The notes beneath the pieces were generated by a model, which was given only the letters and a program-made list of their open reading frames with translations, had not been told where the DNA came from and made no database searches. A program made the translations under genes and the position numbers. A stretch of 59,932 nt of DNA from Gluconacetobacter tumulicola (lineage in GTDB: Bacteria; Pseudomonadota; Alphaproteobacteria; Acetobacterales; Acetobacteraceae), in the NCBI RefSeq assembly GCF_014174215.1, contig NZ_JABEQL010000024.1, positions 1-59,932 of the forward strand. Direction: 5' to 3'. Positions 1 to 59,932 of the stretch are shown in pieces (positions within the stretch are counted from its first letter, which is position 1; each line of letters opens with the position of its first letter).

Positions 1-36
1 CTCCTGCCGCATCCTCACCTCCCAAACAACGTCAAT

Positions 37-56
37 AACGACGTCGTTAACGACGT
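37..56. repeat. Palindromic repeat AACGACGT-CGTT-AACGACGT
   Basis: The octamer AACGACGT occurs twice, separated by CGTT, so that positions 41-56 form a perfect 16-bp palindrome (ACGTCGTT/AACGACGT) and 37-48 a second, overlapping 12-bp palindrome. It lies just upstream of the point where the binding-protein homology starts. It could be an operator or a rearrangement junction. The only frame open back to base 1 (bases 1-174) runs through it, so it could also be low-complexity coding sequence. Confidence 0.45.
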
Positions 57-100
57 GAACTTACCAATCACCCAATCCGATCATAAGGCGGCCATGAGCG

Positions 101-600
101 GCCGGTTACGACATACCAGAGGGCCACCGGCCGCGCGTGCTGCATATCCAGGCACTGGTTCCGCTGAAAATTGATGGTACGCACACGATCATCGATGACT
201 GGATCACGCAGGCCGGGGGGGGCGGAATGCGGCTGATATTCCAGGCAACATGCATCCGGTTTCGGTGGAACAGATTGCCGCTTGGGACCCTGACATCATC
301 ATTCTGGGCGGCGATGCGGGGGTGTTCGATCCTGCTGCAGTCCAATGGGCGGGGCTGCGTGCCGTGCGCGCGGGGCGGATCTATCGCAATCCGGCGGGCG
401 TGTTTCCGTGGGACCGGTATGGGATCGAATATCCGCTCCAGCTTCTGTGGACGGCGCAGATACTGTATCCGGACCGCTTCGCGAGGGTCGACATGAAAGA
501 GGAAACAATAAGGTTTTATAAGGATTTTTTCGAATATGATCTGTCTGCCTCCGATGCCGCGCGCATCCTGGCGGCCAAGGGGCCCGGTGGCGCGCCATGA
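101..600 (+). pseudogene. Truncated, frameshifted periplasmic binding protein of an iron/siderophore-type ABC importer
   Basis: Two reading frames together spell the C-terminal half of a TroA/FecB-fold substrate-binding protein. The first frame, about 101-220, reads IPEGHRPRVLHIQALVPL and ends in a glycine pair. The second, about 223-600, begins RNAADIPGNMHPVSVEQIAA and continues to the end. They are split at an eight-G run (215-222), where one extra G or two fewer would restore a single frame. In the first frame a stop at 95-97 blocks any N-terminal extension, so the signal peptide and N-terminal lobe are missing or lie across a further frameshift near base 100. The last codon overlaps the permease start by 4 nt, as in an intact operon. 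Either this is a real pseudogene or the G run is a sequencing error on top of a truncated gene. Confidence 0.7.
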
Positions 601-1613
601 CTGCGTGGCGCGAGCGCGCGCTGTGGGCCGTGGCGCTGGGAGGCCTGCTGCTCCTGATGGTGGTGTCACTTGGGCTTGGCTGGTATCGGGTGCCGCTCGG
701 GGATCTGGTGGGGGTGCTGGTGGGGCGTGACGGGGGGATGCCTGAGGGACGACGTGCCCTGCTGCATTCCATTGTGCTGGGCACGCGCCTACCGCGCATT
801 GCCGGTGCGGTGGTTGTAGGGGGGGCGCTGTCGGTTTCGGGGGCTGGCTTCCAGGCCGTGTTCCGCAATCCGCTGGTGTCGCCCGGATTACTGGGGGTGT
901 TGGCCGGTGCCGGGTTCGGTGCCGCGCTGGGGATCGTGGCCGGGGCGTCGCCTATGGGCATGCATCTTCTGTCCTTTGCGGGCGGGGCAGTTGCGGTGGC
1001 AGTGGCGGTCGGTGTGGCGCGGCTGTTCGATGCGGCGTCGATGCTGATGCTGGTCTTCAGTGGGCTGGTCAGCACCGCCCTGTTCACCGCGCTGCTGTCG
1101 CTATTGAAATATGTGGCCGATCCCGATCGGCAATTGCCCGATATCGTCTTCTGGCTGCTGGGCAGCCTGACGCAGGTGACGGGGGGCGATCTGGGCATGA
1201 TGGTGGCCCCGGTGGCAATCGGGATTGTGGCGCTGACGCTTTGTGGGCGCATGTTGGATGCGCTGGCGATGGGCGATGACGAGGCGCGGACGCTGGGCGT
1301 GCCGGTTGGCGTGCTGCGTTATGGGGTGATTGCGGTCGCGACCGTGCTGTCGGCGGTGACGGTTTCCGTGGCGGGGATGATCGGCTGGATCGGGTTGATC
1401 GTGCCGCATGTCGCGCGGCTGCTGGCGGGGCCGTGCAATGCGCGGGTGCTGCCGCTGAGTGCCTGTCTGGGTGGGGCGTTCCTGCTGGTTTGCGACGATC
1501 TGGCGCGGTGCGTGTCGGTTGAGGAAATTCCTGTCGGGTTGATTGCGGATCTGCTGGGGGTTGTCATCTTTCTGGGCGTGTTGCGGCTGATCCGGCGCGG
1601 GTGGGCGGAATGA
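597..1613 (+). CDS. FecCD/BtuC-type ABC importer permease
   Basis: This 338-residue, very hydrophobic protein has the length and pattern of the FecCD family, whose members form the inner-membrane channel for Fe(III)-siderophores, haem or cobalamin. The family-like segment LPRIAGAVVVGGALSVSGAG and the following FRNPLVSPGLLG lie in the first third, and a conserved WIGLIVPHVARLL segment lies near residue 265. Its start overlaps the binding-protein stop (ATGA) and its stop overlaps the ATPase start in the same way, so the three genes form one translationally coupled operon. The substrate cannot be read from the sequence, because the binding protein that would define it is broken. Confidence 0.88.
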   Translation: MTAWRERALWAVALGGLLLLMVVSLGLGWYRVPLGDLVGVLVGRDGGMPEGRRALLHSIVLGTRLPRIAGAVVVGGALSVSGAGFQAVFRNPLVSPGLLGVLAGAGFGAALGIVAGASPMGMHLLSFAGGAVAVAVAVGVARLFDAASMLMLVFSGLVSTALFTALLSLLKYVADPDRQLPDIVFWLLGSLTQVTGGDLGMMVAPVAIGIVALTLCGRMLDALAMGDDEARTLGVPVGVLRYGVIAVATVLSAVTVSVAGMIGWIGLIVPHVARLLAGPCNARVLPLSACLGGAFLLVCDDLARCVSVEEIPVGLIADLLGVVIFLGVLRLIRRGWAE

Positions 1614-2353
1614 CCGGGCTGGTGGTCGATTCCCTGTCGTTCGCGCGGGGCGGCAGGACGGTGCTGGACGGGGTGTCGTTCGGGATGCAGGCGGGCGAAA
1701 TGGTCGCGCTGCTGGGGCCGAACGGGGCAGGCAAGACGACGCTGCTGCGGTTGGTGCTGCGGCTGTTGCGGCCCCGGTCGGGGCGGGTGCTGCTCGACGG
1801 GCGGGCGATCGCGGGCATGACGCGGCGCGTGCTGGCGACCCATCTGGCCTATGTGCCGCAGGGGCATGGGGTGGTCTTTCCCTATCGGGTGCGCGACGTG
1901 GTGGCGCTGGGGCGGCTGGCCGGAGGGGCGATGCTGGCGCCTGTCGTGCCGGCGGCCGATCGCGACGCCGCCGAGCAGGCGATGGCGCGGCTTGCGATCG
2001 GTCATCTGGCGGACCGGTCCTATGCCGCGCTGTCGGGGGGCGAGCGGCAGGCGGTCCTGATCGCGCGGGCGCTGGCCCAGGGAGCGCGGCTGCTGGTGCT
2101 GGACGAGCCGGAGACGGGGCTGGATTACGGCCAGCAACAGCGCCTGTCCGGCCTGCTGCGTGGGCTGGCCGGTGAAGGATATGGCATATTGGCCACGACG
2201 CATGACCCGCTGCGTGCCGCGCGGATTTTCAGCCGCGCGATTTTGATGCGCGAGGGCCGGCTCGTTGCTGACGGGCCGGCCGCCGAAATGCTGTCGGCGC
2301 AGGCGATTGCCGATCTTTACGGATTTATGGCCGTTTCGGCTCCGCCTGCATGA
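1610..2353 (+). CDS. ABC importer ATPase (FecE/BtuD type)
   Basis: This 247-residue nucleotide-binding subunit powers the FecCD-type permease. Visible motifs are Walker A GPNGAGKTT (residues 36-44), the Q-loop glutamine near 84, signature LSGGERQ (141-147) and Walker B LLVLDEP (161-167), so the ATPase looks catalytically intact. I chose the ATG at 1610, which overlaps the permease TGA. A GTG nine bases upstream is possible but lacks this coupling. The 3' end overlaps the convergent GH92 gene by 29 bp, an unusual arrangement that leaves no room for a terminator between them. Confidence 0.9.
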   Translation: MTGLVVDSLSFARGGRTVLDGVSFGMQAGEMVALLGPNGAGKTTLLRLVLRLLRPRSGRVLLDGRAIAGMTRRVLATHLAYVPQGHGVVFPYRVRDVVALGRLAGGAMLAPVVPAADRDAAEQAMARLAIGHLADRSYAALSGGERQAVLIARALAQGARLLVLDEPETGLDYGQQQRLSGLLRGLAGEGYGILATTHDPLRAARIFSRAILMREGRLVADGPAAEMLSAQAIADLYGFMAVSAPPA

Positions 2354-4622
2354 CGAAGCGCAGTTCGCCGCCGTTGAGGATGTCCTGCTGTCGCAGGTGC
2401 AGCAGGTCCTGCGGCTTGCCGTTGAGGGTCACGGCCGCGACATAGGGATGGGCGGCATCCAGATGGTCGGCCACCATGGTGAAGGTCCGGCCATTGGGCA
2501 GGTGGATCGCGGCCCTGGGCACGAACGGGCGGCCGATCGTGTAGTCGTTGCTGCCGGGTGCGACGGGATAGAAGCCCAGCGCGGTGAACAGGTACCACGC
2601 CGATGTCTGCCCCAGATCGTCATTGCCGGCCAGCCCGTCGGGACGGCCGCTATATTGGCTGTCCATGATCTGTTTCAGGCGCTGCTGCGTCTTCCACGGG
2701 GCGCCGGCATAGTCGTAGAGATAGGCGATATGGTGGCTGGGTTCGTTGCCGTGGGCGTACCAGCCGATCAGGCCGCTGATATCCTCCACATTCTTGAACT
2801 GCGCGGGATCGACCCTGGTATCGAACAGGGTGTCGAGCCTGGCGATAAAGGGCGCATCGCCGCCCATCGCCTCGATCAGGCCGGGGACGTCCTGCGGCAC
2901 GAACCATAGATATTGCCAGGCATTGCCCTCGGTATAATCGCTGCCATAGGCCGCGGCGGTGGGATCGAAGGGCGTGTGGAATTGGCCGGTGCTGAGGCGC
3001 GCGCGCATGAAGCCGGTTTGCGGGTCCCATTCATTGCGCCAGTTGCCGGCGCGTTTTTCGAATTGCTCCGCGATGCGTGTCCGGCCCATCGCGCGCGCCA
3101 TCCGTGCCAGGGACCAGTCGTCATAGGCGTATTCCAGCGTCTTGGAGCCGGCCTCGGCTTCCTTGTCGATCGGGACATAGCCGAGCCTGATGTAATCCGT
3201 CAGGTCGCCATAGACGGGCGAGGTGGCGGAGGCGACCATCGCGTTCAGCGCCGCGTCCGCGTCAAAGCCGCGCACGCCCGCGAGATAGGCGTCCGCGATG
3301 ATCGGCACGGCGTGATAGCCGGTCATGCACCATGTCTCCAGCCCCTGGTAGGACCAGACTGGCAGCACGCCCACCGGGCTGGCCTGCTGTGCCGCGATCA
3401 GCGACCGCACGAATTGCGTGCTCATGTCCGGGCGCAGGAGTGCCATCAGCGGCTGCTGGGCGCGATAGACATCCCATGTGGACCAGGTGGAGTAGAAGCC
3501 GAAGCCCTGCGCCTTGTGTATTTCCTGATCCGGGCCGCGATACTCGCCATTGGTATCCATGCTCAGGGTCGGGGCCAGCATCGCGTGATAGAGGGCGGTA
3601 TAGAATTGCGTCCTCTGGTCCGGCGTGCCGGCGGCGTCGATCACCGACAGGGCCCGGTTCCACATGGCTGTGGCCTCGGCGCGGCGGGCATCGAAATCCC
3701 AGCCCGGGCCTTCCTTGTCGAGATTGGCGATGGCGTTCGTCTCGCTGACGGGGGAGATCGCGACCTTTACCCCCAGCGGGCCGTCCAGCATGCCGAAATC
3801 GAATACTGCCTGTACCGCGCGGCCGTTTTGTACATTCTGGTCCACCGGTGCGTTGCCGGGTCCGCGAAAGCCGCGATAGAGGACATTGGTTTCCCGGTTG
3901 TACAGCGTGCGTGCGGTCATCGGGCGGGAGAAGCGCATTGCGAAGCAGAGTGTGCGCCCTGGAGCCCAGCCGCGCGTGGTGCGGCAGCCTGTGACCGTGC
4001 CGTCCTCGCGCACCCGCAGGCGCGTCCAGAGTACCTTGCCCGGATAGTCGTAGATGCTGGGCCGCAGATCCAGCAGCACATGGGCGGGCTTGTCCGCGGG
4101 GAAGGTGTAGCGGTGCCAGCCTACGCGCAGCCCGGCCGTGAGTTCGGCGCGGACGGCGTAATCATCCAGCGTGACGGCGTAATAGCCGGGATGTTCGACC
4201 TCGGTTGCGTGACTGAAGCGCGATCGGTAGCCGCTTTGCGGTTTGGTGGGGTCGCCGGGTTCCATCCGGACATCGCCGGAGATGGGCATCAGCAGCACAT
4301 CGCCGAGGTCGGAATGTCCGGCGCCGGAGAAATGCGTGTGCGAAAACCCCATGATGGTGGGGTCGTTGTACTGATAGCCGCCGGCCCAGTCATAGGCGTG
4401 GTGGAATTCCGGCATTGCGGTGTCGGGGGAGGGCTGGATCATGCCGAACGGCACCGTCGCCCCCGGAAATGTATGCCCCGGTCCGCCGGTGCCGATGCGC
4501 GGGTCCACCATGGCGGCCGGGCCCCCGGTCGTATCCATTGAGGCATGCGCGGGGCCGGGGGGTAGGGCGATTGCGAGCGCCAGTGTGGCGGACAGGCAGT
4601 ACAGGGGTGGGCGACGCGTCAT
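2325..4622 (-). CDS. Secreted GH92-family glycosidase (alpha-mannosidase-like)
   Basis: This 765-residue protein has a signal peptide (MTRRPPLYCLSATLALAIAL, cleaved near AHA). It then shows the characteristic glycoside hydrolase family 92 sequence: VDPRIGTGGPGHTFPGA at the mature N-terminus, GYQYNDPTIMGFSHTHFSG, EGNAWQYLWFVPQD, and GNDDLGQTSAWYLFTALGFY near the C-terminus. GH92 enzymes are calcium-dependent exo-alpha-mannosidases, so the likely role is trimming mannose-containing glycans or exopolysaccharide in the periplasm or outside. The start at 4622 gives a clean signal peptide, and an upstream in-frame start would add 17 unconvincing residues. It follows nasS by 66 nt on the same strand but has no obvious functional link to nitrate use. 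Confidence 0.88.
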   Translation of the reverse strand: MTRRPPLYCLSATLALAIALPPGPAHASMDTTGGPAAMVDPRIGTGGPGHTFPGATVPFGMIQPSPDTAMPEFHHAYDWAGGYQYNDPTIMGFSHTHFSGAGHSDLGDVLLMPISGDVRMEPGDPTKPQSGYRSRFSHATEVEHPGYYAVTLDDYAVRAELTAGLRVGWHRYTFPADKPAHVLLDLRPSIYDYPGKVLWTRLRVREDGTVTGCRTTRGWAPGRTLCFAMRFSRPMTARTLYNRETNVLYRGFRGPGNAPVDQNVQNGRAVQAVFDFGMLDGPLGVKVAISPVSETNAIANLDKEGPGWDFDARRAEATAMWNRALSVIDAAGTPDQRTQFYTALYHAMLAPTLSMDTNGEYRGPDQEIHKAQGFGFYSTWSTWDVYRAQQPLMALLRPDMSTQFVRSLIAAQQASPVGVLPVWSYQGLETWCMTGYHAVPIIADAYLAGVRGFDADAALNAMVASATSPVYGDLTDYIRLGYVPIDKEAEAGSKTLEYAYDDWSLARMARAMGRTRIAEQFEKRAGNWRNEWDPQTGFMRARLSTGQFHTPFDPTAAAYGSDYTEGNAWQYLWFVPQDVPGLIEAMGGDAPFIARLDTLFDTRVDPAQFKNVEDISGLIGWYAHGNEPSHHIAYLYDYAGAPWKTQQRLKQIMDSQYSGRPDGLAGNDDLGQTSAWYLFTALGFYPVAPGSNDYTIGRPFVPRAAIHLPNGRTFTMVADHLDAAHPYVAAVTLNGKPQDLLHLRQQDILNGGELRFVMQAEPKRP

Positions 4623-4688
4623 GAAGGGACCTTGGTTCCGGCGATGGTTCGTTCTGGCGGCGGAGTGTCGCACATCGTGCGGCGTTTC

Positions 4689-5624
4689 CTAGACCCCCAG
4701 CGTCCGGCGCTCGGTCTCGTCGATCCAGCCGAGATCGGACATGTCCTGCGTGATCCATTCGAAATCGGGTTGTGTGACGTCTTCCGCGATGAAGGTGACG
4801 GGTTCGGGCGTCGTCTTTTCGTCCAGGGTTGCGAGGGTCGCGCGGGAGGGCAGGGCGAGGCCGCCTTTCTCGGGTGGGCGGGCGAGGTCCTGGGCGATGG
4901 CGTGCCGGTTGTCCGGTGCCTGGCAGTAGGACACGGCGTCGCGCAGGGCGGCCTTGAGGGGGGCGGCGCTGTCGGCGATCGTGTCCGAAATGACCAGGAG
5001 TTTTTCGAGGTGGGACGGCATGACGGTGGATGAGCCGCCGACCAGGAAGCCGAGGCCGCGCAGGCAGGCCTCGGTGCCCCATGAGGGGCCGACGCAGCCG
5101 CCATCGATGGCGCGATCGGCCAATGCGGTGATCATGTCGGCGGGGGGCATGACGACGAGTTCGATCCCGCTGTCCATATCCACGCCGATCATCCCGAGGA
5201 AGCGGCGGAGGATGAGCAGGTGGGTGGAATACATATGGACCACTGCGAGGCGCGGACGGCGGCCCAGCGTGTGCCGCCACGCGTCGAAGGCCTGCCGCCC
5301 CGCCGCGCCGGGCGGCCAGGCCGTGTCGAGCGGGTTGGTGCCGCGCAGGACCAGCGTGTTGCCGCCGCGACTGAGCGTGCAGAGGGGACGCAGGGCGGCG
5401 GCATGGCCGCGCCGCCCGAGTGCGGTCATGATGGCAAGAGGCGGAAAGATGATGGCGGCGTCGAGCGTTTTCCAGGCCAGGCCGTCGGCGATGTTGGACC
5501 AGGAAGGGGAGACCACGACCTCCGGCGTGAGGCCGTATTGCGCGAACAGGCCGTGATTGCGGGCGATGATGACCGGTGCACTGTCGGTAAGGCGCAGCAG
5601 GCCGATACGCAGGGGGCGGGTCAT
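4689..5624 (-). CDS. nasS: NasS-type nitrate sensor (NrtA/CmpA-like, cytoplasmic)
   Basis: This 311-residue protein resembles the nitrate-binding component NrtA, with RPLRIGLLRLTDSAPVIIA at the N-terminus and a GLAWKTLDAAIIFPPLAI segment. It has no signal peptide or lipobox, so it should stay in the cytoplasm. Its ATG overlaps the nasT stop by 4 nt. In the described NasS-NasT systems, NasS binds and holds NasT and releases it when it binds nitrate or nitrite. The adjacency to an ANTAR protein and to nitrate reductase supports that role rather than transport, and no NrtB/NrtC permease or ATPase is present nearby. Confidence 0.82.
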   Translation of the reverse strand: MTRPLRIGLLRLTDSAPVIIARNHGLFAQYGLTPEVVVSPSWSNIADGLAWKTLDAAIIFPPLAIMTALGRRGHAAALRPLCTLSRGGNTLVLRGTNPLDTAWPPGAAGRQAFDAWRHTLGRRPRLAVVHMYSTHLLILRRFLGMIGVDMDSGIELVVMPPADMITALADRAIDGGCVGPSWGTEACLRGLGFLVGGSSTVMPSHLEKLLVISDTIADSAAPLKAALRDAVSYCQAPDNRHAIAQDLARPPEKGGLALPSRATLATLDEKTTPEPVTFIAEDVTQPDFEWITQDMSDLGWIDETERRTLGV

Positions 5625-6256
5625 GGTGCGTCAGCCCGGGCATGGGCCGCAACGTAATCGGCGGCGACGGCGGCGATGCGCTGGGAGGTCTGCATGGCGC
5701 GGCGGCGGAACCAGCGATAGGCCTGATCTTCGGTTGTGTTCTCGTTTTTCATGAAGAGTCTCTTCGCCTGGTCGATGATCTTCTGTTCCGCCAGCTTGCG
5801 CTGGGCTTCGGTGAGTTCGCCGCGGGTGCGCTGGAAGCGGGTGTAGAGGGCGATCGCGGCGCGCAGCAGGGGTTTGACGTCGTCGGGCGGGGCATCCAGG
5901 ACATTGTAGGAACAGATGCCGATATCGAAGGCGGTTTCCATCAGTTCGACATCGTCCCGGTCGACGAACAGGGCCACGGGGCGTTCGAGCGCGGGCTGGG
6001 ACAGGGCGCGGATACTGTCCAGCGCGTCGCGGTCGGCGCGGCCCATATCGACCAGCACGACGTCCGGCTGATATTGGCGCACGGCGTCGATCAGGGCGGT
6101 GCCGGCGGGGATGGAGAGCACACACAGCGATGGATCGGCCCGCAGATCGTCCGACAGGGCCCGGGCGCGGCGGGTGTTTTCGTCGGCGACGAGGACGGTC
6201 ATCGGCGGGCGGGCCGGGCGGCCGGGGCCGTTGGTGGCGTCATCGATCGGCGTCAT
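5621..6256 (-). CDS. nasT: NasT-type ANTAR antitermination regulator
   Basis: This 211-residue protein has an N-terminal receiver-like domain (VLVADENTRRARAL, then VLVDMG with Asp70 at the phosphoacceptor position). The C-terminal ANTAR helical domain covers about residues 140-200 (KIIDQAKRLFMKNENTTEDQ, then AYRWFRRRAM). ANTAR proteins bind paired RNA hairpins with A1/G4 hexaloops and prevent termination in leader transcripts. The ATG at 6256 overlaps the nitrate reductase stop by one base (TGATG), and the gene's own stop overlaps nasS. This places nasT inside the operon it presumably controls. A candidate RNA target lies upstream of narK at 14485-14530. Confidence 0.88.
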   Translation of the reverse strand: MTPIDDATNGPGRPARPPMTVLVADENTRRARALSDDLRADPSLCVLSIPAGTALIDAVRQYQPDVVLVDMGRADRDALDSIRALSQPALERPVALFVDRDDVELMETAFDIGICSYNVLDAPPDDVKPLLRAAIALYTRFQRTRGELTEAQRKLAEQKIIDQAKRLFMKNENTTEDQAYRWFRRRAMQTSQRIAAVAADYVAAHARADAP

Positions 6257-9200
6257 CAATACACATCGCGCAGATAGCGGTTCTCCCGCGTCAGTCCGGT
6301 CATGAAATCGGCGGCGTCCGAGGCCGACAGGCCGCCATGACGGGCGATGATCCTGTGCAGGGCGGCATCGACATCCCGTGCCATGCGGGCGGCGTCTCCA
6401 CAGACATACACGAAGGCGCCCGCGCGCAGCCAGTCCCAGAGTTCGGCCCCGGCCTGTTCCATGCGGTCCTGCACATAGAGGCGCGCGGGCTGGTCGCGCG
6501 AGAAGGCGGTGTCGAGGCGGGTCAGGCAGCCTTCGGCGCGGAAGGCTTCGAGCTCCTGCCGGTAATAGAAGCCCTGTTCGGCGTGGCGTTCGCCGAAGAA
6601 CAGCCAGTTGCGGCCGGTTGCCTTGCGGGCTGCGCGTTCCTGCAGGAAGGCGCGGAAGGGGGCGATGCCGGTGCCGGGACCGATCATGATGATCGGTGCC
6701 GCGTCATCGTGCGGCAGGTGGAAATGGGAGGTCGGCTGGATGAAGACCGGGACTTCCTCGCCGTCTGCCAGGGCGGCGAGCCAGTTGGAGCAGAGGCCGG
6801 GCCAGGGTTCGCGATTGACGCCCATGGTCAGTTCCACGACGCGGCCCGAGATGCGGGGTGACGACGCGATGGAATAGAGGCGGGGTTGCATGCGCCGGAA
6901 CAGGGGCGGGATGTCCTGTGCCGTGACGCGCAGCGCCGCGTCGCGGAGCAGGTCGGGGAGGAAGCCGCCCTCCGTCCGGCCCAGGGCGGCGAGCAGGGCG
7001 GGGTTGGGGCGGGACAGGTCGAGATGGCGGCGCAGGGCCTCGCGCAGCCCGACCGGGCCGTGGCCGCGCAGGACGATGGGCGTGTGCTCGGGCAGGCGAA
7101 GCGCGGCGAGGGCGGTTTCGACATGGGCCGGTGGATTGCAGGGCCAGATGCCCAGCGCGTCGCCCGGTTGCCAGGTGAGGTCGGTGGCGCCGAGGTCGAG
7201 GCCGATGCGGCGGGTGTCCTTGTCCGATCCGGGGCCGCACAGGCTCTGGTTGAGGACCAGGCGGGCGATGGAAGGCGTGTCCCGGGTGCCGATGGCGGGC
7301 GCCGGTCGGGGGGCGGGTGGTTCGGCGGCCGTCTGCGGGCCGGCGTGGGGGGCGAGCGCGGTCAGCAGGGTGCCGCGCCAGGTCTCGACCGTGTCGTCGA
7401 AATCCGGTTCGCAATCCGTGCGGTCCAGCAGCATGGTGGCGCCGAGCGTACGCAGGCGGTCGTCCAGCGCGCGGCCGAAGCCGCAGAAGCTGGCATAGGA
7501 GGAATCGCCCAGGGCGAGGACGGCGCAGGTGAGGTCCGGCAATGGGGCCTGGCGCGCGCGCAGGGTGTTCCAGAACGGGGCGGCGCAGTCTGGCGGGTCG
7601 CCGTCGCCGAAGGTGGAGACGATGAAGATGGCCCGGCCGGGGCCCGGATCGGCGGATTCGCAGGTGTCGAGGCAGGCGAGGGTGACAGTGTGGCCGGCCT
7701 CGCGCAGCCAGGTGGCGATGGTGGCGGCCAGGGCCTCGGCGCGGCCGGTCTGCGAGGCCCACCAGACGCGGACGGCAGGGGCAGAGGGGGCCGGGACGGG
7801 GGCGGGCGTTTCCCGGCTGTAGAGGCCGGCCAGCAGGCCGCCGACATGAGCGCGGACCAGCGGGGCGAGCGGTGCGTGGGCAGGGATCAGCGGCACGGTG
7901 CCGGGTTCGGGCGGGGCGAGGCGCAGCGCTTCCAGAAAGCCGGACAGCCACGCTTTGGCGTCTTCATCGAGCGCAGGCGGTTCGGGTGTGGCCAGGCCGA
8001 GATGCCGGGCGATCTGTCCGGGGGGCATGTCGTTCTGTCCTTCGGGCTGGGGAGCGGACGCCGGGATGCGCTCCAGCGCGACGGCGCAGAGTTTGAAGCC
8101 GGGCTGGAGGGAGATGGGATCGACGGCATCGGAGGTGACGGTGTTGACGGTGATGTCGTCGCCGAACCGGTCGTTCCAGTGGAAGGGGGCGAAGCAGGTG
8201 CCGGGGCGGATGCCGGGCGTGATGCGGGCCGGCAGGGTAATGCTGCCCCGGCGGGAGGTGATGCGGACCGCGTCGCCCGGCGTGAGGCCCAGCGTGCTTG
8301 CGTCATCGGTGGCGATTTCGACGAAGGGGCCGGGATTGAGGCGGTTGAGGCTTTCGACGCGGCCGGTCTTGGTCAGGGTGTGCCACTGATGTTGCAGGCG
8401 GCCGCTGTTGAGCACGAAGGGAAAGGTTTCGTCCGGCCATTCTTCCGGTTGCATCCATGGGCGGGCGTGGAAGAGGGCGCGGCCGTCGGGGGTGGCGAAG
8501 ACTGGTGGGCTGCCGGGCGTGGAGAGGTAGCGGATGGGGTGGCGGGGCGTGGTGTCGCCCTCGGGGGCGGGCCACTGGACGGGGCCGGTGCGCAGGCGGT
8601 CGTGGGTGATGCCGGCGATGTCGTAGCCGGTCTTGGGGTTGGTGAAGCGGGTGGCCTCGGCGAAGATTTCGGCGGCGGAATTGAAGGAGAAGCCGTCGGT
8701 GAAGCCCATGGCGCAGGCGACGCGGGCGATGATCTGCCAATCCGCCATGGCCTCGCCGGGTGGGATAACGGCCTTGCGGGCCAGGGTCAGGGTGCGGTCG
8801 GAATTGACCTGCACGCCGTCGGCCTCGGCCCATAGGGCGCCGGGGAGCAGGATGTCGGCGTAGCGCGTGGTTTCGCTGTCGGCGAAGGCGTCCTGCACGA
8901 TCACGCATTCGGCGGCTTGCAGCGCGCGGATGACGTGGCGGCGGTTGGCGATTGTGGCGACGGGGTTGGTGCAGATGACCCAGCAGGCGCGGATGTCGCC
9001 GCGTTCCATGGCCTCGAACATCGCGATCGCGCCGTTTCCGCCGGCCTCGCGCACCGTGCCCGGGGGGAGGCCCCATTGCCGTTCGGTGAAGGCGCGGTCG
9101 GCGGCGACCAGGGCGCTCCGCTGGCCGGGCAGGCCGGGGCCCATATAGCCCATTTCGCGTCCGCCCATGGCGTTGGGCTGGCCGGTCAGCGAGAAGGGGC

Positions 9201-10176
9201 CGCAGCCGGGGCGGCAGATCGTGCCGGTGGCCAGGTGCAGGTTGCACAGGGCGTTGGTGTTCCAGGTGCCGGTCAGGCTCTGGTTGAGGCCCATGGTCCA
9301 CAGGCTCATCCACGCGTCCGCCTCGGCGATCCAGCGTGCGGTGGTCAGGATGTCCGCGACCGGCAGGTCGGTGATGTCCGCCACGGTTTCGGGCGGGTAT
9401 GCGGCCAGGAAATCGGGCATGCCGTCCCAGCCGGTGGTGGCCTGGGCGATGAAATCGCTGTCGATGGCGCCGTCGCGGACCAGGAGATGCAACAGGCCGT
9501 TGAGCAAAGCGAGGTCGGTGCCGGGGCGGATGGGGAGGTACAGATCGGCTTTTTCGGCCGTTGCGGTGCGGCGGGGGTCGACGACGATCAGCTTTGCGCC
9601 GGCCCGTTTGCGGTCCATCAGGCGCAGAAAGAGGATGGGGTGGCAATCGGCCATGTTGGCGCCGATGACGAAGAACAGGTTGGTGCTATCGAAATCTTCG
9701 TAGCTGCCGGGTGGGGCGTCGGCGCCGAGCGAGAGCTTGTAGCCGCTGCCGGCGGCGGCCATGCAGAGACGGGAATTGGATTCGATATGCTGGCTGCGGA
9801 TATAGCCCTTCGCCAGCTTGTTGATGAGATATTGCGCTTCCAGCGACATCTGGCCGGAGACGTAGAAGGCGATGGCGTCGGGGCCGTGTGTGTCGAGGAT
9901 GGTGCGGAGGCGCTGGGCGGTGGCGGTGATGGCTTGGGAGAGCGGGACGGGCGTGGGCTCGGTGCAGCGTTCCGTCCTGAGCGCGGCGTGGGCCAGGCGG
10001 TGGGGCGAGGACAGGGGCTGGTCGCAGGAACTGCCCTTGGTACACAGGCGGCCGGCATTCGACGGGTGCGCGGTGTCGCCGCGCACTTTCGCGATTGTGC
10101 CGTTTTCCACTTCGAGGATGATCCCGCAGCCGACCCCGCAATAGGGGCAGACCGAGCGGATCTCTTCCTTCGCCAT
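6256..10176 (-). CDS. nasA: Assimilatory nitrate reductase fused to a CysJ-like NADPH flavoprotein
   Basis: This 1306-residue fusion carries on one chain the activities needed to reduce nitrate to nitrite with NADPH. The N-terminal half is a molybdopterin oxidoreductase of the NarB/NasA type with a [4Fe-4S] site (C10, C13, C17, C45, in CPYCGVGC). From about residue 820 there is a flavodoxin domain (WWASQTGRAEALAATIA, STFGDGDPPD, LALGDSSYASF). An FAD-binding domain follows (RLYSIASSP), then an NADPH-binding domain (IGPGTGIAPFRAFLQERAA) and a CysJ-style C-terminus (RENRYLRDVY). Such fusions are known in other bacteria. They remove the need for a separate ferredoxin or NasB-type reductase, and none is seen here. 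Confidence 0.93.
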   Translation of the reverse strand: MAKEEIRSVCPYCGVGCGIILEVENGTIAKVRGDTAHPSNAGRLCTKGSSCDQPLSSPHRLAHAALRTERCTEPTPVPLSQAITATAQRLRTILDTHGPDAIAFYVSGQMSLEAQYLINKLAKGYIRSQHIESNSRLCMAAAGSGYKLSLGADAPPGSYEDFDSTNLFFVIGANMADCHPILFLRLMDRKRAGAKLIVVDPRRTATAEKADLYLPIRPGTDLALLNGLLHLLVRDGAIDSDFIAQATTGWDGMPDFLAAYPPETVADITDLPVADILTTARWIAEADAWMSLWTMGLNQSLTGTWNTNALCNLHLATGTICRPGCGPFSLTGQPNAMGGREMGYMGPGLPGQRSALVAADRAFTERQWGLPPGTVREAGGNGAIAMFEAMERGDIRACWVICTNPVATIANRRHVIRALQAAECVIVQDAFADSETTRYADILLPGALWAEADGVQVNSDRTLTLARKAVIPPGEAMADWQIIARVACAMGFTDGFSFNSAAEIFAEATRFTNPKTGYDIAGITHDRLRTGPVQWPAPEGDTTPRHPIRYLSTPGSPPVFATPDGRALFHARPWMQPEEWPDETFPFVLNSGRLQHQWHTLTKTGRVESLNRLNPGPFVEIATDDASTLGLTPGDAVRITSRRGSITLPARITPGIRPGTCFAPFHWNDRFGDDITVNTVTSDAVDPISLQPGFKLCAVALERIPASAPQPEGQNDMPPGQIARHLGLATPEPPALDEDAKAWLSGFLEALRLAPPEPGTVPLIPAHAPLAPLVRAHVGGLLAGLYSRETPAPVPAPSAPAVRVWWASQTGRAEALAATIATWLREAGHTVTLACLDTCESADPGPGRAIFIVSTFGDGDPPDCAAPFWNTLRARQAPLPDLTCAVLALGDSSYASFCGFGRALDDRLRTLGATMLLDRTDCEPDFDDTVETWRGTLLTALAPHAGPQTAAEPPAPRPAPAIGTRDTPSIARLVLNQSLCGPGSDKDTRRIGLDLGATDLTWQPGDALGIWPCNPPAHVETALAALRLPEHTPIVLRGHGPVGLREALRRHLDLSRPNPALLAALGRTEGGFLPDLLRDAALRVTAQDIPPLFRRMQPRLYSIASSPRISGRVVELTMGVNREPWPGLCSNWLAALADGEEVPVFIQPTSHFHLPHDDAAPIIMIGPGTGIAPFRAFLQERAARKATGRNWLFFGERHAEQGFYYRQELEAFRAEGCLTRLDTAFSRDQPARLYVQDRMEQAGAELWDWLRAGAFVYVCGDAARMARDVDAALHRIIARHGGLSASDAADFMTGLTRENRYLRDVY

Positions 10177-10182
10177 GATGCG

Positions 10183-13077
10183 TCAGGCGGGGACGAGGTC
10201 TGGCGCCGCCGGGAGTTTCGCCCGGATCTGCACCTTGCCGTCCTGTAGGCGGGCGTCCCATGTCCGCAGGCGGATGGAGGGATCTTCCAGGCACGCGCCG
10301 TCTTCCAGCCGGAAATGCTGTTTGTAGAGCGGGGAGGCCACGATGCGCTGCCCCTTGAGGTCGCCCATCAGGCCGCGCCCGATGACATTGGCGTTGGAGA
10401 AGGGGTCGTGATTGTCGATGGCGTAGACATGGGCGGCTTCGCCGTCTGTTTCCGGCAGGTAGAACAGGGCGATCTGGCTGCCGTCATGCCATGCCACGAC
10501 GCCGGAGCGGGGGACCAGGTCGGTCTGGGCGCAGAGGTCGGTCCAGTCCGTGGGGCCGGGCTGGATTGTGGCTTCCGGCAGGTTGTCGGCGGGACGGGTC
10601 TGGTCGCGTTCCGGCACGGTGCGGACGTTCGGGTCCGGGCGGGTGTCGTTGACGAAGGTGCGGAAGCGCTTGAGCTTGTCGTGGTCGTTCAGTGCGTCGC
10701 GCCATTCGCAATGATAATGGTCCACGACCGATTGCATCTGGCGTTCCAGTTCCGTGCAGATGCCCAATGAGTCATGGATGATGACGTCGCGCAGGTAATC
10801 CAGCCCGCCTTCGAGATTCTCGCGCCAGACGGAGGTGCGCTGGAGCCTGTCGGCCGTGCGGATATAGAACATCAGGAAACGGTCGATATAGCGGACCAGC
10901 GTTTCGGCATCGAGGTCGGTCGCGAACAGTTCGGCGTGCCGGGGGCGCATGCCGCCATTGCCGCAGACATAGAGGTTCCAGCCATTTTCGGTGGCGATGA
11001 CACCGACATCCTTGCTCTGGGCCTCGGCGCATTCGCGCGTGCAGCCGGAGACCGCGAATTTCAGCTTGTGCGGTGAGCGCAGGCCCTTGTAGCGGTTTTC
11101 CAGATCCAGCGCCTTGCCGACACTGTCCTGCACGCCGTAGCGGCACCATGTGCTGCCGACGCAGGATTTGACGGTGCGGGTCGATTTTCCGTAGGCGTGG
11201 CCGGTCTCGAATCCCGCGTCGAGCAGTTCGTTCCAGATATCGGGCAATTGGTGAAGCTGGGCGCCGAACAGGTCGATGCGCTGTCCGCCGGTGATCTTGG
11301 TGTAGAGACCGTATCTTTTCGCGACCTGGCCCAGTACGATCAGCCTGTCCGGCGTGATTTCGCCGCCGGCGATGCGGGGTACCACCGAGTAGGTGCCGTT
11401 TTTCTGCATGTTGGCCATGAACGTGTCGTTCGTGTCCTGCAGGGGGATATAGAGCGGGTCGGTGATCGGCCTGTTCCATGCCGAGGCGAGGATGGAGCCG
11501 ATGGCGGGCTTGCAGATGTCGCAGCCCAGGCCGCCATTGCCGTATTGCGCCATCAATTCTTCGAAGGTCTGGAGTCCGTGGACGCGGACCAGGGAATAAA
11601 GCTCCTGCCGCGTATAGGAGAAATGTTCGCACAGGCTGCGGTCGACGGTGATGCCGCGGGCTTCCAGCCCGGTTTCGAACACGCTTTTCAGCAGCGCCGT
11701 GCAGCCGCCGCAGCCGGTGCTGGCCTTGGTGTCGCATTTCAGGGCGGCGAGATCGGTGCAGCCTGCGTCGATGGAGGCGCGGATCGCGCCCTTGGTGACG
11801 TTGTGGCAGGAGCAGATGGTGGCCGTGTCGGGCAGGGAGTCGGCGCCCAGCAGCTCGGCGCCGTCGCCGCGCGGCAGGATCAGCGCGGCGGGGTCGGTGG
11901 GGGGGCTGATGGCGTTCTGTACGTATTGCAGGATCGTGTCGTAATAGGAATTGTCGCCGACCAGGACCGCGCCGATCACCCGCGCACCGTCGCCGGACAG
12001 GACCAGACGACGATAGGAGCCGTCGGCTTCGCCGATGAAGCGGTAGCTGCGGCTGCCTTGCGTGGTGCCGTGGGCGTCGCCGATGGAGCCGACATCGACG
12101 CCCAGCAGCTTGAGCTTGGTGGACATGTCCGCGCCGCCGAACGCGGCCTCTTCGCCCGCCAGATGGGCGGCGACGGTGCGGGCCATGGCGTAGCCCGGTG
12201 CGACCAGGCCGAAGATCTGCCCGTTCCATGCCGCGCATTCGCCGATGGCGAAGATGGCGGGATCGGAGGTGCGGCAGGAATCGTCGATGACGATGCCGCC
12301 GCGCGGGGCGATGGCGAGGTTGCAGTCGCGGGCCAGCCGGTCCTGCGGGCGGATGCCGGCGGAGAAGACGATCAGGTCGGTTTCCAGCACGCTGTGATCG
12401 GCAAAGACGAGGCGGTGGCGGCAGGTTTCGCCGGCCACGATCTCCTGCGTGGCGTGGTTGGTCAGAACCGTGATGCCGAGCGCCTCGATCCGCTGCTTCA
12501 GGGCCTGGCCGCCGGCATCGTCGAGCTGGACGGGCATGAGGCGCGGGGCGAATTCGACCACCGTGGTGGCCAGCCCCAGCCCGGCCAGTGCGTTGGCGGC
12601 TTCCAGCCCGAGCAGGCCGCCGCCGATGACGACGCCACGGGACGCGCCGTCGGCGGCGGCGCGGATCAGGTCCAGATCGTCCAGCGTGCGATAGACCAGC
12701 CCGGCAGTGCCGCTATTGCCGGGTACCGTCGGCACGAAGGGGGCGGAGCCGGTCGCGATGATGACTGTGTGGTAAGGCAGCGTGCCTTCGGCGCTTTCGA
12801 CGATCTGCGCCGCGCGGTCGATGCTGGTGACGCGGACGCCGCGATGCAGGGTGAGGCCGTGGGCGGTGTGGAAATCCTCTTTATGCAGGGCGAGGGCGCT
12901 GGCGTCCTGGCCGGTCATGTAGGCGGTGAGGTGTACGCGGTCATAGGCGTCGTGCAGTTCCTCGCCGAAGACGTGGATGGCGTGGCGTTGGTGCAGGCCG
13001 TGCATGACCAGCTGTTCGGCGCAGTAATGGCCGACCATGCCGTTGCCGATGATGACGATGTTTCCGGTGCTGGTCAT
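10183..13077 (-). CDS. nirB: NAD(P)H nitrite reductase, NirB-NirD fusion
   Basis: This 964-residue protein is about 120 residues longer than typical NirB because NirD is fused at its C-terminus. The order is: FAD/NAD(P)H disulfide-reductase domain (VIIGNGMVG near the start; GGGLLGLEAANALAG), a Bfd-type [2Fe-2S] domain (CSCHNVTKG and STGCGGC), the sirohaem/[4Fe-4S] sulfite/nitrite-reductase core (CVGSTWCRYG and SGCTRECAEAQ), and from about residue 860 a NirD-like domain (FSNANVIGRGLMGDLKGQRI). It reduces nitrite to ammonium. It sits 6 nt upstream of the nitrate reductase gene, so nitrate and nitrite reduction should be co-translated. Confidence 0.94.
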   Translation of the reverse strand: MTSTGNIVIIGNGMVGHYCAEQLVMHGLHQRHAIHVFGEELHDAYDRVHLTAYMTGQDASALALHKEDFHTAHGLTLHRGVRVTSIDRAAQIVESAEGTLPYHTVIIATGSAPFVPTVPGNSGTAGLVYRTLDDLDLIRAAADGASRGVVIGGGLLGLEAANALAGLGLATTVVEFAPRLMPVQLDDAGGQALKQRIEALGITVLTNHATQEIVAGETCRHRLVFADHSVLETDLIVFSAGIRPQDRLARDCNLAIAPRGGIVIDDSCRTSDPAIFAIGECAAWNGQIFGLVAPGYAMARTVAAHLAGEEAAFGGADMSTKLKLLGVDVGSIGDAHGTTQGSRSYRFIGEADGSYRRLVLSGDGARVIGAVLVGDNSYYDTILQYVQNAISPPTDPAALILPRGDGAELLGADSLPDTATICSCHNVTKGAIRASIDAGCTDLAALKCDTKASTGCGGCTALLKSVFETGLEARGITVDRSLCEHFSYTRQELYSLVRVHGLQTFEELMAQYGNGGLGCDICKPAIGSILASAWNRPITDPLYIPLQDTNDTFMANMQKNGTYSVVPRIAGGEITPDRLIVLGQVAKRYGLYTKITGGQRIDLFGAQLHQLPDIWNELLDAGFETGHAYGKSTRTVKSCVGSTWCRYGVQDSVGKALDLENRYKGLRSPHKLKFAVSGCTRECAEAQSKDVGVIATENGWNLYVCGNGGMRPRHAELFATDLDAETLVRYIDRFLMFYIRTADRLQRTSVWRENLEGGLDYLRDVIIHDSLGICTELERQMQSVVDHYHCEWRDALNDHDKLKRFRTFVNDTRPDPNVRTVPERDQTRPADNLPEATIQPGPTDWTDLCAQTDLVPRSGVVAWHDGSQIALFYLPETDGEAAHVYAIDNHDPFSNANVIGRGLMGDLKGQRIVASPLYKQHFRLEDGACLEDPSIRLRTWDARLQDGKVQIRAKLPAAPDLVPA

Positions 13078-13152
13078 GGTCGTTTCTCGCTCGATATCGT
13101 TCGTCGGATCGTGGTCCGGGGCGGGATGCTGATGGATCTGTCGCGCGCCGCG

Positions 13153-14373
13153 TCAGATGGATGCGGGGATTTCTTCCATGCCGGCTGCCTGTGAGGGCGC
13201 CGCTGCTTTCCAGCGCCGGTGGCAGACCGACACGCAGAGGAGGGCGAGCAGCGCGATGCCGCCGAAGGCGAGGAAGCCGGGGCCGTAGGACCCCGTTGCC
13301 TGCCGCGCCGCGCCGAGTGACGAGGCGAGATAGAACCCGCCCACGCCGCCGCTCATGCCCACCAGCCCGGTCAGGATGCCGACCTGATGGGGGAAGCGTG
13401 TCGGCACGATCTGGAACACGGCGCCATTGCCCAGCCCCAGCACGAGCATGCCGGCGAAGAAGGCCGGAAAGGCCAGCCAGATGGTGGGCAGGCCGCAGCC
13501 GATCAGGGCGAAGATCGCGGCGGCGAGGCCGTAGAGGACGCAGAGCGCGCGGTCGCCGCCGACGCGATCGGCCAGGGCGCCCCCCAGCGGGCGGATGAAG
13601 GAGCCCGCGAATACCACCAGCGCGGTGCAACTGCCCGCCACGGCGGGTGACAGGCCGTACTGATCGTTGAAATAGATGGTGAGGAAGGAGGCGAGGCCGA
13701 CGAAGCCGCCGAAGGTGACGCCGTAGAAGAACATCAGCGCCCAGCAATCGGGTTTTTTCAGTACCGGCAACCAGGCGACGAAGCCGGCACTGGGGCGGCG
13801 AGGGGGCTCCTTGGCCAGGAACAGGAAGGCGGCAAGCACGGCGGCCAGCGGGAGCGTGGCCAGGCCCAGCACGTTCACCCAGCCATAGAGCACCGCCAGG
13901 CCGGGGGCGAACAGGGCGGCGAGCGCGGTGCCGGAATTGCCGGCGCCGGCAATGCCCAGTGCCGTGCCCTGATAGTGCGGCGGATACCATCCGGAGGCGA
14001 GGGGAAGGGCGACGGCGAAGGAGGCCCCGGCGACGCCCAGGATCAGGGCGACGGGGAACAGGCCGAGATAGGTATGGGGGGCGATGAGCCAGGTCGCGCC
14101 CAGGCCGGCGATGACCAGAAGTTGCAGGGAGATGGCGACGCGGCGGGGGCCGAAATGGTCGACCAGCGCGCCGGCGGCGACGCGGAACAGCGCCCCGGCC
14201 AGCACCGGTATGGCGACCAGGAAGCCCTTCTGCCCGGCATTGAGATGCAGGTCGCGCGAGATCGCGATCCCCAATGGGCCGAGCAGCACCCAGACCATGA
14301 AGGAAACGTCGAAATAGAGAAATGCGGCAAGCAGCGTGCGCGGATTGCCGGCTTTGAAAAATCCCTTGTCCAC
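13153..14373 (-). CDS. narK: NarK-type nitrate/nitrite MFS transporter
   Basis: This 12-helix major-facilitator protein of about 406 residues matches the NarK/NasA-transporter family (FLYFDVSFMVWVLLGPLG near the start, GFLVAIPVLAGALFRVAAGA, and a nitrate-signature-like GGVGGFYLASSLG). It would bring nitrate in and possibly export nitrite. It is the first gene of the nas operon, 75 nt ahead of nirB. The start is uncertain. I take the GTG at 14373 (protein begins MDKGFFKAG), which fits family N-termini, and an in-frame GTG at 14394 would add seven residues. Neither has a strong ribosome-binding site. Confidence 0.88.
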   Translation of the reverse strand: MDKGFFKAGNPRTLLAAFLYFDVSFMVWVLLGPLGIAISRDLHLNAGQKGFLVAIPVLAGALFRVAAGALVDHFGPRRVAISLQLLVIAGLGATWLIAPHTYLGLFPVALILGVAGASFAVALPLASGWYPPHYQGTALGIAGAGNSGTALAALFAPGLAVLYGWVNVLGLATLPLAAVLAAFLFLAKEPPRRPSAGFVAWLPVLKKPDCWALMFFYGVTFGGFVGLASFLTIYFNDQYGLSPAVAGSCTALVVFAGSFIRPLGGALADRVGGDRALCVLYGLAAAIFALIGCGLPTIWLAFPAFFAGMLVLGLGNGAVFQIVPTRFPHQVGILTGLVGMSGGVGGFYLASSLGAARQATGSYGPGFLAFGGIALLALLCVSVCHRRWKAAAPSQAAGMEEIPASI

Positions 14374-14484
14374 GGTGCAGCATCCAGCGCCCACCCTGCA
14401 TCGGGGGGCGCGCCCTCGGCGGGCATGAAAGCCGTCTTTGACTTCCCGGTGTCTCGTCGTGTCGCTTCGACCGCTCCCGGCCTA

Positions 14485-14530
14485 TCCGCCGCCGTTGGCG
14501 GAAACCGATATGGAGTGGGATCTGTCACTC
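14485..14530 (-). promoter_or_regulatory. Candidate ANTAR (NasT) target hairpins in the nas leader
   Basis: On the minus strand, positions 14502-14485 form a 6-bp stem TCCGCC/GGCGGA closing the hexaloop AACGGC, which has A at loop position 1 and G at position 4 as ANTAR targets require. Ten bases upstream, 14530-14513 pair GAGTG with CACTC around the loop ACAGATCC. This also has A1 and G4, but eight loop bases instead of six. The pair lies about 110 nt before the narK start. A competing fold of the first hairpin (CCGCC-AAC-GGCGG) exists, and I cannot see a textbook terminator with a U-tract downstream. Confidence 0.55.
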
Positions 14531-14566
14531 ATTGTGCGGCAAGAATGATATGGAGTCAAAATAATA
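14507..14566 (-). promoter_or_regulatory. nas operon promoter region with 10-bp direct repeats
   Basis: The decamer GATATGGAGT (plus strand) occurs at 14507-14516 and 14547-14556, exactly 40 bp apart, about four helical turns. On the minus strand TTGACT (14559-14554) is followed after 17 bp by CACAAT (14536-14531), a fair sigma70 promoter. Transcription from it would begin within the upstream leader hairpin. An alternative -10, TATTAT (14566-14561), would include both hairpins in the transcript. The repeats may bind an activator such as a nitrogen regulator, but no known consensus is recognised. Confidence 0.4.
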
Positions 14567-14621
14567 TTCCGCCGGAAAGTTCTGCGCCGGATCGCCACCA
14601 GCCCACATTGCCAGGCAGGTT

Positions 14622-15824
14622 CTAGAGGCTCAGCAGGAAGGCGGTGTGCCATTTCGTGTCGGGCCGTGCCGGCTCCAGTGTGAGCGAGCCGCCGTGGGCC
14701 AGGGCGATCTGGCGGGCGAGGCTGAGGCCGATGCCGTTGCCGTTGGGTTTCAGCGAGAAGAACGGGCGGAAGATGGCGTCGCGATAGGCGTCTTCGATGC
14801 CGCTGCCATTGTCGCGGACGGCGATGACCATGCCGGTCGATGTGGCATGGCCCTGGAGCCAGACGGTGGGGCCGGCGGCATCGCTGGTGGCGAGGGCGGC
14901 TTCCGCCGCGTTGTTGAGCAGGTTCAGCAGCGCCTGTTCCATCTGCGCCGCGTCGAGGCGGACGATGACGCGCCTGGAGGGGACGCTCGTCTCCAGATGC
15001 ACGCGGCCGTTCCAGCGGGCGTGGAACAGCGCGCCGAGCGCGCGCAGCAGGTCGTGCAGGTCGGTCGGGCGCAGGTCGGGGGGCGGCAGGCGGGCCAGGT
15101 CGCGATAGCCCTGCACGAAGCGGTCCAGCCCGCGCGTGCGGCGCAGGATGGTGGCCAATGCCTCGCGGATCATGTCCGCCGCCGGCGGGTCCATGGGGTG
15201 GTCCGCGACCTCGTGGGCCGTTTCGGCCAGGGAGATGATCGGGGTCAGCGAATTCATGATCTCGTGGCCGAGGATCTGGAGCAGGTCGCGCAGGGTGCGC
15301 GCGTCGGCGGCGTTCAGTTCCGCCTCGATATCGGTCAGGGCCAGGAAATGCGTCACCCCGCCCGCGCCGCCGCCCTGCGCGATGGCGAGCGCGAAGGTGC
15401 GGGGCGGGGCGTCCGGCATGGTGGGGATGCGCACGATGCGGCGTTCGGGCGTGGGCGTGCCCAGCAGGGATGCCGTGTCGGCGGGCAGGCGGTCCTCGGT
15501 GGCGAACAGGCGGCGGGCGGCGCGGTTGGCGGCGTGGAAGGCGCCGTCGCCCGTGCGGTAGAGCAGGGGGATGGGCGCATGGTCCAGCAGGGCCCGGTTG
15601 CGCAGCCGCTCGCGGTCCGATGGCCGGACGATGGAGGTTTCCACCCGCACCGGGCGGCGCGACAGGCCGGCCAGCGTGGCCAGGTGGACGGCCGCCGTGC
15701 CCAGGGCCGCCAGCGCCAGCAATGCGGTGGTGGCATACAGGCCGGCCGCCAGCGCGCGCGGTGCCAGCAGGCAGGCGCCCGCGACCATGAGGATGCAGAC
15801 CACGAAACTGCGGATGGCGCGCAT
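14622..15824 (-). CDS. Membrane sensor histidine kinase
   Basis: This 400-residue kinase has two N-terminal membrane segments (about residues 5-25 and 28-50), no long periplasmic loop, a PAS-like region (about 75-165), the H-box GHEIMNSLTP with His187, the N-box LLNLLNNAAEA (N304/N305), and ATP-binding boxes DNGSG (338-342) and GNGIG (362-366). The short or absent periplasmic part suggests it senses a membrane or cytoplasmic signal, such as envelope stress or the export substrate. Its ATG directly abuts the response-regulator stop (TAGATG), so the two are made together. Their gene pair is divergent from the ABC export operon, which is its most likely target. Confidence 0.88.
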   Translation of the reverse strand: MRAIRSFVVCILMVAGACLLAPRALAAGLYATTALLALAALGTAAVHLATLAGLSRRPVRVETSIVRPSDRERLRNRALLDHAPIPLLYRTGDGAFHAANRAARRLFATEDRLPADTASLLGTPTPERRIVRIPTMPDAPPRTFALAIAQGGGAGGVTHFLALTDIEAELNAADARTLRDLLQILGHEIMNSLTPIISLAETAHEVADHPMDPPAADMIREALATILRRTRGLDRFVQGYRDLARLPPPDLRPTDLHDLLRALGALFHARWNGRVHLETSVPSRRVIVRLDAAQMEQALLNLLNNAAEAALATSDAAGPTVWLQGHATSTGMVIAVRDNGSGIEDAYRDAIFRPFFSLKPNGNGIGLSLARQIALAHGGSLTLEPARPDTKWHTAFLLSL

Positions 15825-17027
15825 CTACAGGCCGTAGCGCGCCATGCGGCGATACAGGGCGGGGCGGGTTAGTCCCAGGTCGCGCGCCGCATGCGAGACG
15901 TTGAAGCCGTGCCGGCGCAGCGCGGCCTCGATCAGGGCCTGTTCCGACTGCGCCAGGGTGGGGTTGTCGTGGGCGCGTTCGCCGTCGGTGGACACGGGGG
16001 ACGTCGCATCGCCCAGCACCACCATCCGCTCCATGGCCGCGCGCAGTTCGCGGACATTCTGCGGCCAGGGGCGCAGGCGGAGGGCATCGATGGACGCCGC
16101 ATCCAGTGCGGGTTCGGCGAGGCTGTGGCGGATGGCGAAATAATGCAGGAAATGGGCGGCGAGTGCCGGAATATCGTCCGGGCGCTCCGCGAGGGGCGGC
16201 AGCGCGATGCGGACGGCCTCGATCGGCAGCCACAGGCGCGGGGACAGGCGGGCGGCGAGTTCCTCCGGCCCCAGGGCGGACAGGGCCAGGACACGGGGTG
16301 GGGCGGTGCCGTCCAGCCGGTCGGCCAGGGCGCGCTGGAGCGGGGACGCCAGTGCCTCGATACCGCGCAGGACCCAGGTGCCGTGTCCGGGCGGCAGGGC
16401 GGACAGGCCATCCGCGTCGAGCAGGAGCGGTGGTTGCGCATCGCCCGATCGCGCATGGATGCGGCGGGCCAGCAGGGTCTTGCCGCTGCCGGGCGGGCCG
16501 GAGAGCAGCATGTGTGCCCGGGTGGGGGCGATGCGGTCGGCCAGGGCGATGGGCGCGCGCATCTGCTGTGACACCGCGATCAGGACCGGTTCGTCCGTTT
16601 CGGCCTGCGGTGCTTCGGGGCGGGCTTCGCGCCGCTGGCGGTCCAGCGTGTCGTGCAGCAGGGTGACCAGCCGTTCGTTATGCCATGGCTTCATGACGAA
16701 ATCGGTGGCGCCCTCGCGCATGGCGGCGACGGCGATGGCAACCCCGCTATGGCCTGTCACCACGATGACCGGCAAAGCGGGGCGCAGCGCGTGCAGGTCG
16801 CGCAGCAGGGCCAGCCCTTCCGCCCCGGTGGTGGCGCCGGGGGCGTAGTTCAGGTCCAGCAGCACCAGGTCGATCGGGTCGGCGGCGACGCGGGTGAGGG
16901 CCTCTGCCGCGTTGTGTGCCGCGAGTACGCGAAAACCGCGCCGCGTCAGCAGCAGGCGGGCGGCGGACTGGATGTCGGCATCGTCGTCGACGAACAGGAC
17001 CGATGGCTGGCTGGCCGGGTCCGTCAT
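15825..17027 (-). CDS. NtrC-like response regulator with degenerate AAA+ domain
   Basis: This 400-residue protein has a receiver domain (acidic pocket D14-D16, phosphoacceptor D58, K113), a reduced AAA+ domain with Walker A GPPGSGKT (176-183), and a Fis-type helix-turn-helix at the end (about 365-400, HAARDLGLTRPALYRRMARY). Between Walker A and the GTWVLRGIEAL segment the family's GAFTGA loop and its flanking stretch are absent, and the usual LFLDEI Walker B is replaced. GAFTGA is what contacts sigma54, so this regulator probably acts with sigma70. The ATG at 17027 has GGGAGCG upstream. Paired inverted repeats at 17090-17125 are its likely binding site. Confidence 0.85.
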   Translation of the reverse strand: MTDPASQPSVLFVDDDADIQSAARLLLTRRGFRVLAAHNAAEALTRVAADPIDLVLLDLNYAPGATTGAEGLALLRDLHALRPALPVIVVTGHSGVAIAVAAMREGATDFVMKPWHNERLVTLLHDTLDRQRREARPEAPQAETDEPVLIAVSQQMRAPIALADRIAPTRAHMLLSGPPGSGKTLLARRIHARSGDAQPPLLLDADGLSALPPGHGTWVLRGIEALASPLQRALADRLDGTAPPRVLALSALGPEELAARLSPRLWLPIEAVRIALPPLAERPDDIPALAAHFLHYFAIRHSLAEPALDAASIDALRLRPWPQNVRELRAAMERMVVLGDATSPVSTDGERAHDNPTLAQSEQALIEAALRRHGFNVSHAARDLGLTRPALYRRMARYGL

Positions 17028-17089
17028 GGTGTGGTCGCTCCCGATTCGTTTCGCGGTCGTCCGGATACCGTCTTGACATGTCCAGGGGA

Positions 17090-17125
17090 CTGTCCGGTTT
17101 CGGACAGTTTGTCCGCTGGCGGACA
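17090..17125. promoter_or_regulatory. Double inverted-repeat operator between response regulator and export operon
   Basis: Two perfect inverted repeats lie side by side: CTGTCCG-gttt-CGGACAG (17090-17107) and TGTCCGC-tg-GCGGACA (17110-17125), sharing the half-site TGTCCG/CGGACA. Their centres are 19 bp apart, close to two helical turns. They sit in the 193-bp gap between the divergent response-regulator and HlyD genes. This is what a cooperative dimeric Fis-type response regulator would bind to control both directions. Confidence 0.75.
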
Positions 17126-17136
17126 GGGTGAGGCGG

Positions 17137-17165
17137 TGATGCGGAAAACATCGTTTTCTTACAAT
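17137..17165 (+). promoter_or_regulatory. Activator-dependent promoter candidate for the export operon
   Basis: TACAAT at 17160-17165 is a good -10 element, while the position expected for -35 (about 17137-17142, TGATGC) does not match consensus. If transcription starts near 17172, the two inverted repeats are centred near -54 and -73, typical for an activator touching RNA polymerase. There is no convincing -24/-12 sigma54 motif in the gap. Confidence 0.4.
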
Positions 17166-17220
17166 GGGATAAAAATCCGTTCGGGTACCATACACTGTTT
17201 GCGAACGAGGGAAACAGAGC

Positions 17221-18543
17221 ATGGACCGACCGATTTCATCCCCCGACGCCGTGCCGTCGCCAACACGTCCGATGCCGGGTGGCGGGATGGATCGGGCGGT
17301 GCGCCGTCCGCGCCATCATGTGCTGATGCGGCGTGCGATGCGCTGGGGTGCTGCGGCGGCCGTGGTGGTGGCTGGTGTGGTCGTGTGGCGGATGGTCCCG
17401 GCATCGGGCACGCTCTCGGTCCGCAATGACCAGTTGACGATCGAGACAGTCCGCTCGGCGCCGTTTCTGGATTATCTGCCGGTCCGGGCCAGCGTGGCGC
17501 CGCTGCATGTGACCTATGTCGGCGCGGTGCAGGGCGGCGAGGTATCGGAGGTCGTGGCGCGGGACGGTGCCCTGGTGGCCAAGGGCGATATTCTCGCGCG
17601 GCTGACCAATCCGCAGCTTCAACTGGATGTCACGTCGCGCGAGGCGCAGATTGCCAGCCAGTTGGGTGCGGTCAGCGCGCAGCGTCTGGCGTTGCAGCAG
17701 ACGCGGACCGGCGAGGAAAGCCAGCTTGGCGAGGCGCGCTACAATCTGCTGAAGGCGCGGCGGGAGCTGGAGATTCACGAACAGCTCCACGGGCAGGGGT
17801 TCGAGTCCGACGCCAATCTGCAAAGCTATCGCGACGAGGCGGACTATGACGCGAACCGCGTGGCCCGGCTGGATGCGGCGCGGGCGCAGGACCTGGCGGT
17901 GGCGGCGCGGCAGAGCGACGAAATCGACCGTGAGGCGCAGCGGCTGCGCAGCAATCTGGAAGTGGTGGAGGACAGTCTGAACGCGCTGGTGCTGCGCGCG
18001 CCGGTGGCGGGGCGGCTGACGAATTTCGACCTTCAGCCGGGGCAGTCGCTGAAGGCGGGCGACCGGATCGGGCAGATCGACAGCGAGGGCCAGTATCGCC
18101 TGGATGCCGATATCGACGAATTCTATCTCGGCCGGGTCTCGGTCGGGCAGCGGGCGGATGCCGAAATGGGGGATGCGAAGGTCGCGATGACGGTGGCGCG
18201 CGTGCATCCGCAGGTGACCAACGGGCAGTTCCGCGCCGAACTGACCTTTGACGGGGCGATGCCCGCCGGCCTGCGCCGGGGCGAGAGCGTGGATGTACGG
18301 ATCACGCTGGGCGAGACGCATCTGGCGCTGGTGCTGCCCAACGGCGCGTGGCTGGAAGCCGGCGGCGGATCGGCGGCCTTTGTCATGACGCCGGACGGGC
18401 ATGGAGCCGACCGGGCGGCGATTACGTCCGGGCGGCGCAATCCGGAACAGGTGGAAATCACGGGCGGGCTGCACGCGGGGGATCGCGTGGTCGTCTCATC
18501 CTATAATTCCTACAAGAATTTCAATCATCTCTCGATTCACTGA
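17221..18543 (+). CDS. HlyD/MacA-type periplasmic adaptor of an ABC exporter
   Basis: This 440-residue protein has one membrane anchor (about residues 40-60, MRWGAAAAVVVAGVVVWRMV), a split lipoyl domain (GGEVSEVVARDGALVAKGDI and later APVAGRLTNFDLQPGQSLKA) flanking a long predicted coiled-coil hairpin (about 135-255), then a beta-barrel part. Such adaptors bridge an inner-membrane exporter to a TolC-type channel. It is the first gene of the operon and is followed by the ATPase after 34 nt. The ATG at 17221 has a purine-rich GAGGGAAAC stretch upstream. Confidence 0.88.
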   Translation: MDRPISSPDAVPSPTRPMPGGGMDRAVRRPRHHVLMRRAMRWGAAAAVVVAGVVVWRMVPASGTLSVRNDQLTIETVRSAPFLDYLPVRASVAPLHVTYVGAVQGGEVSEVVARDGALVAKGDILARLTNPQLQLDVTSREAQIASQLGAVSAQRLALQQTRTGEESQLGEARYNLLKARRELEIHEQLHGQGFESDANLQSYRDEADYDANRVARLDAARAQDLAVAARQSDEIDREAQRLRSNLEVVEDSLNALVLRAPVAGRLTNFDLQPGQSLKAGDRIGQIDSEGQYRLDADIDEFYLGRVSVGQRADAEMGDAKVAMTVARVHPQVTNGQFRAELTFDGAMPAGLRRGESVDVRITLGETHLALVLPNGAWLEAGGGSAAFVMTPDGHGADRAAITSGRRNPEQVEITGGLHAGDRVVVSSYNSYKNFNHLSIH

Positions 18544-18577
18544 ACCACGGCCACTGAACGGACGGAATGCAACGAAC

Positions 18578-19261
<684 letters not shown>

Positions 19262-19294
19262 GAGTTCTCGGGCAGGCTTCAGGGAATTTCGGTG

Positions 19295-21766
19295 ATGCTG
19301 ACGACCATCCTGCGTGGTGCCCTGCGGCAGGCGCGGCGGCATCCGGTCTATGTCGGGCTCGATCTTCTGGGTCTGGCGTTGGGGATCGGCGTGTTTCTGA
19401 GCCTGGCGTTGCTGGTGCGGTATGAATACAGCTTCAATGTCGGCCTGCCGGGTGCCGAGCGGCTGGTGCGGGTGGATGAGCACTGGACCCTGCCGGGCGT
19501 TGCGCCGGTCGAGGATGGGGAGGCTACCTATCGTGCCATACCGTTCCTGCGCCAGGATTTTCCGGAAATCGAGGAGACGGCGCCGCTGATGCCGTCGACG
19601 TTTCGTACCGAGCGGGACGGGATGTTTACGAAATTCGACGGCTATGAAAGCGACTCGTCATTCTTCCGCGTGTTTCGGACCGGCCTGTCGCGCGGGGTGA
19701 CGGAGGAGGCCCTGTCGCGGCCGGATGGGCTGGTACTGTCTGAGAAGGCCGCGATGAAGGCGTTCGGCACGCTCGACGTTCTGGGACGGCGCATTGAACT
19801 CAACCGGTCGGGGGTACGGTCGGTCCATGTCGTTACCGGAATTATGACGCCGGTGCGCGGGCCGAATGTGCTGGAGGGGGTCGAGATGATCGCCCCCGTT
19901 CCGGCCGAGGAAATGCGGACGCGGTCATGCTTCCTGCAATGGGGTTCGTCCTGCGGAGCGCTCTTCCTGCGCCTGAGGAAGGCGGAGGATATTGGTGCCA
20001 TTCGTGCGCGGTTGCGGGATTTCGTTATCCGCCATGCGTCGGGCGCTGACAATGACCATGTCACCATCGGCCGGCATCCAGAAAAAATCTATGAATTGCT
20101 GCTGGTGCCGTTGCTCCAAACGCATTTCCATGATGCGGGCGTCGAGGACACAGATGACGGTGTGGACCGCAATGTGGTCAATGCGATCGGGCTGATCGGG
20201 TTCCTTGCCCTGGTGCTGGCCTGCGCCAATACGATCAACCTGGCCACGGCGCGCGCCGGGCTGCGGGCGCGGGAGGTGGCGGTGCGCAAGACGCTTGGCG
20301 CTACGCGGCGTCTGCTGTTCGCCCAGTTCATGGGTGAGGCGTTGTTCGTCACCTCCGTTGCCGGGATCGTCGGCCTAGTGTTGTGCGAGATCCTCACACC
20401 CGAGATCGCGAGCCTGACGGGCGAGGCCGTGACCGTTTCATACGGGTTTGTACTGACTGCCCTGCCGGTCGTGATCGTGCTGTCAGGTCTTGCCAGCGGG
20501 TTTTATCCGGCAACGGTGCTTTCCGGTTATCGCCCGGCGGCCGTGCTGGCGGCGGCGCGCATGCCCTCGGGTGGGCGAGGGGCGGCGCGGCTGCGTAATA
20601 TCCTGGTCGCGGGGCAGTTTGCCATCGCGGTGGCCATCGTGATCTGCACGCTGGTGATTGACCGGCAGACCGCATTCATGCGCGATGCGGATAGGGGGTA
20701 TGTCAAATCCGGCCTGCTGATCGGTCAGCCGCTGCGCGGCGACGATCCCGCGCTGGAACGCAGGATGCTGGATGCGCTGCGGTCGGTGCCCGGCGTGGTG
20801 GCGGTAGGGTTCGGGGAACTGGAGCCGGCGCCGAATGCCACGTCCCGCTCGGACTATAAATATGCGGGGCCGAACGGGCCGGTCGAAATCCAGATGATGT
20901 TCGACCGGGTCGGGCCAGGCTATTTCGAGACCTATCGCCCACGCCTGCTGGCGGGCCGCTGGTTCGACCCCGCCCGTGGCCAGGATGAGGGACCGGATGC
21001 CGGTAATCTGCGGAACCTCAGCGGCGATTTCAATATCGTGGTTAATGCCAAGGCGACGGTAGCTCTGGGTTTCGCCACGCCCGGACAGGCGATCGGCCAG
21101 ATGCTGACGGATGGTGGGATGAGGGCGCGGATTGTCGGCGTGATAGAAGACATGCGCTTCCTCTCGCCACGCGACCAGGTCTTGCCGGAGATCATCTTCT
21201 TCGACACGCTGGCCCGGGTACCGTTCGTCGACCCCATTCCGGCCGTCCGCTTCCAGGGCGTGACGCGCGCGGTGATGGCTCAGCGGCTGGACCGGGCCTG
21301 GGCTTTGGTCCGGCCGGAGCTTGCCAGCTCTTTCCAGCCGGCTGACGAGCGGATGGCGGATTATTTCACGGGCGATGAACGGCGGGGCCATATCTTTACC
21401 GTCGGTGCGGTGGTGGCGCTGCTGATCGCCTGCATGGGGCTGTACAGCCTGGCGGCCTTTTCGGCGATTCGGCGGGTACATGAGATCGGCATTCGCAAGA
21501 CGCTGGGGGCTTCCGGCGGGCAGATCGCCATTCTGCTGCTGCGCGATTTCCTGCGGCCGGTGGCGCTGGCCTGCGTGCTGGCCTGCCCGGTGGCGTGGGT
21601 CGTGATGCGGTCCTGGCTTTCGGGTTTCGACCAGCGCGTGCCACTCAGCCCCCTGCATTTCCTGATTGCCGTCGCGGGGGCGTTCCTGATCGCGACGCTG
21701 ACGGTGCTGGGACAGACATTCCGTGTCGCGCGCGCCGAACCCGCGCGGGCGCTGCGGGCGCAGTAA
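19295..21766 (+). CDS. FtsX/MacB-type ABC permease, copy 1
   Basis: This permease of about 823 residues has the duplicated plan of large FtsX-like permeases: an N-terminal membrane helix, a periplasmic domain, three helices, then a second helix-periplasmic domain-three-helix unit. It contains RAREVAVRKTLGATRRLLF in the first half and HEIGIRKTLGASGGQIAILL in the second, the two cytoplasmic coupling motifs. Sequence identity with the next permease is high throughout (both contain GYRPAAVLAAARMPSGGRGA), so the two are a tandem duplication. AGGGAA lies eight bases before the ATG, and a GTG one codon earlier is equally possible. Confidence 0.9.
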   Translation: MLTTILRGALRQARRHPVYVGLDLLGLALGIGVFLSLALLVRYEYSFNVGLPGAERLVRVDEHWTLPGVAPVEDGEATYRAIPFLRQDFPEIEETAPLMPSTFRTERDGMFTKFDGYESDSSFFRVFRTGLSRGVTEEALSRPDGLVLSEKAAMKAFGTLDVLGRRIELNRSGVRSVHVVTGIMTPVRGPNVLEGVEMIAPVPAEEMRTRSCFLQWGSSCGALFLRLRKAEDIGAIRARLRDFVIRHASGADNDHVTIGRHPEKIYELLLVPLLQTHFHDAGVEDTDDGVDRNVVNAIGLIGFLALVLACANTINLATARAGLRAREVAVRKTLGATRRLLFAQFMGEALFVTSVAGIVGLVLCEILTPEIASLTGEAVTVSYGFVLTALPVVIVLSGLASGFYPATVLSGYRPAAVLAAARMPSGGRGAARLRNILVAGQFAIAVAIVICTLVIDRQTAFMRDADRGYVKSGLLIGQPLRGDDPALERRMLDALRSVPGVVAVGFGELEPAPNATSRSDYKYAGPNGPVEIQMMFDRVGPGYFETYRPRLLAGRWFDPARGQDEGPDAGNLRNLSGDFNIVVNAKATVALGFATPGQAIGQMLTDGGMRARIVGVIEDMRFLSPRDQVLPEIIFFDTLARVPFVDPIPAVRFQGVTRAVMAQRLDRAWALVRPELASSFQPADERMADYFTGDERRGHIFTVGAVVALLIACMGLYSLAAFSAIRRVHEIGIRKTLGASGGQIAILLLRDFLRPVALACVLACPVAWVVMRSWLSGFDQRVPLSPLHFLIAVAGAFLIATLTVLGQTFRVARAEPARALRAQ

Positions 21767-21860
21767 CGGACATGACGGCATCTGTTTTCATCTTGGCTCT
21801 GCTTCCCGCCGTGGCGGGGAGGGTGGCCTGTCGCCCTGGCGCGATCTGAGGAGTATTCCT

Positions 21861-24326
21861 GTGTTTGCCACCATCCTGAAAAGCGTTCTGCGCCAGATGC
21901 GGCGGCATCCGCTCTATGTCGGGCTCAATATCTTCGGGCTTGCGCTGGGGATCGGCGTGTTTCTGACGCTGGCCCTGCTGGTTCGCTACGAATACAGCTT
22001 CAACGCCGCATTGCCGAATGTGGACAGGCTGGTCCGGGTGGACACTCGCTGGGCGATGCCAGGCACCCCGCCGTTCGAATTCGCGGGTAGCACGTTTCGC
22101 GTCCTGCCATTCCTGCGCGAGGATTTTCCCGAGATCGAAGCGGGCATCCGGTTGGAAAACACAGACCTGCGCACGGAGCGGGACGGGACTTTTTCCTCGT
22201 TCGTCTCCGGCCTGACCGATCCTGCCTTCTTCAGTGTTTTCGGACTGAAACTGCTGCATGGGACGCCGGACCAGGCGCTGGCGCGGCCGGATGGGCTGGT
22301 GCTCTCGGCTGGTGCCGCGATCCGGCTGTTCGGGACGACGGACGTGATGGGGCGGATGGTGCCGCTCAACCGCGATGGGGTGACGGTGACGCATACCGTT
22401 ACCGGCGTGCTGGCGCACCGGACGACGCCGGACTTTCTCTCCGGTATCGAGATGCTGGCGCCGTTTTCCTCGGGGGACATGACGACCCGGCTTTGCTTCC
22501 TGAGTTGGGGGAGCGATTGCGGCAGTATTTATCTCAAGTTTCGCAGGCCGGGGGATGCCGATGCGGTGAACGCGCGGCTGCGCGATTTCGTCATCCGCCA
22601 TGCAGCGGGAGCGGATAGCGATTCCAGCGCGCTGGGGCTGCATCCCGAGAAGATCTTCGGGCTGTTGCTGGCGAAGCTGGGGGAGGCGCGGTTCAATGAT
22701 TTCCACGTCCTATATGCGGAGGACGGGGTGGACCGCACCGTTATCAACAGTATCGGGCTGATGGGTTTGCTGGCTCTGGCGCTCGCCTGTGCCAATGCGG
22801 TCAATCTGGCTACCGCACGGGCCGGTCTGCGCGCGCGCGAGGTGGCGATCCGCAAGACGCTTGGCGCTTCGCGGCGGGTGCTGTTCATCCAGTTCACGGG
22901 GGAAGCGATGCTGGCGGCCGCCATTGCCGGCGTGCTTGGCCTGGCCCTGTGCGAGATTCTGGTGCCCGAGGTCGCGAGCCTGACGGGGGAAGAGCTTGTG
23001 GTGCGCTACGGACTGGTCGCCGTGGTTCTGCCGCTGATCGTGCTGGTCTGCGGATTTGCCAGCGGGATCTATCCTTCCATGGTCCTGTCCGGCTATCGCC
23101 CGGCCGCCGTGCTGGCTGCCGCACGGATGCCGTCCGGCGGACGGGGGGCGGCGCGGCTGCGCGATGCGCTGGTGATGGGGCAGTTCGGCATCGCGATCAC
23201 GATCGTGATCTGCATGCTGGTGATCAACCGTCAGACGGACTTCATGCGCACGGCCGATCCCGGTTATGTACGCTCGGGGTTGCTGATCGGGTCCCCGATG
23301 CCGGGCAGCGATCTGGCTGCCCAGCGCAGGATGCTGGATGCGCTGCGTGCCGTGCCGGGAGTGGTCACAGCCGGTTTCGGCGAACTGGCGCCGCGCCCAA
23401 ACACAAAGAACTTTGGGACATACAGTTATGACGGGCTGGCCGGGCCGATACGCGTCTCTCTGCTACAGGATGTTGTGAGCACCGGCTATTTCGAGGTCTA
23501 TCGGCCGCGCCTGCTCGCCGGGCGCGGGTTCGATGCTACCCGCGGGCAGGACGACATGCCGTCGCGCGACGAAATGCAGACCCGTACGGCCAACGCCATT
23601 CTCAATGCCAGGGCAGTGTCGCGATTCGGCTTTGCCTCGCCGGACCAGGCGATCGGCAAGATCATCAGGAGCGACAGGAGGATGGCGCGGATCGTCGGCG
23701 TGATCGACGATGAGCGCTTCGAATCGCCGCGCCAGGCTGTCTATCCTGAGATCGCCTTCTTCGACACGCTTGCGAAGCAGCCATTCAGCGAACCCATTCC
23801 CGCCGTCCGGTTCCAGGGGGGCGCGGAATCCGACATGGCGCGGCGGCTGAATCGCGCGTGGGCGGGTATTCTTCCTGACATTGCCAGCGATTTTTCGGCC
23901 GCCGATGCGCGGATGGCGGCCTATTACAGCGGCGACGAGCGGCGCGGGCGGATCTTTACGCTGGGGGCCGTTGCGGCGCTGCTGATTGCCTGCATGGGGC
24001 TGTATGGGCTGGCGGCCTTCGCCGCCGCGCGGCGGGTGCATGAGATCGGTATCCGCAAGACGCTGGGGGCTTCCGGGCGGCAGATCGTGGCGCTGCTACT
24101 GGGGGATTTCCTGCGGCCCGTGGCGGTGGCGTGCCTGCTGGCCTGCCCGGTCGCATGGGTGGTCATGCGGCACTGGCTGGCGGGGTTCGACGAGCGCATC
24201 GCGCTGACGCCGGCGCATTTCCTGATTGCGGTGGCCGGCGCCTTTGCCATCGCCATTCTCACCGTCCTTGGACAGACCTTTCATCTTGCGCGCGCCGAGC
24301 CGGCGCGGGCCTTGCGGGCGGAGTGA
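21861..24326 (+). CDS. FtsX/MacB-type ABC permease, copy 2 (tandem duplicate)
   Basis: This 821-residue permease is a close paralogue of the preceding gene with the same two-unit layout and both coupling motifs (REVAIRKTLGASRRVLF and HEIGIRKTLGASGRQIVALL). I chose the GTG at 21861 because it gives an N-terminus (MFATILKSVLRQMRRHPLYV) collinear with copy 1 and has CTGAGGAG just upstream. The frame is open further 5' without similarity. Most divergence from copy 1 is in the periplasmic domains, suggesting a changed substrate or partner specificity, or formation of different permease assemblies around the single ATPase. Confidence 0.9.
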   Translation: MFATILKSVLRQMRRHPLYVGLNIFGLALGIGVFLTLALLVRYEYSFNAALPNVDRLVRVDTRWAMPGTPPFEFAGSTFRVLPFLREDFPEIEAGIRLENTDLRTERDGTFSSFVSGLTDPAFFSVFGLKLLHGTPDQALARPDGLVLSAGAAIRLFGTTDVMGRMVPLNRDGVTVTHTVTGVLAHRTTPDFLSGIEMLAPFSSGDMTTRLCFLSWGSDCGSIYLKFRRPGDADAVNARLRDFVIRHAAGADSDSSALGLHPEKIFGLLLAKLGEARFNDFHVLYAEDGVDRTVINSIGLMGLLALALACANAVNLATARAGLRAREVAIRKTLGASRRVLFIQFTGEAMLAAAIAGVLGLALCEILVPEVASLTGEELVVRYGLVAVVLPLIVLVCGFASGIYPSMVLSGYRPAAVLAAARMPSGGRGAARLRDALVMGQFGIAITIVICMLVINRQTDFMRTADPGYVRSGLLIGSPMPGSDLAAQRRMLDALRAVPGVVTAGFGELAPRPNTKNFGTYSYDGLAGPIRVSLLQDVVSTGYFEVYRPRLLAGRGFDATRGQDDMPSRDEMQTRTANAILNARAVSRFGFASPDQAIGKIIRSDRRMARIVGVIDDERFESPRQAVYPEIAFFDTLAKQPFSEPIPAVRFQGGAESDMARRLNRAWAGILPDIASDFSAADARMAAYYSGDERRGRIFTLGAVAALLIACMGLYGLAAFAAARRVHEIGIRKTLGASGRQIVALLLGDFLRPVAVACLLACPVAWVVMRHWLAGFDERIALTPAHFLIAVAGAFAIAILTVLGQTFHLARAEPARALRAE

Positions 24327-24331
24327 TCGCC

Positions 24332-25789
24332 ATGCGTATTCTTTCAGAGCCTGACCGAAAATATGCGCGGGCGGCGATCCGACGTGCGTTTTCGGCCAGG
24401 CTTTCAGCGGCGTTCGGGCTTTCCTTTGCCGCTCTATCACCTGCTGCCGCGCAGACGCTTCAGGAATCGCTGGCGATGGCTTATCGCGGCAATCCGACAT
24501 TGCTGGGCGAGCAGGCGAACCAGCGCGCCGTGACCGAGAATTCGGCGCAGGCGCGCAGCGGGTGGCGGCCGACCGTGTCGGTCAACATGGATGCGAACTA
24601 TCAGCAGGGGCCCTATACCAGCGCCTTCGCGCTGGGCACCTTCACGTCGAATTATGCGGAAGGCTATGTCGCGGCCAAGCAGACGCTTTATTCCTTCGGG
24701 CATGTCGCCAATCAGGTGCGGGCGGCGGATGCGCGGTCGCGGGCCGAGGGTGAAAACCTGCGCCTGACGGAATCGCAGGTCTTCACCGCCGCGGTCAGTG
24801 CCTACATGGATGTATTGCGCGACCGGTACGTGCTGGATGTGCGCGTGGCCGATCTGGAGATGCTGGTGCGGCAGGTGCGGCTGATCACCTCGCGCTACAA
24901 TCTGGGCGGCGCGCCGGGCGAGCAGGTGACGCGCACCGATGTGGAACAGGCCGAGACGCGGCGCCGTTCGGCCGAGGTGGCCTTGACGCAGGCGCGGGCG
25001 ACGCTGGCGGCGTCGGAGGCGAATTTCCGGGCCGTCATCGGTATCATGCCGGCGCAACTGACCATGCCGGACGGGTTGCCGGGCCTGCCGCCCTCGATCG
25101 AGCAGGCTGTGCGGCAGGCGATCGCGGCCAATCCGCAACTGGCGCAGACGCGCGAGATGAAATCGGCCACCGAGGCCGATATCGATACCGCGCGGTCGCA
25201 ATGGGGGCCGCAGATTCAGGTGCAGGGGCTGCTGGGCACTGTGGGGCCGGCGGCGCCGTTTCGGGGGCATGAATATTCGGAACAGGTCAGCGGTACCGTG
25301 TCGCTGGTGCAGCCGCTTTATAACGGGGACCTGTATAATTCGCAGATCCGGCAGGCGCGCGACAAGGACGAGCAGGCGCGGCAGAATCTGGAACAGGCCC
25401 GGCGGGCGGCGTTGCAGGATGTGGTGACCAACTGGCGGGCGGTCGAGAACGGCTTGCAGGCGATCCAGGCCGGTACCGCCGAGGTGCGGTCGGGCGAAAC
25501 GACGCTGAAGGGTTATCAGGTCGAATATGGCTATGGGCTGCGCAGCACGACCGACGTGCTGTACGCCGACCAGAATCTGCGGGCAGCCCAGGTGGATCTG
25601 GCGACCAGCCGCCATGACACGATTGTGGCCGAAGCGAAGCTGCTGGCTTCGATCGGACGGCTTCAGGCCCGCGACCTGTTGCCCGGTATCCAGCATTACA
25701 ACAGCGGGGCCGCGTTGCAGCGTGCGCGGACGCGCGGGTGGGAGCCGCTTCAGACGCCGATTGCCGCCCTTGACCGGGCGGGCTGGTAG
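24332..25789 (+). CDS. TolC-family outer-membrane channel
   Basis: This 485-residue protein has a signal region ending near AAAQTLQESLAMAYRGNPTLL, the usual TolC start, and two repeats of long amphipathic helices with short strand segments. GPYTSAFALGTFTSNYAEGY and its counterpart in the second half (HEYSEQVSGTVSLVQPLYNG) are the membrane-strand regions. With the adaptor and ATPase it completes a tripartite exporter across both membranes. I used the ATG at 24332. A GTG nine bases earlier overlaps the permease stop. It lies between permease copies 2 and 3, so the third permease was probably added later or transcribed as an extension. Confidence 0.9.
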   Translation: MRILSEPDRKYARAAIRRAFSARLSAAFGLSFAALSPAAAQTLQESLAMAYRGNPTLLGEQANQRAVTENSAQARSGWRPTVSVNMDANYQQGPYTSAFALGTFTSNYAEGYVAAKQTLYSFGHVANQVRAADARSRAEGENLRLTESQVFTAAVSAYMDVLRDRYVLDVRVADLEMLVRQVRLITSRYNLGGAPGEQVTRTDVEQAETRRRSAEVALTQARATLAASEANFRAVIGIMPAQLTMPDGLPGLPPSIEQAVRQAIAANPQLAQTREMKSATEADIDTARSQWGPQIQVQGLLGTVGPAAPFRGHEYSEQVSGTVSLVQPLYNGDLYNSQIRQARDKDEQARQNLEQARRAALQDVVTNWRAVENGLQAIQAGTAEVRSGETTLKGYQVEYGYGLRSTTDVLYADQNLRAAQVDLATSRHDTIVAEAKLLASIGRLQARDLLPGIQHYNSGAALQRARTRGWEPLQTPIAALDRAGW

Positions 25790-25791
25790 AC

Positions 25792-28230
25792 ATGGCAGAT
25801 ACGGGAGGGCGAATGATGTTTGCGTCCGGTTTCAGAATCCTGCCCCGGCATGGGCTCTATGGTGCGATCAACCTGCTTGGGCTGGGGCTGGGGGTTGCCG
25901 TCTTTCTGACGATGATGCTGATCGTGCGATACGAATATGGGTATGACAGTTACCTGCCCGGTGCGTCGCATATCTATCAGGTCGATGATGATTTTCGTCC
26001 GGCCGGGCGGACGCCCTATGAATCGAGCTATATCAGTTTCGTGCCCGTTCCTTTCATGGAGCAGGACTTTCCGGAAATCGCCCAGGCGGTTCGCGTTTTC
26101 GAAAGTCCGGTGCCCGTGCGGGCCGGGGAGGTGCTGGGACGCGACGTGGTGACATTGACCGACCGGAATTTCTTCTCCGTCTTCGGCCTGCCTATTCTGG
26201 AGGGGAACAAGGCGACGGCGCTCGATGGACCCGGCAAGGTGGTGCTGTCGGCCACGATGGCGCGGAAGTATTTTGGCACCGTCCACGCGGTTGGCCGCCG
26301 GATGCGGATCGACAATGGCGGTGACGAGAGTGTGGTGTCGGCGATCGTGGCCGACCCGCCGCCCAATGCCACCAGCGACTTCAGGATCGTCACCGTTTTT
26401 CCCAGTTCCTGGATGGATAAATGGCCCTTTCGCAATTGGGGGAGCCAGTGGGGGCATGTGTGGGTAAGGATCGACGATGCCGGGGCCGTGCCGCGCATCG
26501 CCGCCGGATTGCGGGGATTTCCGTATCGGCATCCGGGAGACTGGAAGGAGAGCCTGATCCGTTTTACATATGGCGATGGCGGGTTGACGCTGGTGCCGCT
26601 GCGCGCGGTGCATTTCCATAGTGCATCCATCGGCGAAGGGGGCGCCAGCCGCAGGCTGATCGATATCCTGGGGCTGGTCGGGCTGGCGGCGCTGGCGACC
26701 GCGATCGTGAATTACGTCAATCTCGCCACCGCGCGATCGGGATTGCGGGCGCGTGAGGTGGCGATGCGCAAGGTGCTGGGGGCGACCCGTCCGGCGCTGG
26801 TCGTACGCTTCATGGGCGACGCGATCATGCTGGTCGGGGTCTCGGTGCTTGTCGGGCTGGCGTTGACGGAACTGTCGCTGCGCTGGGTCAACATGCTGGG
26901 CGGGTGGAATGTCGCCTTCGACTGGGGTTTCGTGCTGCCGGTGTCGGTGTCGATCGTGCTGGTCGTGGGGGTCGTGGCCGGAATCTATCCCGCGCTGGTC
27001 CTGTCGTCGTTCCGGCCGGCGGCCGTGCTGGCGGCGAGCCGGATGCCGGCGGGCGGGCGGATCGAGAGCATGTTGCGCAGCGTGCTGGTGGTGCTGCAAT
27101 TCGGGTTTGCCATCGTGCTGGCGGTCTGCACGATCGTGATGACCGATCAGGCGGCGTTCGTTCGCGTGCTCGATCGCGGGATCAGCAAGGATGGCGTGAT
27201 CGTCATCGATGCGCTGGCGGATTCGAGCCTGGTGGCGCGGCAGGAGGAGATCGTGCGCCGGCTGGGCGAGGTGCCGGGGGTACGGATTGCCACGCGATCG
27301 GACATGTATCCTCACCACACCATCGACAGCGACAATTTTCGTCCTCCGGGTGGCGATAGTATGATCCCCGTCTGGTGGGGATATGCCACGCCCGGATATT
27401 TCGAGGCGATCGGGGCGAGGCTGGTCGCGGGGCGCCTGTTCGACGCGCATCAGGGCAATGATTATCACGCTGCCCGGGAGCAGGAGGTGGCGGGTACCAG
27501 CATCGTCATTTCGCGCCTGACGGCGGAACGGTTCGGCTTTGCGTCGCCGGAGGCGGCGGTGGGGCAGGAGTTGCGGCAGGATATGGCTGCGCGAACCTAT
27601 CGTATCATCGGGGTGATCGACGACATCCGGTTCGGCCGCGCGCACGAGCCGATGCGTCCGTTGCTGTATTACGGCCGCTCGGGATCGTTTGACGAGGCAG
27701 GCGCGATCATCCGGTATGAGGGGGCGTCGCAGGCCGAGGAAATGGCGCGTCTGCGGTCGGCCTGGGTGGGCATCGCGCCGGATGTTCCGTTCTCGGCCCA
27801 GGGTGTAAGCGATATTTTTGCCGACGATTTTCGCAGCGACCAGAATTATGGTGCGCTGTTCGGCATCGGCTCCGCCGTTGCGATCGGCATTGCCTGCCTG
27901 GGGCTGTTCGGCCTGTCGTCGTTCAACGTGTCGCGCCGCCGGCATGAGATCGGGGTGCGCAAGGTGCTGGGGGCGGATCGTCGGCAGGTCCTGGCCCTGC
28001 TGGCCGGTCAGTTTCTCCGGCCCGTGCTGATCGCGAACCTGATCGCGTGGCCGGTCGCGTGGGTGTTCATGAGCCGGTGGCTGTCGGGATTCGATCAGCG
28101 GATTGCGCTGACGCCATGGCCGTTCGTGATTGCGGCCGGCAGCGCGGCGCTGATCGCGCTGCTGACCGTGATTGGACAATCCGCCAAGGCGGCAGCCGAT
28201 CCGCCGGCTTCCTCGCTGAGGGCAGGGTAG
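25792..28230 (+). CDS. FtsX/MacB-type ABC permease, copy 3 (divergent)
   Basis: This 812-residue permease has the same architecture as copies 1 and 2 (REVAMRKVLGATRPALV in the first half, HEIGVRKVLGADRRQVLALL in the second) but is clearly more distant, especially in its periplasmic domains. It starts two bases after the TolC stop, so it belongs to the same transcript. Three such permeases with one ATPase, one adaptor and one outer-membrane channel is an unusual stoichiometry for Proteobacteria, while comparable large FtsX-like permeases are common in Bacteroidetes. The substrate is unknown. Confidence 0.9.
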   Translation: MADTGGRMMFASGFRILPRHGLYGAINLLGLGLGVAVFLTMMLIVRYEYGYDSYLPGASHIYQVDDDFRPAGRTPYESSYISFVPVPFMEQDFPEIAQAVRVFESPVPVRAGEVLGRDVVTLTDRNFFSVFGLPILEGNKATALDGPGKVVLSATMARKYFGTVHAVGRRMRIDNGGDESVVSAIVADPPPNATSDFRIVTVFPSSWMDKWPFRNWGSQWGHVWVRIDDAGAVPRIAAGLRGFPYRHPGDWKESLIRFTYGDGGLTLVPLRAVHFHSASIGEGGASRRLIDILGLVGLAALATAIVNYVNLATARSGLRAREVAMRKVLGATRPALVVRFMGDAIMLVGVSVLVGLALTELSLRWVNMLGGWNVAFDWGFVLPVSVSIVLVVGVVAGIYPALVLSSFRPAAVLAASRMPAGGRIESMLRSVLVVLQFGFAIVLAVCTIVMTDQAAFVRVLDRGISKDGVIVIDALADSSLVARQEEIVRRLGEVPGVRIATRSDMYPHHTIDSDNFRPPGGDSMIPVWWGYATPGYFEAIGARLVAGRLFDAHQGNDYHAAREQEVAGTSIVISRLTAERFGFASPEAAVGQELRQDMAARTYRIIGVIDDIRFGRAHEPMRPLLYYGRSGSFDEAGAIIRYEGASQAEEMARLRSAWVGIAPDVPFSAQGVSDIFADDFRSDQNYGALFGIGSAVAIGIACLGLFGLSSFNVSRRRHEIGVRKVLGADRRQVLALLAGQFLRPVLIANLIAWPVAWVFMSRWLSGFDQRIALTPWPFVIAAGSAALIALLTVIGQSAKAAADPPASSLRAG

Positions 28231-28396
28231 GGGGAACTGCATGGCGGACACGGGGCGCGCCTGATATGATTTGGAAAAACTGACCGCTATCGGGCGCCGA
28301 TCTGCTATTCTCCTGCCTTCGGGCGGGAACGGCGGGGTGGTCCTTGCGTCTAGATCTCTGGCGGTTGGGACCTGTGGCCGTGGCGGAGAGGGGTGC

Positions 28397-29323
28397 ATGC
28401 GGACAGTTTTTCCGGCGGCGGTTCCGGGGATGGGAGCCGGCGTGCTGGCGCTCCTTTTCCTTCTGTGCGCGGCCGATGCCGCTTTGGCCGATCCGATGCC
28501 GCTGCTTCCGGAGGCCGTTGTGCCTCCGCCCGCGCCGGTGGGGGCGTCTGCCGATCAGGCCGGTCCTGCCCTAGATGTTTCGCCATTGCCGGCGCTGGAT
28601 GACGACGCCGCCAGGAGCGAGGCCCGGCATCTGCTCCAGGCCATGCAGCGTGAGGTGCCGCATTTTCAGGTGGCCTCGCCCGAGGATGCGGCCCGCTGGA
28701 TCATGTTGGCGCATGCGCAACTGGCCCATGCCAATATCACGATCGACCGCGCGCAGGTGCTGATGGTGGTCGATCGCAATCCGCGGGTGCAGCGTGTGTG
28801 CTTCGTGCTGGCGCTGCCTGACAATGAGGAATGGCTGGTGCTGGGCGGGACCCGGGTTTCGACCGGGCAGGCCGGGCGCAAATATTATTACCTGACCCCG
28901 ACGGGCGTGTTCATCAATTCGCCTGACCGCCTGGGCTATCGTGCCGAAGGCACGCGCAACGAGCATGGTATTCGCGGCCTCGGTGCGCGCGGGATGCGGG
29001 TGTGGGACATGGGCTGGCAGTGGGCCGTGAAGGGCTGGCGGCCCGACCGCGAGCAGGGGCAGATCCGGCTGGAAATCCATGCCACCGACCCGGATTTTCT
29101 GGAGGCCCGGCTGGGGCGCCCGGCCTCGGAGGGTTGTGTGCGCATTCCGGCGGCGCTGAACCGGTTCATGGATCGTCATGGGCTGCTGGACGCGCAATAT
29201 GAGCAGGCGGCCAGCTATGATGGCCGCTTCCGCGCCCTGCTGCCGCGTGATCGTACGCCCTCGCCCATCGCGGGGGATGCGATGGTGGTGGTGGATTCCT
29301 CGCCCGGCGAGGGCATGACCTGA
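28397..29323 (+). CDS. Exported L,D-transpeptidase (YkuD fold)
   Basis: This 308-residue protein has an N-terminal signal or anchor segment (about residues 8-32) and a proline-rich linker. Its C-terminal YkuD-type domain contains the catalytic signature SEGCVRIP with Cys247 and an upstream histidine (H228) in RLEIHATDP. Such enzymes make 3-3 cross-links in peptidoglycan or attach proteins to it. The ATG at 28397 follows GGAGAGGGG. A long in-frame upstream extension lacks signal-peptide character and is ignored. The 166 bp before it hold no other gene that I can see. Confidence 0.82.
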   Translation: MRTVFPAAVPGMGAGVLALLFLLCAADAALADPMPLLPEAVVPPPAPVGASADQAGPALDVSPLPALDDDAARSEARHLLQAMQREVPHFQVASPEDAARWIMLAHAQLAHANITIDRAQVLMVVDRNPRVQRVCFVLALPDNEEWLVLGGTRVSTGQAGRKYYYLTPTGVFINSPDRLGYRAEGTRNEHGIRGLGARGMRVWDMGWQWAVKGWRPDREQGQIRLEIHATDPDFLEARLGRPASEGCVRIPAALNRFMDRHGLLDAQYEQAASYDGRFRALLPRDRTPSPIAGDAMVVVDSSPGEGMT

Positions 29324-29382
29324 CGGCATCCGTTCGCTGCGTATTGCTTTTCAAAGCGTCCGGCTTCGCTCATGATCATGTG

Positions 29383-29901
29383 ATGAGAACATCCGGATTG
29401 CTCCCTTGTCTTGCCCTGCCGGCCTTGCTGCTGCTTTCTCCGGCCCGGGCGGCACCGGCGGCTCAGGGGGCGCCGACGCCCGCCGGCGTCGCGGCGGCGA
29501 TCCAGGCGGATGGGGTGGCGCAGGCGCTGGGGGCGCTGGATGACGCCGATACGTTCGATACGGTGACGGACGGGATCGCGGCGGCCGATCCGGCCTGGCT
29601 GGCGCTGGTGCCGGCCATGGGGCCGGGGCTGGATTCCGACAGCGGCCCGGCGGTGGCGGCGGCGCTGGCGCTGGCGTTGCCGCAGAAGCCGCGCCTGGTT
29701 CTGCCGCTGCTGGATGAGGCGACGCCGGCACTGGACCCCGCCCGGGTCTGCGCCCATCCTTTCATGCATGACGAAGTGCCGGACCTGAAAGGGTATGTCC
29801 GGCGCACCCGCGCTGCCCTTCGCCGCGTGCGTGACGAGGGGTTGCGTGCGGTGCGGGATCGGTGTCTGGCGGCGCTGGGGACGGCGAAACCGGTCCCCTG
29901 A
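29383..29901 (+). CDS. Secreted alanine-rich protein of unknown function
   Basis: This 172-residue protein has a clear signal peptide (MRTSGLLPCLALPALLLLSP, cleavage near ARA) and an alanine-rich mature part with two cysteines (CAHPFMHDE and RDRCLAALG) that could form a disulfide. I do not recognise a family. It follows the L,D-transpeptidase by 59 nt on the same strand and converges on the peroxiredoxin gene 13 nt away. This suggests a periplasmic role near the cell wall, but that is only context. Confidence 0.6.
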   Translation: MRTSGLLPCLALPALLLLSPARAAPAAQGAPTPAGVAAAIQADGVAQALGALDDADTFDTVTDGIAAADPAWLALVPAMGPGLDSDSGPAVAAALALALPQKPRLVLPLLDEATPALDPARVCAHPFMHDEVPDLKGYVRRTRAALRRVRDEGLRAVRDRCLAALGTAKPVP

Positions 29902-29914
29902 GCGCCTGCCGGCA

Positions 29915-30508
29915 TCAGTGCTGGGCGGGTGTTGCGACTGATTTCCAGGCGCGCAGGGCGGCCAGGGTGCCGCTGATATGGCCATCGGGCGCCATGGCGC
30001 TGTAGGCATAGAGAATATGGCCGTCCGGCGCGATCACGTATGAGGTCCGGTTGGCGTAATGCAGCAGTGGCATTTTGGAATCGTAGGAACTGGCGATCTT
30101 GCCCGCCGGGTCGGATGCGACGGGGAAGCGGCTGCGGCATTCGCTGACGGAAAAACGGTCCAGCGTTTCGATCTTGTCCATCGACACGCCGATGACCGTG
30201 GCGCCCAGCGCCTTGAACTGGTCCATCGCGTCGGCGAAATCATGGGCTTCGATCGTGCAGCCACGCGTGAAGGCCGCCGGGTAGAAATACAGGACCACCG
30301 GCCCCTTGTGCAGGGCCTCGGCCAGCGAGAAGCTGAACTGCTTGCCGCCCAGGCTGGCCGGTGCGTCGAACAGGGGTGCCGTGCTGCCCAGCGGCAGTGC
30401 CGCCCGGGCCGATGAGAAGGACACCAGCGTCACCCCCGCCAGGGTTGCGGCTACCGGCAGCACCATGCTCAGCCTGGTGAAGCGACGAAGGATATTGGAA
30501 CGGAGCAT
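29915..30508 (-). CDS. Exported BCP/AhpC-type peroxiredoxin
   Basis: This 197-residue thioredoxin-fold peroxidase has a signal peptide (about 1-36). The mature part contains YFYPAAFTRGCTIEAHDF, with the PxxxTxxC peroxidase site (Thr81, Cys84), and a second cysteine at 124 that could resolve the disulfide. It should reduce hydrogen peroxide or lipid peroxides in the periplasm, which is plausible in an organism with periplasmic oxidases. AAGG sits about eight bases upstream of the ATG. It is separated from the lytic transglycosylase gene by 29 nt on the same strand. Confidence 0.85.
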   Translation of the reverse strand: MLRSNILRRFTRLSMVLPVAATLAGVTLVSFSSARAALPLGSTAPLFDAPASLGGKQFSFSLAEALHKGPVVLYFYPAAFTRGCTIEAHDFADAMDQFKALGATVIGVSMDKIETLDRFSVSECRSRFPVASDPAGKIASSYDSKMPLLHYANRTSYVIAPDGHILYAYSAMAPDGHISGTLAALRAWKSVATPAQH

Positions 30509-30537
30509 TGGCGAACCTTTCGACCGGAAGCGCGCGA

Positions 30538-31896
30538 TCAGGACCGCGAGTCAGGTGAAATGATGACGCAATTGTCCGATCCCGTCGACAGGCGATGGCA
30601 GGCCTCGACCGCCGCGTCATGCGACAGGCCGGTCAGCCGGGCGCGATAGAGCATGCCGTGGGGTGCATGCACTCCGGCGACCAGCGGGCGGGCGCTGCCC
30701 AGCACGGCGACGGCGCGGCTGCGCGCATGGCCGGCCGCCTGCGATGCCAGCGATGCCGTGCCGAAGGCCCCCACCTGGATAGCCCAATCATGCTGGGCCG
30801 GGGCGAGGCTGCCGCGTCGCAGCAGAGGCGCGGGCTCGGCCATGGCAGGGGGAACGAGCTGGAAGCCGTGGCCGGCTGCCGGCGCGGGTGGTGGAGGCGG
30901 GGCCGCGGACGCGACGGCGACGGGCGCTGAAGGCCGGGTGCTGTCGGCGCCGTCCGGCCGCGTGCGGGCGGCCCAGGCGGCGCGGACCGCGTCGGCCGAC
31001 GTGCCCTGGCCGGCGGGGGCGACATTCTTCCATGCCGTATAGGCCGGCGCCGGGGTTGGGCTGGCTTCCGCCGGGGCTTCGGCCACCTGGATCGGCTGGC
31101 TGTCGTTGCTGTCCTGATGGTCGGTGCGGTGGGCCCAGGCCGCCCGCACGGAACGGGTTTCGGTGCTGCTCTGTGCGGCGGCGTAGACGCGTCCGCGCGC
31201 GACGTCATGGGCTTCGACCATCAGGTCGGTCTGCGAGCGGACATTGGGGGTGATGCCGGCGATCTGCGGCCCGATCGCGGCGACGTAATTACGGGTTTCG
31301 CGCGGCAGCGACCGGTTGTGCAGCAGGAAATCGTCCAGCCGCCCGGGCCCCGTATTGTAGGCGGCCAGGAAGCCGGGGGAGCCGTAGATATCGTACATCT
31401 GCCGGATATAGGCGGTGCCGGCCATGATGTTGTCGCGGGGGTTGAACGGATCGTCGCCGAGCCCGTATTCGCCCTTCATTTCGTCATAGGTCGGCGGCAT
31501 GAGCTGCATCAGGCCCATCGCGCCGGGAGCCGACGTGACGAACTGACCGTTGCGGAAGAGCTGGCCGCCGGATTCGCGCTGCATGACCGAGCGAATCCAT
31601 GTATCGGGCACGTCGAAGCGCTTCGAGGCTTCCATGATATAGGGGCCCCAGGGATCGTCAGGCGGCCCGGGCGGGGCGTAGAAGGATTTGGCGTGGGCCC
31701 GGTATTCCGCGGCTTCCTGCATCACCGGGGCATGTTGGCCGGGCTCGGTGGCGCAGGCTGCCAGCAGGCTGGCCAGTCCGACTGCGCCGGCGACGCGGGC
31801 CGCGATCCGGCCGGATGGCGATTGCGGCAGATCGCATGCGCGCTCCGTCGTGCGTCGGGACGGACGAGGGGGGCGGGCCTGCTTCTGTCGGGTCAT
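30538..31896 (-). CDS. Lytic transglycosylase lipoprotein with SPOR-like C-terminus
   Basis: This 452-residue protein has a lipobox-like LLAACATE near residue 47 and an SLT-type lysozyme-fold domain (about 85-215) with the catalytic-glutamate motif MQRESGG, GAMGLMQLMPPTYDE, and YNTGPGRL. A long proline/alanine-rich linker carries the segment VRAAWAxRT twice (SVRAAWAHRTD, AVRAAWAARTR). The end (WAIQVGAFGTASLASQAAG onward) resembles a SPOR domain that binds denuded septal glycan. The likely role is peptidoglycan cleavage at division sites. The 279 bp upstream (31897-32175) hold no gene. Confidence 0.85.
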   Translation of the reverse strand: MTRQKQARPPRPSRRTTERACDLPQSPSGRIAARVAGAVGLASLLAACATEPGQHAPVMQEAAEYRAHAKSFYAPPGPPDDPWGPYIMEASKRFDVPDTWIRSVMQRESGGQLFRNGQFVTSAPGAMGLMQLMPPTYDEMKGEYGLGDDPFNPRDNIMAGTAYIRQMYDIYGSPGFLAAYNTGPGRLDDFLLHNRSLPRETRNYVAAIGPQIAGITPNVRSQTDLMVEAHDVARGRVYAAAQSSTETRSVRAAWAHRTDHQDSNDSQPIQVAEAPAEASPTPAPAYTAWKNVAPAGQGTSADAVRAAWAARTRPDGADSTRPSAPVAVASAAPPPPPAPAAGHGFQLVPPAMAEPAPLLRRGSLAPAQHDWAIQVGAFGTASLASQAAGHARSRAVAVLGSARPLVAGVHAPHGMLYRARLTGLSHDAAVEACHRLSTGSDNCVIISPDSRS

Positions 31897-32137
31897 CGGG
31901 CGTTCATCCGGGACGGGCGCCCGACCCGTGAGGGAGGCGCCGGGGCAAAGGCAGAAATTTGGCGCCGATTATGGCGAAAATAGGGATCGGGCCCGGTTTC
32001 GTACGGCGGATTGGCCTTCGGCATCATGATCGCATCCCGGTCCTGGGCGGAAGTTCAGGTCAGAGAGGAGGAATCTGCCGTAAATCTTTATAGAACGACG
32101 TACTTCCATGCAACATGATCACGCTGTCGCAGCGATT

Positions 32138-32158
32138 GCGCCCGCAGGATGCGGGCGC
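32138..32158 (-). terminator. Strong hairpin after the debranching-enzyme gene
   Basis: A perfect 9-bp stem, GCGCCCGCA / TGCGGGCGC, with a 3-base loop lies 17 nt beyond the stop codon of the gene that ends at 32176. There is no clear U-tract, so termination may be imprecise or Rho-assisted. The rest of 31897-32175 shows no gene and no recognised site. Confidence 0.6.
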
Positions 32159-32175
32159 GCCGTCGCGGGTGGGTG

Positions 32176-34365
32176 TCAGTTGGTGATCTGGACCTGGATG
32201 GACTGGGTGCGCTGGACGACGTTGATTGCCACCTCGTCCTCCACGCGCACCAGGCGCACCGTCACCTTGTCGCCGCCGACTTCCAGATTGTACAGCGTCA
32301 TCTGGTCCAGGAAATCGGGCAGGCGCGGACGCTGGAAATGCACGGCCACTTCCGCCGGATCGAAGCTCAGCCCCAGGGTGGACTGAATCAGCGCCGGCAG
32401 CGTCGCCGCCGCCCAGGCCTGCGGCGAACAGGCGACCGGGTAGCGCACCGGCCCTTCCGCACGGTTGCGGGTGAAGCCGCAGAACAGTTCCGGCAGCCGC
32501 CGCAGGTCGGTATGGAACGCGGCGTCGAACATGCCGCGGAACAGGCGCGCGGCCTCGTCGCGATAGCCGTGGTGGGCCAGGCCCAGTCCGATCAGGGCGT
32601 TGTCGTGCGGCCAGACCGAGCCGTTGTGATAGGCCATGGGGTTGTAGCGGGCCTCCCCCTCGGGGATGGTGCGGATGCCCCAGCCCGAGAAGGACGAACG
32701 GTGCATCAGCCCGGCGACCAGCCGGGGCACGCGGTCCGGCGTCGCGATGTCGGTCAGCAGGATATGGCCCGCGTTCGACGAGCGGACGCGGCAGGGCTTC
32801 TTCTGGCCGTCCAGCGCCAGGGCGAAGGTGCCCAGTTCCTCGATCCAGAACCGGGCGTTGAAGGCGACGCGCAATGTTTCGGCCAGATGGTCCTGGCGGT
32901 CGGCATAGGCGGTCCTGCCCAGGCGGCGGCCGATGGTCGCGGCGGCGCGGCGCGCGGCATAGACATAGGCCTGGACCTCGCACAGTGCGATCGGCCCTTC
33001 GGCCAGGGTGCCGTCGGCGTGGAAGATGCTGTCGTAACTGTCCTTCCAGCCCTGGTTGATCAGCCCGTCCTTGTTGCGGCGGCCATATTCGACGAATCCG
33101 TCGCCGTCGCGATCGCCATAGCGGTCGATCCATTCGACGGCGCGTTCGATGTTCGGCCAGATCGTGGTCATCAGCGCCACGTCGCCGGTGCGCTCCAGAT
33201 ACTGGCCCGCCAGCATGACGAACAGCGGCGTGGAATCGATCGAGCCGTAATAATGGCGGAACGGGACCTCGCCCAGTTCGGCCATTTCGCCGTGGCGGAC
33301 CTCATGGAGGATCTTGCCGGGTTCGGCATCGGCGGTCGGGTCCTCGGTCTGGGCCTGGTGGCGGGCCAGATAGGCCAGCACGCCGCGCGCGATCTCGGGG
33401 TCCAGCCACAGGGTCAGCATGGCGGTGATCAGCGCATCTCGGCCGAAGGCGGTGCTGAACCAGGGGACGCCGGCATAGGGGTAGGGGCCGGTCTTCTTGT
33501 CCGTCAGCAGCATGTAGATGTCGCAGACGCAGCGGCGGATGGCCTCGTTGAAAATCTCGTTGGAGGTGGCGATCGCCGCGGCGCGGGAGGAGGACAGGCG
33601 CAGCGCCCGCCTTGCCTCGACCGCGCCGCGCAGGAAGCGGCGGTTGGGCTGGGTCTCGTGTGGTTCGGTGGGGTCGCATTCGACCTCGTAATGGAGCAGC
33701 ACCCGCTGGCCCGGCGGCAGATCGAAGCGGTAGGCGGCATGCTGGGCCGTCAGTTCGGCCGGCGGTGGCCAGAAGCGTAGCTGGGTGGTGCGCCGGCGGG
33801 CGTCCAGCCCGTCATAGGACAATTTCACCTCGGCATCGCTGATTTCGGGCGCGCGCATCGTGCCGCGGCGGGGGCGGGTGGAACCGCGTGCCTCGAACAG
33901 GTCGGCGAAATCGGCCAGGAAACGGATGTCGAGCACCGCGGTACGGGGCTCGACATCGAAATTGCGGATCTCGACCCGTTCGTAGCACACCCGGTTCCAC
34001 AAGAAGCGCGACCGCCGCACATGCAGCAGGTCGTGGATCATGCGCTGGCCCTCGGGCCCTTCGATGTCGGTGTTGGTCAGGTCGACCGACAGCATCACGT
34101 TGTTCTCGCGCACCGTCGAGGACAGCAGGATGGGCCGGGTGCCCTGGAGGCTCATGGAGAGGCCGGACAGGTAGCGTGTGTCGTGGAAATACAGCCCGTC
34201 CGCGATGCCGTCGCCGTACAGGATATCGCCCGTCTGGTCGAAGACCCCGAACATGTCACCCTGCTTGAGCGTATGGAGGCGGCGTTCCGACAGCAGGGAT
34301 TTCGCGGCGACGGGGAAGCCGTCCGGTTCCCCGGCGTGCGTCTGGGTTTCGGCTTGGCTGTCCAT
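32176..34365 (-). CDS. Amylo-alpha-1,6-glucosidase / glycogen-debranching-like protein
   Basis: This 729-residue protein has an N-terminal GDE-type domain (LYFHDTRYLSGLSMSLQGTR) and a C-terminal six-hairpin glucosidase domain (VPWFSTAFGRDALITAMLTL, FRHYYGSIDSTPLFVMLAG, LINQGWKDSYDSIF, ACSPQAWAAATLP). Acids placed as in the family's catalytic site are seen in GRDA and GWKDS. It probably hydrolyses alpha-1,6 branches or oligosaccharides in the cytoplasm, since no signal peptide is visible. The ATG at 34365 gives the start MDSQAETQTHAGEP. A longer in-frame start would add 40 unconvincing residues. Confidence 0.85.
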   Translation of the reverse strand: MDSQAETQTHAGEPDGFPVAAKSLLSERRLHTLKQGDMFGVFDQTGDILYGDGIADGLYFHDTRYLSGLSMSLQGTRPILLSSTVRENNVMLSVDLTNTDIEGPEGQRMIHDLLHVRRSRFLWNRVCYERVEIRNFDVEPRTAVLDIRFLADFADLFEARGSTRPRRGTMRAPEISDAEVKLSYDGLDARRRTTQLRFWPPPAELTAQHAAYRFDLPPGQRVLLHYEVECDPTEPHETQPNRRFLRGAVEARRALRLSSSRAAAIATSNEIFNEAIRRCVCDIYMLLTDKKTGPYPYAGVPWFSTAFGRDALITAMLTLWLDPEIARGVLAYLARHQAQTEDPTADAEPGKILHEVRHGEMAELGEVPFRHYYGSIDSTPLFVMLAGQYLERTGDVALMTTIWPNIERAVEWIDRYGDRDGDGFVEYGRRNKDGLINQGWKDSYDSIFHADGTLAEGPIALCEVQAYVYAARRAAATIGRRLGRTAYADRQDHLAETLRVAFNARFWIEELGTFALALDGQKKPCRVRSSNAGHILLTDIATPDRVPRLVAGLMHRSSFSGWGIRTIPEGEARYNPMAYHNGSVWPHDNALIGLGLAHHGYRDEAARLFRGMFDAAFHTDLRRLPELFCGFTRNRAEGPVRYPVACSPQAWAAATLPALIQSTLGLSFDPAEVAVHFQRPRLPDFLDQMTLYNLEVGGDKVTVRLVRVEDEVAINVVQRTQSIQVQITN

Positions 34366-34427
34366 GACGGGGGTCCTTCGCTTGAATTGGCGCTTGAATG
34401 GATTGTCGGTGTCCGGCGGCGGACGGG

Positions 34428-35513
34428 TCAGAGCAGCCTGGTGAATTTCAGTAGCAGCCAGGCGATGGCCATGAACAGGAAGCATACGCCGCCGGCTTCG
34501 ACGGTGCCCAGAGGGCCGGTGGCCAGGAACATGCCGCCGGTATTCATGCCGAAGAATCCGGTCACGAAGGTCGCCGGCAGCATCAGGGTGGTCAGGACCG
34601 AAACCGTGTACAGGCGCCGGTTGGTTTCTTCCGCCTGGCCCGAGGCCAGCTCATCCTGCAACGATCGCGCGCGATCCTGCAATGCCATCAGATCGTCCAG
34701 CGACGCGTGGATCTGGCGCTGCGAGCGGTCGCGGATATCGTCCTCAGCCCATTCCGGCAGTTCCAGATCCTCGTTGTGGAAGATCCGGTCCACCGGCGAG
34801 ATCACGCGGCGCAGTTCGGTCGAACGGCGCCGCACCTTGCCGATCAGGCCGCTGATGCGGCCGAAATCGGTATGCTGGTCCAGGGTCAGCAGCAGGTCCT
34901 CGGCCCGGTCGAGCTGGTCGTCCAGCATGGCGATGTTCCGCCGGACGCTGTCGGCGAATTCCAGCAGCGTCCGGTCCACGATTTCGGCCGGGGTGAGCGG
35001 GACCTCGTCGCGCTGCAGCCAGCGATAGGCGGCGCCCAGCGCGGGCACCGGGTGGCGGCGGGTGGTGATCAGCAGGTCGGGCAGCACCGCGAAACGCCAG
35101 GCCGAGACGCTGGTATCGTCGTCGGTCATGCCGTCGTCGAAGCCGGGCAGGGCGCCGTAGACGATGTCGCCTTCGGCTTCCAGCCTGGTGCCCCGGTCGG
35201 TGCCGGACAGGGTGGTGCGGGCTTCCTCGGGCAGGCAGGCGATTGCCTCGACCCGAGCCCGGCTGGCGGTATGCACCACGTCGTAATGGAGCCAGACCCA
35301 GCCGGCGGGCCGTTCCTCGGCCGTGGCGGGGAGCGCCTCGGTATCCTCGGAATGCGCGGGGCGGCTGTTCAGATACTCGGCCGCCTGCTGGGGCGAGAGC
35401 TGGACCGGCCGCTGGCCGGGCATGCACGAGACCGCCCAGACCAGGCCATCCGCCGTATCGCTCTGCGGCGTATCGGCAAGAGACATTTCGGTCTGGGTTA
35501 TCGTATCGGGCAT
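34428..35513 (-). CDS. CorA/ZntB-family divalent cation transporter
   Basis: This 361-residue protein has a soluble N-terminal funnel domain with long helices and two C-terminal membrane helices. The pore signature GMN is present in TGFFGMNTGGM. The short periplasmic loop after it (FLATGPLGTVEA) is closer to ZntB than to classic CorA, whose loop begins YGMNFxxMPE. Mg2+ uptake and Zn2+ movement are both possible. I chose the ATG at 35513 (MPDTITQTEM). An in-frame ATG at 35591 would add 26 residues with no family similarity. Confidence 0.82.
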   Translation of the reverse strand: MPDTITQTEMSLADTPQSDTADGLVWAVSCMPGQRPVQLSPQQAAEYLNSRPAHSEDTEALPATAEERPAGWVWLHYDVVHTASRARVEAIACLPEEARTTLSGTDRGTRLEAEGDIVYGALPGFDDGMTDDDTSVSAWRFAVLPDLLITTRRHPVPALGAAYRWLQRDEVPLTPAEIVDRTLLEFADSVRRNIAMLDDQLDRAEDLLLTLDQHTDFGRISGLIGKVRRRSTELRRVISPVDRIFHNEDLELPEWAEDDIRDRSQRQIHASLDDLMALQDRARSLQDELASGQAEETNRRLYTVSVLTTLMLPATFVTGFFGMNTGGMFLATGPLGTVEAGGVCFLFMAIAWLLLKFTRLL

Positions 35514-35606
35514 CGTGATATCCGGGACCGCTCGGAATTCAAGCGCACACTTGGCATGGGTGCCCGTTCGTTGCAATCCCACGCGTGCCAATGAGAGGCA
35601 GCGGAT

Positions 35607-36128
35607 TCAGCCGGCCGGCGTGGCGTCGCACCAGAAGCCGAGATGCGGCCCGGCGGCCTCGTCCTCCAGCAGCGGGCCCAGAACCGTGACAGTGTGCTGC
35701 CCGCGCGCGAAGACCTCGCGGCAGGGCAGGGAGAAGGTGGGGTTTTCCGGGTGCGCGCCTGTCAGGCCCAGCAGGGCGTGCTCCGACAATCCGTACACCA
35801 CGCGGCGGATGTTGGTCCAGTAGACGGCCCCGGCGCACATGCAGCAGGGTTCGGCGCTGGTATAGAGCGTGCAGTCGGCCAGCGTTTCGGGCGGGAGGAT
35901 GCGGGCTGCCTCGGCCACCGCCCGCAGCTCGGCATGCTGGGTCGGGTCGCCCTCGGGCGGCATGGAATTGTTGATGGCCCGGCTGACGACCCGTCCGTCC
36001 GCATCGGCGACGAGTGCCGCGAACGGGTGCCGGCCGGTTGCCCGGGCTTCCGCCGACAGCGCGATGGCCTGGCGCAGCATGTCGAGGTCCATCGGTGTGG
36101 CGTTCTGGGGGAAGGGGGCGTCATGCAT
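35607..36128 (-). CDS. Nucleoside/guanine deaminase (CDA fold)
   Basis: This 173-residue zinc deaminase has the motifs HAEL (His65, catalytic Glu67) and PCCMC (Cys95 and Cys98 as zinc ligands). The overall sequence (AINNSMPPEGDPTQHAELRA, VYGLSEHALLGLTG) is closer to GuaD-type guanine deaminases than to TadA. It likely converts guanine or a related base to xanthine. Purine breakdown would fit the PucG-like and AllD-like genes near the right end of the window, though they are 18 kb away. Confidence 0.82.
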   Translation of the reverse strand: MHDAPFPQNATPMDLDMLRQAIALSAEARATGRHPFAALVADADGRVVSRAINNSMPPEGDPTQHAELRAVAEAARILPPETLADCTLYTSAEPCCMCAGAVYWTNIRRVVYGLSEHALLGLTGAHPENPTFSLPCREVFARGQHTVTVLGPLLEDEAAGPHLGFWCDATPAG

Positions 36129-36182
36129 TGTCGTACCCTGCCGGAAAAGCGTGGACGGGGCGGGATCGCCCCGTGCCGTGGA

Positions 36183-36581
36183 TCATTTCAGATCGTCGGG
36201 GACCTTGCCGCCGTTTTCGGCCAGTTTCTGCATGACCTGCCGGTGCAGCCAGACATTCATCGACGCGCTGTCGCTGGTGTCGCCGGTATAATGCAGTTCC
36301 TCGGCCAGTTGCTTGCGCGCGGCCAGCGAACTGTCCAGGCCCAGCAGCTTCATCAGATCGACGATCGACTGTTGCCAGTTGAGCTTCTGCTGTGCCTTGG
36401 CGGCCAGGTCGGTCAGGATGGCGGCGACATCCACCGGGGCGGGCGGCGCGGAGGGCGCGACCGGTGCCGGCGTCTGTCCCGCCGGGGGCGCGGCCGGTGT
36501 CGTGGTGGCGGGAGCGGCCGCCGGGGTGGTGGCTTCAGCATGGCCGAAGATCGTGGACAGGATGGTGCCGAGGATGCTCAT
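36183..36581 (-). CDS. DUF3597-type small protein
   Basis: This 132-residue protein begins MSILGTILSTIFGHAEA, has a proline/alanine-rich linker (about 20-50), and ends in the conserved block SIVDLMKLLGLDSSLAARK followed by LHYTGDTSDSASMNVWLH, which I recognise as the DUF3597 family. Many family members have a terminal LysM or repeat partner, and this one is the short form. Function is unknown. It lies 54 nt upstream of the deaminase gene and is separated from ahcY by a strong hairpin, so it probably has its own promoter or relies on read-through. Confidence 0.75.
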   Translation of the reverse strand: MSILGTILSTIFGHAEATTPAAAPATTTPAAPPAGQTPAPVAPSAPPAPVDVAAILTDLAAKAQQKLNWQQSIVDLMKLLGLDSSLAARKQLAEELHYTGDTSDSASMNVWLHRQVMQKLAENGGKVPDDLK

Positions 36582-36602
36582 GCGCGGACTCTCCTTGCGG
36601 CG

Positions 36603-36639
36603 GCGCCGCCCGGGGCACGTCGTGTCCCCCGGGCGGCGC
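36603..36639 (-). terminator. 13-bp stem-loop terminator after ahcY
   Basis: GCGCCGCCCGGGG (36603-36615) pairs perfectly with CCCCGGGCGGCGC (36627-36639) around an 11-base loop, starting six bases after the ahcY stop. It is the strongest hairpin in this part of the window. No U-tract follows, so it may act as a barrier against 3' exonucleases as well as a terminator. Confidence 0.7.
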
Positions 36640-36645
36640 TGCGCC

Positions 36646-37944
36646 TTAGTAGCGGTACAGGTCGTTCTTGAACGGCCCGTTGACCGGAACGCCGATATAG
36701 TCGGCCTGTTTCGCCGACATCTTCGACAGTTCGGCGCCGACCTTGGCCAGGTGCAGGGCCGCCACCTTCTCGTCGAGCTGCTTGGGCAGGGTGTAGACCT
36801 GACGCTCGTACTTGCCCTCGGGGGCGGTCCACAGCTCGATCTGCGCCAGCGTCTGGTTGGTGAAGGACGCCGACATGACGAAGGACGGGTGGCCCGTGGC
36901 GTTGCCCAGGTTCACCAGACGGCCCTCGGACAGCAGGATCAGGCGCTTGCCGTCGGGGAAGATGACCTCGTCGACCTGCGGCTTGATGTTGTCCCACTGG
37001 AAGTTGCGCAGCGCCTCGACCTGGATCTCGGAATCGAAATGCCCGATATTGCAGACGATGGCGCGGTGCTTCATCGCGCGCATGTGGTCGACGGTGATGA
37101 TGTCGACATTGCCGGTGCAGGTGACGAAGATGTCGCCGCGCGGGGCGGCGGCTTCCATCGTCACGACCTCGTAGCCTTCCATGGCGGCCTGCAGGGCGCA
37201 GATCGGGTCGACCTCGGTCACCAGCACGCGGCAGCCGGCATTGCGCAGCGAGGCGGCGGAGCCCTTGCCGACATCGCCGTAGCCGGCGACGACCGCGACC
37301 TTGCCGGCCATCATGACGTCGGTGCCGCGACGGATCGCGTCGACCAGGCTTTCGCGGCAGCCGTACAGATTGTCGAACTTGGACTTGGTGACGCTGTCAT
37401 TGACGTTGATCGCCGGCACGGCCAGCGTGCCCTTCTTCGCCATTTCCCACAGGCGATGCACGCCGGTGGTCGTCTCCTCGGACAGGCCGCGCACGTCCTT
37501 CAGCATCTCGGGATACTTGTCGTGCATCAGCACGGTCAGGTCGCCGCCATCGTCGAGGATCATGTTCGGCGTCCAGCCGTCCGGACCGGTGATGGTCTGC
37601 TCGATGCACCACCAGAATTCTTCCTCGGTCAGGCCCTTCCATGCGAAGACCGGCACGCCGGTCGCGGCGATCGCGGCGGCGGCGTGGTCCTGGGTCGAGA
37701 AGATGTTGCACGAGGACCAGCGGACCGTGGCGCCCAGCGCGGTCAGGGTCTCGATCAGCACGGCGGTCTGGATCGTCATGTGCAGGCAGCCGGCGATACG
37801 CGCGCCTTTCAACGGCTGGCTGGCCCCGAATTCCTCGCGCAGCGCCATCAGGCCTGGCATTTCGCCCTCGGCGATCGCGATTTCCTTGCGGCCCCATTCC
37901 GCGAGAGCGATGTCGCGTACCTTGTAGTCCGTGCTGGCGGTCAT
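36646..37944 (-). CDS. ahcY: Adenosylhomocysteinase
   Basis: This 432-residue enzyme hydrolyses S-adenosylhomocysteine to adenosine and homocysteine, keeping methylation reactions going. It has the SAHH signatures [15 protein letters not shown] near residue 80 and the NAD-binding [17 protein letters not shown], plus [10 protein letters not shown] and the C-terminal [11 protein letters not shown] that reaches the neighbouring subunit. The length and ends are typical. I checked the 89 bp between it and the upstream dipeptidase gene for a SAM/SAH riboswitch-like fold and found only the hairpin described at 38014-38033. Confidence 0.97.
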
Positions 37945-38013
37945 GTTCCGTCCTGTTTCGGTTGATGCAGAATCCCGGCGGGTATAGACGCTCGGGCGCG
38001 CCAGGGCTAGCGC

Positions 38014-38033
38014 GGGCTCCGACCCCGGAGCCC
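38014..38033 (-). terminator. Hairpin immediately after the dipeptidase stop
   Basis: GGGCTCC and GGAGCCC form a perfect 7-bp stem around GACCCC, directly next to the stop codon at 38034. There is no U-tract. It may terminate the dipeptidase transcript before ahcY or stabilise its 3' end. Confidence 0.45.
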
Positions 38034-39044
38034 TCAGGCCGTGGCGATGGCCTCGGCCGCGCGGAGCAGGCGCAGGAAATTGCCGCCCCAGATCGCGGCG
38101 ATCTGGTCGTGGTCGTAGCCGCGACGGTGCAGCTCTGCCGTCAGTGACTGGCTCTGGGCGGCGTCGCGCCAGCCCTCGATGGTGCCGCCGCCGTCGAAAT
38201 CGGACGAGATGCCGACATGGCGCACGCCGATCCGGGCTGCCACATAGTCGATATGGTCGACATAATCGGCCACGCTGACCGGGCGCTGGGCCCGGACCTC
38301 GCGCGGGCGGAGGAAGGCATCGACGGCCGTGATGTGGACCACGCCGTCGCAGTCGCGCAGGGCGTCGAGCTGTTCGTCATCCAGGTTGCGCGGATGGTCG
38401 CAGAGCGCGCGGACGCAGGAATGGGTGGCCAGGACCGGGCTGCGCGACAGGCGCACCGCCTGCATCATGGTGCTGCGCGCGGTGTGGGAGATGTCCACCA
38501 TCAGGCCCAGCCGGTTCATTTCGGCGATGGCCTCGCGCCCCAGGCCGGACAGGCCGCCATGGCGGGATTCGGGATCGTTCAGCGCGGGCATCGGGCGGGC
38601 GGAATCGGCCAGCGCGTTGTGGCCGTTATGGGTCAGCGTCATGTAGCGCGCACCGCGCGCGCGGAACTGTGCCAGCAGCGACAGATCCTCGCCCATCGCA
38701 TAGCCGTTCTCGACCGCCGGGACGATGGCGGTGATGCCCTCGTGGAACGCGGCCTCGATATCCGCCGCGAGGGGGCAGATCCGTGCCGGGCCGCCTTCGA
38801 CCCCCCGGTTGATCGCATCCAGCATCGCCAGGGCCTGGCGGGAGATGGCGGCGTGGGCGGTCGGGTCGGTGGCGCCCTGTCCGACATAGGCCACCAGGCA
38901 GGCGGCGGCGATTCCGCCCCGGCGCAGCTTGGTCAGGTCGACATGGCGATAATCGGTGTCCTGCGTGAAATCGCCCCGGTCGGGCCAGGGGATGTCGATA
39001 TGCGTATCGACGGTGAGCAGGGCGCTGTGCGGTCGGTCGGTCAT
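38034..39044 (-). CDS. Membrane dipeptidase (renal dipeptidase family, M19)
   Basis: This 336-residue amidohydrolase-fold protein has the zinc-site motifs of the M19 family: DTHID (His15, Asp17), [10 protein letters not shown] with its bridging glutamate, VDISHTA and ATHSCVRAL histidines, and the terminal [12 protein letters not shown]. The family hydrolyses dipeptides, often with D-residues or with dehydroamino acids. No signal peptide is visible, so it is cytoplasmic despite the family name. It could recycle cell-wall dipeptides. Confidence 0.9.
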
Positions 39045-39116
39045 GATGAGGCAGTGTAGGCCGGAAACGGCCGGTCCGTAAGGGACTCACCTGCTCTGTC
39101 TGTCCGAATGAAAGGA

Positions 39117-39144
39117 CCCTGCGCCCCTCGGGAAGGGCGCAGGG
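39117..39144 (-). terminator. Rho-independent terminator after satP
   Basis: CCCTGCGCCC (39117-39126) and GGGCGCAGGG (39135-39144) form a perfect 10-bp stem with an eight-base loop. On the minus strand it is followed by TCCTTTCATT, a modest U-rich tail. It lies 37 nt beyond the satP stop. Confidence 0.75.
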
Positions 39145-39154
39145 CAGGGATAGT

Positions 39155-39186
39155 CACAGGTCCGTTCAGGCACAGGTCCGTTCAGG
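39155..39186. repeat. Perfect 16-bp tandem duplication at the satP stop codon
   Basis: CACAGGTCCGTTCAGG is repeated head to tail at 39155-39170 and 39171-39186. The satP stop codon (39182-39184) lies inside the second copy, and the first copy adds only 3' untranslated sequence. It looks like a recent replication-slippage event. Confidence 0.85.
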
Positions 39187-39778
39187 CGGGAACGCCCGTG
39201 ACGTGCCGGGGCGCCTGCGGGGCGGGAAGGCCGGCCGGCAGGATGGGATGGCCGAACTGGGCCTCGATCACTTCCGCCATGGCGAGATACAGGGCGGAGG
39301 CGCCGCAGAGCAGCCCCTCATACCCCGCGATGCGGGTGATCATGAGATTGCCTGTCCACTCGCCCAGCGCGAGCAGGAAGAACAGGAGCGTCAGTGAGGA
39401 GAACACGAACTGCAGCACGCGGTTGCTGCGCAGCGTGCCGATGAACATGAAGCCCGTGAAAACGCCCCAGAGCGCGAGATAGGCCCCCATGGCCGGGGCG
39501 GTCGCCGCCGGGATCAGGCCGAATTTCGGCAGGATGACGAGCAGGACGAGGGAGATCCAGAACGCGCCATAGGCCGTGAAGGCCGTCAGCCCGAACGTGT
39601 TGCCCTTGGGATATTCAAGCAGCCCGGCCAGGATCTGGGCCCATCCGCCGAAGATGATCCCCATGGCCAGGACCGACGAATTGAGCGGCAGGAAACCGGC
39701 ATTGCAGAGATTGAGCAGGATCGTCGTCATCCCGAAGCCGGCGAGACCGAGGGGCGCTGGATTGGCGAGAGGTTTCAT
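39182..39778 (-). CDS. satP: SatP/YaaH-type acetate permease (GPR1/FUN34 family)
   Basis: This 198-residue, six-helix membrane protein carries the family signature NPAPLGLAGFGMTT near its N-terminus, then FGGWAQILAGLLEYPKGNTFG and AFTAYGAFWISLVLL. It moves acetate (and succinate) with protons across the inner membrane, a fitting function for an acetic acid bacterium. The ATG at 39778 has GGAG about nine bases upstream. An ATG five codons earlier overlaps that site, so the shorter start is better. The AT-rich 39830-39900 upstream contains a TATAAA-like -10. Confidence 0.92.
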   Translation of the reverse strand: MKPLANPAPLGLAGFGMTTILLNLCNAGFLPLNSSVLAMGIIFGGWAQILAGLLEYPKGNTFGLTAFTAYGAFWISLVLLVILPKFGLIPAATAPAMGAYLALWGVFTGFMFIGTLRSNRVLQFVFSSLTLLFFLLALGEWTGNLMITRIAGYEGLLCGASALYLAMAEVIEAQFGHPILPAGLPAPQAPRHVTGVPA

Positions 39779-39996
39779 GACGGGAAACTCCATCGGCCAC
39801 AGGGGCTGTCCGATCAGCCCGAAACGCTGTGACCGTCGGGATTTTTCTCGTCCTTTTTATAGAAAGGAACAATAACAAATATATGTTAGGTGAATAGGTC
39901 GCGGTCACAAGGCGGTTATCCTCCGCAGGCTCATGATCGTGCGGGAGCGACCCGATCTTACGACCGATGGTCGGTGCGACAGGACCGGGTCGGGCG

Positions 39997-40224
39997 TTAT
40001 TCTTCGTCCGTCGTCAGTTTTTCCCGGGGCGTGGCGTTACATTTCTGTTCCTCGATGATCGCGATGATGGCCTCGCTCACGGTCTGCCAGCGTGCGGCAC
40101 GGACCTCGTCGCCGGCATCCCGCGCCTGGGCAAGATGGGTGCGCGCGATCAGCAGGGCGTGGGAGCCGTGATGGTCCACCAGTTCGATCGCCTCGACCGG
40201 GATCAGTTTGTGCAGGGTCCGCAT
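39997..40224 (-). CDS. Small protein of unknown function (75 aa)
   Basis: It begins MRTLHKLIPVEAIELVDHHG and is mostly helical and charged, with a single cysteine near the C-terminus (EEQKCNATP). There is no signal peptide or membrane segment. Codon use is normal for the window and the gene stands alone between divergent regions, with 218 bp to satP and 291 bp to the SDR gene. The start at 40224 has GGAGG about five bases before the ATG. I do not recognise the family. Confidence 0.6.
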   Translation of the reverse strand: MRTLHKLIPVEAIELVDHHGSHALLIARTHLAQARDAGDEVRAARWQTVSEAIIAIIEEQKCNATPREKLTTDEE

Positions 40225-40515
40225 GTCCGCCTCCTGTATCGGACGGATGTCGGAACTTGACGTGGCGCGTGCCGGGTCGCCGTGCAAGCGGGTATCGGGG
40301 ATGTGATCGGGCTGTCGAAGCGATTTTTAAAAGAGTGTGACATTAAAAGGAAAGAACGGGTTTAGACGGATGGTCTCGCCGCTGGGTGGGCGGCGGCCCT
40401 CGCGCCGCCGGGGGGGAGCTGGTATACGGGCGGGCCGTCATTCCGTGGCAAGCAGGCCTGTCGCGGATCGACCATCACAGCGTGAAGAGCGGCTGCCTTG
40501 CCCCAGGAAAATGGA

Positions 40516-41310
40516 TTGTCCCGTCAGAAGACCGTCATCGTCAGCGGAGCGACCGGTGGAATCGGGCAGTTTCTGTGCCGTCGGCTGCGCCAGGACGGTT
40601 ATCGGATCGTCATCCTGTCGCGTCGCGCGGACGTGCCGCCCGGTATCGAGGCCGATCTGGCCGTGCGCTGCGACCTGATGGATGCGGGCGCGATCGCGGC
40701 GGCGGGGCGGACCGTTCGTGACGCCTGCCCGACGATCGACCTGTTCATTTCCTGTGCGGGCACGATCTCTCCCCAGCCCGTTGGCGCCCTGGATGGCGAG
40801 GATGTCCGACGGCAGGTGGACACCAATCTGACCGGCGTGATCCTGCTGACCAATGAAATGCTGCCGAACATCGTGGCCGGTGGGCGGGTGCTGTTCGTCA
40901 ACTCGATGGCGGGCGTGTTTCCGCTGGCGGGCAGTGCCGTCTATACCGCGTCGAAATTCGGGTTGCGCGGTTTCGCGCGGGCCCTGGCGCTGGAACTGAG
41001 GCCCCGGCGCATCCGTGTCACGTCGGTGTTTCCCGGGAGCGTGGATACGGCCATGTTCCGCGAGGAAATGGAGCAGGGCGGGTCGCTGCTGAACTTCATG
41101 TCCTGGCCGCAGGCGCCCGAGCGGGCGGCGGACTGGATTCTGGGGGCGGCGCGGGGCGGGAAGGAGGAGCATTTCCCGTCGCTCGTCGACAGGATCTTTC
41201 CTCCGCTGTTCTTATGGTCGCCGGTTTTCCTGCGCCTGTGCCTGCCGGTCATGATCGTGTGGTCGCATCTGACCCGATGGTACTATCTGCGGCGGCAGGC
41301 GCGCGGCTAG
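40516..41310 (+). CDS. Short-chain dehydrogenase/reductase
   Basis: This SDR of about 264 residues has the cofactor motif SGATGGIGQF near the N-terminus, an NNAG-equivalent SCAGTIS, the catalytic serine region (VNSMAGVFPLAG) and YTASK with the catalytic Tyr and Lys. The last 40 residues are hydrophobic and basic (LRLCLPVMIVWSHLTRWYYL), suggesting membrane association. The substrate is unknown. I chose a TTG start at 40516 because AGGAAAATGGA precedes it at good spacing. A TTG at 40498 would add six residues. The 291 bp upstream show no gene. Confidence 0.82.
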   Translation: MSRQKTVIVSGATGGIGQFLCRRLRQDGYRIVILSRRADVPPGIEADLAVRCDLMDAGAIAAAGRTVRDACPTIDLFISCAGTISPQPVGALDGEDVRRQVDTNLTGVILLTNEMLPNIVAGGRVLFVNSMAGVFPLAGSAVYTASKFGLRGFARALALELRPRRIRVTSVFPGSVDTAMFREEMEQGGSLLNFMSWPQAPERAADWILGAARGGKEEHFPSLVDRIFPPLFLWSPVFLRLCLPVMIVWSHLTRWYYLRRQARG

Positions 41311-41318
41311 GCGGGGCG

Positions 41319-41663
41319 TCAGTTTTCCTCGACGGGCAGTTCCTGCACCCGCACGGCCTTGCCGGTACGGTCGTAATAGAAGATCGCGTTGCCGCGCCGT
41401 TCGGCATAGCCGTCCGGCGTGCCCTGCGGCGTCCAGAACAGCAGGCGGTTGGCGTCGGACTGTTCGACCACCCTGTCGCCGGCGGGGCGAAAATGGAACT
41501 GGCTGAAATCCTTGTGCGCGCTGGGCACCGGCGGGCGGATGGCCAGCTGATGCATCGACGGGCCCTTGGCCTCGTCATCTTCCTGCGCGAGCGCCAGCGC
41601 CGGCGCGCCCGTGGCGGCGAGGCAGAGGGATACCGCCAGAATACGCAGTGTTCTGTCCTGCAT
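41319..41663 (-). CDS. Small secreted protein of unknown function
   Basis: This 114-residue protein has a signal peptide (MQDRTLRILAVSLCLAATGA, cleavage near ALAQ). The mature domain (QFHFRPAGDRVVEQSDANRL, FWTPQGTPDGYAERRGNAIF) is rich in charged and aromatic residues and has no cysteine. GGAGGA lies ten bases before the ATG at 41663, which decides the start against a much longer open frame. I recognise no family. It converges on the SDR gene with only 8 bp between the stops. Confidence 0.65.
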   Translation of the reverse strand: MQDRTLRILAVSLCLAATGAPALALAQEDDEAKGPSMHQLAIRPPVPSAHKDFSQFHFRPAGDRVVEQSDANRLLFWTPQGTPDGYAERRGNAIFYYDRTGKAVRVQELPVEEN

Positions 41664-41678
41664 GACCGTATCCTCCTT

Positions 41679-41708
41679 CGTCCTGTGGTCCGGCGTCCTG
41701 TGGTCCGG
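41679..41708. repeat. Perfect 15-bp tandem duplication
   Basis: CGTCCTGTGGTCCGG occurs twice head to tail at 41679-41693 and 41694-41708, in the 104-bp gap between the small secreted protein and the porin. It is an independent slippage duplication, similar in kind to the one at 39155-39186. Confidence 0.85.
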
Positions 41709-41767
41709 TCGGCGGGAACATCCTCCGTTTTTCTCTCCGGCGCAACCGGCCGTGTTAACCGGCAGTG

Positions 41768-43627
41768 TTACTGGAAGGGCAGGTAGCGGAAATCGAAGAA
41801 GATCTGGCTGACGCTGGTGGAGGGGGCGCCGCCGATGCCTTTCCAGGTCTGCAGGCGCGAATAGGCGAGCTGGGTTCCGACCTCGACCGTGCCATACCGG
41901 CCCTGGAGGAAGCGCCACCAGGCGCCGACGGTGAATTCCTGCACCGAGCGGATGCTGGCCGTGCAGGCCAGCGGCGACATTTCCACCTCGCACCCTGCGT
42001 TGGAAGACATGGGGTTGCCGTAACCGTAGGCTGAGCCGCCGGAGGAGAAATAGCTCCGGCCCGAACGCTGCATGCCGTAATAGCCATAGACGTCGATCCG
42101 CTGATCCGGATGGGCGACGATGCCTGCTGTTGCCTGCGCATCGGGCAGGGGTTTCGGCTTGCCCTGGGCATTCAGCGTGACGTCCGGCAGCAGGACCGAC
42201 CCGTAGCGGCCGACGCCGACTCCCGCGAGCCCGGACAGGTGGATTTCGACCCTGTGGGGGATGACCGGCAGCACCGCCGACGCGCCGCCGCCGCCGGCGA
42301 TGGCTGTGTTGTTATGGCCCGTGCCGTTCGCGAAGACGCGATCATGGGGGAAGCGGACGATTCCTTCGGCCTCGTAATGGCCCCAGGCCGGGTCCCACGC
42401 GACCTTGCCGATGACGTCGGGCGCGATTTCGTCGGAATAATTGGTGGTGAATTCGGTCAGGCCGGTGCCGTTGGCGCCGATGGTGGCCGTGCCGCCATTG
42501 GGCAGCGCGACCGTGCCGTTATCATTGTCGAAGCCCGTGGTGTCGTAGATCGTCGCGGGATTTTCGATCGACAGGCCGAGCCACAGCCGGTGGTGCAGCA
42601 TGTCATGGACGAAGCGGGCCTGCCATTGCCGGGTCCAGGTCTGGCCGGCCAGCATGGAGGATTCGATGGTCTCGGGCAGGCTTTCCTGCCGGGCGACGAT
42701 GCCGACGCGGCCGGGGGTCATCAGGCTCCAGGCCTGACCGATCAGCAGGTGGTTGCCGTCGCGCGTGTCGTCATAGCTCAGATAGGCCTGGCGCAGGCGC
42801 GGTACATAGGCGTTGCTTTCGTACGGGTTTGTGGTTTCCGCACCGGCGCCGAAATCGGTTTCGACGAAACCGGACACGGTCGTATACGAGTCGATATTGG
42901 CGCGGGCCATGAGCGAGAATCGGCTGTAGCGCGGGCTGCCTTCGAAGCTGTTCTCGTGATAATTGGCGCTGTGGGGGAACGGCATGGCCGTCCAGTAATT
43001 GAACGTGCCCGATGCGATATGGCGATTTTCCAGAACAGCCGAAGTGTCGAAGAAGCCGCCGAGGATGACCGTGACCGGCCCGACATGGAACACGCCATGA
43101 TCGCCCAGCGCACCGGCGGCCTGCGCGCCGGCGGTTTCGCGCGGGTGGGGGCCGACATTATTGTCGGCGACGCGGTTGACCATGTCTTCGTCGCGGTGGC
43201 GGACCACGGCGGCGTAGGTTGGCGTGTCTTCGCCGATCGTGGGCGTGGGGGCTTCGCCGGGATACAGATGGGCATGGTTTGCCTGGCCGGGGGCGGGTTT
43301 TTCGGTCGTGCGGGCCAGTTGGCGTGACCCCGCCGCGCCGTGCCCGGAAGAGGGATGGTCGTGCGTGACTGATTCGTTGGCGGTGGCCGTGTGGGCCAGG
43401 TGCAGATGGGCCCGATGCTGCGCCAGTTCGCGGCGCATCGCCATCAGGTCCCTCTGCAGTTCGAGCTGCTGCTCCTGGATGCGGGAGATCTGGTTCTCCA
43501 TCGCCTCGATCGCTTCGGCTTCCTCCGGCCCCTGGCCCTGGGCATGGGCGGCGGCCGGTACGAGCGTGGAGCAGCAGAGCAGGAACAGCGGGAAGGGCCG
43601 CTTTATGGGCAGGGAGGGCAATGGCAT
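41768..43627 (-). CDS. DcaP-like outer-membrane porin with N-terminal coiled coil
   Basis: This 619-residue protein has a signal peptide (MPLPSLPIKRPFPLFLLCCS, cleavage near AHA). A predicted coiled coil follows (about 35-70, EAIEAMENQISRIQEQQLEL), then a His/Pro-rich linker, and then a long beta-rich domain of alternating strands that ends in an aromatic residue (FDFRYLPFQ). Such N-terminal coiled coils with a C-terminal barrel are typical of DcaP-type trimeric porins. The 43627 ATG lacks a good ribosome site, while a TTG at 43675 would start 16 residues earlier. The substrate is not visible. Confidence 0.65.
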   Translation of the reverse strand: MPLPSLPIKRPFPLFLLCCSTLVPAAAHAQGQGPEEAEAIEAMENQISRIQEQQLELQRDLMAMRRELAQHRAHLHLAHTATANESVTHDHPSSGHGAAGSRQLARTTEKPAPGQANHAHLYPGEAPTPTIGEDTPTYAAVVRHRDEDMVNRVADNNVGPHPRETAGAQAAGALGDHGVFHVGPVTVILGGFFDTSAVLENRHIASGTFNYWTAMPFPHSANYHENSFEGSPRYSRFSLMARANIDSYTTVSGFVETDFGAGAETTNPYESNAYVPRLRQAYLSYDDTRDGNHLLIGQAWSLMTPGRVGIVARQESLPETIESSMLAGQTWTRQWQARFVHDMLHHRLWLGLSIENPATIYDTTGFDNDNGTVALPNGGTATIGANGTGLTEFTTNYSDEIAPDVIGKVAWDPAWGHYEAEGIVRFPHDRVFANGTGHNNTAIAGGGGASAVLPVIPHRVEIHLSGLAGVGVGRYGSVLLPDVTLNAQGKPKPLPDAQATAGIVAHPDQRIDVYGYYGMQRSGRSYFSSGGSAYGYGNPMSSNAGCEVEMSPLACTASIRSVQEFTVGAWWRFLQGRYGTVEVGTQLAYSRLQTWKGIGGAPSTSVSQIFFDFRYLPFQ

Positions 43628-43675
43628 TCGGGGACAATCGCATGAAGGCTGATGAAGTTTCTGCGAGTATGTCAA

Positions 43676-43770
43676 AAGATTTCTCAGAAAAGGTAAATAA
43701 TAATTTCTTTTAGTTTTGTTTCATTATGAAATATATTGAATTTAACATATTCAAATTTAGAATTAATTGA
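43676..43770. promoter_or_regulatory. AT-rich control region with two inverted repeats
   Basis: A sharp drop in GC content separates the divergent porin and VOC genes. It contains the near-perfect palindrome TTTCAT-t-ATGAAA (43719-43731) and the inverted repeat TTGAAT-ttaacat-ATTCAA (43736-43754). These look like operator sites or a supercoiling-sensitive promoter for the porin. No transcription factor can be named from sequence alone. The remaining 137 bp up to 43907 hold no gene. Confidence 0.5.
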
Positions 43771-43907
43771 TGTCAGATGCCCGTTTCCGCGCGGCCGGTG
43801 GCCTGCATCGGAGACTCAAAGCCTGTCTGGAAATGCGGGCTGGACCGTATGCCGCCGGGGCCGATATGTCGCTCATGGAAAGACATGCGGGGAAGGAGCC
43901 CGAAACG

Positions 43908-44309
43908 ATGGCGAAGCTGATCCATTCCATGATCCGGGTGCGGGACGAGGCGGCGTCGCTGGCCTTCTACGAGCGGGCCTTCGGCCTGACCGTGGCCGAC
44001 CGGCTGGTGTTCGACGGGTTCACCCTGATCTATCTGTCCAACGCCGAGCAGACTTTCGAGCTGGAACTGACGGTCAATCACGATCGCGACCGGCCCTATG
44101 AACTGGGGGACGGGTATGGGCATCTGGCGGTGTCGGTCGAGGATGTCGAGGCCGAACATGCCCGTTTCGTCAGCGAGGGGCTATCGCCGCTGCCGGTGAA
44201 GCAACTGGCGCTGGGGGATCGGGTGGTCGGCCGCTTCTTCTTCGTCGTCGATCCGGACGGGTACAGGATCGAGGTGCTGCAGCGCGGCGCGCCCGGTCGT
44301 TTCCTTTGA
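43908..44309 (+). CDS. gloA: VOC-family lactoylglutathione lyase-like protein
   Basis: This 133-residue protein consists of two beta-alpha-beta-beta-beta units as in glyoxalase I. Metal-ligand candidates are His5 (KLIHSMIRV), the glutamates in FELELTVNH, the histidine in GHLAVSVED and the glutamate in YRIEVLQRG. It likely detoxifies methylglyoxal with glutathione. GGAAGGAG stands ten bases before the ATG at 43908, which settles the start against an in-frame ATG 141 bases upstream. It precedes dapF by 32 nt. Confidence 0.82.
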   Translation: MAKLIHSMIRVRDEAASLAFYERAFGLTVADRLVFDGFTLIYLSNAEQTFELELTVNHDRDRPYELGDGYGHLAVSVEDVEAEHARFVSEGLSPLPVKQLALGDRVVGRFFFVVDPDGYRIEVLQRGAPGRFL

Positions 44310-44341
44310 TATGAGCGGGGCGCGTGGCCTATAAGGCGCGC

Positions 44342-45166
44342 ATGATGATCCCCTTCAGCAAGATGCACGGTCTGGGCAACGATTTCGTCGTGGTGGACGA
44401 GCGTGTGGAACGCCACGGGCTGACGCCTGCGCGCATTGCCGCCCTGGCCGACCGCCATCGCGGGATCGGGTGCGACCAGTTTGTGGTGCTGCGCCCGGCC
44501 TGCCGCGATGGGGCGGATGTTTTCGTGCGCTTTTTCAATGCCGATGGCAGCGAGTCCGGCGCCTGCGGCAACGCGTCGCGCTGCGTGGCCGACCTGCTGT
44601 GGCGGGGCGATGGGCGGCGGGAGAGCGTGTTGCAGACCCGGGCCGGGCTGCTGCCGGCCCGGGTGGGTGAGACCGGGCTGGTGACGGTCGATATGGGCGC
44701 GCCAGCGCTGGAGTGGCGCGACGTGCCGCTGGCGGAGCCGGTCGATACGCTGCATCTGCCGCTGGCGGGCGATCCGGCGGCGGCCTCGATGGGCAATCCG
44801 CATGCCACCTTCTTTCTGGACGATATTCTGGACCTCGACCCGCTCGTGGCCGGGCCGCTGCTGGAGCATGATCCGCTGTTTCCCGAACGGGCCAATATCG
44901 GCTTTGCGCAGATCCTCTCACGCGAGGCCATGCGGCTGCGCGTGTGGGAGCGGGGCAGCGGGCTGACGCTAGCCTGCGGGTCGGGCGCCTGTGCGGCGGT
45001 GGTGAATGCCGTGCGGCGTGGGCTGGTGGAGCGCACCTGCCGGGTGGAGATGGATGGCGGCGCCTTGTCGATCACCTGGCGGGAAGCGGACGGGCACGTG
45101 CTGATGACGGGGCCGGCGACCACCAGTTTTGTCGGGACCTTCGACCCCGAGGCCTATCCGTCATGA
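44342..45166 (+). CDS. dapF: Diaminopimelate epimerase
   Basis: This 274-residue enzyme converts LL- to meso-diaminopimelate for peptidoglycan and lysine. Both catalytic cysteines are present in family context: Cys75 in [10 protein letters not shown] and Cys212 in [11 protein letters not shown]. It has the typical start [14 protein letters not shown] used the ATG at 44342. A GTG at 44324 and a second ATG at 44345 are possible. Its stop overlaps the mtaB start by 4 nt. Confidence 0.95.
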
Positions 45167-46410
45167 GCAGGCTGCCCGAGATCCTGACCTTCGGCTGCCG
45201 GCTGAACACCTATGAGAGCGAGGTGATGCGCGGCCATGCGGCGGGGCTGGACGATGTGATCATCGTCAATACCTGTGCCGTGACCGCCGAGGCCGAGCGC
45301 CAGGCGCGGCAGGCGATCCGCCGGGCGCACCGGGACCGGCCGGACGCGCGCATCGTCGTGACCGGCTGCGCGGCGCAGATCGACCCCGGCCGTTGGGAGG
45401 CGCTGCCCGGCGTGGCCCGCGTGCTGGGCAATCGCGAGAAGCTGGACGCCGCGAGCTGGACCCCGGCGGCGCTGGGGGAAGGGCGCGCGGTATCGGACAT
45501 CATGGCGGCGACCGAGACGGTGCCGCATCTGGTGACGGAATTCGCCGGCCGGACCCGCGCCTTCGTCGAGGTGCAGCAGGGATGCGACCATCGCTGCACC
45601 TTCTGCATCATCCCGTTCGGGCGGGGGCCGTCGCGCTCGGTGCCGGTGGGCGCGGTGGTGGAGCAGGTGCGCGCGCTGGTCGCCTCGGGTTATCGCGAGG
45701 TGGTGCTGACGGGGGTGGATATTACCTCGTGGGGTGGCGATCTGCCGGGGCAGCCCGCGTTGGGGCAGCTCTGTCGCCGGCTGCTGGTGCTGGTGCCGGA
45801 ACTGGAGCGGCTGCGCCTGTCGTCGGTCGATCCGGTGGAGATCGACGAGGATCTGTGGCGCCTGCTGGAAAGCGAGCGGCGTTTCATGCCCTATCTGCAC
45901 CTGTCGCTGCAGGCCGGGTCGGACATGGTGCTGAAGCGGATGAAGCGGCGGCATCTGGTGGCCGATGTGGCCGGGGTGATCGCGCGGGCGCGGGCCTGCC
46001 GGCCGGATCTGGGCATTGGCGCGGATGTGATCGCGGGCTTTCCGACCGAAAGCGATGCATTGTTCGACGAGACGCTGGAGTTCGTGCGCGGGCAGGGGCT
46101 GCCGTACCTGCATGTGTTTCCCTATAGCGAGAGGCCGGGGACGCCGGCGGCAAAGATGCCCGCCGTGCCGGTGGCGACCCGGCGCGAGCGCGCGGCGCGG
46201 CTGCGCGCGGCGGGGCAGGAGGCGGCGCGGGCCTATCATACCAGGTTGCTGGGGCGGACGCTGAACGTGCTGCTGGAGACCGCGACCAGCGGGCATTCCG
46301 AGGAATTCGCGCCTGTCCGCCTGGCGGGGGGCGAGGCCGAAGCCGGGCGCATCGTGGCCGTGCGGGCCACGGCGGTTGACGAAAACGGTCTGGTGGCGGA
46401 AATCCTCTGA
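45163..46410 (+). CDS. mtaB: tRNA t6A37 methylthiotransferase MtaB
   Basis: This 415-residue radical SAM enzyme adds a methylthio group to N6-threonylcarbamoyladenosine at tRNA position 37. The N-terminal cluster cysteines are C12 ([13 protein letters not shown]), C38 ([10 protein letters not shown]) and C69 (VTGCAAQID), and the radical SAM site is CDHRCTFC (C141, C145, C148). The TFGCRLN start separates MtaB from MiaB and RimO. It is translationally coupled to dapF (ATGA) and followed after one base by ftsY. Confidence 0.92.
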
Positions 46411-46411
46411 C

Positions 46412-47389
46412 ATGGCACTTGGCTTCTTTTCCCGCCTGAAGGCGGGCCTGTCCCGATCGACCCAGAAACTGGGTGGCGGGATCGCCGCGGTCTTTACCCG
46501 CCGCAAGCTGGACGACGCCGCGCTGGAGGAACTGGAGGATCTGCTGATCGCAGCCGATCTCGGCCCCAATGTCGCGGCACGGGTGATCGAATCCTTCCGC
46601 AGTTCGCGTTTCGGCACCGAGGTGACGGACGAGGAGATCCGGAATGCGCTGGCGACGGAAATCGCCCAGGTGCTGGAGCCGGTGGCGGTGCCGTTCGTGC
46701 CCGACCCGACCCTGAAGCCGCATGTGGCGCTGGTGGTCGGTGTGAACGGCAACGGCAAGACCACGACCATCGGCAAGATGGCGCGCTTCTATGGCGAGCA
46801 GGGGCTGAAGGTGATGATGGTGGCGGGGGATACGTTCCGCGCCGCCGCCGTCGAGCAGCTTCAGGTCTGGGGCCAGCGGGTCGGTGCGCCGGTGATTTCC
46901 GGGCCGCCCAATGCCGATGCCGCGGGGCTGGCGTTCGATGCGCTGAAGCGCGCGCGGGCTGAAGGCGCGGACCTGCTGCTGATCGATACCGCCGGCCGCC
47001 TGCACAACAAGGGCGCGCTGATGGAGGAACTGGCCAAGATCATCCGCGTGATGCGCAAGTTCGATGAAACCGCGCCGCATTCCGTGCTGCTGGTGCTGGA
47101 CGCGACCACCGGCCAGAATGCGATCGAGCAGGTGCGGGTGTTCAAGGAACTGGTGAACGTCACCGGGCTGATCGTGACCAAGCTGGACGGCTCGGCACGG
47201 GGCGGCATCGTGGTCGCGCTGGCCGATACGTTCGGCCTGCCGGTGCATGCGGTGGGTGTGGGCGAGCAGGCCGAGGATCTGCGGCCGTTCTCGGCCGAAG
47301 CCTTTGCCAACGGGCTGGTCGGGCCGTCGATCAAGCTGTCCTCGCCGGAAGGCGGAGAGAAGAAGGACGGCGAGGGCGACCCGGCCTGA
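46412..47389 (+). CDS. ftsY: Signal recognition particle receptor FtsY
   Basis: This 325-residue SRP GTPase has an N-domain (about 20-90) and a G-domain with GVNGNGKTT (110-118), DTFRAAAVEQL, DTAGRLHNK and TKLDGSARGG. The usual long acidic A-domain of E. coli FtsY is absent, as in many alphaproteobacteria. A charged tail (EGGEKKDGEGDPA) ends the protein. The ATG at 46412 follows the mtaB stop by one base. Confidence 0.95.
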   Translation: MALGFFSRLKAGLSRSTQKLGGGIAAVFTRRKLDDAALEELEDLLIAADLGPNVAARVIESFRSSRFGTEVTDEEIRNALATEIAQVLEPVAVPFVPDPTLKPHVALVVGVNGNGKTTTIGKMARFYGEQGLKVMMVAGDTFRAAAVEQLQVWGQRVGAPVISGPPNADAAGLAFDALKRARAEGADLLLIDTAGRLHNKGALMEELAKIIRVMRKFDETAPHSVLLVLDATTGQNAIEQVRVFKELVNVTGLIVTKLDGSARGGIVVALADTFGLPVHAVGVGEQAEDLRPFSAEAFANGLVGPSIKLSSPEGGEKKDGEGDPA

Positions 47390-47396
47390 GGCCGGG
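47380..47396. terminator. Bidirectional hairpin between ftsY and pgk
   Basis: CCCGGCC and GGCCGGG form a perfect 7-bp stem whose 3-base loop is the ftsY stop codon (47387-47389). It lies between two convergent genes only 21 bp apart, so it can serve both. No U-tract is seen in either direction. Confidence 0.55.
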
Positions 47397-47410
47397 CCGC
47401 CGCCCCATGA

Positions 47411-48634
47411 TCAGAGCGGGAGAATCCGCTCGGACAGTTCGCTGAGCGCCTGGATGCCGGGAAGGGTCTTGCCCTCCAGCCATTCCAGGAATGCGCCGCC
47501 GGCGGTCGAAGTATAGGACATCTCGTCCGCGACGCCGGCATGGCGCAGGGCCGAGACCGTGTCGCCGCCGCCGGCCACGCTGGTCAGCTGGCCGGCCTGG
47601 GTGCGCCGCGCCACTTCCGCCGCGACCAGGTTGGTGGCGGTATCGAACGGGTGCAGTTCGAACGCGCCCAGCGGGCCGTTCCACACCAGCGTCTTCAGCC
47701 CGACGATCTTTTCCGTCAGCAGGCGCACCGTTTCCGGCCCCGCATCCAGGATCATCGCGTCGGCGGGGACGGCATCGACCGGCACCGTCTTGGTCGGCGG
47801 GTCGGCACGGAATTCCGTGGCCGTCACCGCGTCGACGGGCAGGATGATCTCGCAGTTCTGGCTGGCGGCCTTTGCCATGATGGCGCGGGCCGTGTCGTGC
47901 ATGTCGGCTTCCTGCAGCGACTTGCCGACGGCGACGCCCTTGGCGGCCAGGAAGGTGTTGGCCATCGCGCCGCCGATGATCAGCACATCCACCCGGTCCA
48001 GCAGGTTGCCGATCAGGTCCAGCTTGGTCGAGATCTTGGCGCCGCCGACGATCGCGCCGACCGGGCGGACCGGGTTTTCCAGCGCGACGTTCAGGGCGTT
48101 CAGCTCCGCTTCCATCAGCCTTCCGGCGAAGGAGGGCAGGAAGCGGGCTACGCCTTCGGTCGAGGCGTGGGCGCGATGGGCGGCGGAGAACGCGTCATTG
48201 ACGTAATCGTCGGCCAGCGCGGCCAGCGCCTTCGACAATTCGGGGTCGTTCTTTTCCTCGCCCGCGTGGAAGCGCGTGTTCTCCAGCACCAGCACGTCGC
48301 CGTCCTGCAGGCTGGCCACGGCCTGTTCGGCCACCGGGCCGATGCAGTCCTCGGCGAAGCGCACCGGACGGCCCAGGATGGTGCCCAGGGCGGTCGCGAT
48401 CGGTTCCAGCGACATGGCGGGCACGCGCTGGCCCTTGGGACGGTCGAAATGGCTGACCACGATCACCCGCGCGCCCTTGTCCGCGAGTTCGCGGATGGTG
48501 GGCGCCAGGCGCTCGATACGGGTGAGGTCGGTGATCTGACCGTCGCGCACCGGGACGTTCAGATCGGCGCGCAGGAGCACCTTGCGCCCTTTGGGCTGCA
48601 AGGCGTCCAGCGTCTTGAAGGACAGCGCGGCCAT
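47411..48634 (-). CDS. pgk: Phosphoglycerate kinase
   Basis: This 407-residue glycolytic enzyme has the family N-terminus [25 protein letters not shown], the hinge [13 protein letters not shown] and the C-terminal [13 protein letters not shown]. It transfers phosphate between 1,3-bisphosphoglycerate and ADP. Its ATG overlaps the gap stop by one base (TGATG), so gap and pgk are translationally coupled. A longer in-frame start would reach into gap and is not needed. Confidence 0.96.
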
Positions 48635-49656
48635 CAGAGCGCGCCGAAGACCGCTGCCGTGTCGGACATGCGGTTCGAGAAGCCCCACTCATTGTCGTAC
48701 CAGCTGCAGATCCGCACCAGCTTGCCGCCGTCGATCAGCGCGGTTTCGGTCGCGTCGAAGGTCGAGGAGGCGATGGAGTGGTTGAAGTCGGAGCTGACCA
48801 GCGGCGCGGTGTTGTAGGCCAGGATGCCCTTCAGCGGTCCTTCCGACGCGGCCTTCAGCATCGCCTCGTTCACCGCCTCGACCGAGGCGGGGATGCGCGT
48901 CGGCACGAAATCCAGCGACACCAGTGAGACGTTGGGCGTGGGCACGCGGATGGCGGTGCCGTCCAGCTTGCCCTTGAGGTGCGGCAGCACCAGGCCGACC
49001 GCGCGGGCGGCGCCGGTCGAGGTCGGGATGATGTTCATCGCCGCCGCGCGGGCGCGGCGTGGGTCGCTGTGCAGCGTGTCCACCGTGCGCTGGTCGCCGG
49101 TGTAGGAGTGGATGGTGACCATGTAGCCGCGCTCGATGCCGAACGCCTCGTCCAGCACCTTGGCGACCGGCGCCAGGCAGTTGGTGGTGCACGAGGCGTT
49201 GGAGATCACCGTCATGTCGCTGGTCAGCGTATCCTGGTTCACGCCGAAGACGATGGTGGCATCCACATGGCTGGCGGGGGCGGAGATGATGACCTTGCGC
49301 GCGCCGGCCTCGATCAGGTGGGCGGCCTTCTCCTTGTTGGTGAAGCGGCCGGTGCATTCCATCGCCACGTCCACGCCTTCGAAGGGCACCTTGGTCGGGT
49401 TGGCTTCGGCCGAGACGGCGATGGGCGCGTAGGTGCGGCCATTGGCCGTGATGACGATAGTGTTGCCTTCGACGCGGACTTCGCCGGGGAAGCGGCCGTG
49501 AATGCTGTCATAGGTCAGCAGGTGGGCGTTGTCGGCCACGCTGCCCAGATCGTTGATCGCCACCGGCACGACGTCGGTGCGTCCGCTTTCGATGATGCCG
49601 CGGAGAACGAGGCGACCGATGCGCCCGAAGCCATTGATTGCGACTTTGACAGCCAT
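48634..49656 (-). CDS. gap: Glyceraldehyde-3-phosphate dehydrogenase
   Basis: This 340-residue enzyme has the NAD-binding start [13 protein letters not shown], the catalytic SNASCTTNC with Cys156, and the C-terminal [12 protein letters not shown]. It oxidises glyceraldehyde-3-phosphate. It follows the transketolase-like gene after 48 nt and is coupled to pgk, an arrangement like the tkt-gap-pgk clusters of other proteobacteria. Confidence 0.97.
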
Positions 49657-49704
49657 TCTATTTCTCTCCCGAATATCAGCCTCTGGCCGAAATATCGGCC
49701 CAGG

Positions 49705-51729
49705 CTACGTGGTGCCTCCGGCAACGGACCGTGCACGATGGCCATCCGCTTTCTGCCCGGAAGGCGATTGAAAGTCACGTCCCGTCTCGTTGACAAGGCG
49801 GATCGCCATTTCGTGTATGCGTTCGGCTGTAATGCCCAGGCGGCGATACAGTTCGCCCGATGGTGCGGCTTCGCCGAAATCCTCCATGCCGATGAAGGCG
49901 CCGTGCGGGCCGAGCCACCGGTCCCAGCCGAAACCCGAGGCGGCTTCGATGCCGATGCGCGGCGCATCCCCCAGCACCTGCGCGCGATAGGCGGCGTCCT
50001 GCCGGGCGAACAGCTCCCAGCAGGGCAGCGACACCAGGGCGGCGCTGATGCCGTCGCGCACCAGCAGGTGCTGGGCCTGCCGGGCGATGACCATTTCGCT
50101 GCCGGTGGCGATCAGCGTGACCTGGCGCGGGCCGCGAGCCTCTTCCATCACATAGCCGCCGCGCGCGCTGCCGTCGCGCGGGCGGCGCTGGCGGAGGTCG
50201 GACGGGGCGTTGGCGTCGGTCGCCATCGGGGACAGGGTGATCAGGCTGGGGCCGTCGGCGCGGCGCAGGGCCAGTTCCCAGCATTCCATCGTCTCCCGCC
50301 GGTCGGCGGGACGGAAGACCAGGACGTTGGGCATGGCGCGCAGGCTGGCAAGCTGTTCGACCGGCAGCCAGCCCGCCCCGTCTTCGCTGAGGGCCAGCCC
50401 GTCATCGGTGAGCAGGTAGATCACCTGCTGGCGCATCATGGCCGCGAAACGCAGGGCCGGGCGCATGCGATCGATGGCGACGAAGGTGATCGCCCCGCAC
50501 GGCACCATTCCGCCATGCACCGCAATCCCGTTCAGCAGGGCGGCCAGCCCGTGGACCAGCGTGCCGCAATCGGGCAGCGTCTGGTCGGCCGGCATGGCCT
50601 CGGTCCGCTCGCGCCCGCGACGGGAGGACAGGCAGAGCATTTCCGGCACCAGGTCGCGCAGGATGTCCAGCCCCTGGCGGCCGTAGCCCAGGGTTGTATC
50701 ACCGGGCGTCGTATCGGCCTGAATCGTGTCGGGGTCCGGCAGGATCGCGGACAGTGAGGCCGTGTGCCATGCGCGGAGCCAGTCCTCGCGCCAGAAGGAG
50801 GGGAGGCGCCGTGCCGCGATGCGTTCGAATTCCGCGCGGAGCCGGTGCTTGACCAGCCGGCGCAGCCAGGAGCGCCGGGCCGATGCCCCACGGCGGGCCG
50901 TCCGGGCCCATAGCAGCGTCGAATGATCGGGCACCGGCCCGGTGGTGGATGCGACGGGGCGGGGCGGGGCGGATCGGGGCGTGATGGCGCAGGCGAGGAC
51001 CGAGGGCTTGCGCGAGCGGATCGCCGCCGACAGCGCGGCCTGCACGGCGTCGTGGTCGTCGGCGGCGACCTTGCGCACCATCCATCCGGTCGCGGCGTAG
51101 CGGGCCAGCGTGTCCTCGGCCTCATCCTCCTCGTGCGGGGCGATCTCGAACAGGACGGTGACACGGTCCAGCCGCATCCGCGCCGCCAGGGACGCGGCTT
51201 CCATCGCCACGCCGGTGGCCAGTTCGGTACTGCAGGACAGGGCCCATATGCGGTGATTGACGATCGAACGCCCGAAGCGTGCCGCGAGTTGCCGTTCGGC
51301 CAGCGCCATGCCGATCGCGGCCCCCAGCCCCTGGCCGCTGGGGCCGAAGGCCATTTCCACCGCCGGATGGACGCCATATTCGACCGCGCCGTCGGGTGCC
51401 ACAGTCTGGCCGGCCAGGCGCATCAGCGCATCCAGCAGCGGCCGGTGCCGGGTGGACGAGACGATGAAGCGGTCACGGTCGGGCCAGTCGGGGCTTGCGG
51501 GGTCGAAGCGCAGGAACTGGTTCCACAGCACGCAGGCGGGGACCGCCATGGCCCCGGCCTGGGCGGCGTCCGCCGGGTTGCCCAGCCGGGCCTCGATGAA
51601 GGTGCTGACCGCGTCGCGCAGGGCGTGGATCGTCTCGCCCGACGCCGGTTCGGCCAGGGCGTCGGAGGGCGGGGCCTGGTCGAGGGGCGCGTCCAGCTCG
51701 GGGGCGATAGCGGTCTGCGCGCAGAACAT
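49705..51729 (-). CDS. Transketolase-like protein lacking catalytic residues
   Basis: This 674-residue protein aligns over its length with transketolase: WPDRDRFIVSSTR, FGPSGQGLGAAIGMALAE, NGIAVHGGMVP, PVEQLASLRAMPNVLVFRP, IATGSEMVIA and FIGMEDFGEAAPSGEL all match family blocks. But the functional residues are gone. By eye, E. coli H26 is N51, H66 is R94, the TPP-phosphate GDG is C166-S167-T168, N187 is A197, the catalytic E411 is V392, and H473 is D442. It is therefore probably not a working transketolase. It may be a structural or regulatory partner, or a decaying gene that kept its frame. It sits 48 nt upstream of gap. Confidence 0.85.
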   Translation of the reverse strand: MFCAQTAIAPELDAPLDQAPPSDALAEPASGETIHALRDAVSTFIEARLGNPADAAQAGAMAVPACVLWNQFLRFDPASPDWPDRDRFIVSSTRHRPLLDALMRLAGQTVAPDGAVEYGVHPAVEMAFGPSGQGLGAAIGMALAERQLAARFGRSIVNHRIWALSCSTELATGVAMEAASLAARMRLDRVTVLFEIAPHEEDEAEDTLARYAATGWMVRKVAADDHDAVQAALSAAIRSRKPSVLACAITPRSAPPRPVASTTGPVPDHSTLLWARTARRGASARRSWLRRLVKHRLRAEFERIAARRLPSFWREDWLRAWHTASLSAILPDPDTIQADTTPGDTTLGYGRQGLDILRDLVPEMLCLSSRRGRERTEAMPADQTLPDCGTLVHGLAALLNGIAVHGGMVPCGAITFVAIDRMRPALRFAAMMRQQVIYLLTDDGLALSEDGAGWLPVEQLASLRAMPNVLVFRPADRRETMECWELALRRADGPSLITLSPMATDANAPSDLRQRRPRDGSARGGYVMEEARGPRQVTLIATGSEMVIARQAQHLLVRDGISAALVSLPCWELFARQDAAYRAQVLGDAPRIGIEAASGFGWDRWLGPHGAFIGMEDFGEAAPSGELYRRLGITAERIHEMAIRLVNETGRDFQSPSGQKADGHRARSVAGGTT

Positions 51730-51906
51730 GGGGGCAGGGCGTCCTGAAGGCCGGTCGGTTGTGCCGGCAGCGGCAAAACTATTGCTGTTGGCTATAGGAT
51801 CGTGCCGGATGCTCCGCAAGCGCGATGCGATCGGCGGGCGGGAGCAGCGGCTGTTCGGGGCCGGTACTCTTGCTCCATGGCGTGGATGCTGTAACCGTGG
51901 CGGGCC

Positions 51907-52371
51907 ATGCTGCATCGTATTCGTTCCGTTTCGACCCTGATGGCCGTGTCCGCCCTGTGCGTGACCGGGCTGGCCGGCTGCAACCTGGTGGACCAGCGGA
52001 CCTTCGATCCGCGCGCCAGCCGGCCGCCGGTGCCGCATTATCCGCCCGCCCCCCCCGCGCCGCGCCCGGTGCCGCCGCTGGTGGATATCCGTGCCGGCAC
52101 GCCGGACAGTGCGTGGCGGCCGGCGCTGGAAGGCGCCGTCAGGCGGGCGCTGGCGCGCAAGCCGAACGTGCTGTTCGTGGTCCGGGTCGTGGTGCCGGCC
52201 GGCCCGACGCCGGAGCAGGAGGCCCTGGCCATGCGGCATGCCGTGACCACGGATGGCCAGGCGGTGGCGGCAGCCATCGTCGCGGCCGGCGCGCGACCCG
52301 AACAGGTGGAAATGGCGGCTATGTCGGATTCGTCGATGACCGCCAGCGCCGTGCGGGTGTATGTGCGATGA
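51907..52371 (+). CDS. Small lipoprotein of unknown function
   Basis: This 154-residue protein has a lipoprotein signal ending in the lipobox LAGC (near residue 25), a proline-rich spacer (PHYPPAPPAPRPVPPLVDI) and a compact C-terminal domain (NVLFVVRVVVPAGPTPEQEA) without cysteines. I do not recognise the family. It lies 177 bp from the divergent transketolase-like gene and 114 nt upstream of hemA on the same strand. Confidence 0.65.
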   Translation: MLHRIRSVSTLMAVSALCVTGLAGCNLVDQRTFDPRASRPPVPHYPPAPPAPRPVPPLVDIRAGTPDSAWRPALEGAVRRALARKPNVLFVVRVVVPAGPTPEQEALAMRHAVTTDGQAVAAAIVAAGARPEQVEMAAMSDSSMTASAVRVYVR

Positions 52372-52485
52372 AACAGGATCGTGGTCCCCGTGCTGTCGGA
52401 GGCCCGTGCTGTAGGTGGACAGACCGTAACGGCGACGGCCGTACGGGCCGGCGGGCCCGCATCGGCGTCGCGGGAGAATGACAGA

Positions 52486-53745
52486 GTGCCCAGTATCGAC
52501 GTGGATCGGCATCCTTTCTACCGTTTTTGCCGGGAATCTCTGGACGGTATCCGCGAGCAGGGACGATATCGCCGCTTCACGCCGCTGGCGCGCCAGGCCG
52601 ATCGGTATCCCGTCTATGACCATGTGACCGCTCCTGCCGCCGAGCCGCCCGTGGGGCGCGAGGTGGTGGTGTGGTCGGCCAACGATTATCTGGGCATGGG
52701 CGTGGAGCCGGCGGTGGCCGAGGCCGCGATCGCCGCGATCCGCGAACATGGGGCCGGCGCGGGCGGCACCCGCAACATTGCCGGCACCAGCCCGCTGCAC
52801 GCGGAGCTGGAGGCCGAACTGGCCGACCTGCATGGCAAGGAGGCCGGGCTGCTGTTCGTGTCCGGCTATGTCTCGAACCAGGCCAGCCTGCAGACGATCC
52901 TGACCAGCATGCCGGGCTGGATCTGCTTCTCCGACCGGCAGAACCATGCCTCGATGATCGCCGGCATCAAGGGCGCGCGGGGTTCGTCCTGCGTGATCTA
53001 CGAGCATAACGATCTGGCGGATCTGGAGGCCAAGCTGGCGGCGGCGCCGAAGGATGCGCCCAAGCTGGTGGCGTTCGAGAGCGTCTATTCGATGGATGGC
53101 GATGTTGCCGATATCGGCGCCACCTGCGCCCTGGCGCGCAAATATGGGGCCATGACCTATCTGGACGAGGTGCATGCCGTGGGCCTGTACGGCCAGCAGG
53201 GTGGCGGGGTGGCCGAGCGTGACGGGGTGGCCGACCAGGTGGACGTCATCGAGGGCACGCTGGCCAAGGGGTTCGGCGTCCATGGCGGTTACGTCACCGG
53301 GTCGGCGGAACTGATCGACTACCTGCGCTGTGCCGCGTCGGGCTTCATCTTCACCACCGCGCTGCCGCCGTCGGTGGTGGCGGCCGCGCTGGCCAGTGTC
53401 CGCATGGTGCGGCGCGAGGGCTGGCGGCGCGAGAAGATGTTCGAGCGGGTGGCGACGTTCCGCGCCAAGCTGACCAAGGCTGGAATCCCGTTCATGTCCA
53501 CGCCCAGCCATATCGTGCCGATCCCGGTCGGGGATGCCGATCGCTGCAACGAGATCAGTCGGCGTCTGCTGTCGGATTTCGGGCTGTATGCCACGCCGAT
53601 CAACTATCCCACCGTTGCGCGCGGGACCGAGCGGCTGCGCCTGACGCCGGGGCCGCACCATACGGACGAGATGATGGACGAGATGGTCTCGGCCTTGACG
53701 GCGCTGCTGCGGATCAATGCCCGTCACGAGGAAGAGGCGGCCTGA
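52486..53745 (+). CDS. hemA: 5-aminolevulinate synthase
   Basis: This 419-residue PLP enzyme condenses glycine and succinyl-CoA, the first step of tetrapyrrole synthesis in Alphaproteobacteria. Key sites are [29 protein letters not shown] with Asp227 for the pyridine nitrogen, and [13 protein letters not shown] with the Schiff-base Lys261. It supplies haem and sirohaem, the latter needed by NirB in this window. I chose GTG at 52486 because GGGAGA lies eight bases upstream and the protein then begins like its homologues. The open frame continues 35 codons upstream. Confidence 0.95.
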
Positions 53746-53750
53746 TCCGG

Positions 53751-53768
53751 CCGCCCGTTCGCGGGCGG
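53751..53768. terminator. UUCG-tetraloop terminator between hemA and the dehydrogenase gene
   Basis: CCGCCCG-TTCG-CGGGCGG is a perfect 7-bp stem closed by the very stable TTCG tetraloop, filling the gap between the convergent stops at 53745 and 53770. A second stem GCGGCC/GGCCGC (53737-53754) overlaps the hemA stop. Together they should stop transcription from both sides. Confidence 0.75.
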
Positions 53769-53769
53769 G

Positions 53770-54801
53770 TCAAAGGCCGAGGAAGCGCCGTGTATCGGGG
53801 TCGATCGGTATGCCTTTAGTGGCCCGGTGCCGGGCCGTCGTCCATTCGCGGTCGCCCGGCGCCATGACGGGGTGTTCGGCATCCGTGGGCGGGACGGCGC
53901 GGAGTCGGCGCAGATAGTCGGCCATCGCCCGGTCGTAGGCGGCGCGACCCACGAAGCGCGCGGGGTCGATCGCCAGGCAGAACTGCCCCACGTTGCGCGC
54001 CGTCGTCCGGTCGTCCGTGTCCGTCATCGGGATCATGGCGGGATCGGTCGCGGCCCCGGTCAGAACGGCCGACAGGATGGTGACCATTCCGGCCAGTGCC
54101 GCGCCCTTGAACCCGTAATCCGGGCCGCCCAGCGGCAGCAGCATGTGCGCGTCATGCGCGCTGGTCGTCTCATGGCCGTGCATGTCGGCTGCCACGCCGG
54201 CGGGCAGGGGGCGGTTCAGCGACCGGTAGAGCCGAACGCGATTGAAGGGGATGGACGAGGTCGCGATGTCTAGCAGCCACGGAGCCTGCCCGGCGACGGG
54301 GGCGGCCATGGCGATCGGGTTGGTGCCGTGGAACGGCAGGCTGCCGCCGAAGAGCGTGACATTCGCGTCGGAATTGCTGGTCACGATGCCGATCATGCCG
54401 GCTTGGGCAGCCTTCAGGGCATAGGCGCCGGCGGCCCCGCAATGCGATGAGCGGACGATGCCGACCGCGCCCACCCCGGTTTCGGCTGCGATCTCGACGG
54501 CCAGGTCCATCGCACGGTAGCAGCCGTAATGGCCCAGCCCGTCATCGGCATCCAGCATGGCCGTGGCCGGGGCGGTGCGCCGGATCGTCAGGCGCGGTGT
54601 GCGATTCAGCCGTCCATGCCGCAGCATGGTGGCGTAATGTGCGGCCAGTCTGACCCCGTGGCTGTCGATGCCGGTCCGTGAGGCATGCATCAGCGCCTCG
54701 GTCGTCGCGGCGGCGGAGTCGGGCGAGGTGCCGGCGGTCAGCAATGCGGCCGTGACGCGGGATGCCAGCGTTTCGGCGTCGACGAGGATGGTGTCGGTCA
54801 T
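53770..54801 (-). CDS. Ldh/AllD-type NAD(P)H-dependent 2-hydroxyacid dehydrogenase
   Basis: This 343-residue protein belongs to the malate/lactate dehydrogenase-2 family, which includes ureidoglycolate dehydrogenase (AllD). The catalytic-histidine region IDSHGVRLAAHY and VRSSHCGAAGAYALKAAQAG are visible, as are FGGSLPFHGTNPIAMAAP and LGGPDYGFKGAALAGMV. The ATG overlaps the dctA-like stop by 4 nt (ATGA). The exact substrate (ureidoglycolate, malate, sulfolactate or another 2-hydroxyacid) cannot be read. The PucG-like neighbour favours ureidoglycolate, whose oxidation gives oxalurate. Confidence 0.8.
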   Translation of the reverse strand: MTDTILVDAETLASRVTAALLTAGTSPDSAAATTEALMHASRTGIDSHGVRLAAHYATMLRHGRLNRTPRLTIRRTAPATAMLDADDGLGHYGCYRAMDLAVEIAAETGVGAVGIVRSSHCGAAGAYALKAAQAGMIGIVTSNSDANVTLFGGSLPFHGTNPIAMAAPVAGQAPWLLDIATSSIPFNRVRLYRSLNRPLPAGVAADMHGHETTSAHDAHMLLPLGGPDYGFKGAALAGMVTILSAVLTGAATDPAMIPMTDTDDRTTARNVGQFCLAIDPARFVGRAAYDRAMADYLRRLRAVPPTDAEHPVMAPGDREWTTARHRATKGIPIDPDTRRFLGL

Positions 54802-56090
54802 GGCCGCCCCAGGATCTCGGTCGCGCGTTTGCGGTCCAGCTTGCCTTCCCAGGCACCGATCACGACCGGCGCCACGCAGTTGCCCGCCAGATTGCCCACC
54901 GCGCGTGCGATGCCGACGAACCAGTCCACCGCCAGCAGCATGACCAGGCTGGCGACGGGGATCGAAGGGATGGCGGACAAGGTGGCGGCCAGCACGACAA
55001 TGGCGATGCCGGGTACGCCATGTGCGCCCTTGGAGGTCACCAACGCGGTTGCCAGCATGATCAGGATCTGCCACGCGCTCAAGACCGTGCCCGTCGCCTG
55101 GGCCAGGAAGATGACGGCGAGGCCCAGATAGATCGACAGGGCGTCGAGGTTGAAGGAATAGCCTGCCGGTACCACCAGCCCTACTACCTGACGGTCCACG
55201 CCCATCTGTTCCAGCTTGGTCATGACGCTGGGCAGCACTGCATCCGAGGCGGTGGTTGCGAAGGTGATTGCGAATTCCGTGCGGAAATAGCGGAAGAACC
55301 GTATCGGGCTGACCCCCGACAGGCGCAGGCAGAGCCCCAGCCCGCCGACGACGAACAGGGTGATGACCACGAAATACAGGAGAACGAAGGCGGCTAGATG
55401 TCCGATCGCGTTGAGGCCATAGCGTGCGGTGGTGGTGGCCATGGCGCCGAACACGCCGAGCGGTGCCAGCGCGATGATGAAGCGCATCATGCGCGAGAAC
55501 AGGGCGGACAGCGCGTCGATCAGGCGGACGATCGGTGCGCCGGTCTCGCCGATCTGGCTGAGGCAGCAGCCGAACAGGATGGCGAAGAAGAGAATCTGCA
55601 GCACATTGCCCTGCGCGAAGGCATCGGCCGGGGTGCGGGGGATCAATGCCAGCAGGAAGTCCGTGATGCCGCCCTCATGCATCACATGGGCGTTGTGGGC
55701 GTAGGACGCGATCATGCGGGTATCGTCGGACGTGGGGGCGAACACGATGCCCCGGCCCGGCTGGAGGAGCAGCGCGATGCCGACGGCGAAGAGGAGGACC
55801 AGCGTGGTCATCGCCTCGAAATAGAGAAGCGCCTTGGCGCCCAGCCGCCCGACGGTGCGCAAGGACCCGGCGCCGACGATCCCCGTTACCACGATGCAGA
55901 ACAGCAGGGGGCCGACCGCCATCACGATCAGGTGGAGGAAGAGGTCGGTCGCCCAGCGTGTCTGCGCTGCGAGGTCGGGTGCGAAGACGCCCAGCGCCAG
56001 GCCCAGCAGGGTGGCGATGACGACCTGGAGGAACATGCCGGGGCATCCGGTCCGGCCGGCATGTGTCGCGGGAAGGGTCGTCTCGCTCAT
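54798..56090 (-). CDS. DctA/GltP-family dicarboxylate:cation symporter
   Basis: This 430-residue membrane protein has the hallmarks of the DAACS family: ATTASDAVLPSVMTKLEQMG (the serine-rich re-entrant loop, here TTASD instead of the usual SSSEA), GYSFNLDALSIYL, and a C-terminal segment LAVDWFVGIARAVGNLAGNC that contains the substrate-binding Asp and Asn. It imports a C4-dicarboxylate or a related anion with protons or sodium. It is coupled to the dehydrogenase downstream and follows the TonB receptor by 41 nt, so uptake and first oxidation belong together. Confidence 0.87.
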   Translation of the reverse strand: MSETTLPATHAGRTGCPGMFLQVVIATLLGLALGVFAPDLAAQTRWATDLFLHLIVMAVGPLLFCIVVTGIVGAGSLRTVGRLGAKALLYFEAMTTLVLLFAVGIALLLQPGRGIVFAPTSDDTRMIASYAHNAHVMHEGGITDFLLALIPRTPADAFAQGNVLQILFFAILFGCCLSQIGETGAPIVRLIDALSALFSRMMRFIIALAPLGVFGAMATTTARYGLNAIGHLAAFVLLYFVVITLFVVGGLGLCLRLSGVSPIRFFRYFRTEFAITFATTASDAVLPSVMTKLEQMGVDRQVVGLVVPAGYSFNLDALSIYLGLAVIFLAQATGTVLSAWQILIMLATALVTSKGAHGVPGIAIVVLAATLSAIPSIPVASLVMLLAVDWFVGIARAVGNLAGNCVAPVVIGAWEGKLDRKRATEILGRP

Positions 56091-56131
56091 CCGATGGGTC
56101 CTTGGCTGGTTTGGGGGGATGTGGGCCCGGC

Positions 56132-58453
56132 TCAGTAGGTCAGGTTGATGCGCGCGCCGACGAAGCGCGGCATGCCCGGGATCACGCCGTAGAATGTGGC
56201 CTGCGTGCCGGCCGAGAGCCAATAGCGGCGGTCGGCCAGGTTCTGGCCGTAGACGGTGACCGACCAATGCTGCTTGGGCGCCGCAAAGGTCAGGAACGAA
56301 TTGACCAGGAAATAGGCCGGCGAGCGGTAGATGCCCGTCTGGCCGATATATTGCGGCTGGGTCTGGCGGCCGCGATAGGAATAATCGACATCGAACGTCA
56401 TCCGATAGTCGCGGAAGACATTCCATGTGTAGGTCGCGGCACCCGACAGGGTCAGGTTGGCCAGCCCCATATTCACGTTGTCATAATTCGTGTTGATGGC
56501 CTGCCAGCGGCCGGTCGCGGCGAAATTGGCTGTGGTGGCCGAGCGGTTGAGACTCTGGAACTGCGTGTAGACACCGTTCTGGTAGCCGAAATTCTGTGTC
56601 AGGACCATGCCGTGGAACGGATGGGCCTCGGCGTCGAATTCCGCGCCGTAGATATAGGAGCGCGGGGCGTTCACGTAGCCGCCCAGGACGCCGTAGGGCG
56701 GGACCAGGACCGTGCCCAGAAGCTGCTGGTCGCGGTAATCATAATAGAACCCGGCGGCATTGAGGCGCAGGCGGCGGTCGAACAGCATGGTCTTGAAGCC
56801 GCCTTCATAGGTCAGGATCTGTTCGGGCTTGAAGGGGCGGAGCTGGGCTGCCTGCTGCGTGATGTTGGCCGAGAACCCACCCGGCTTGAAGCCGCGGCTG
56901 AACATGACATAGCCCATGATGTCGTGCGTGAACTGATATTGCGCGCCCACACGGCCGCCGAACTGGTTGCTCAGCGCGCCGCTATTGCCGAAATTCGTCG
57001 GTGTGCCGACGACGGCACCTGTATTCAGATTGTAGTTCGTGCTGGTGACGTTGAGCATCTGGCGGTCGTCGGATTCATGCAGGATCGCGCCGATCAGGCG
57101 CAGCCTGGGCAGAACGCGGTAGGAAAGCTGCACGTACTGATTGAAATTCTGCTGATCCTGCCGATAGTTCGTCTCGTTCAGCGGCGTGGTGCCGGGGCGA
57201 TCCGATGAATCGTACCAGAAATTCTGCGCCATGCGCGATCGGCTGTAATACATGCCGGTTTCCCAATGGAAGCGCGCGTTGGGGTCGATCGATTCCAGTT
57301 TCACTTCCTGCGAGAACACGTTCGTCCGGTTGTTGCGGAACATGTTGCCGTAAGAGAGGATGGAGTCCGTCTGGTTCGTCAGTTCGTGCTCGTCGGCCAT
57401 TTCATAGGCGCTGATGCTCGACAGCCGCCCCCAGGAGAAATTCTTCGTATAGCGCACGTTCGCGCCCCAGAAGATATTGTCTTCGCGGGGCTTGGTGTTG
57501 CTGCCGTCGATGCCGATGATCTTGGCGAAACGCGGGTCAAGGCCCCATTCCGTCTCGTAGATGTCCTGTGTCACCGGGACATGGTAGGAATTGTAGAGAT
57601 TGTGGCCCGATGCGTATTCCGACTGGTCGGTCGTCCAGTGGCCGCCGATGATCAGGTTCGACGTGTCGTCGATATCCCATTTCAGCTTGGCGCGTAGGGC
57701 GCCCAGATTGGCGTTGCCGAAGCCCTGTCCGGCCGCGTTATGCTGGTATCCGCCACCGGTCATGGATTGCCCGGCGATGCGGAACGACACCGACTGGGAT
57801 AGCGGGGTCGAGATATAGCCTTCGACGCGGTTGCGGCCGTAGCTGGCGATATCCTCGGTCAGGCCCGCGTGGAACTGGCGCGTCGGGTCGGCGGTGTGGA
57901 AGTCTATTTCGCCGCCCGTTGTCGCCTGGCCGTGCGTGTAGCCCGACGGTCCGGCGGCGATGGAGATATCGTCGAGGTCGAACATCATGCCGGTCGTCAT
58001 GATCGAAACCGGCAGTGCCACGCCATCCAGATACGGCATGGTCGAGGGCGTGTTGTTCTGTGTGAAATCCATCAGGCCGACGCCGCGCAGCGTGAAGTTC
58101 AGAGCGCCCGATCCGAAGGACGGCTGGATGGTCAGGTTCGGTGCCACGCGCTGGATATCGGTCATGACGCGGATATTGCGATTGGTCAGTTCCTGGCGGG
58201 AAATCACCGTTTCCGAATGGGCGTCGTGCTGGCCGGCGCCGGTCGCGCCCCGGCGTGCGGAGACCGTGACTGCCTCGGTTTGTGCCGATGTCGGAGCAGG
58301 GGTTGCGCGGGCGGGGATTGACCGCGATGGCGCGGGTGGCGCTTGCCTGGTGGCATCGGCCAGAGCCGGCAGGGGCAGGATAACGCTGGCCAGAAAACTG
58401 GTCATGATGGCCTGCCTCTGGAAGGAAAGCTCGGCGCGGCACGGGAGGAGCAT
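56132..58453 (-). CDS. TonB-dependent outer-membrane receptor
   Basis: This 773-residue protein has a signal region (cleavage near PALADA), a TonB-box-like EAVTVSARRG, a plug domain (about 90-210, NLTIQPSFGSGALNFTLRGV), and a 22-strand-type barrel with the C-terminal aromatic residue (FVGARINLTY). It actively takes up a scarce large or complexed ligand. AAGGAAG stands six bases before the ATG at 58453. An internal ATG at 58405 is the alternative. It is the first gene of a TonB receptor-symporter-dehydrogenase operon divergent from a GntR regulator. Confidence 0.92.
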   Translation of the reverse strand: MLLPCRAELSFQRQAIMTSFLASVILPLPALADATRQAPPAPSRSIPARATPAPTSAQTEAVTVSARRGATGAGQHDAHSETVISRQELTNRNIRVMTDIQRVAPNLTIQPSFGSGALNFTLRGVGLMDFTQNNTPSTMPYLDGVALPVSIMTTGMMFDLDDISIAAGPSGYTHGQATTGGEIDFHTADPTRQFHAGLTEDIASYGRNRVEGYISTPLSQSVSFRIAGQSMTGGGYQHNAAGQGFGNANLGALRAKLKWDIDDTSNLIIGGHWTTDQSEYASGHNLYNSYHVPVTQDIYETEWGLDPRFAKIIGIDGSNTKPREDNIFWGANVRYTKNFSWGRLSSISAYEMADEHELTNQTDSILSYGNMFRNNRTNVFSQEVKLESIDPNARFHWETGMYYSRSRMAQNFWYDSSDRPGTTPLNETNYRQDQQNFNQYVQLSYRVLPRLRLIGAILHESDDRQMLNVTSTNYNLNTGAVVGTPTNFGNSGALSNQFGGRVGAQYQFTHDIMGYVMFSRGFKPGGFSANITQQAAQLRPFKPEQILTYEGGFKTMLFDRRLRLNAAGFYYDYRDQQLLGTVLVPPYGVLGGYVNAPRSYIYGAEFDAEAHPFHGMVLTQNFGYQNGVYTQFQSLNRSATTANFAATGRWQAINTNYDNVNMGLANLTLSGAATYTWNVFRDYRMTFDVDYSYRGRQTQPQYIGQTGIYRSPAYFLVNSFLTFAAPKQHWSVTVYGQNLADRRYWLSAGTQATFYGVIPGMPRFVGARINLTY

Positions 58454-58670
58454 GTCTGTCTTCCTTATCTCGTCGTAATGGCGGCAGGCGCGACCGGCAC
58501 ATGGTCGGGGTCCTGGCGATGGGATGAGGTCATGTTGGTTCGGCGATTCAGTCGCAGGGCAGCGACCCGGCGACTGTGGAGTGTCGTCAGGTAGGCATGG
58601 CTTCTATGATTTCATCTGTGGAATGGTGTTCTAGGTTGGTCTACAAATTCGATAATTCGTGAGGTTCAAT

Positions 58671-58682
58671 GTTGCATACAAG
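58671..58682. promoter_or_regulatory. GntR/FCD-type operator, site 1 (GTTGCATACAAG)
   Basis: This matches the perfect palindrome CTTGTATACAAG at 59696 in 10 of 12 positions. It lies in the 511-bp gap between the TonB-receptor gene and the GntR gene, about 220 bp upstream of the receptor start. It is a plausible site for regulating the divergent operon. The gap is AT-rich and holds no gene that I can support. Confidence 0.55.
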
Positions 58683-58744
58683 ATGTAAAACAATCCGAAA
58701 TGAAACGCTCTCGAAAAATGCGTGTGAATTAAAATATGACAAAA

Positions 58745-58761
58745 AATTCATAAAATGAATT
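58745..58761. repeat. Inverted repeat AATTCAT-aaa-ATGAATT
   Basis: A perfect 7-bp inverted repeat with a 3-base centre lies in the AT-rich gap between the receptor and regulator genes. It differs from the GntR-type sites, so it may bind a second regulator or a nucleoid protein. No consensus is recognised. Confidence 0.45.
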
Positions 58762-58878
58762 AGTGTATTGATTTTGCACTGTAAAAAGTCACACCTTCGT
58801 TCGAATGTTTTTTAGGTGTTCCTTTACCTGCGCAAGATTTGTTCATTTCGATAGGCAATTGAATAAAGAATCATCGAA

Positions 58879-58909
58879 GCCGGACGCTTTGTCGGGAGCG
58901 TTATCCGGC
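58879..58909. other. Bulged 10-bp stem-loop upstream of the GntR gene
   Basis: GCCGGA followed by CGCT pairs with AGCG and, after a TTA bulge, TCCGGC, around an 8-base loop. It lies 13 to 55 bp before the possible regulator start codons. It could be a leader-RNA structure or a terminator for transcription in either direction. Confidence 0.45.
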
Positions 58910-58950
58910 GTGGTCCAGCATCATGGCGATTGCCGAACCACGCCGCTCTG

Positions 58951-58971
58951 CGCATACTTCTTGTATGCGAG
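58951..58971. promoter_or_regulatory. GntR/FCD-type operator, site 2, overlapping the regulator start
   Basis: CGCATAC-ttctt-GTATGCG is a perfect 7-bp inverted repeat, and inside it CTTGTATGCGAG (58960-58971) matches the 59696 palindrome in 10 of 12 positions. It overlaps the likely regulator ATG at 58965. Binding here would block transcription or translation initiation of the regulator's own gene (autorepression). Confidence 0.6.
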
Positions 58972-59663
58972 ATAATGCCGAAAGAGATGCACACAAGAAT
59001 CCGCACCTGATCGAGGATCGCATCATCCATGCGGCTCTCTCGGGGCGTATCGCACCGGGCGAACGCCTGGGCGAGAAGGAATTGTCCGAGATTTTCGGCG
59101 TGTCGCGCACGCTGGTGCGTGAAGCGATGATGCGTTTGCAGGCGCGGGGGATCGTGGAAGTCTCCGCCCGGCGAGGCTGGTTCGTCATCGAGCCGTCGGT
59201 TGAGGAGGCGCGGCATACGATCGATGCCCGGCGCGCGCTGGAGGTGGGGATGCTGGTCACGCTCGACCGGGCGAGTCCGGCCATGATCCGGACCTTGCGC
59301 GATCATGTGCGGGCCGAGCAGAAGGCGATTGCCGGCGGCGATCGGGCGGAGCGCAGCTATCTGTTGGGGCATTTTCACGTTTGCCTGGCCGAAACGCTCG
59401 GCAATCCGGTGCTGGCCTCGCTGTTGCAGGACCTGACGACGCGTACGGTGCTGATTGCCGCCCTGTATCAGTCGACGCACGACGCGCACGAATCCTGCGG
59501 CGAGCATGGCGCGATCATCGACGCGCTGGAGCAGGGAAACGCCACCGAGGCTGCGCGACTGATGGACGTTCATTTGCGGCATGTCGAAAAGGCGCTGAAC
59601 TATCGCAGCGTATCCAGCCGGCTGGAGCATCTGAAGGAAGCGCTCAAAGGTTCGGGTGGGTAG
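58965..59663 (+). CDS. GntR-family transcriptional regulator (FCD domain)
   Basis: This 232-residue protein has an N-terminal winged helix (LIEDRIIHAALSGRIAPGE, then LSEIFGVSRTLVREAMMRLQ) and a C-terminal FCD ligand-binding domain with acidic and histidine positions for metal or carboxylate binding (about D90, H140, H190 and H211 by eye). FCD regulators usually sense small carboxylates. I prefer the ATG at 58965. An ATG at 58923 would add 14 residues and place the operator inside the gene. Three similar operator sites in the window fit control of itself, the TonB-dctA operon and the aminotransferase. Confidence 0.85.
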   Translation: MRDNAERDAHKNPHLIEDRIIHAALSGRIAPGERLGEKELSEIFGVSRTLVREAMMRLQARGIVEVSARRGWFVIEPSVEEARHTIDARRALEVGMLVTLDRASPAMIRTLRDHVRAEQKAIAGGDRAERSYLLGHFHVCLAETLGNPVLASLLQDLTTRTVLIAALYQSTHDAHESCGEHGAIIDALEQGNATEAARLMDVHLRHVEKALNYRSVSSRLEHLKEALKGSGG

Positions 59664-59695
59664 GGCGCGACGAGTGGGATTGTGTGCTCGATATC

Positions 59696-59707
59696 CTTGT
59701 ATACAAG
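59696..59707. promoter_or_regulatory. GntR/FCD-type operator, site 3 (perfect CTTGTATACAAG)
   Basis: This is a perfect 12-bp palindrome in the 90-bp gap between the GntR gene and the aminotransferase start, 46 bp upstream of the GTG. FCD regulators typically bind short palindromes with this TTGT...ACAA form. It is the best copy of the three sites described here. Confidence 0.65.
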
Positions 59708-59753
59708 AGTGTGCGTGCCTTGGCCGGCGCTGACGGAAGAGGAGAGATAGAGG

Positions 59754-59932
59754 TGTTCGGACAGATCGACCCGCCGCACCGGCTGTTGATGGGGCCTGGC
59801 CCGGTGAACGTGTATCCGCGCGTGCTGCGGGCGATGTCGGCGGACATGCTGGGTCAGTTCGACCCGGAGATGACGCGCACCATGAACGAGACGATGGCGC
59901 TGTATCGCCGCGTGTTCATGACGGAGAACCGG
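59754..59932 (+). CDS. PucG-like ureidoglycine/alanine-glyoxylate aminotransferase, 5' part
   Basis: Only 59 codons are in the window. The N-terminus (LLMGPGPVNVYPRVLRAM followed by GQFDPEMTRTMNETMALYRR) matches class V aminotransferases of the PucG/AGXT type, including the GQFDP...MNE block of (S)-ureidoglycine-glyoxylate aminotransferase. In purine breakdown that enzyme makes glycine and oxalurate. The GTG start is preceded by AGGAGA at seven bases. The PLP lysine lies beyond the window edge. Confidence 0.7.

Follow-up and report, generated by a model that had tools for sequence, protein, structure and literature searches.

The window analysed here is a stretch of 59,932 nucleotides from Gluconacetobacter tumulicola. 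The gene under study, tkt1, lies on its minus strand upstream of gap and pgk, and the features of the locus are as follows.

49705..51729, minus strand: tkt1-derived pseudo-transketolase (P0001), 674 aa, recognised from the ORF, from Pfam, NCBIfam and PDB matches and from the active-site alignment
48634..49656, minus strand: gap (glyceraldehyde-3-phosphate dehydrogenase), starting 48 bp after the tkt1 stop codon
47411..48634, minus strand: pgk (phosphoglycerate kinase), abutting gap
50956..51591, minus strand: degenerate thiamine-diphosphate (PP) domain, residues 47-258, from PF00456 and the alignment
50170..50679, minus strand: degenerate pyrimidine-binding (Pyr) domain, residues 351-520, from PF02779 and the alignment
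49828..50160, minus strand: transketolase C-terminal domain, residues 524-634, better conserved than the other domains, with PF22613 matched at full length
51226..51234, minus strand: C166-S167-T168 where TktA has the GDG diphosphate/Mg motif, from MAFFT alignment
50554..50556, minus strand: V392 at the place of the catalytic E411, valine in 30/30 core sequences

The first ca. 30 residues of P0001 are weakly conserved and its start codon is unsure. The PP, Pyr and C-terminal transketolase domains are all found in the canonical order by Pfam (PF00456, 117 bits, residues 47-248; PF02779, 75 bits, residues 393-500; PF22613, 116 bits, full length), with which the predicted fold agrees, and matches to PDB transketolases go down to 4e-85. 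This bears out the preliminary description of the DNA, which reported by eye that transketolase length and block order are kept. Against the NCBIfam equivalog TIGR00232, P0001 scores 326.8 bits, short of the cut-off of 682.25 required of a transketolase, and tkt2 of the same genome scores 846.2 bits. The closest named relatives of P0001 are from G. asukensis and G. aggeris (97% and 96% identity over the protein).

A 592-aa ORF (48979-50757, plus strand) runs antisense to gap and tkt1 and is taken as a high-GC artefact. Because the DNA is GC-rich and this ORF overlaps, the open frame of tkt1 alone is weak evidence, and so is its earlier use as a sign of retention; the pseudoenzyme case rests on homology and dN/dS. 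Divergent from tkt1, a small putative lipoprotein gene without a Pfam match lies at 51907-52371 (plus strand) of the window and adjoins an aminolevulinate-synthase-like gene, named by eye. Relatives of the lipoprotein gene were found by tblastn near tkt1 in all three genera with the pseudo form, and similar short ORFs were seen by eye beside gap in several genomes without tkt1.

P0001 was compared with E. coli TktA at 20 cofactor and substrate positions established in the transketolase literature, in MAFFT alignments of 33 and 122 rows. Only D469 is retained and the other 19 positions are lost; E165, outside these 20 positions, is also retained. In the PP domain, H66 of TktA is replaced by R94, E160 by T172 and N185 by A197, and H100 is missing. 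In the Pyr domain, D381 is replaced by R370, E411 by V392, F437 by A418, Y440 by R421, H461 by D442 and H473 by W454. The positions I187, H261, R358, S385, F434 and R520 are lost as well, and the active-site histidines and phosphate-binding arginines gone from P0001 are H26, H66, H100, H261, H461, H473, R358 and R520. The alignment confirms several replacements that had been read by eye, namely C166-S167-T168 for GDG, V392 for E411, R94 for H66 and A197 for the cofactor asparagine, which is N185 in TktA. The losses of H473 and H26 were also read correctly, but the residues assigned to them were not: H473 aligns with W454, D442 being the H461 position, and H26, in a stretch that aligns poorly, is matched by D54 and not by N51.

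Alignment error was rejected as the cause of these losses, since they were reproduced in both alignments. Sequencing error or an oddity of the strain was rejected as well, since the tkt1 pseudo gene, eroded alike, is found by protein search in 13 of the 14 Gluconacetobacter genomes, G. tumulicola included. A displaced GDG motif, which the preliminary description had named as a ground for refutation, was rejected after a scan of the whole P0001 chain, in which no GDG occurs. It is hardly credible that P0001 is a still-active transketolase with displaced residues: its fold and domain order are kept and some pseudoenzymes may have migrated residues, according to a review (PMC10211241), but the chain has no GDG, and N185, E411, H473 and the substrate-phosphate arginines are all gone. 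Like a pseudoenzyme, P0001 is homologous to an enzyme family whose catalytic residues it has lost. It probably neither binds thiamine diphosphate nor has transketolase activity.

The AF2 model of P0001 made with a broader alignment has a pTM of 0.79 and a pLDDT of 75.8 (first model, pLDDT 63). In Foldseek, the 50 best PDB matches are all transketolases with query TM values of 0.72-0.78; 2e6k among the matches is titled TT0505 and is named Transketolase in the PDB sequence match. The model suggests that P0001 keeps the transketolase fold. Residues 110-120, 254-265, 371-390 and 443-456 are of low confidence, and parts of the former active-site loops have pLDDT <50. Judged from the alignment, a large part of the active-site lining of real transketolases appears to fall in these stretches.

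In the fourteenth Gluconacetobacter genome, G159, a transketolase end lies at a contig edge upstream of gap. Named genome contigs, when scanned with alignment A1, gave 36 loci, of which 10 are titled Gluconacetobacter (other species), 4 belong to the Novacetimonas group (one carries the title Gluconacetobacter entanii), 14 are from Komagataeibacter and 8 are more distant. The 28 loci of Gluconacetobacter, Novacetimonas and Komagataeibacter keep 0-2 of the 20 positions (L071 is incomplete), and the proposed comparison across species thus found the same state in all three genera. Viral contigs contained no relative when scanned with the pseudo alignment, and 4 loci when scanned with the canonical transketolase alignment A3.

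Of the 150 Acetobacteraceae genomes in a family sample, at least 27 have the pseudo form (assigned from partial or short sequences in G009, G132, G074, G080, G043 and G128) and 2 carry a half-eroded form. A tkt2 gene, defined by at least 57% identity to tkt2 of G. tumulicola (L001), is present in 65 genomes: 26 of these have the pseudo form, 2 an intermediate (G078 with 13/20 positions and G092 with 14/20), 10 an intact gap-linked gene, and 27 no detected gap-linked gene. The 10 intact genes keep 18-20/20 positions, one of them being a fragment. The intact form of G057 was assigned from a partial or short sequence, with 11/11 positions read. Absence in the 27 genomes means absence from the sample search and from the sequence, at most 1.5 kb, that was read upstream of gap; G081 yielded no gap at all, G002 just a 45% gap match and G091 gap pieces. 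Since no gap-linked gene was found in 27/65 tkt2-bearing genomes, the gene is dispensable there. Among the 85 genomes without tkt2, 70 were read (all but G007, G029, G031, G034, G062, G068, G069, G093, G099, G103, G116, G120, G139, G145 and G148, 15 in number), and 69 of these have a 20/20 transketolase. The remaining one, G086, has the pseudo form beside a different intact transketolase (20/20) that is not tkt2.

The half-eroded gap-linked transketolases L012 (13/20) and L021 (14/20) keep D155, H66, H100 and E411. The non-core pseudo forms L110, L104, L113, L102 and L106 keep 3-7/20 positions and have different replacement residues. Judged from these non-core forms, the later active-site losses may have been repeated. 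A few deep pseudo forms are highly diverged or of reduced length (L111, 497 aa; L094, 577 aa; L116, 603 aa), and decay is possible there.

The preliminary description had called for a search for a second intact tkt in the genome, and tkt2 of G. tumulicola is such a gene, with 20/20 positions. It heads a cluster coding for a transaldolase-glucose-6-phosphate isomerase fusion, 6-phosphogluconate dehydrogenase and glucose-6-phosphate dehydrogenase (tal/pgi-gnd-zwf). The coordinates of tkt2 are L178:8294-10510, and the fusion gene that adjoins it is at L178:5311-8175 (minus strand), followed by gnd and zwf. All 20 positions of tkt2 are kept in 14/14 Gluconacetobacter genomes, in 26/26 tkt2-bearing carriers of the pseudo form and in both intermediates. 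The tkt2 product shares ca. 30% identity with P0001 and belongs to a separate transketolase clade. Transketolase duty was apparently passed to tkt2 and the old gap-linked gene kept; we infer that tkt2 took over the pentose-phosphate role.

Transketolase active sites are located at the dimer interface. The tkt1 product might act as a regulatory subunit that modulates intact TKT2 by pairing with it in mixed dimers, as would fit the finding that 27/27 carriers of the pseudo form also hold another intact transketolase (26 tkt2, and a different one in G086). This co-occurrence would be expected anyway for viability, however, and TKT2 is only ca. 30% identical and from another clade; mixed dimers are unlikely.

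In the 79-row tree set, gap lies downstream in 30/32 pseudo or intermediate rows, the exceptions being L099 with no gap within 1.5 kb and L101, which ends at a contig edge. It also lies downstream in 37/38 intact rows (in two of these at least 1 kb away) and within the stretch at 36/40 further loci from genomes without tkt2; the other four, having no gap in the stretch, are possibly other than the gap-linked copy. Because intact homologues also sit upstream of gap, the position next to gap-pgk is ancestral and inherited. The linkage is therefore weak evidence for a new role with glycolytic enzymes, and what the preliminary description read from this adjacency is weakly founded.

In a careful tree of 45 rows with the active-site columns removed, 18 eroded rows form one clade (support 95/92) nested inside the intact gap-linked transketolases, and the eroded state needs 1 change. 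This tree omits 14/30 pseudo, 15/38 intact and 5/9 other rows of the quick tree, namely near-copies, long branches and fragments. The quick tree, of 79 rows, supports the same clade with an SH-aLRT of 90, below its own mark of 95, and has long branches, with L109/L111 and L098/L099 flagged as long branches meeting. The intermediates fall within the eroded clade, a hint that later losses happened more than once, although the fork of L021 and the pseudo form L104 is weak (85/40). N185 is lost in every eroded row covering that position except L109. H473 is lost in all eroded rows covering it, and E411 survives in several.

Pairwise codon-model omega for tkt1 is 0.043-0.156 in 12 Gluconacetobacter pairs with usable dS, and omega = 1 is rejected (2dlnL 47-406); these pairs share branches and are not independent, and G153-G154 (dS <0.01) was left out of the ranges. 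For comparison, Gluconacetobacter pairs have an omega of 0.018-0.078 in tkt2 and 0.004-0.038 in gap. By domain, four close pairs give 0.05-0.07 for PP, 0.02-0.07 for Pyr, 0.05-0.08 for the C-terminal domain and 0.10-0.17 for the linker, and the distant pair G000-G153 gives 0.10, 0.12, 0.05 and 0.20, respectively. Constraint is weaker in the N-terminal extension and the tail (0.08-0.53), and some pairs do not reject omega = 1 for the tail. Elsewhere the pseudo form has an omega of 0.046-0.119 in Novacetimonas (three pairs), 0.057-0.146 in Komagataeibacter (six pairs) and 0.055 in a single pair outside the three genera, and intact gap-linked relatives have 0.020-0.051 (four pairs). As the pseudo form evolves faster than its intact relatives, partial relaxation is real. 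In the lineages tested, tkt1 is under some relaxation and under clear constraint over most of its length, and purifying selection acts on the protein in the three genera and one further pair.

A dN/dS near 1, given in the preliminary description as the mark of simple decay, was not found. Simple decay was rejected in the three genera, where omega is 0.04-0.16 and the PP, Pyr and C-terminal domains are all constrained, and decay is contradicted there by dN/dS unless another product of the same DNA is selected. That tkt1 is a slowly decaying remnant, open only through high GC and the need to transcribe gap-pgk, is very improbable. Such a remnant would evolve faster than its intact relatives, as tkt1 does, and it would fit the 27 tkt2-bearing genomes without a detected gene, the short, divergent deep forms and the cheapness of open frames in GC-rich DNA. 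It is at odds with the rejection of omega = 1 and with the same pattern in three genera, and polarity alone would leave the amino acids unconserved.

Among 248 sites invariant (at least 95%) in 38 intact sequences, 108 are retained in the 30 core pseudo sequences, including 30/44 in the C-terminal domain and 0/15 of the active-site positions. A new residue is fixed (at least 95%) at 7/15 lost active-site positions and at 12/125 other lost sites (Fisher p 0.0009), a count that common ancestry of the three genera may inflate in part. The refixed residues are R94, T172, R370, V392, A418, R421 and D442, three of them arginine. It is doubtful that these residues support thiamine-independent chemistry of a new kind or form a pocket that senses a ligand; their fixation in the core sequences speaks for such a use, but deeper pseudo sequences have other residues at most of these positions and the pocket loops are modelled with low confidence.

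Our data make it likely that tkt1 is the old gap-linked Acetobacteraceae transketolase turned pseudoenzyme, inactive and under purifying selection beside an intact tkt2. The preliminary description had suggested a kept pseudoenzyme, and losses common to several genera, an omega of 0.04-0.16 and an intact second transketolase all point the same way. By sequence, tkt1 belongs to one family clade whose members have lost thiamine-diphosphate and substrate residues to varying degree in genomes that also have the distinct, intact tkt2. Thiamine diphosphate binding and transketolase activity are probably gone, and in the lineages tested purifying selection acts on the greater part of the product. Judged from their sequences, the tkt1-derived proteins are a pseudoenzyme family and not a single accident. 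The conservation of this dead transketolase of vinegar-type bacteria suggests a new non-enzymatic job.

As to what this job might be, we tentatively propose that tkt1 codes for a folded protein without catalysis, probably a dimer, which is produced along with GAPDH and PGK. Its refilled pocket and conserved C-terminal domain could take up an anionic metabolite or dock a partner protein, and this binding could tune lower glycolysis or the pentose-phosphate pathway. In general terms, our guess is that the protein regulates central carbon metabolism or serves there as a scaffold, without catalysing a reaction, and that it may have a pocket for anions. A more specific and rather speculative version is that the cofactor pocket became an arginine-lined sensor or docking site, by which a thiamine-free protein co-expressed with GAPDH and PGK would read a phosphorylated metabolite or bind a partner and so adjust how lower glycolysis is balanced against the TKT2-run pentose-phosphate pathway; the forms with 13/20 and 14/20 positions would then be living intermediates.

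Transketolase is central to metabolism and serves as a model for thiamine enzymes, and titles and abstract openings in the open-licence literature contained no description of a bacterial transketolase pseudoenzyme, that is, of a selected cofactor-free version. They likewise contained no report of an inactive transketolase copy in acetic acid bacteria, G. diazotrophicus or Komagataeibacter, and no proteomic or transposon evidence for the tkt1 protein. PMC3035290 tabulates annotation differences, transketolase sections included, which are not tied here to tkt1. Four 'tkt' genes are listed for Komagataeibacter xylinus CGMCC 2955 in PMC5908849. One of them is probably the pseudoenzyme, as we infer from its conservation, and, if true, this matters for annotation and for modelling flux in cellulose producers. 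Since a single bacterial family has intact, half-eroded and fully eroded copies at one locus, it can be tested directly in which order the losses came and how a new role was gained.

P0001 is similar to the gap-linked transketolases of Acetobacteraceae (EC 2.2.1.1, TIGR00232) in length, three-domain order, fold and place upstream of gap, and it is nested inside this group in trees, but it lacks 19/20 positions and reaches 327 bits against the cut-off of 682. TKT2 of acetic acid bacteria is a paralogue in the same genome as P0001, and differs in being intact (20/20), ca. 30% identical, from another clade and in another gene cluster. Vertebrate TKTL1 has a deletion in the PP domain. Human TKTL1 and TKTL2 are, like tkt1, transketolase paralogues of doubted activity; as described in PMC6334435, they are modelled as able to hold the cofactor, whereas the cofactor residues of P0001 are gone. 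With pseudoenzymes in general, such as pseudokinases, tkt1 shares an enzyme fold that is under selection after loss of the catalytic motif.
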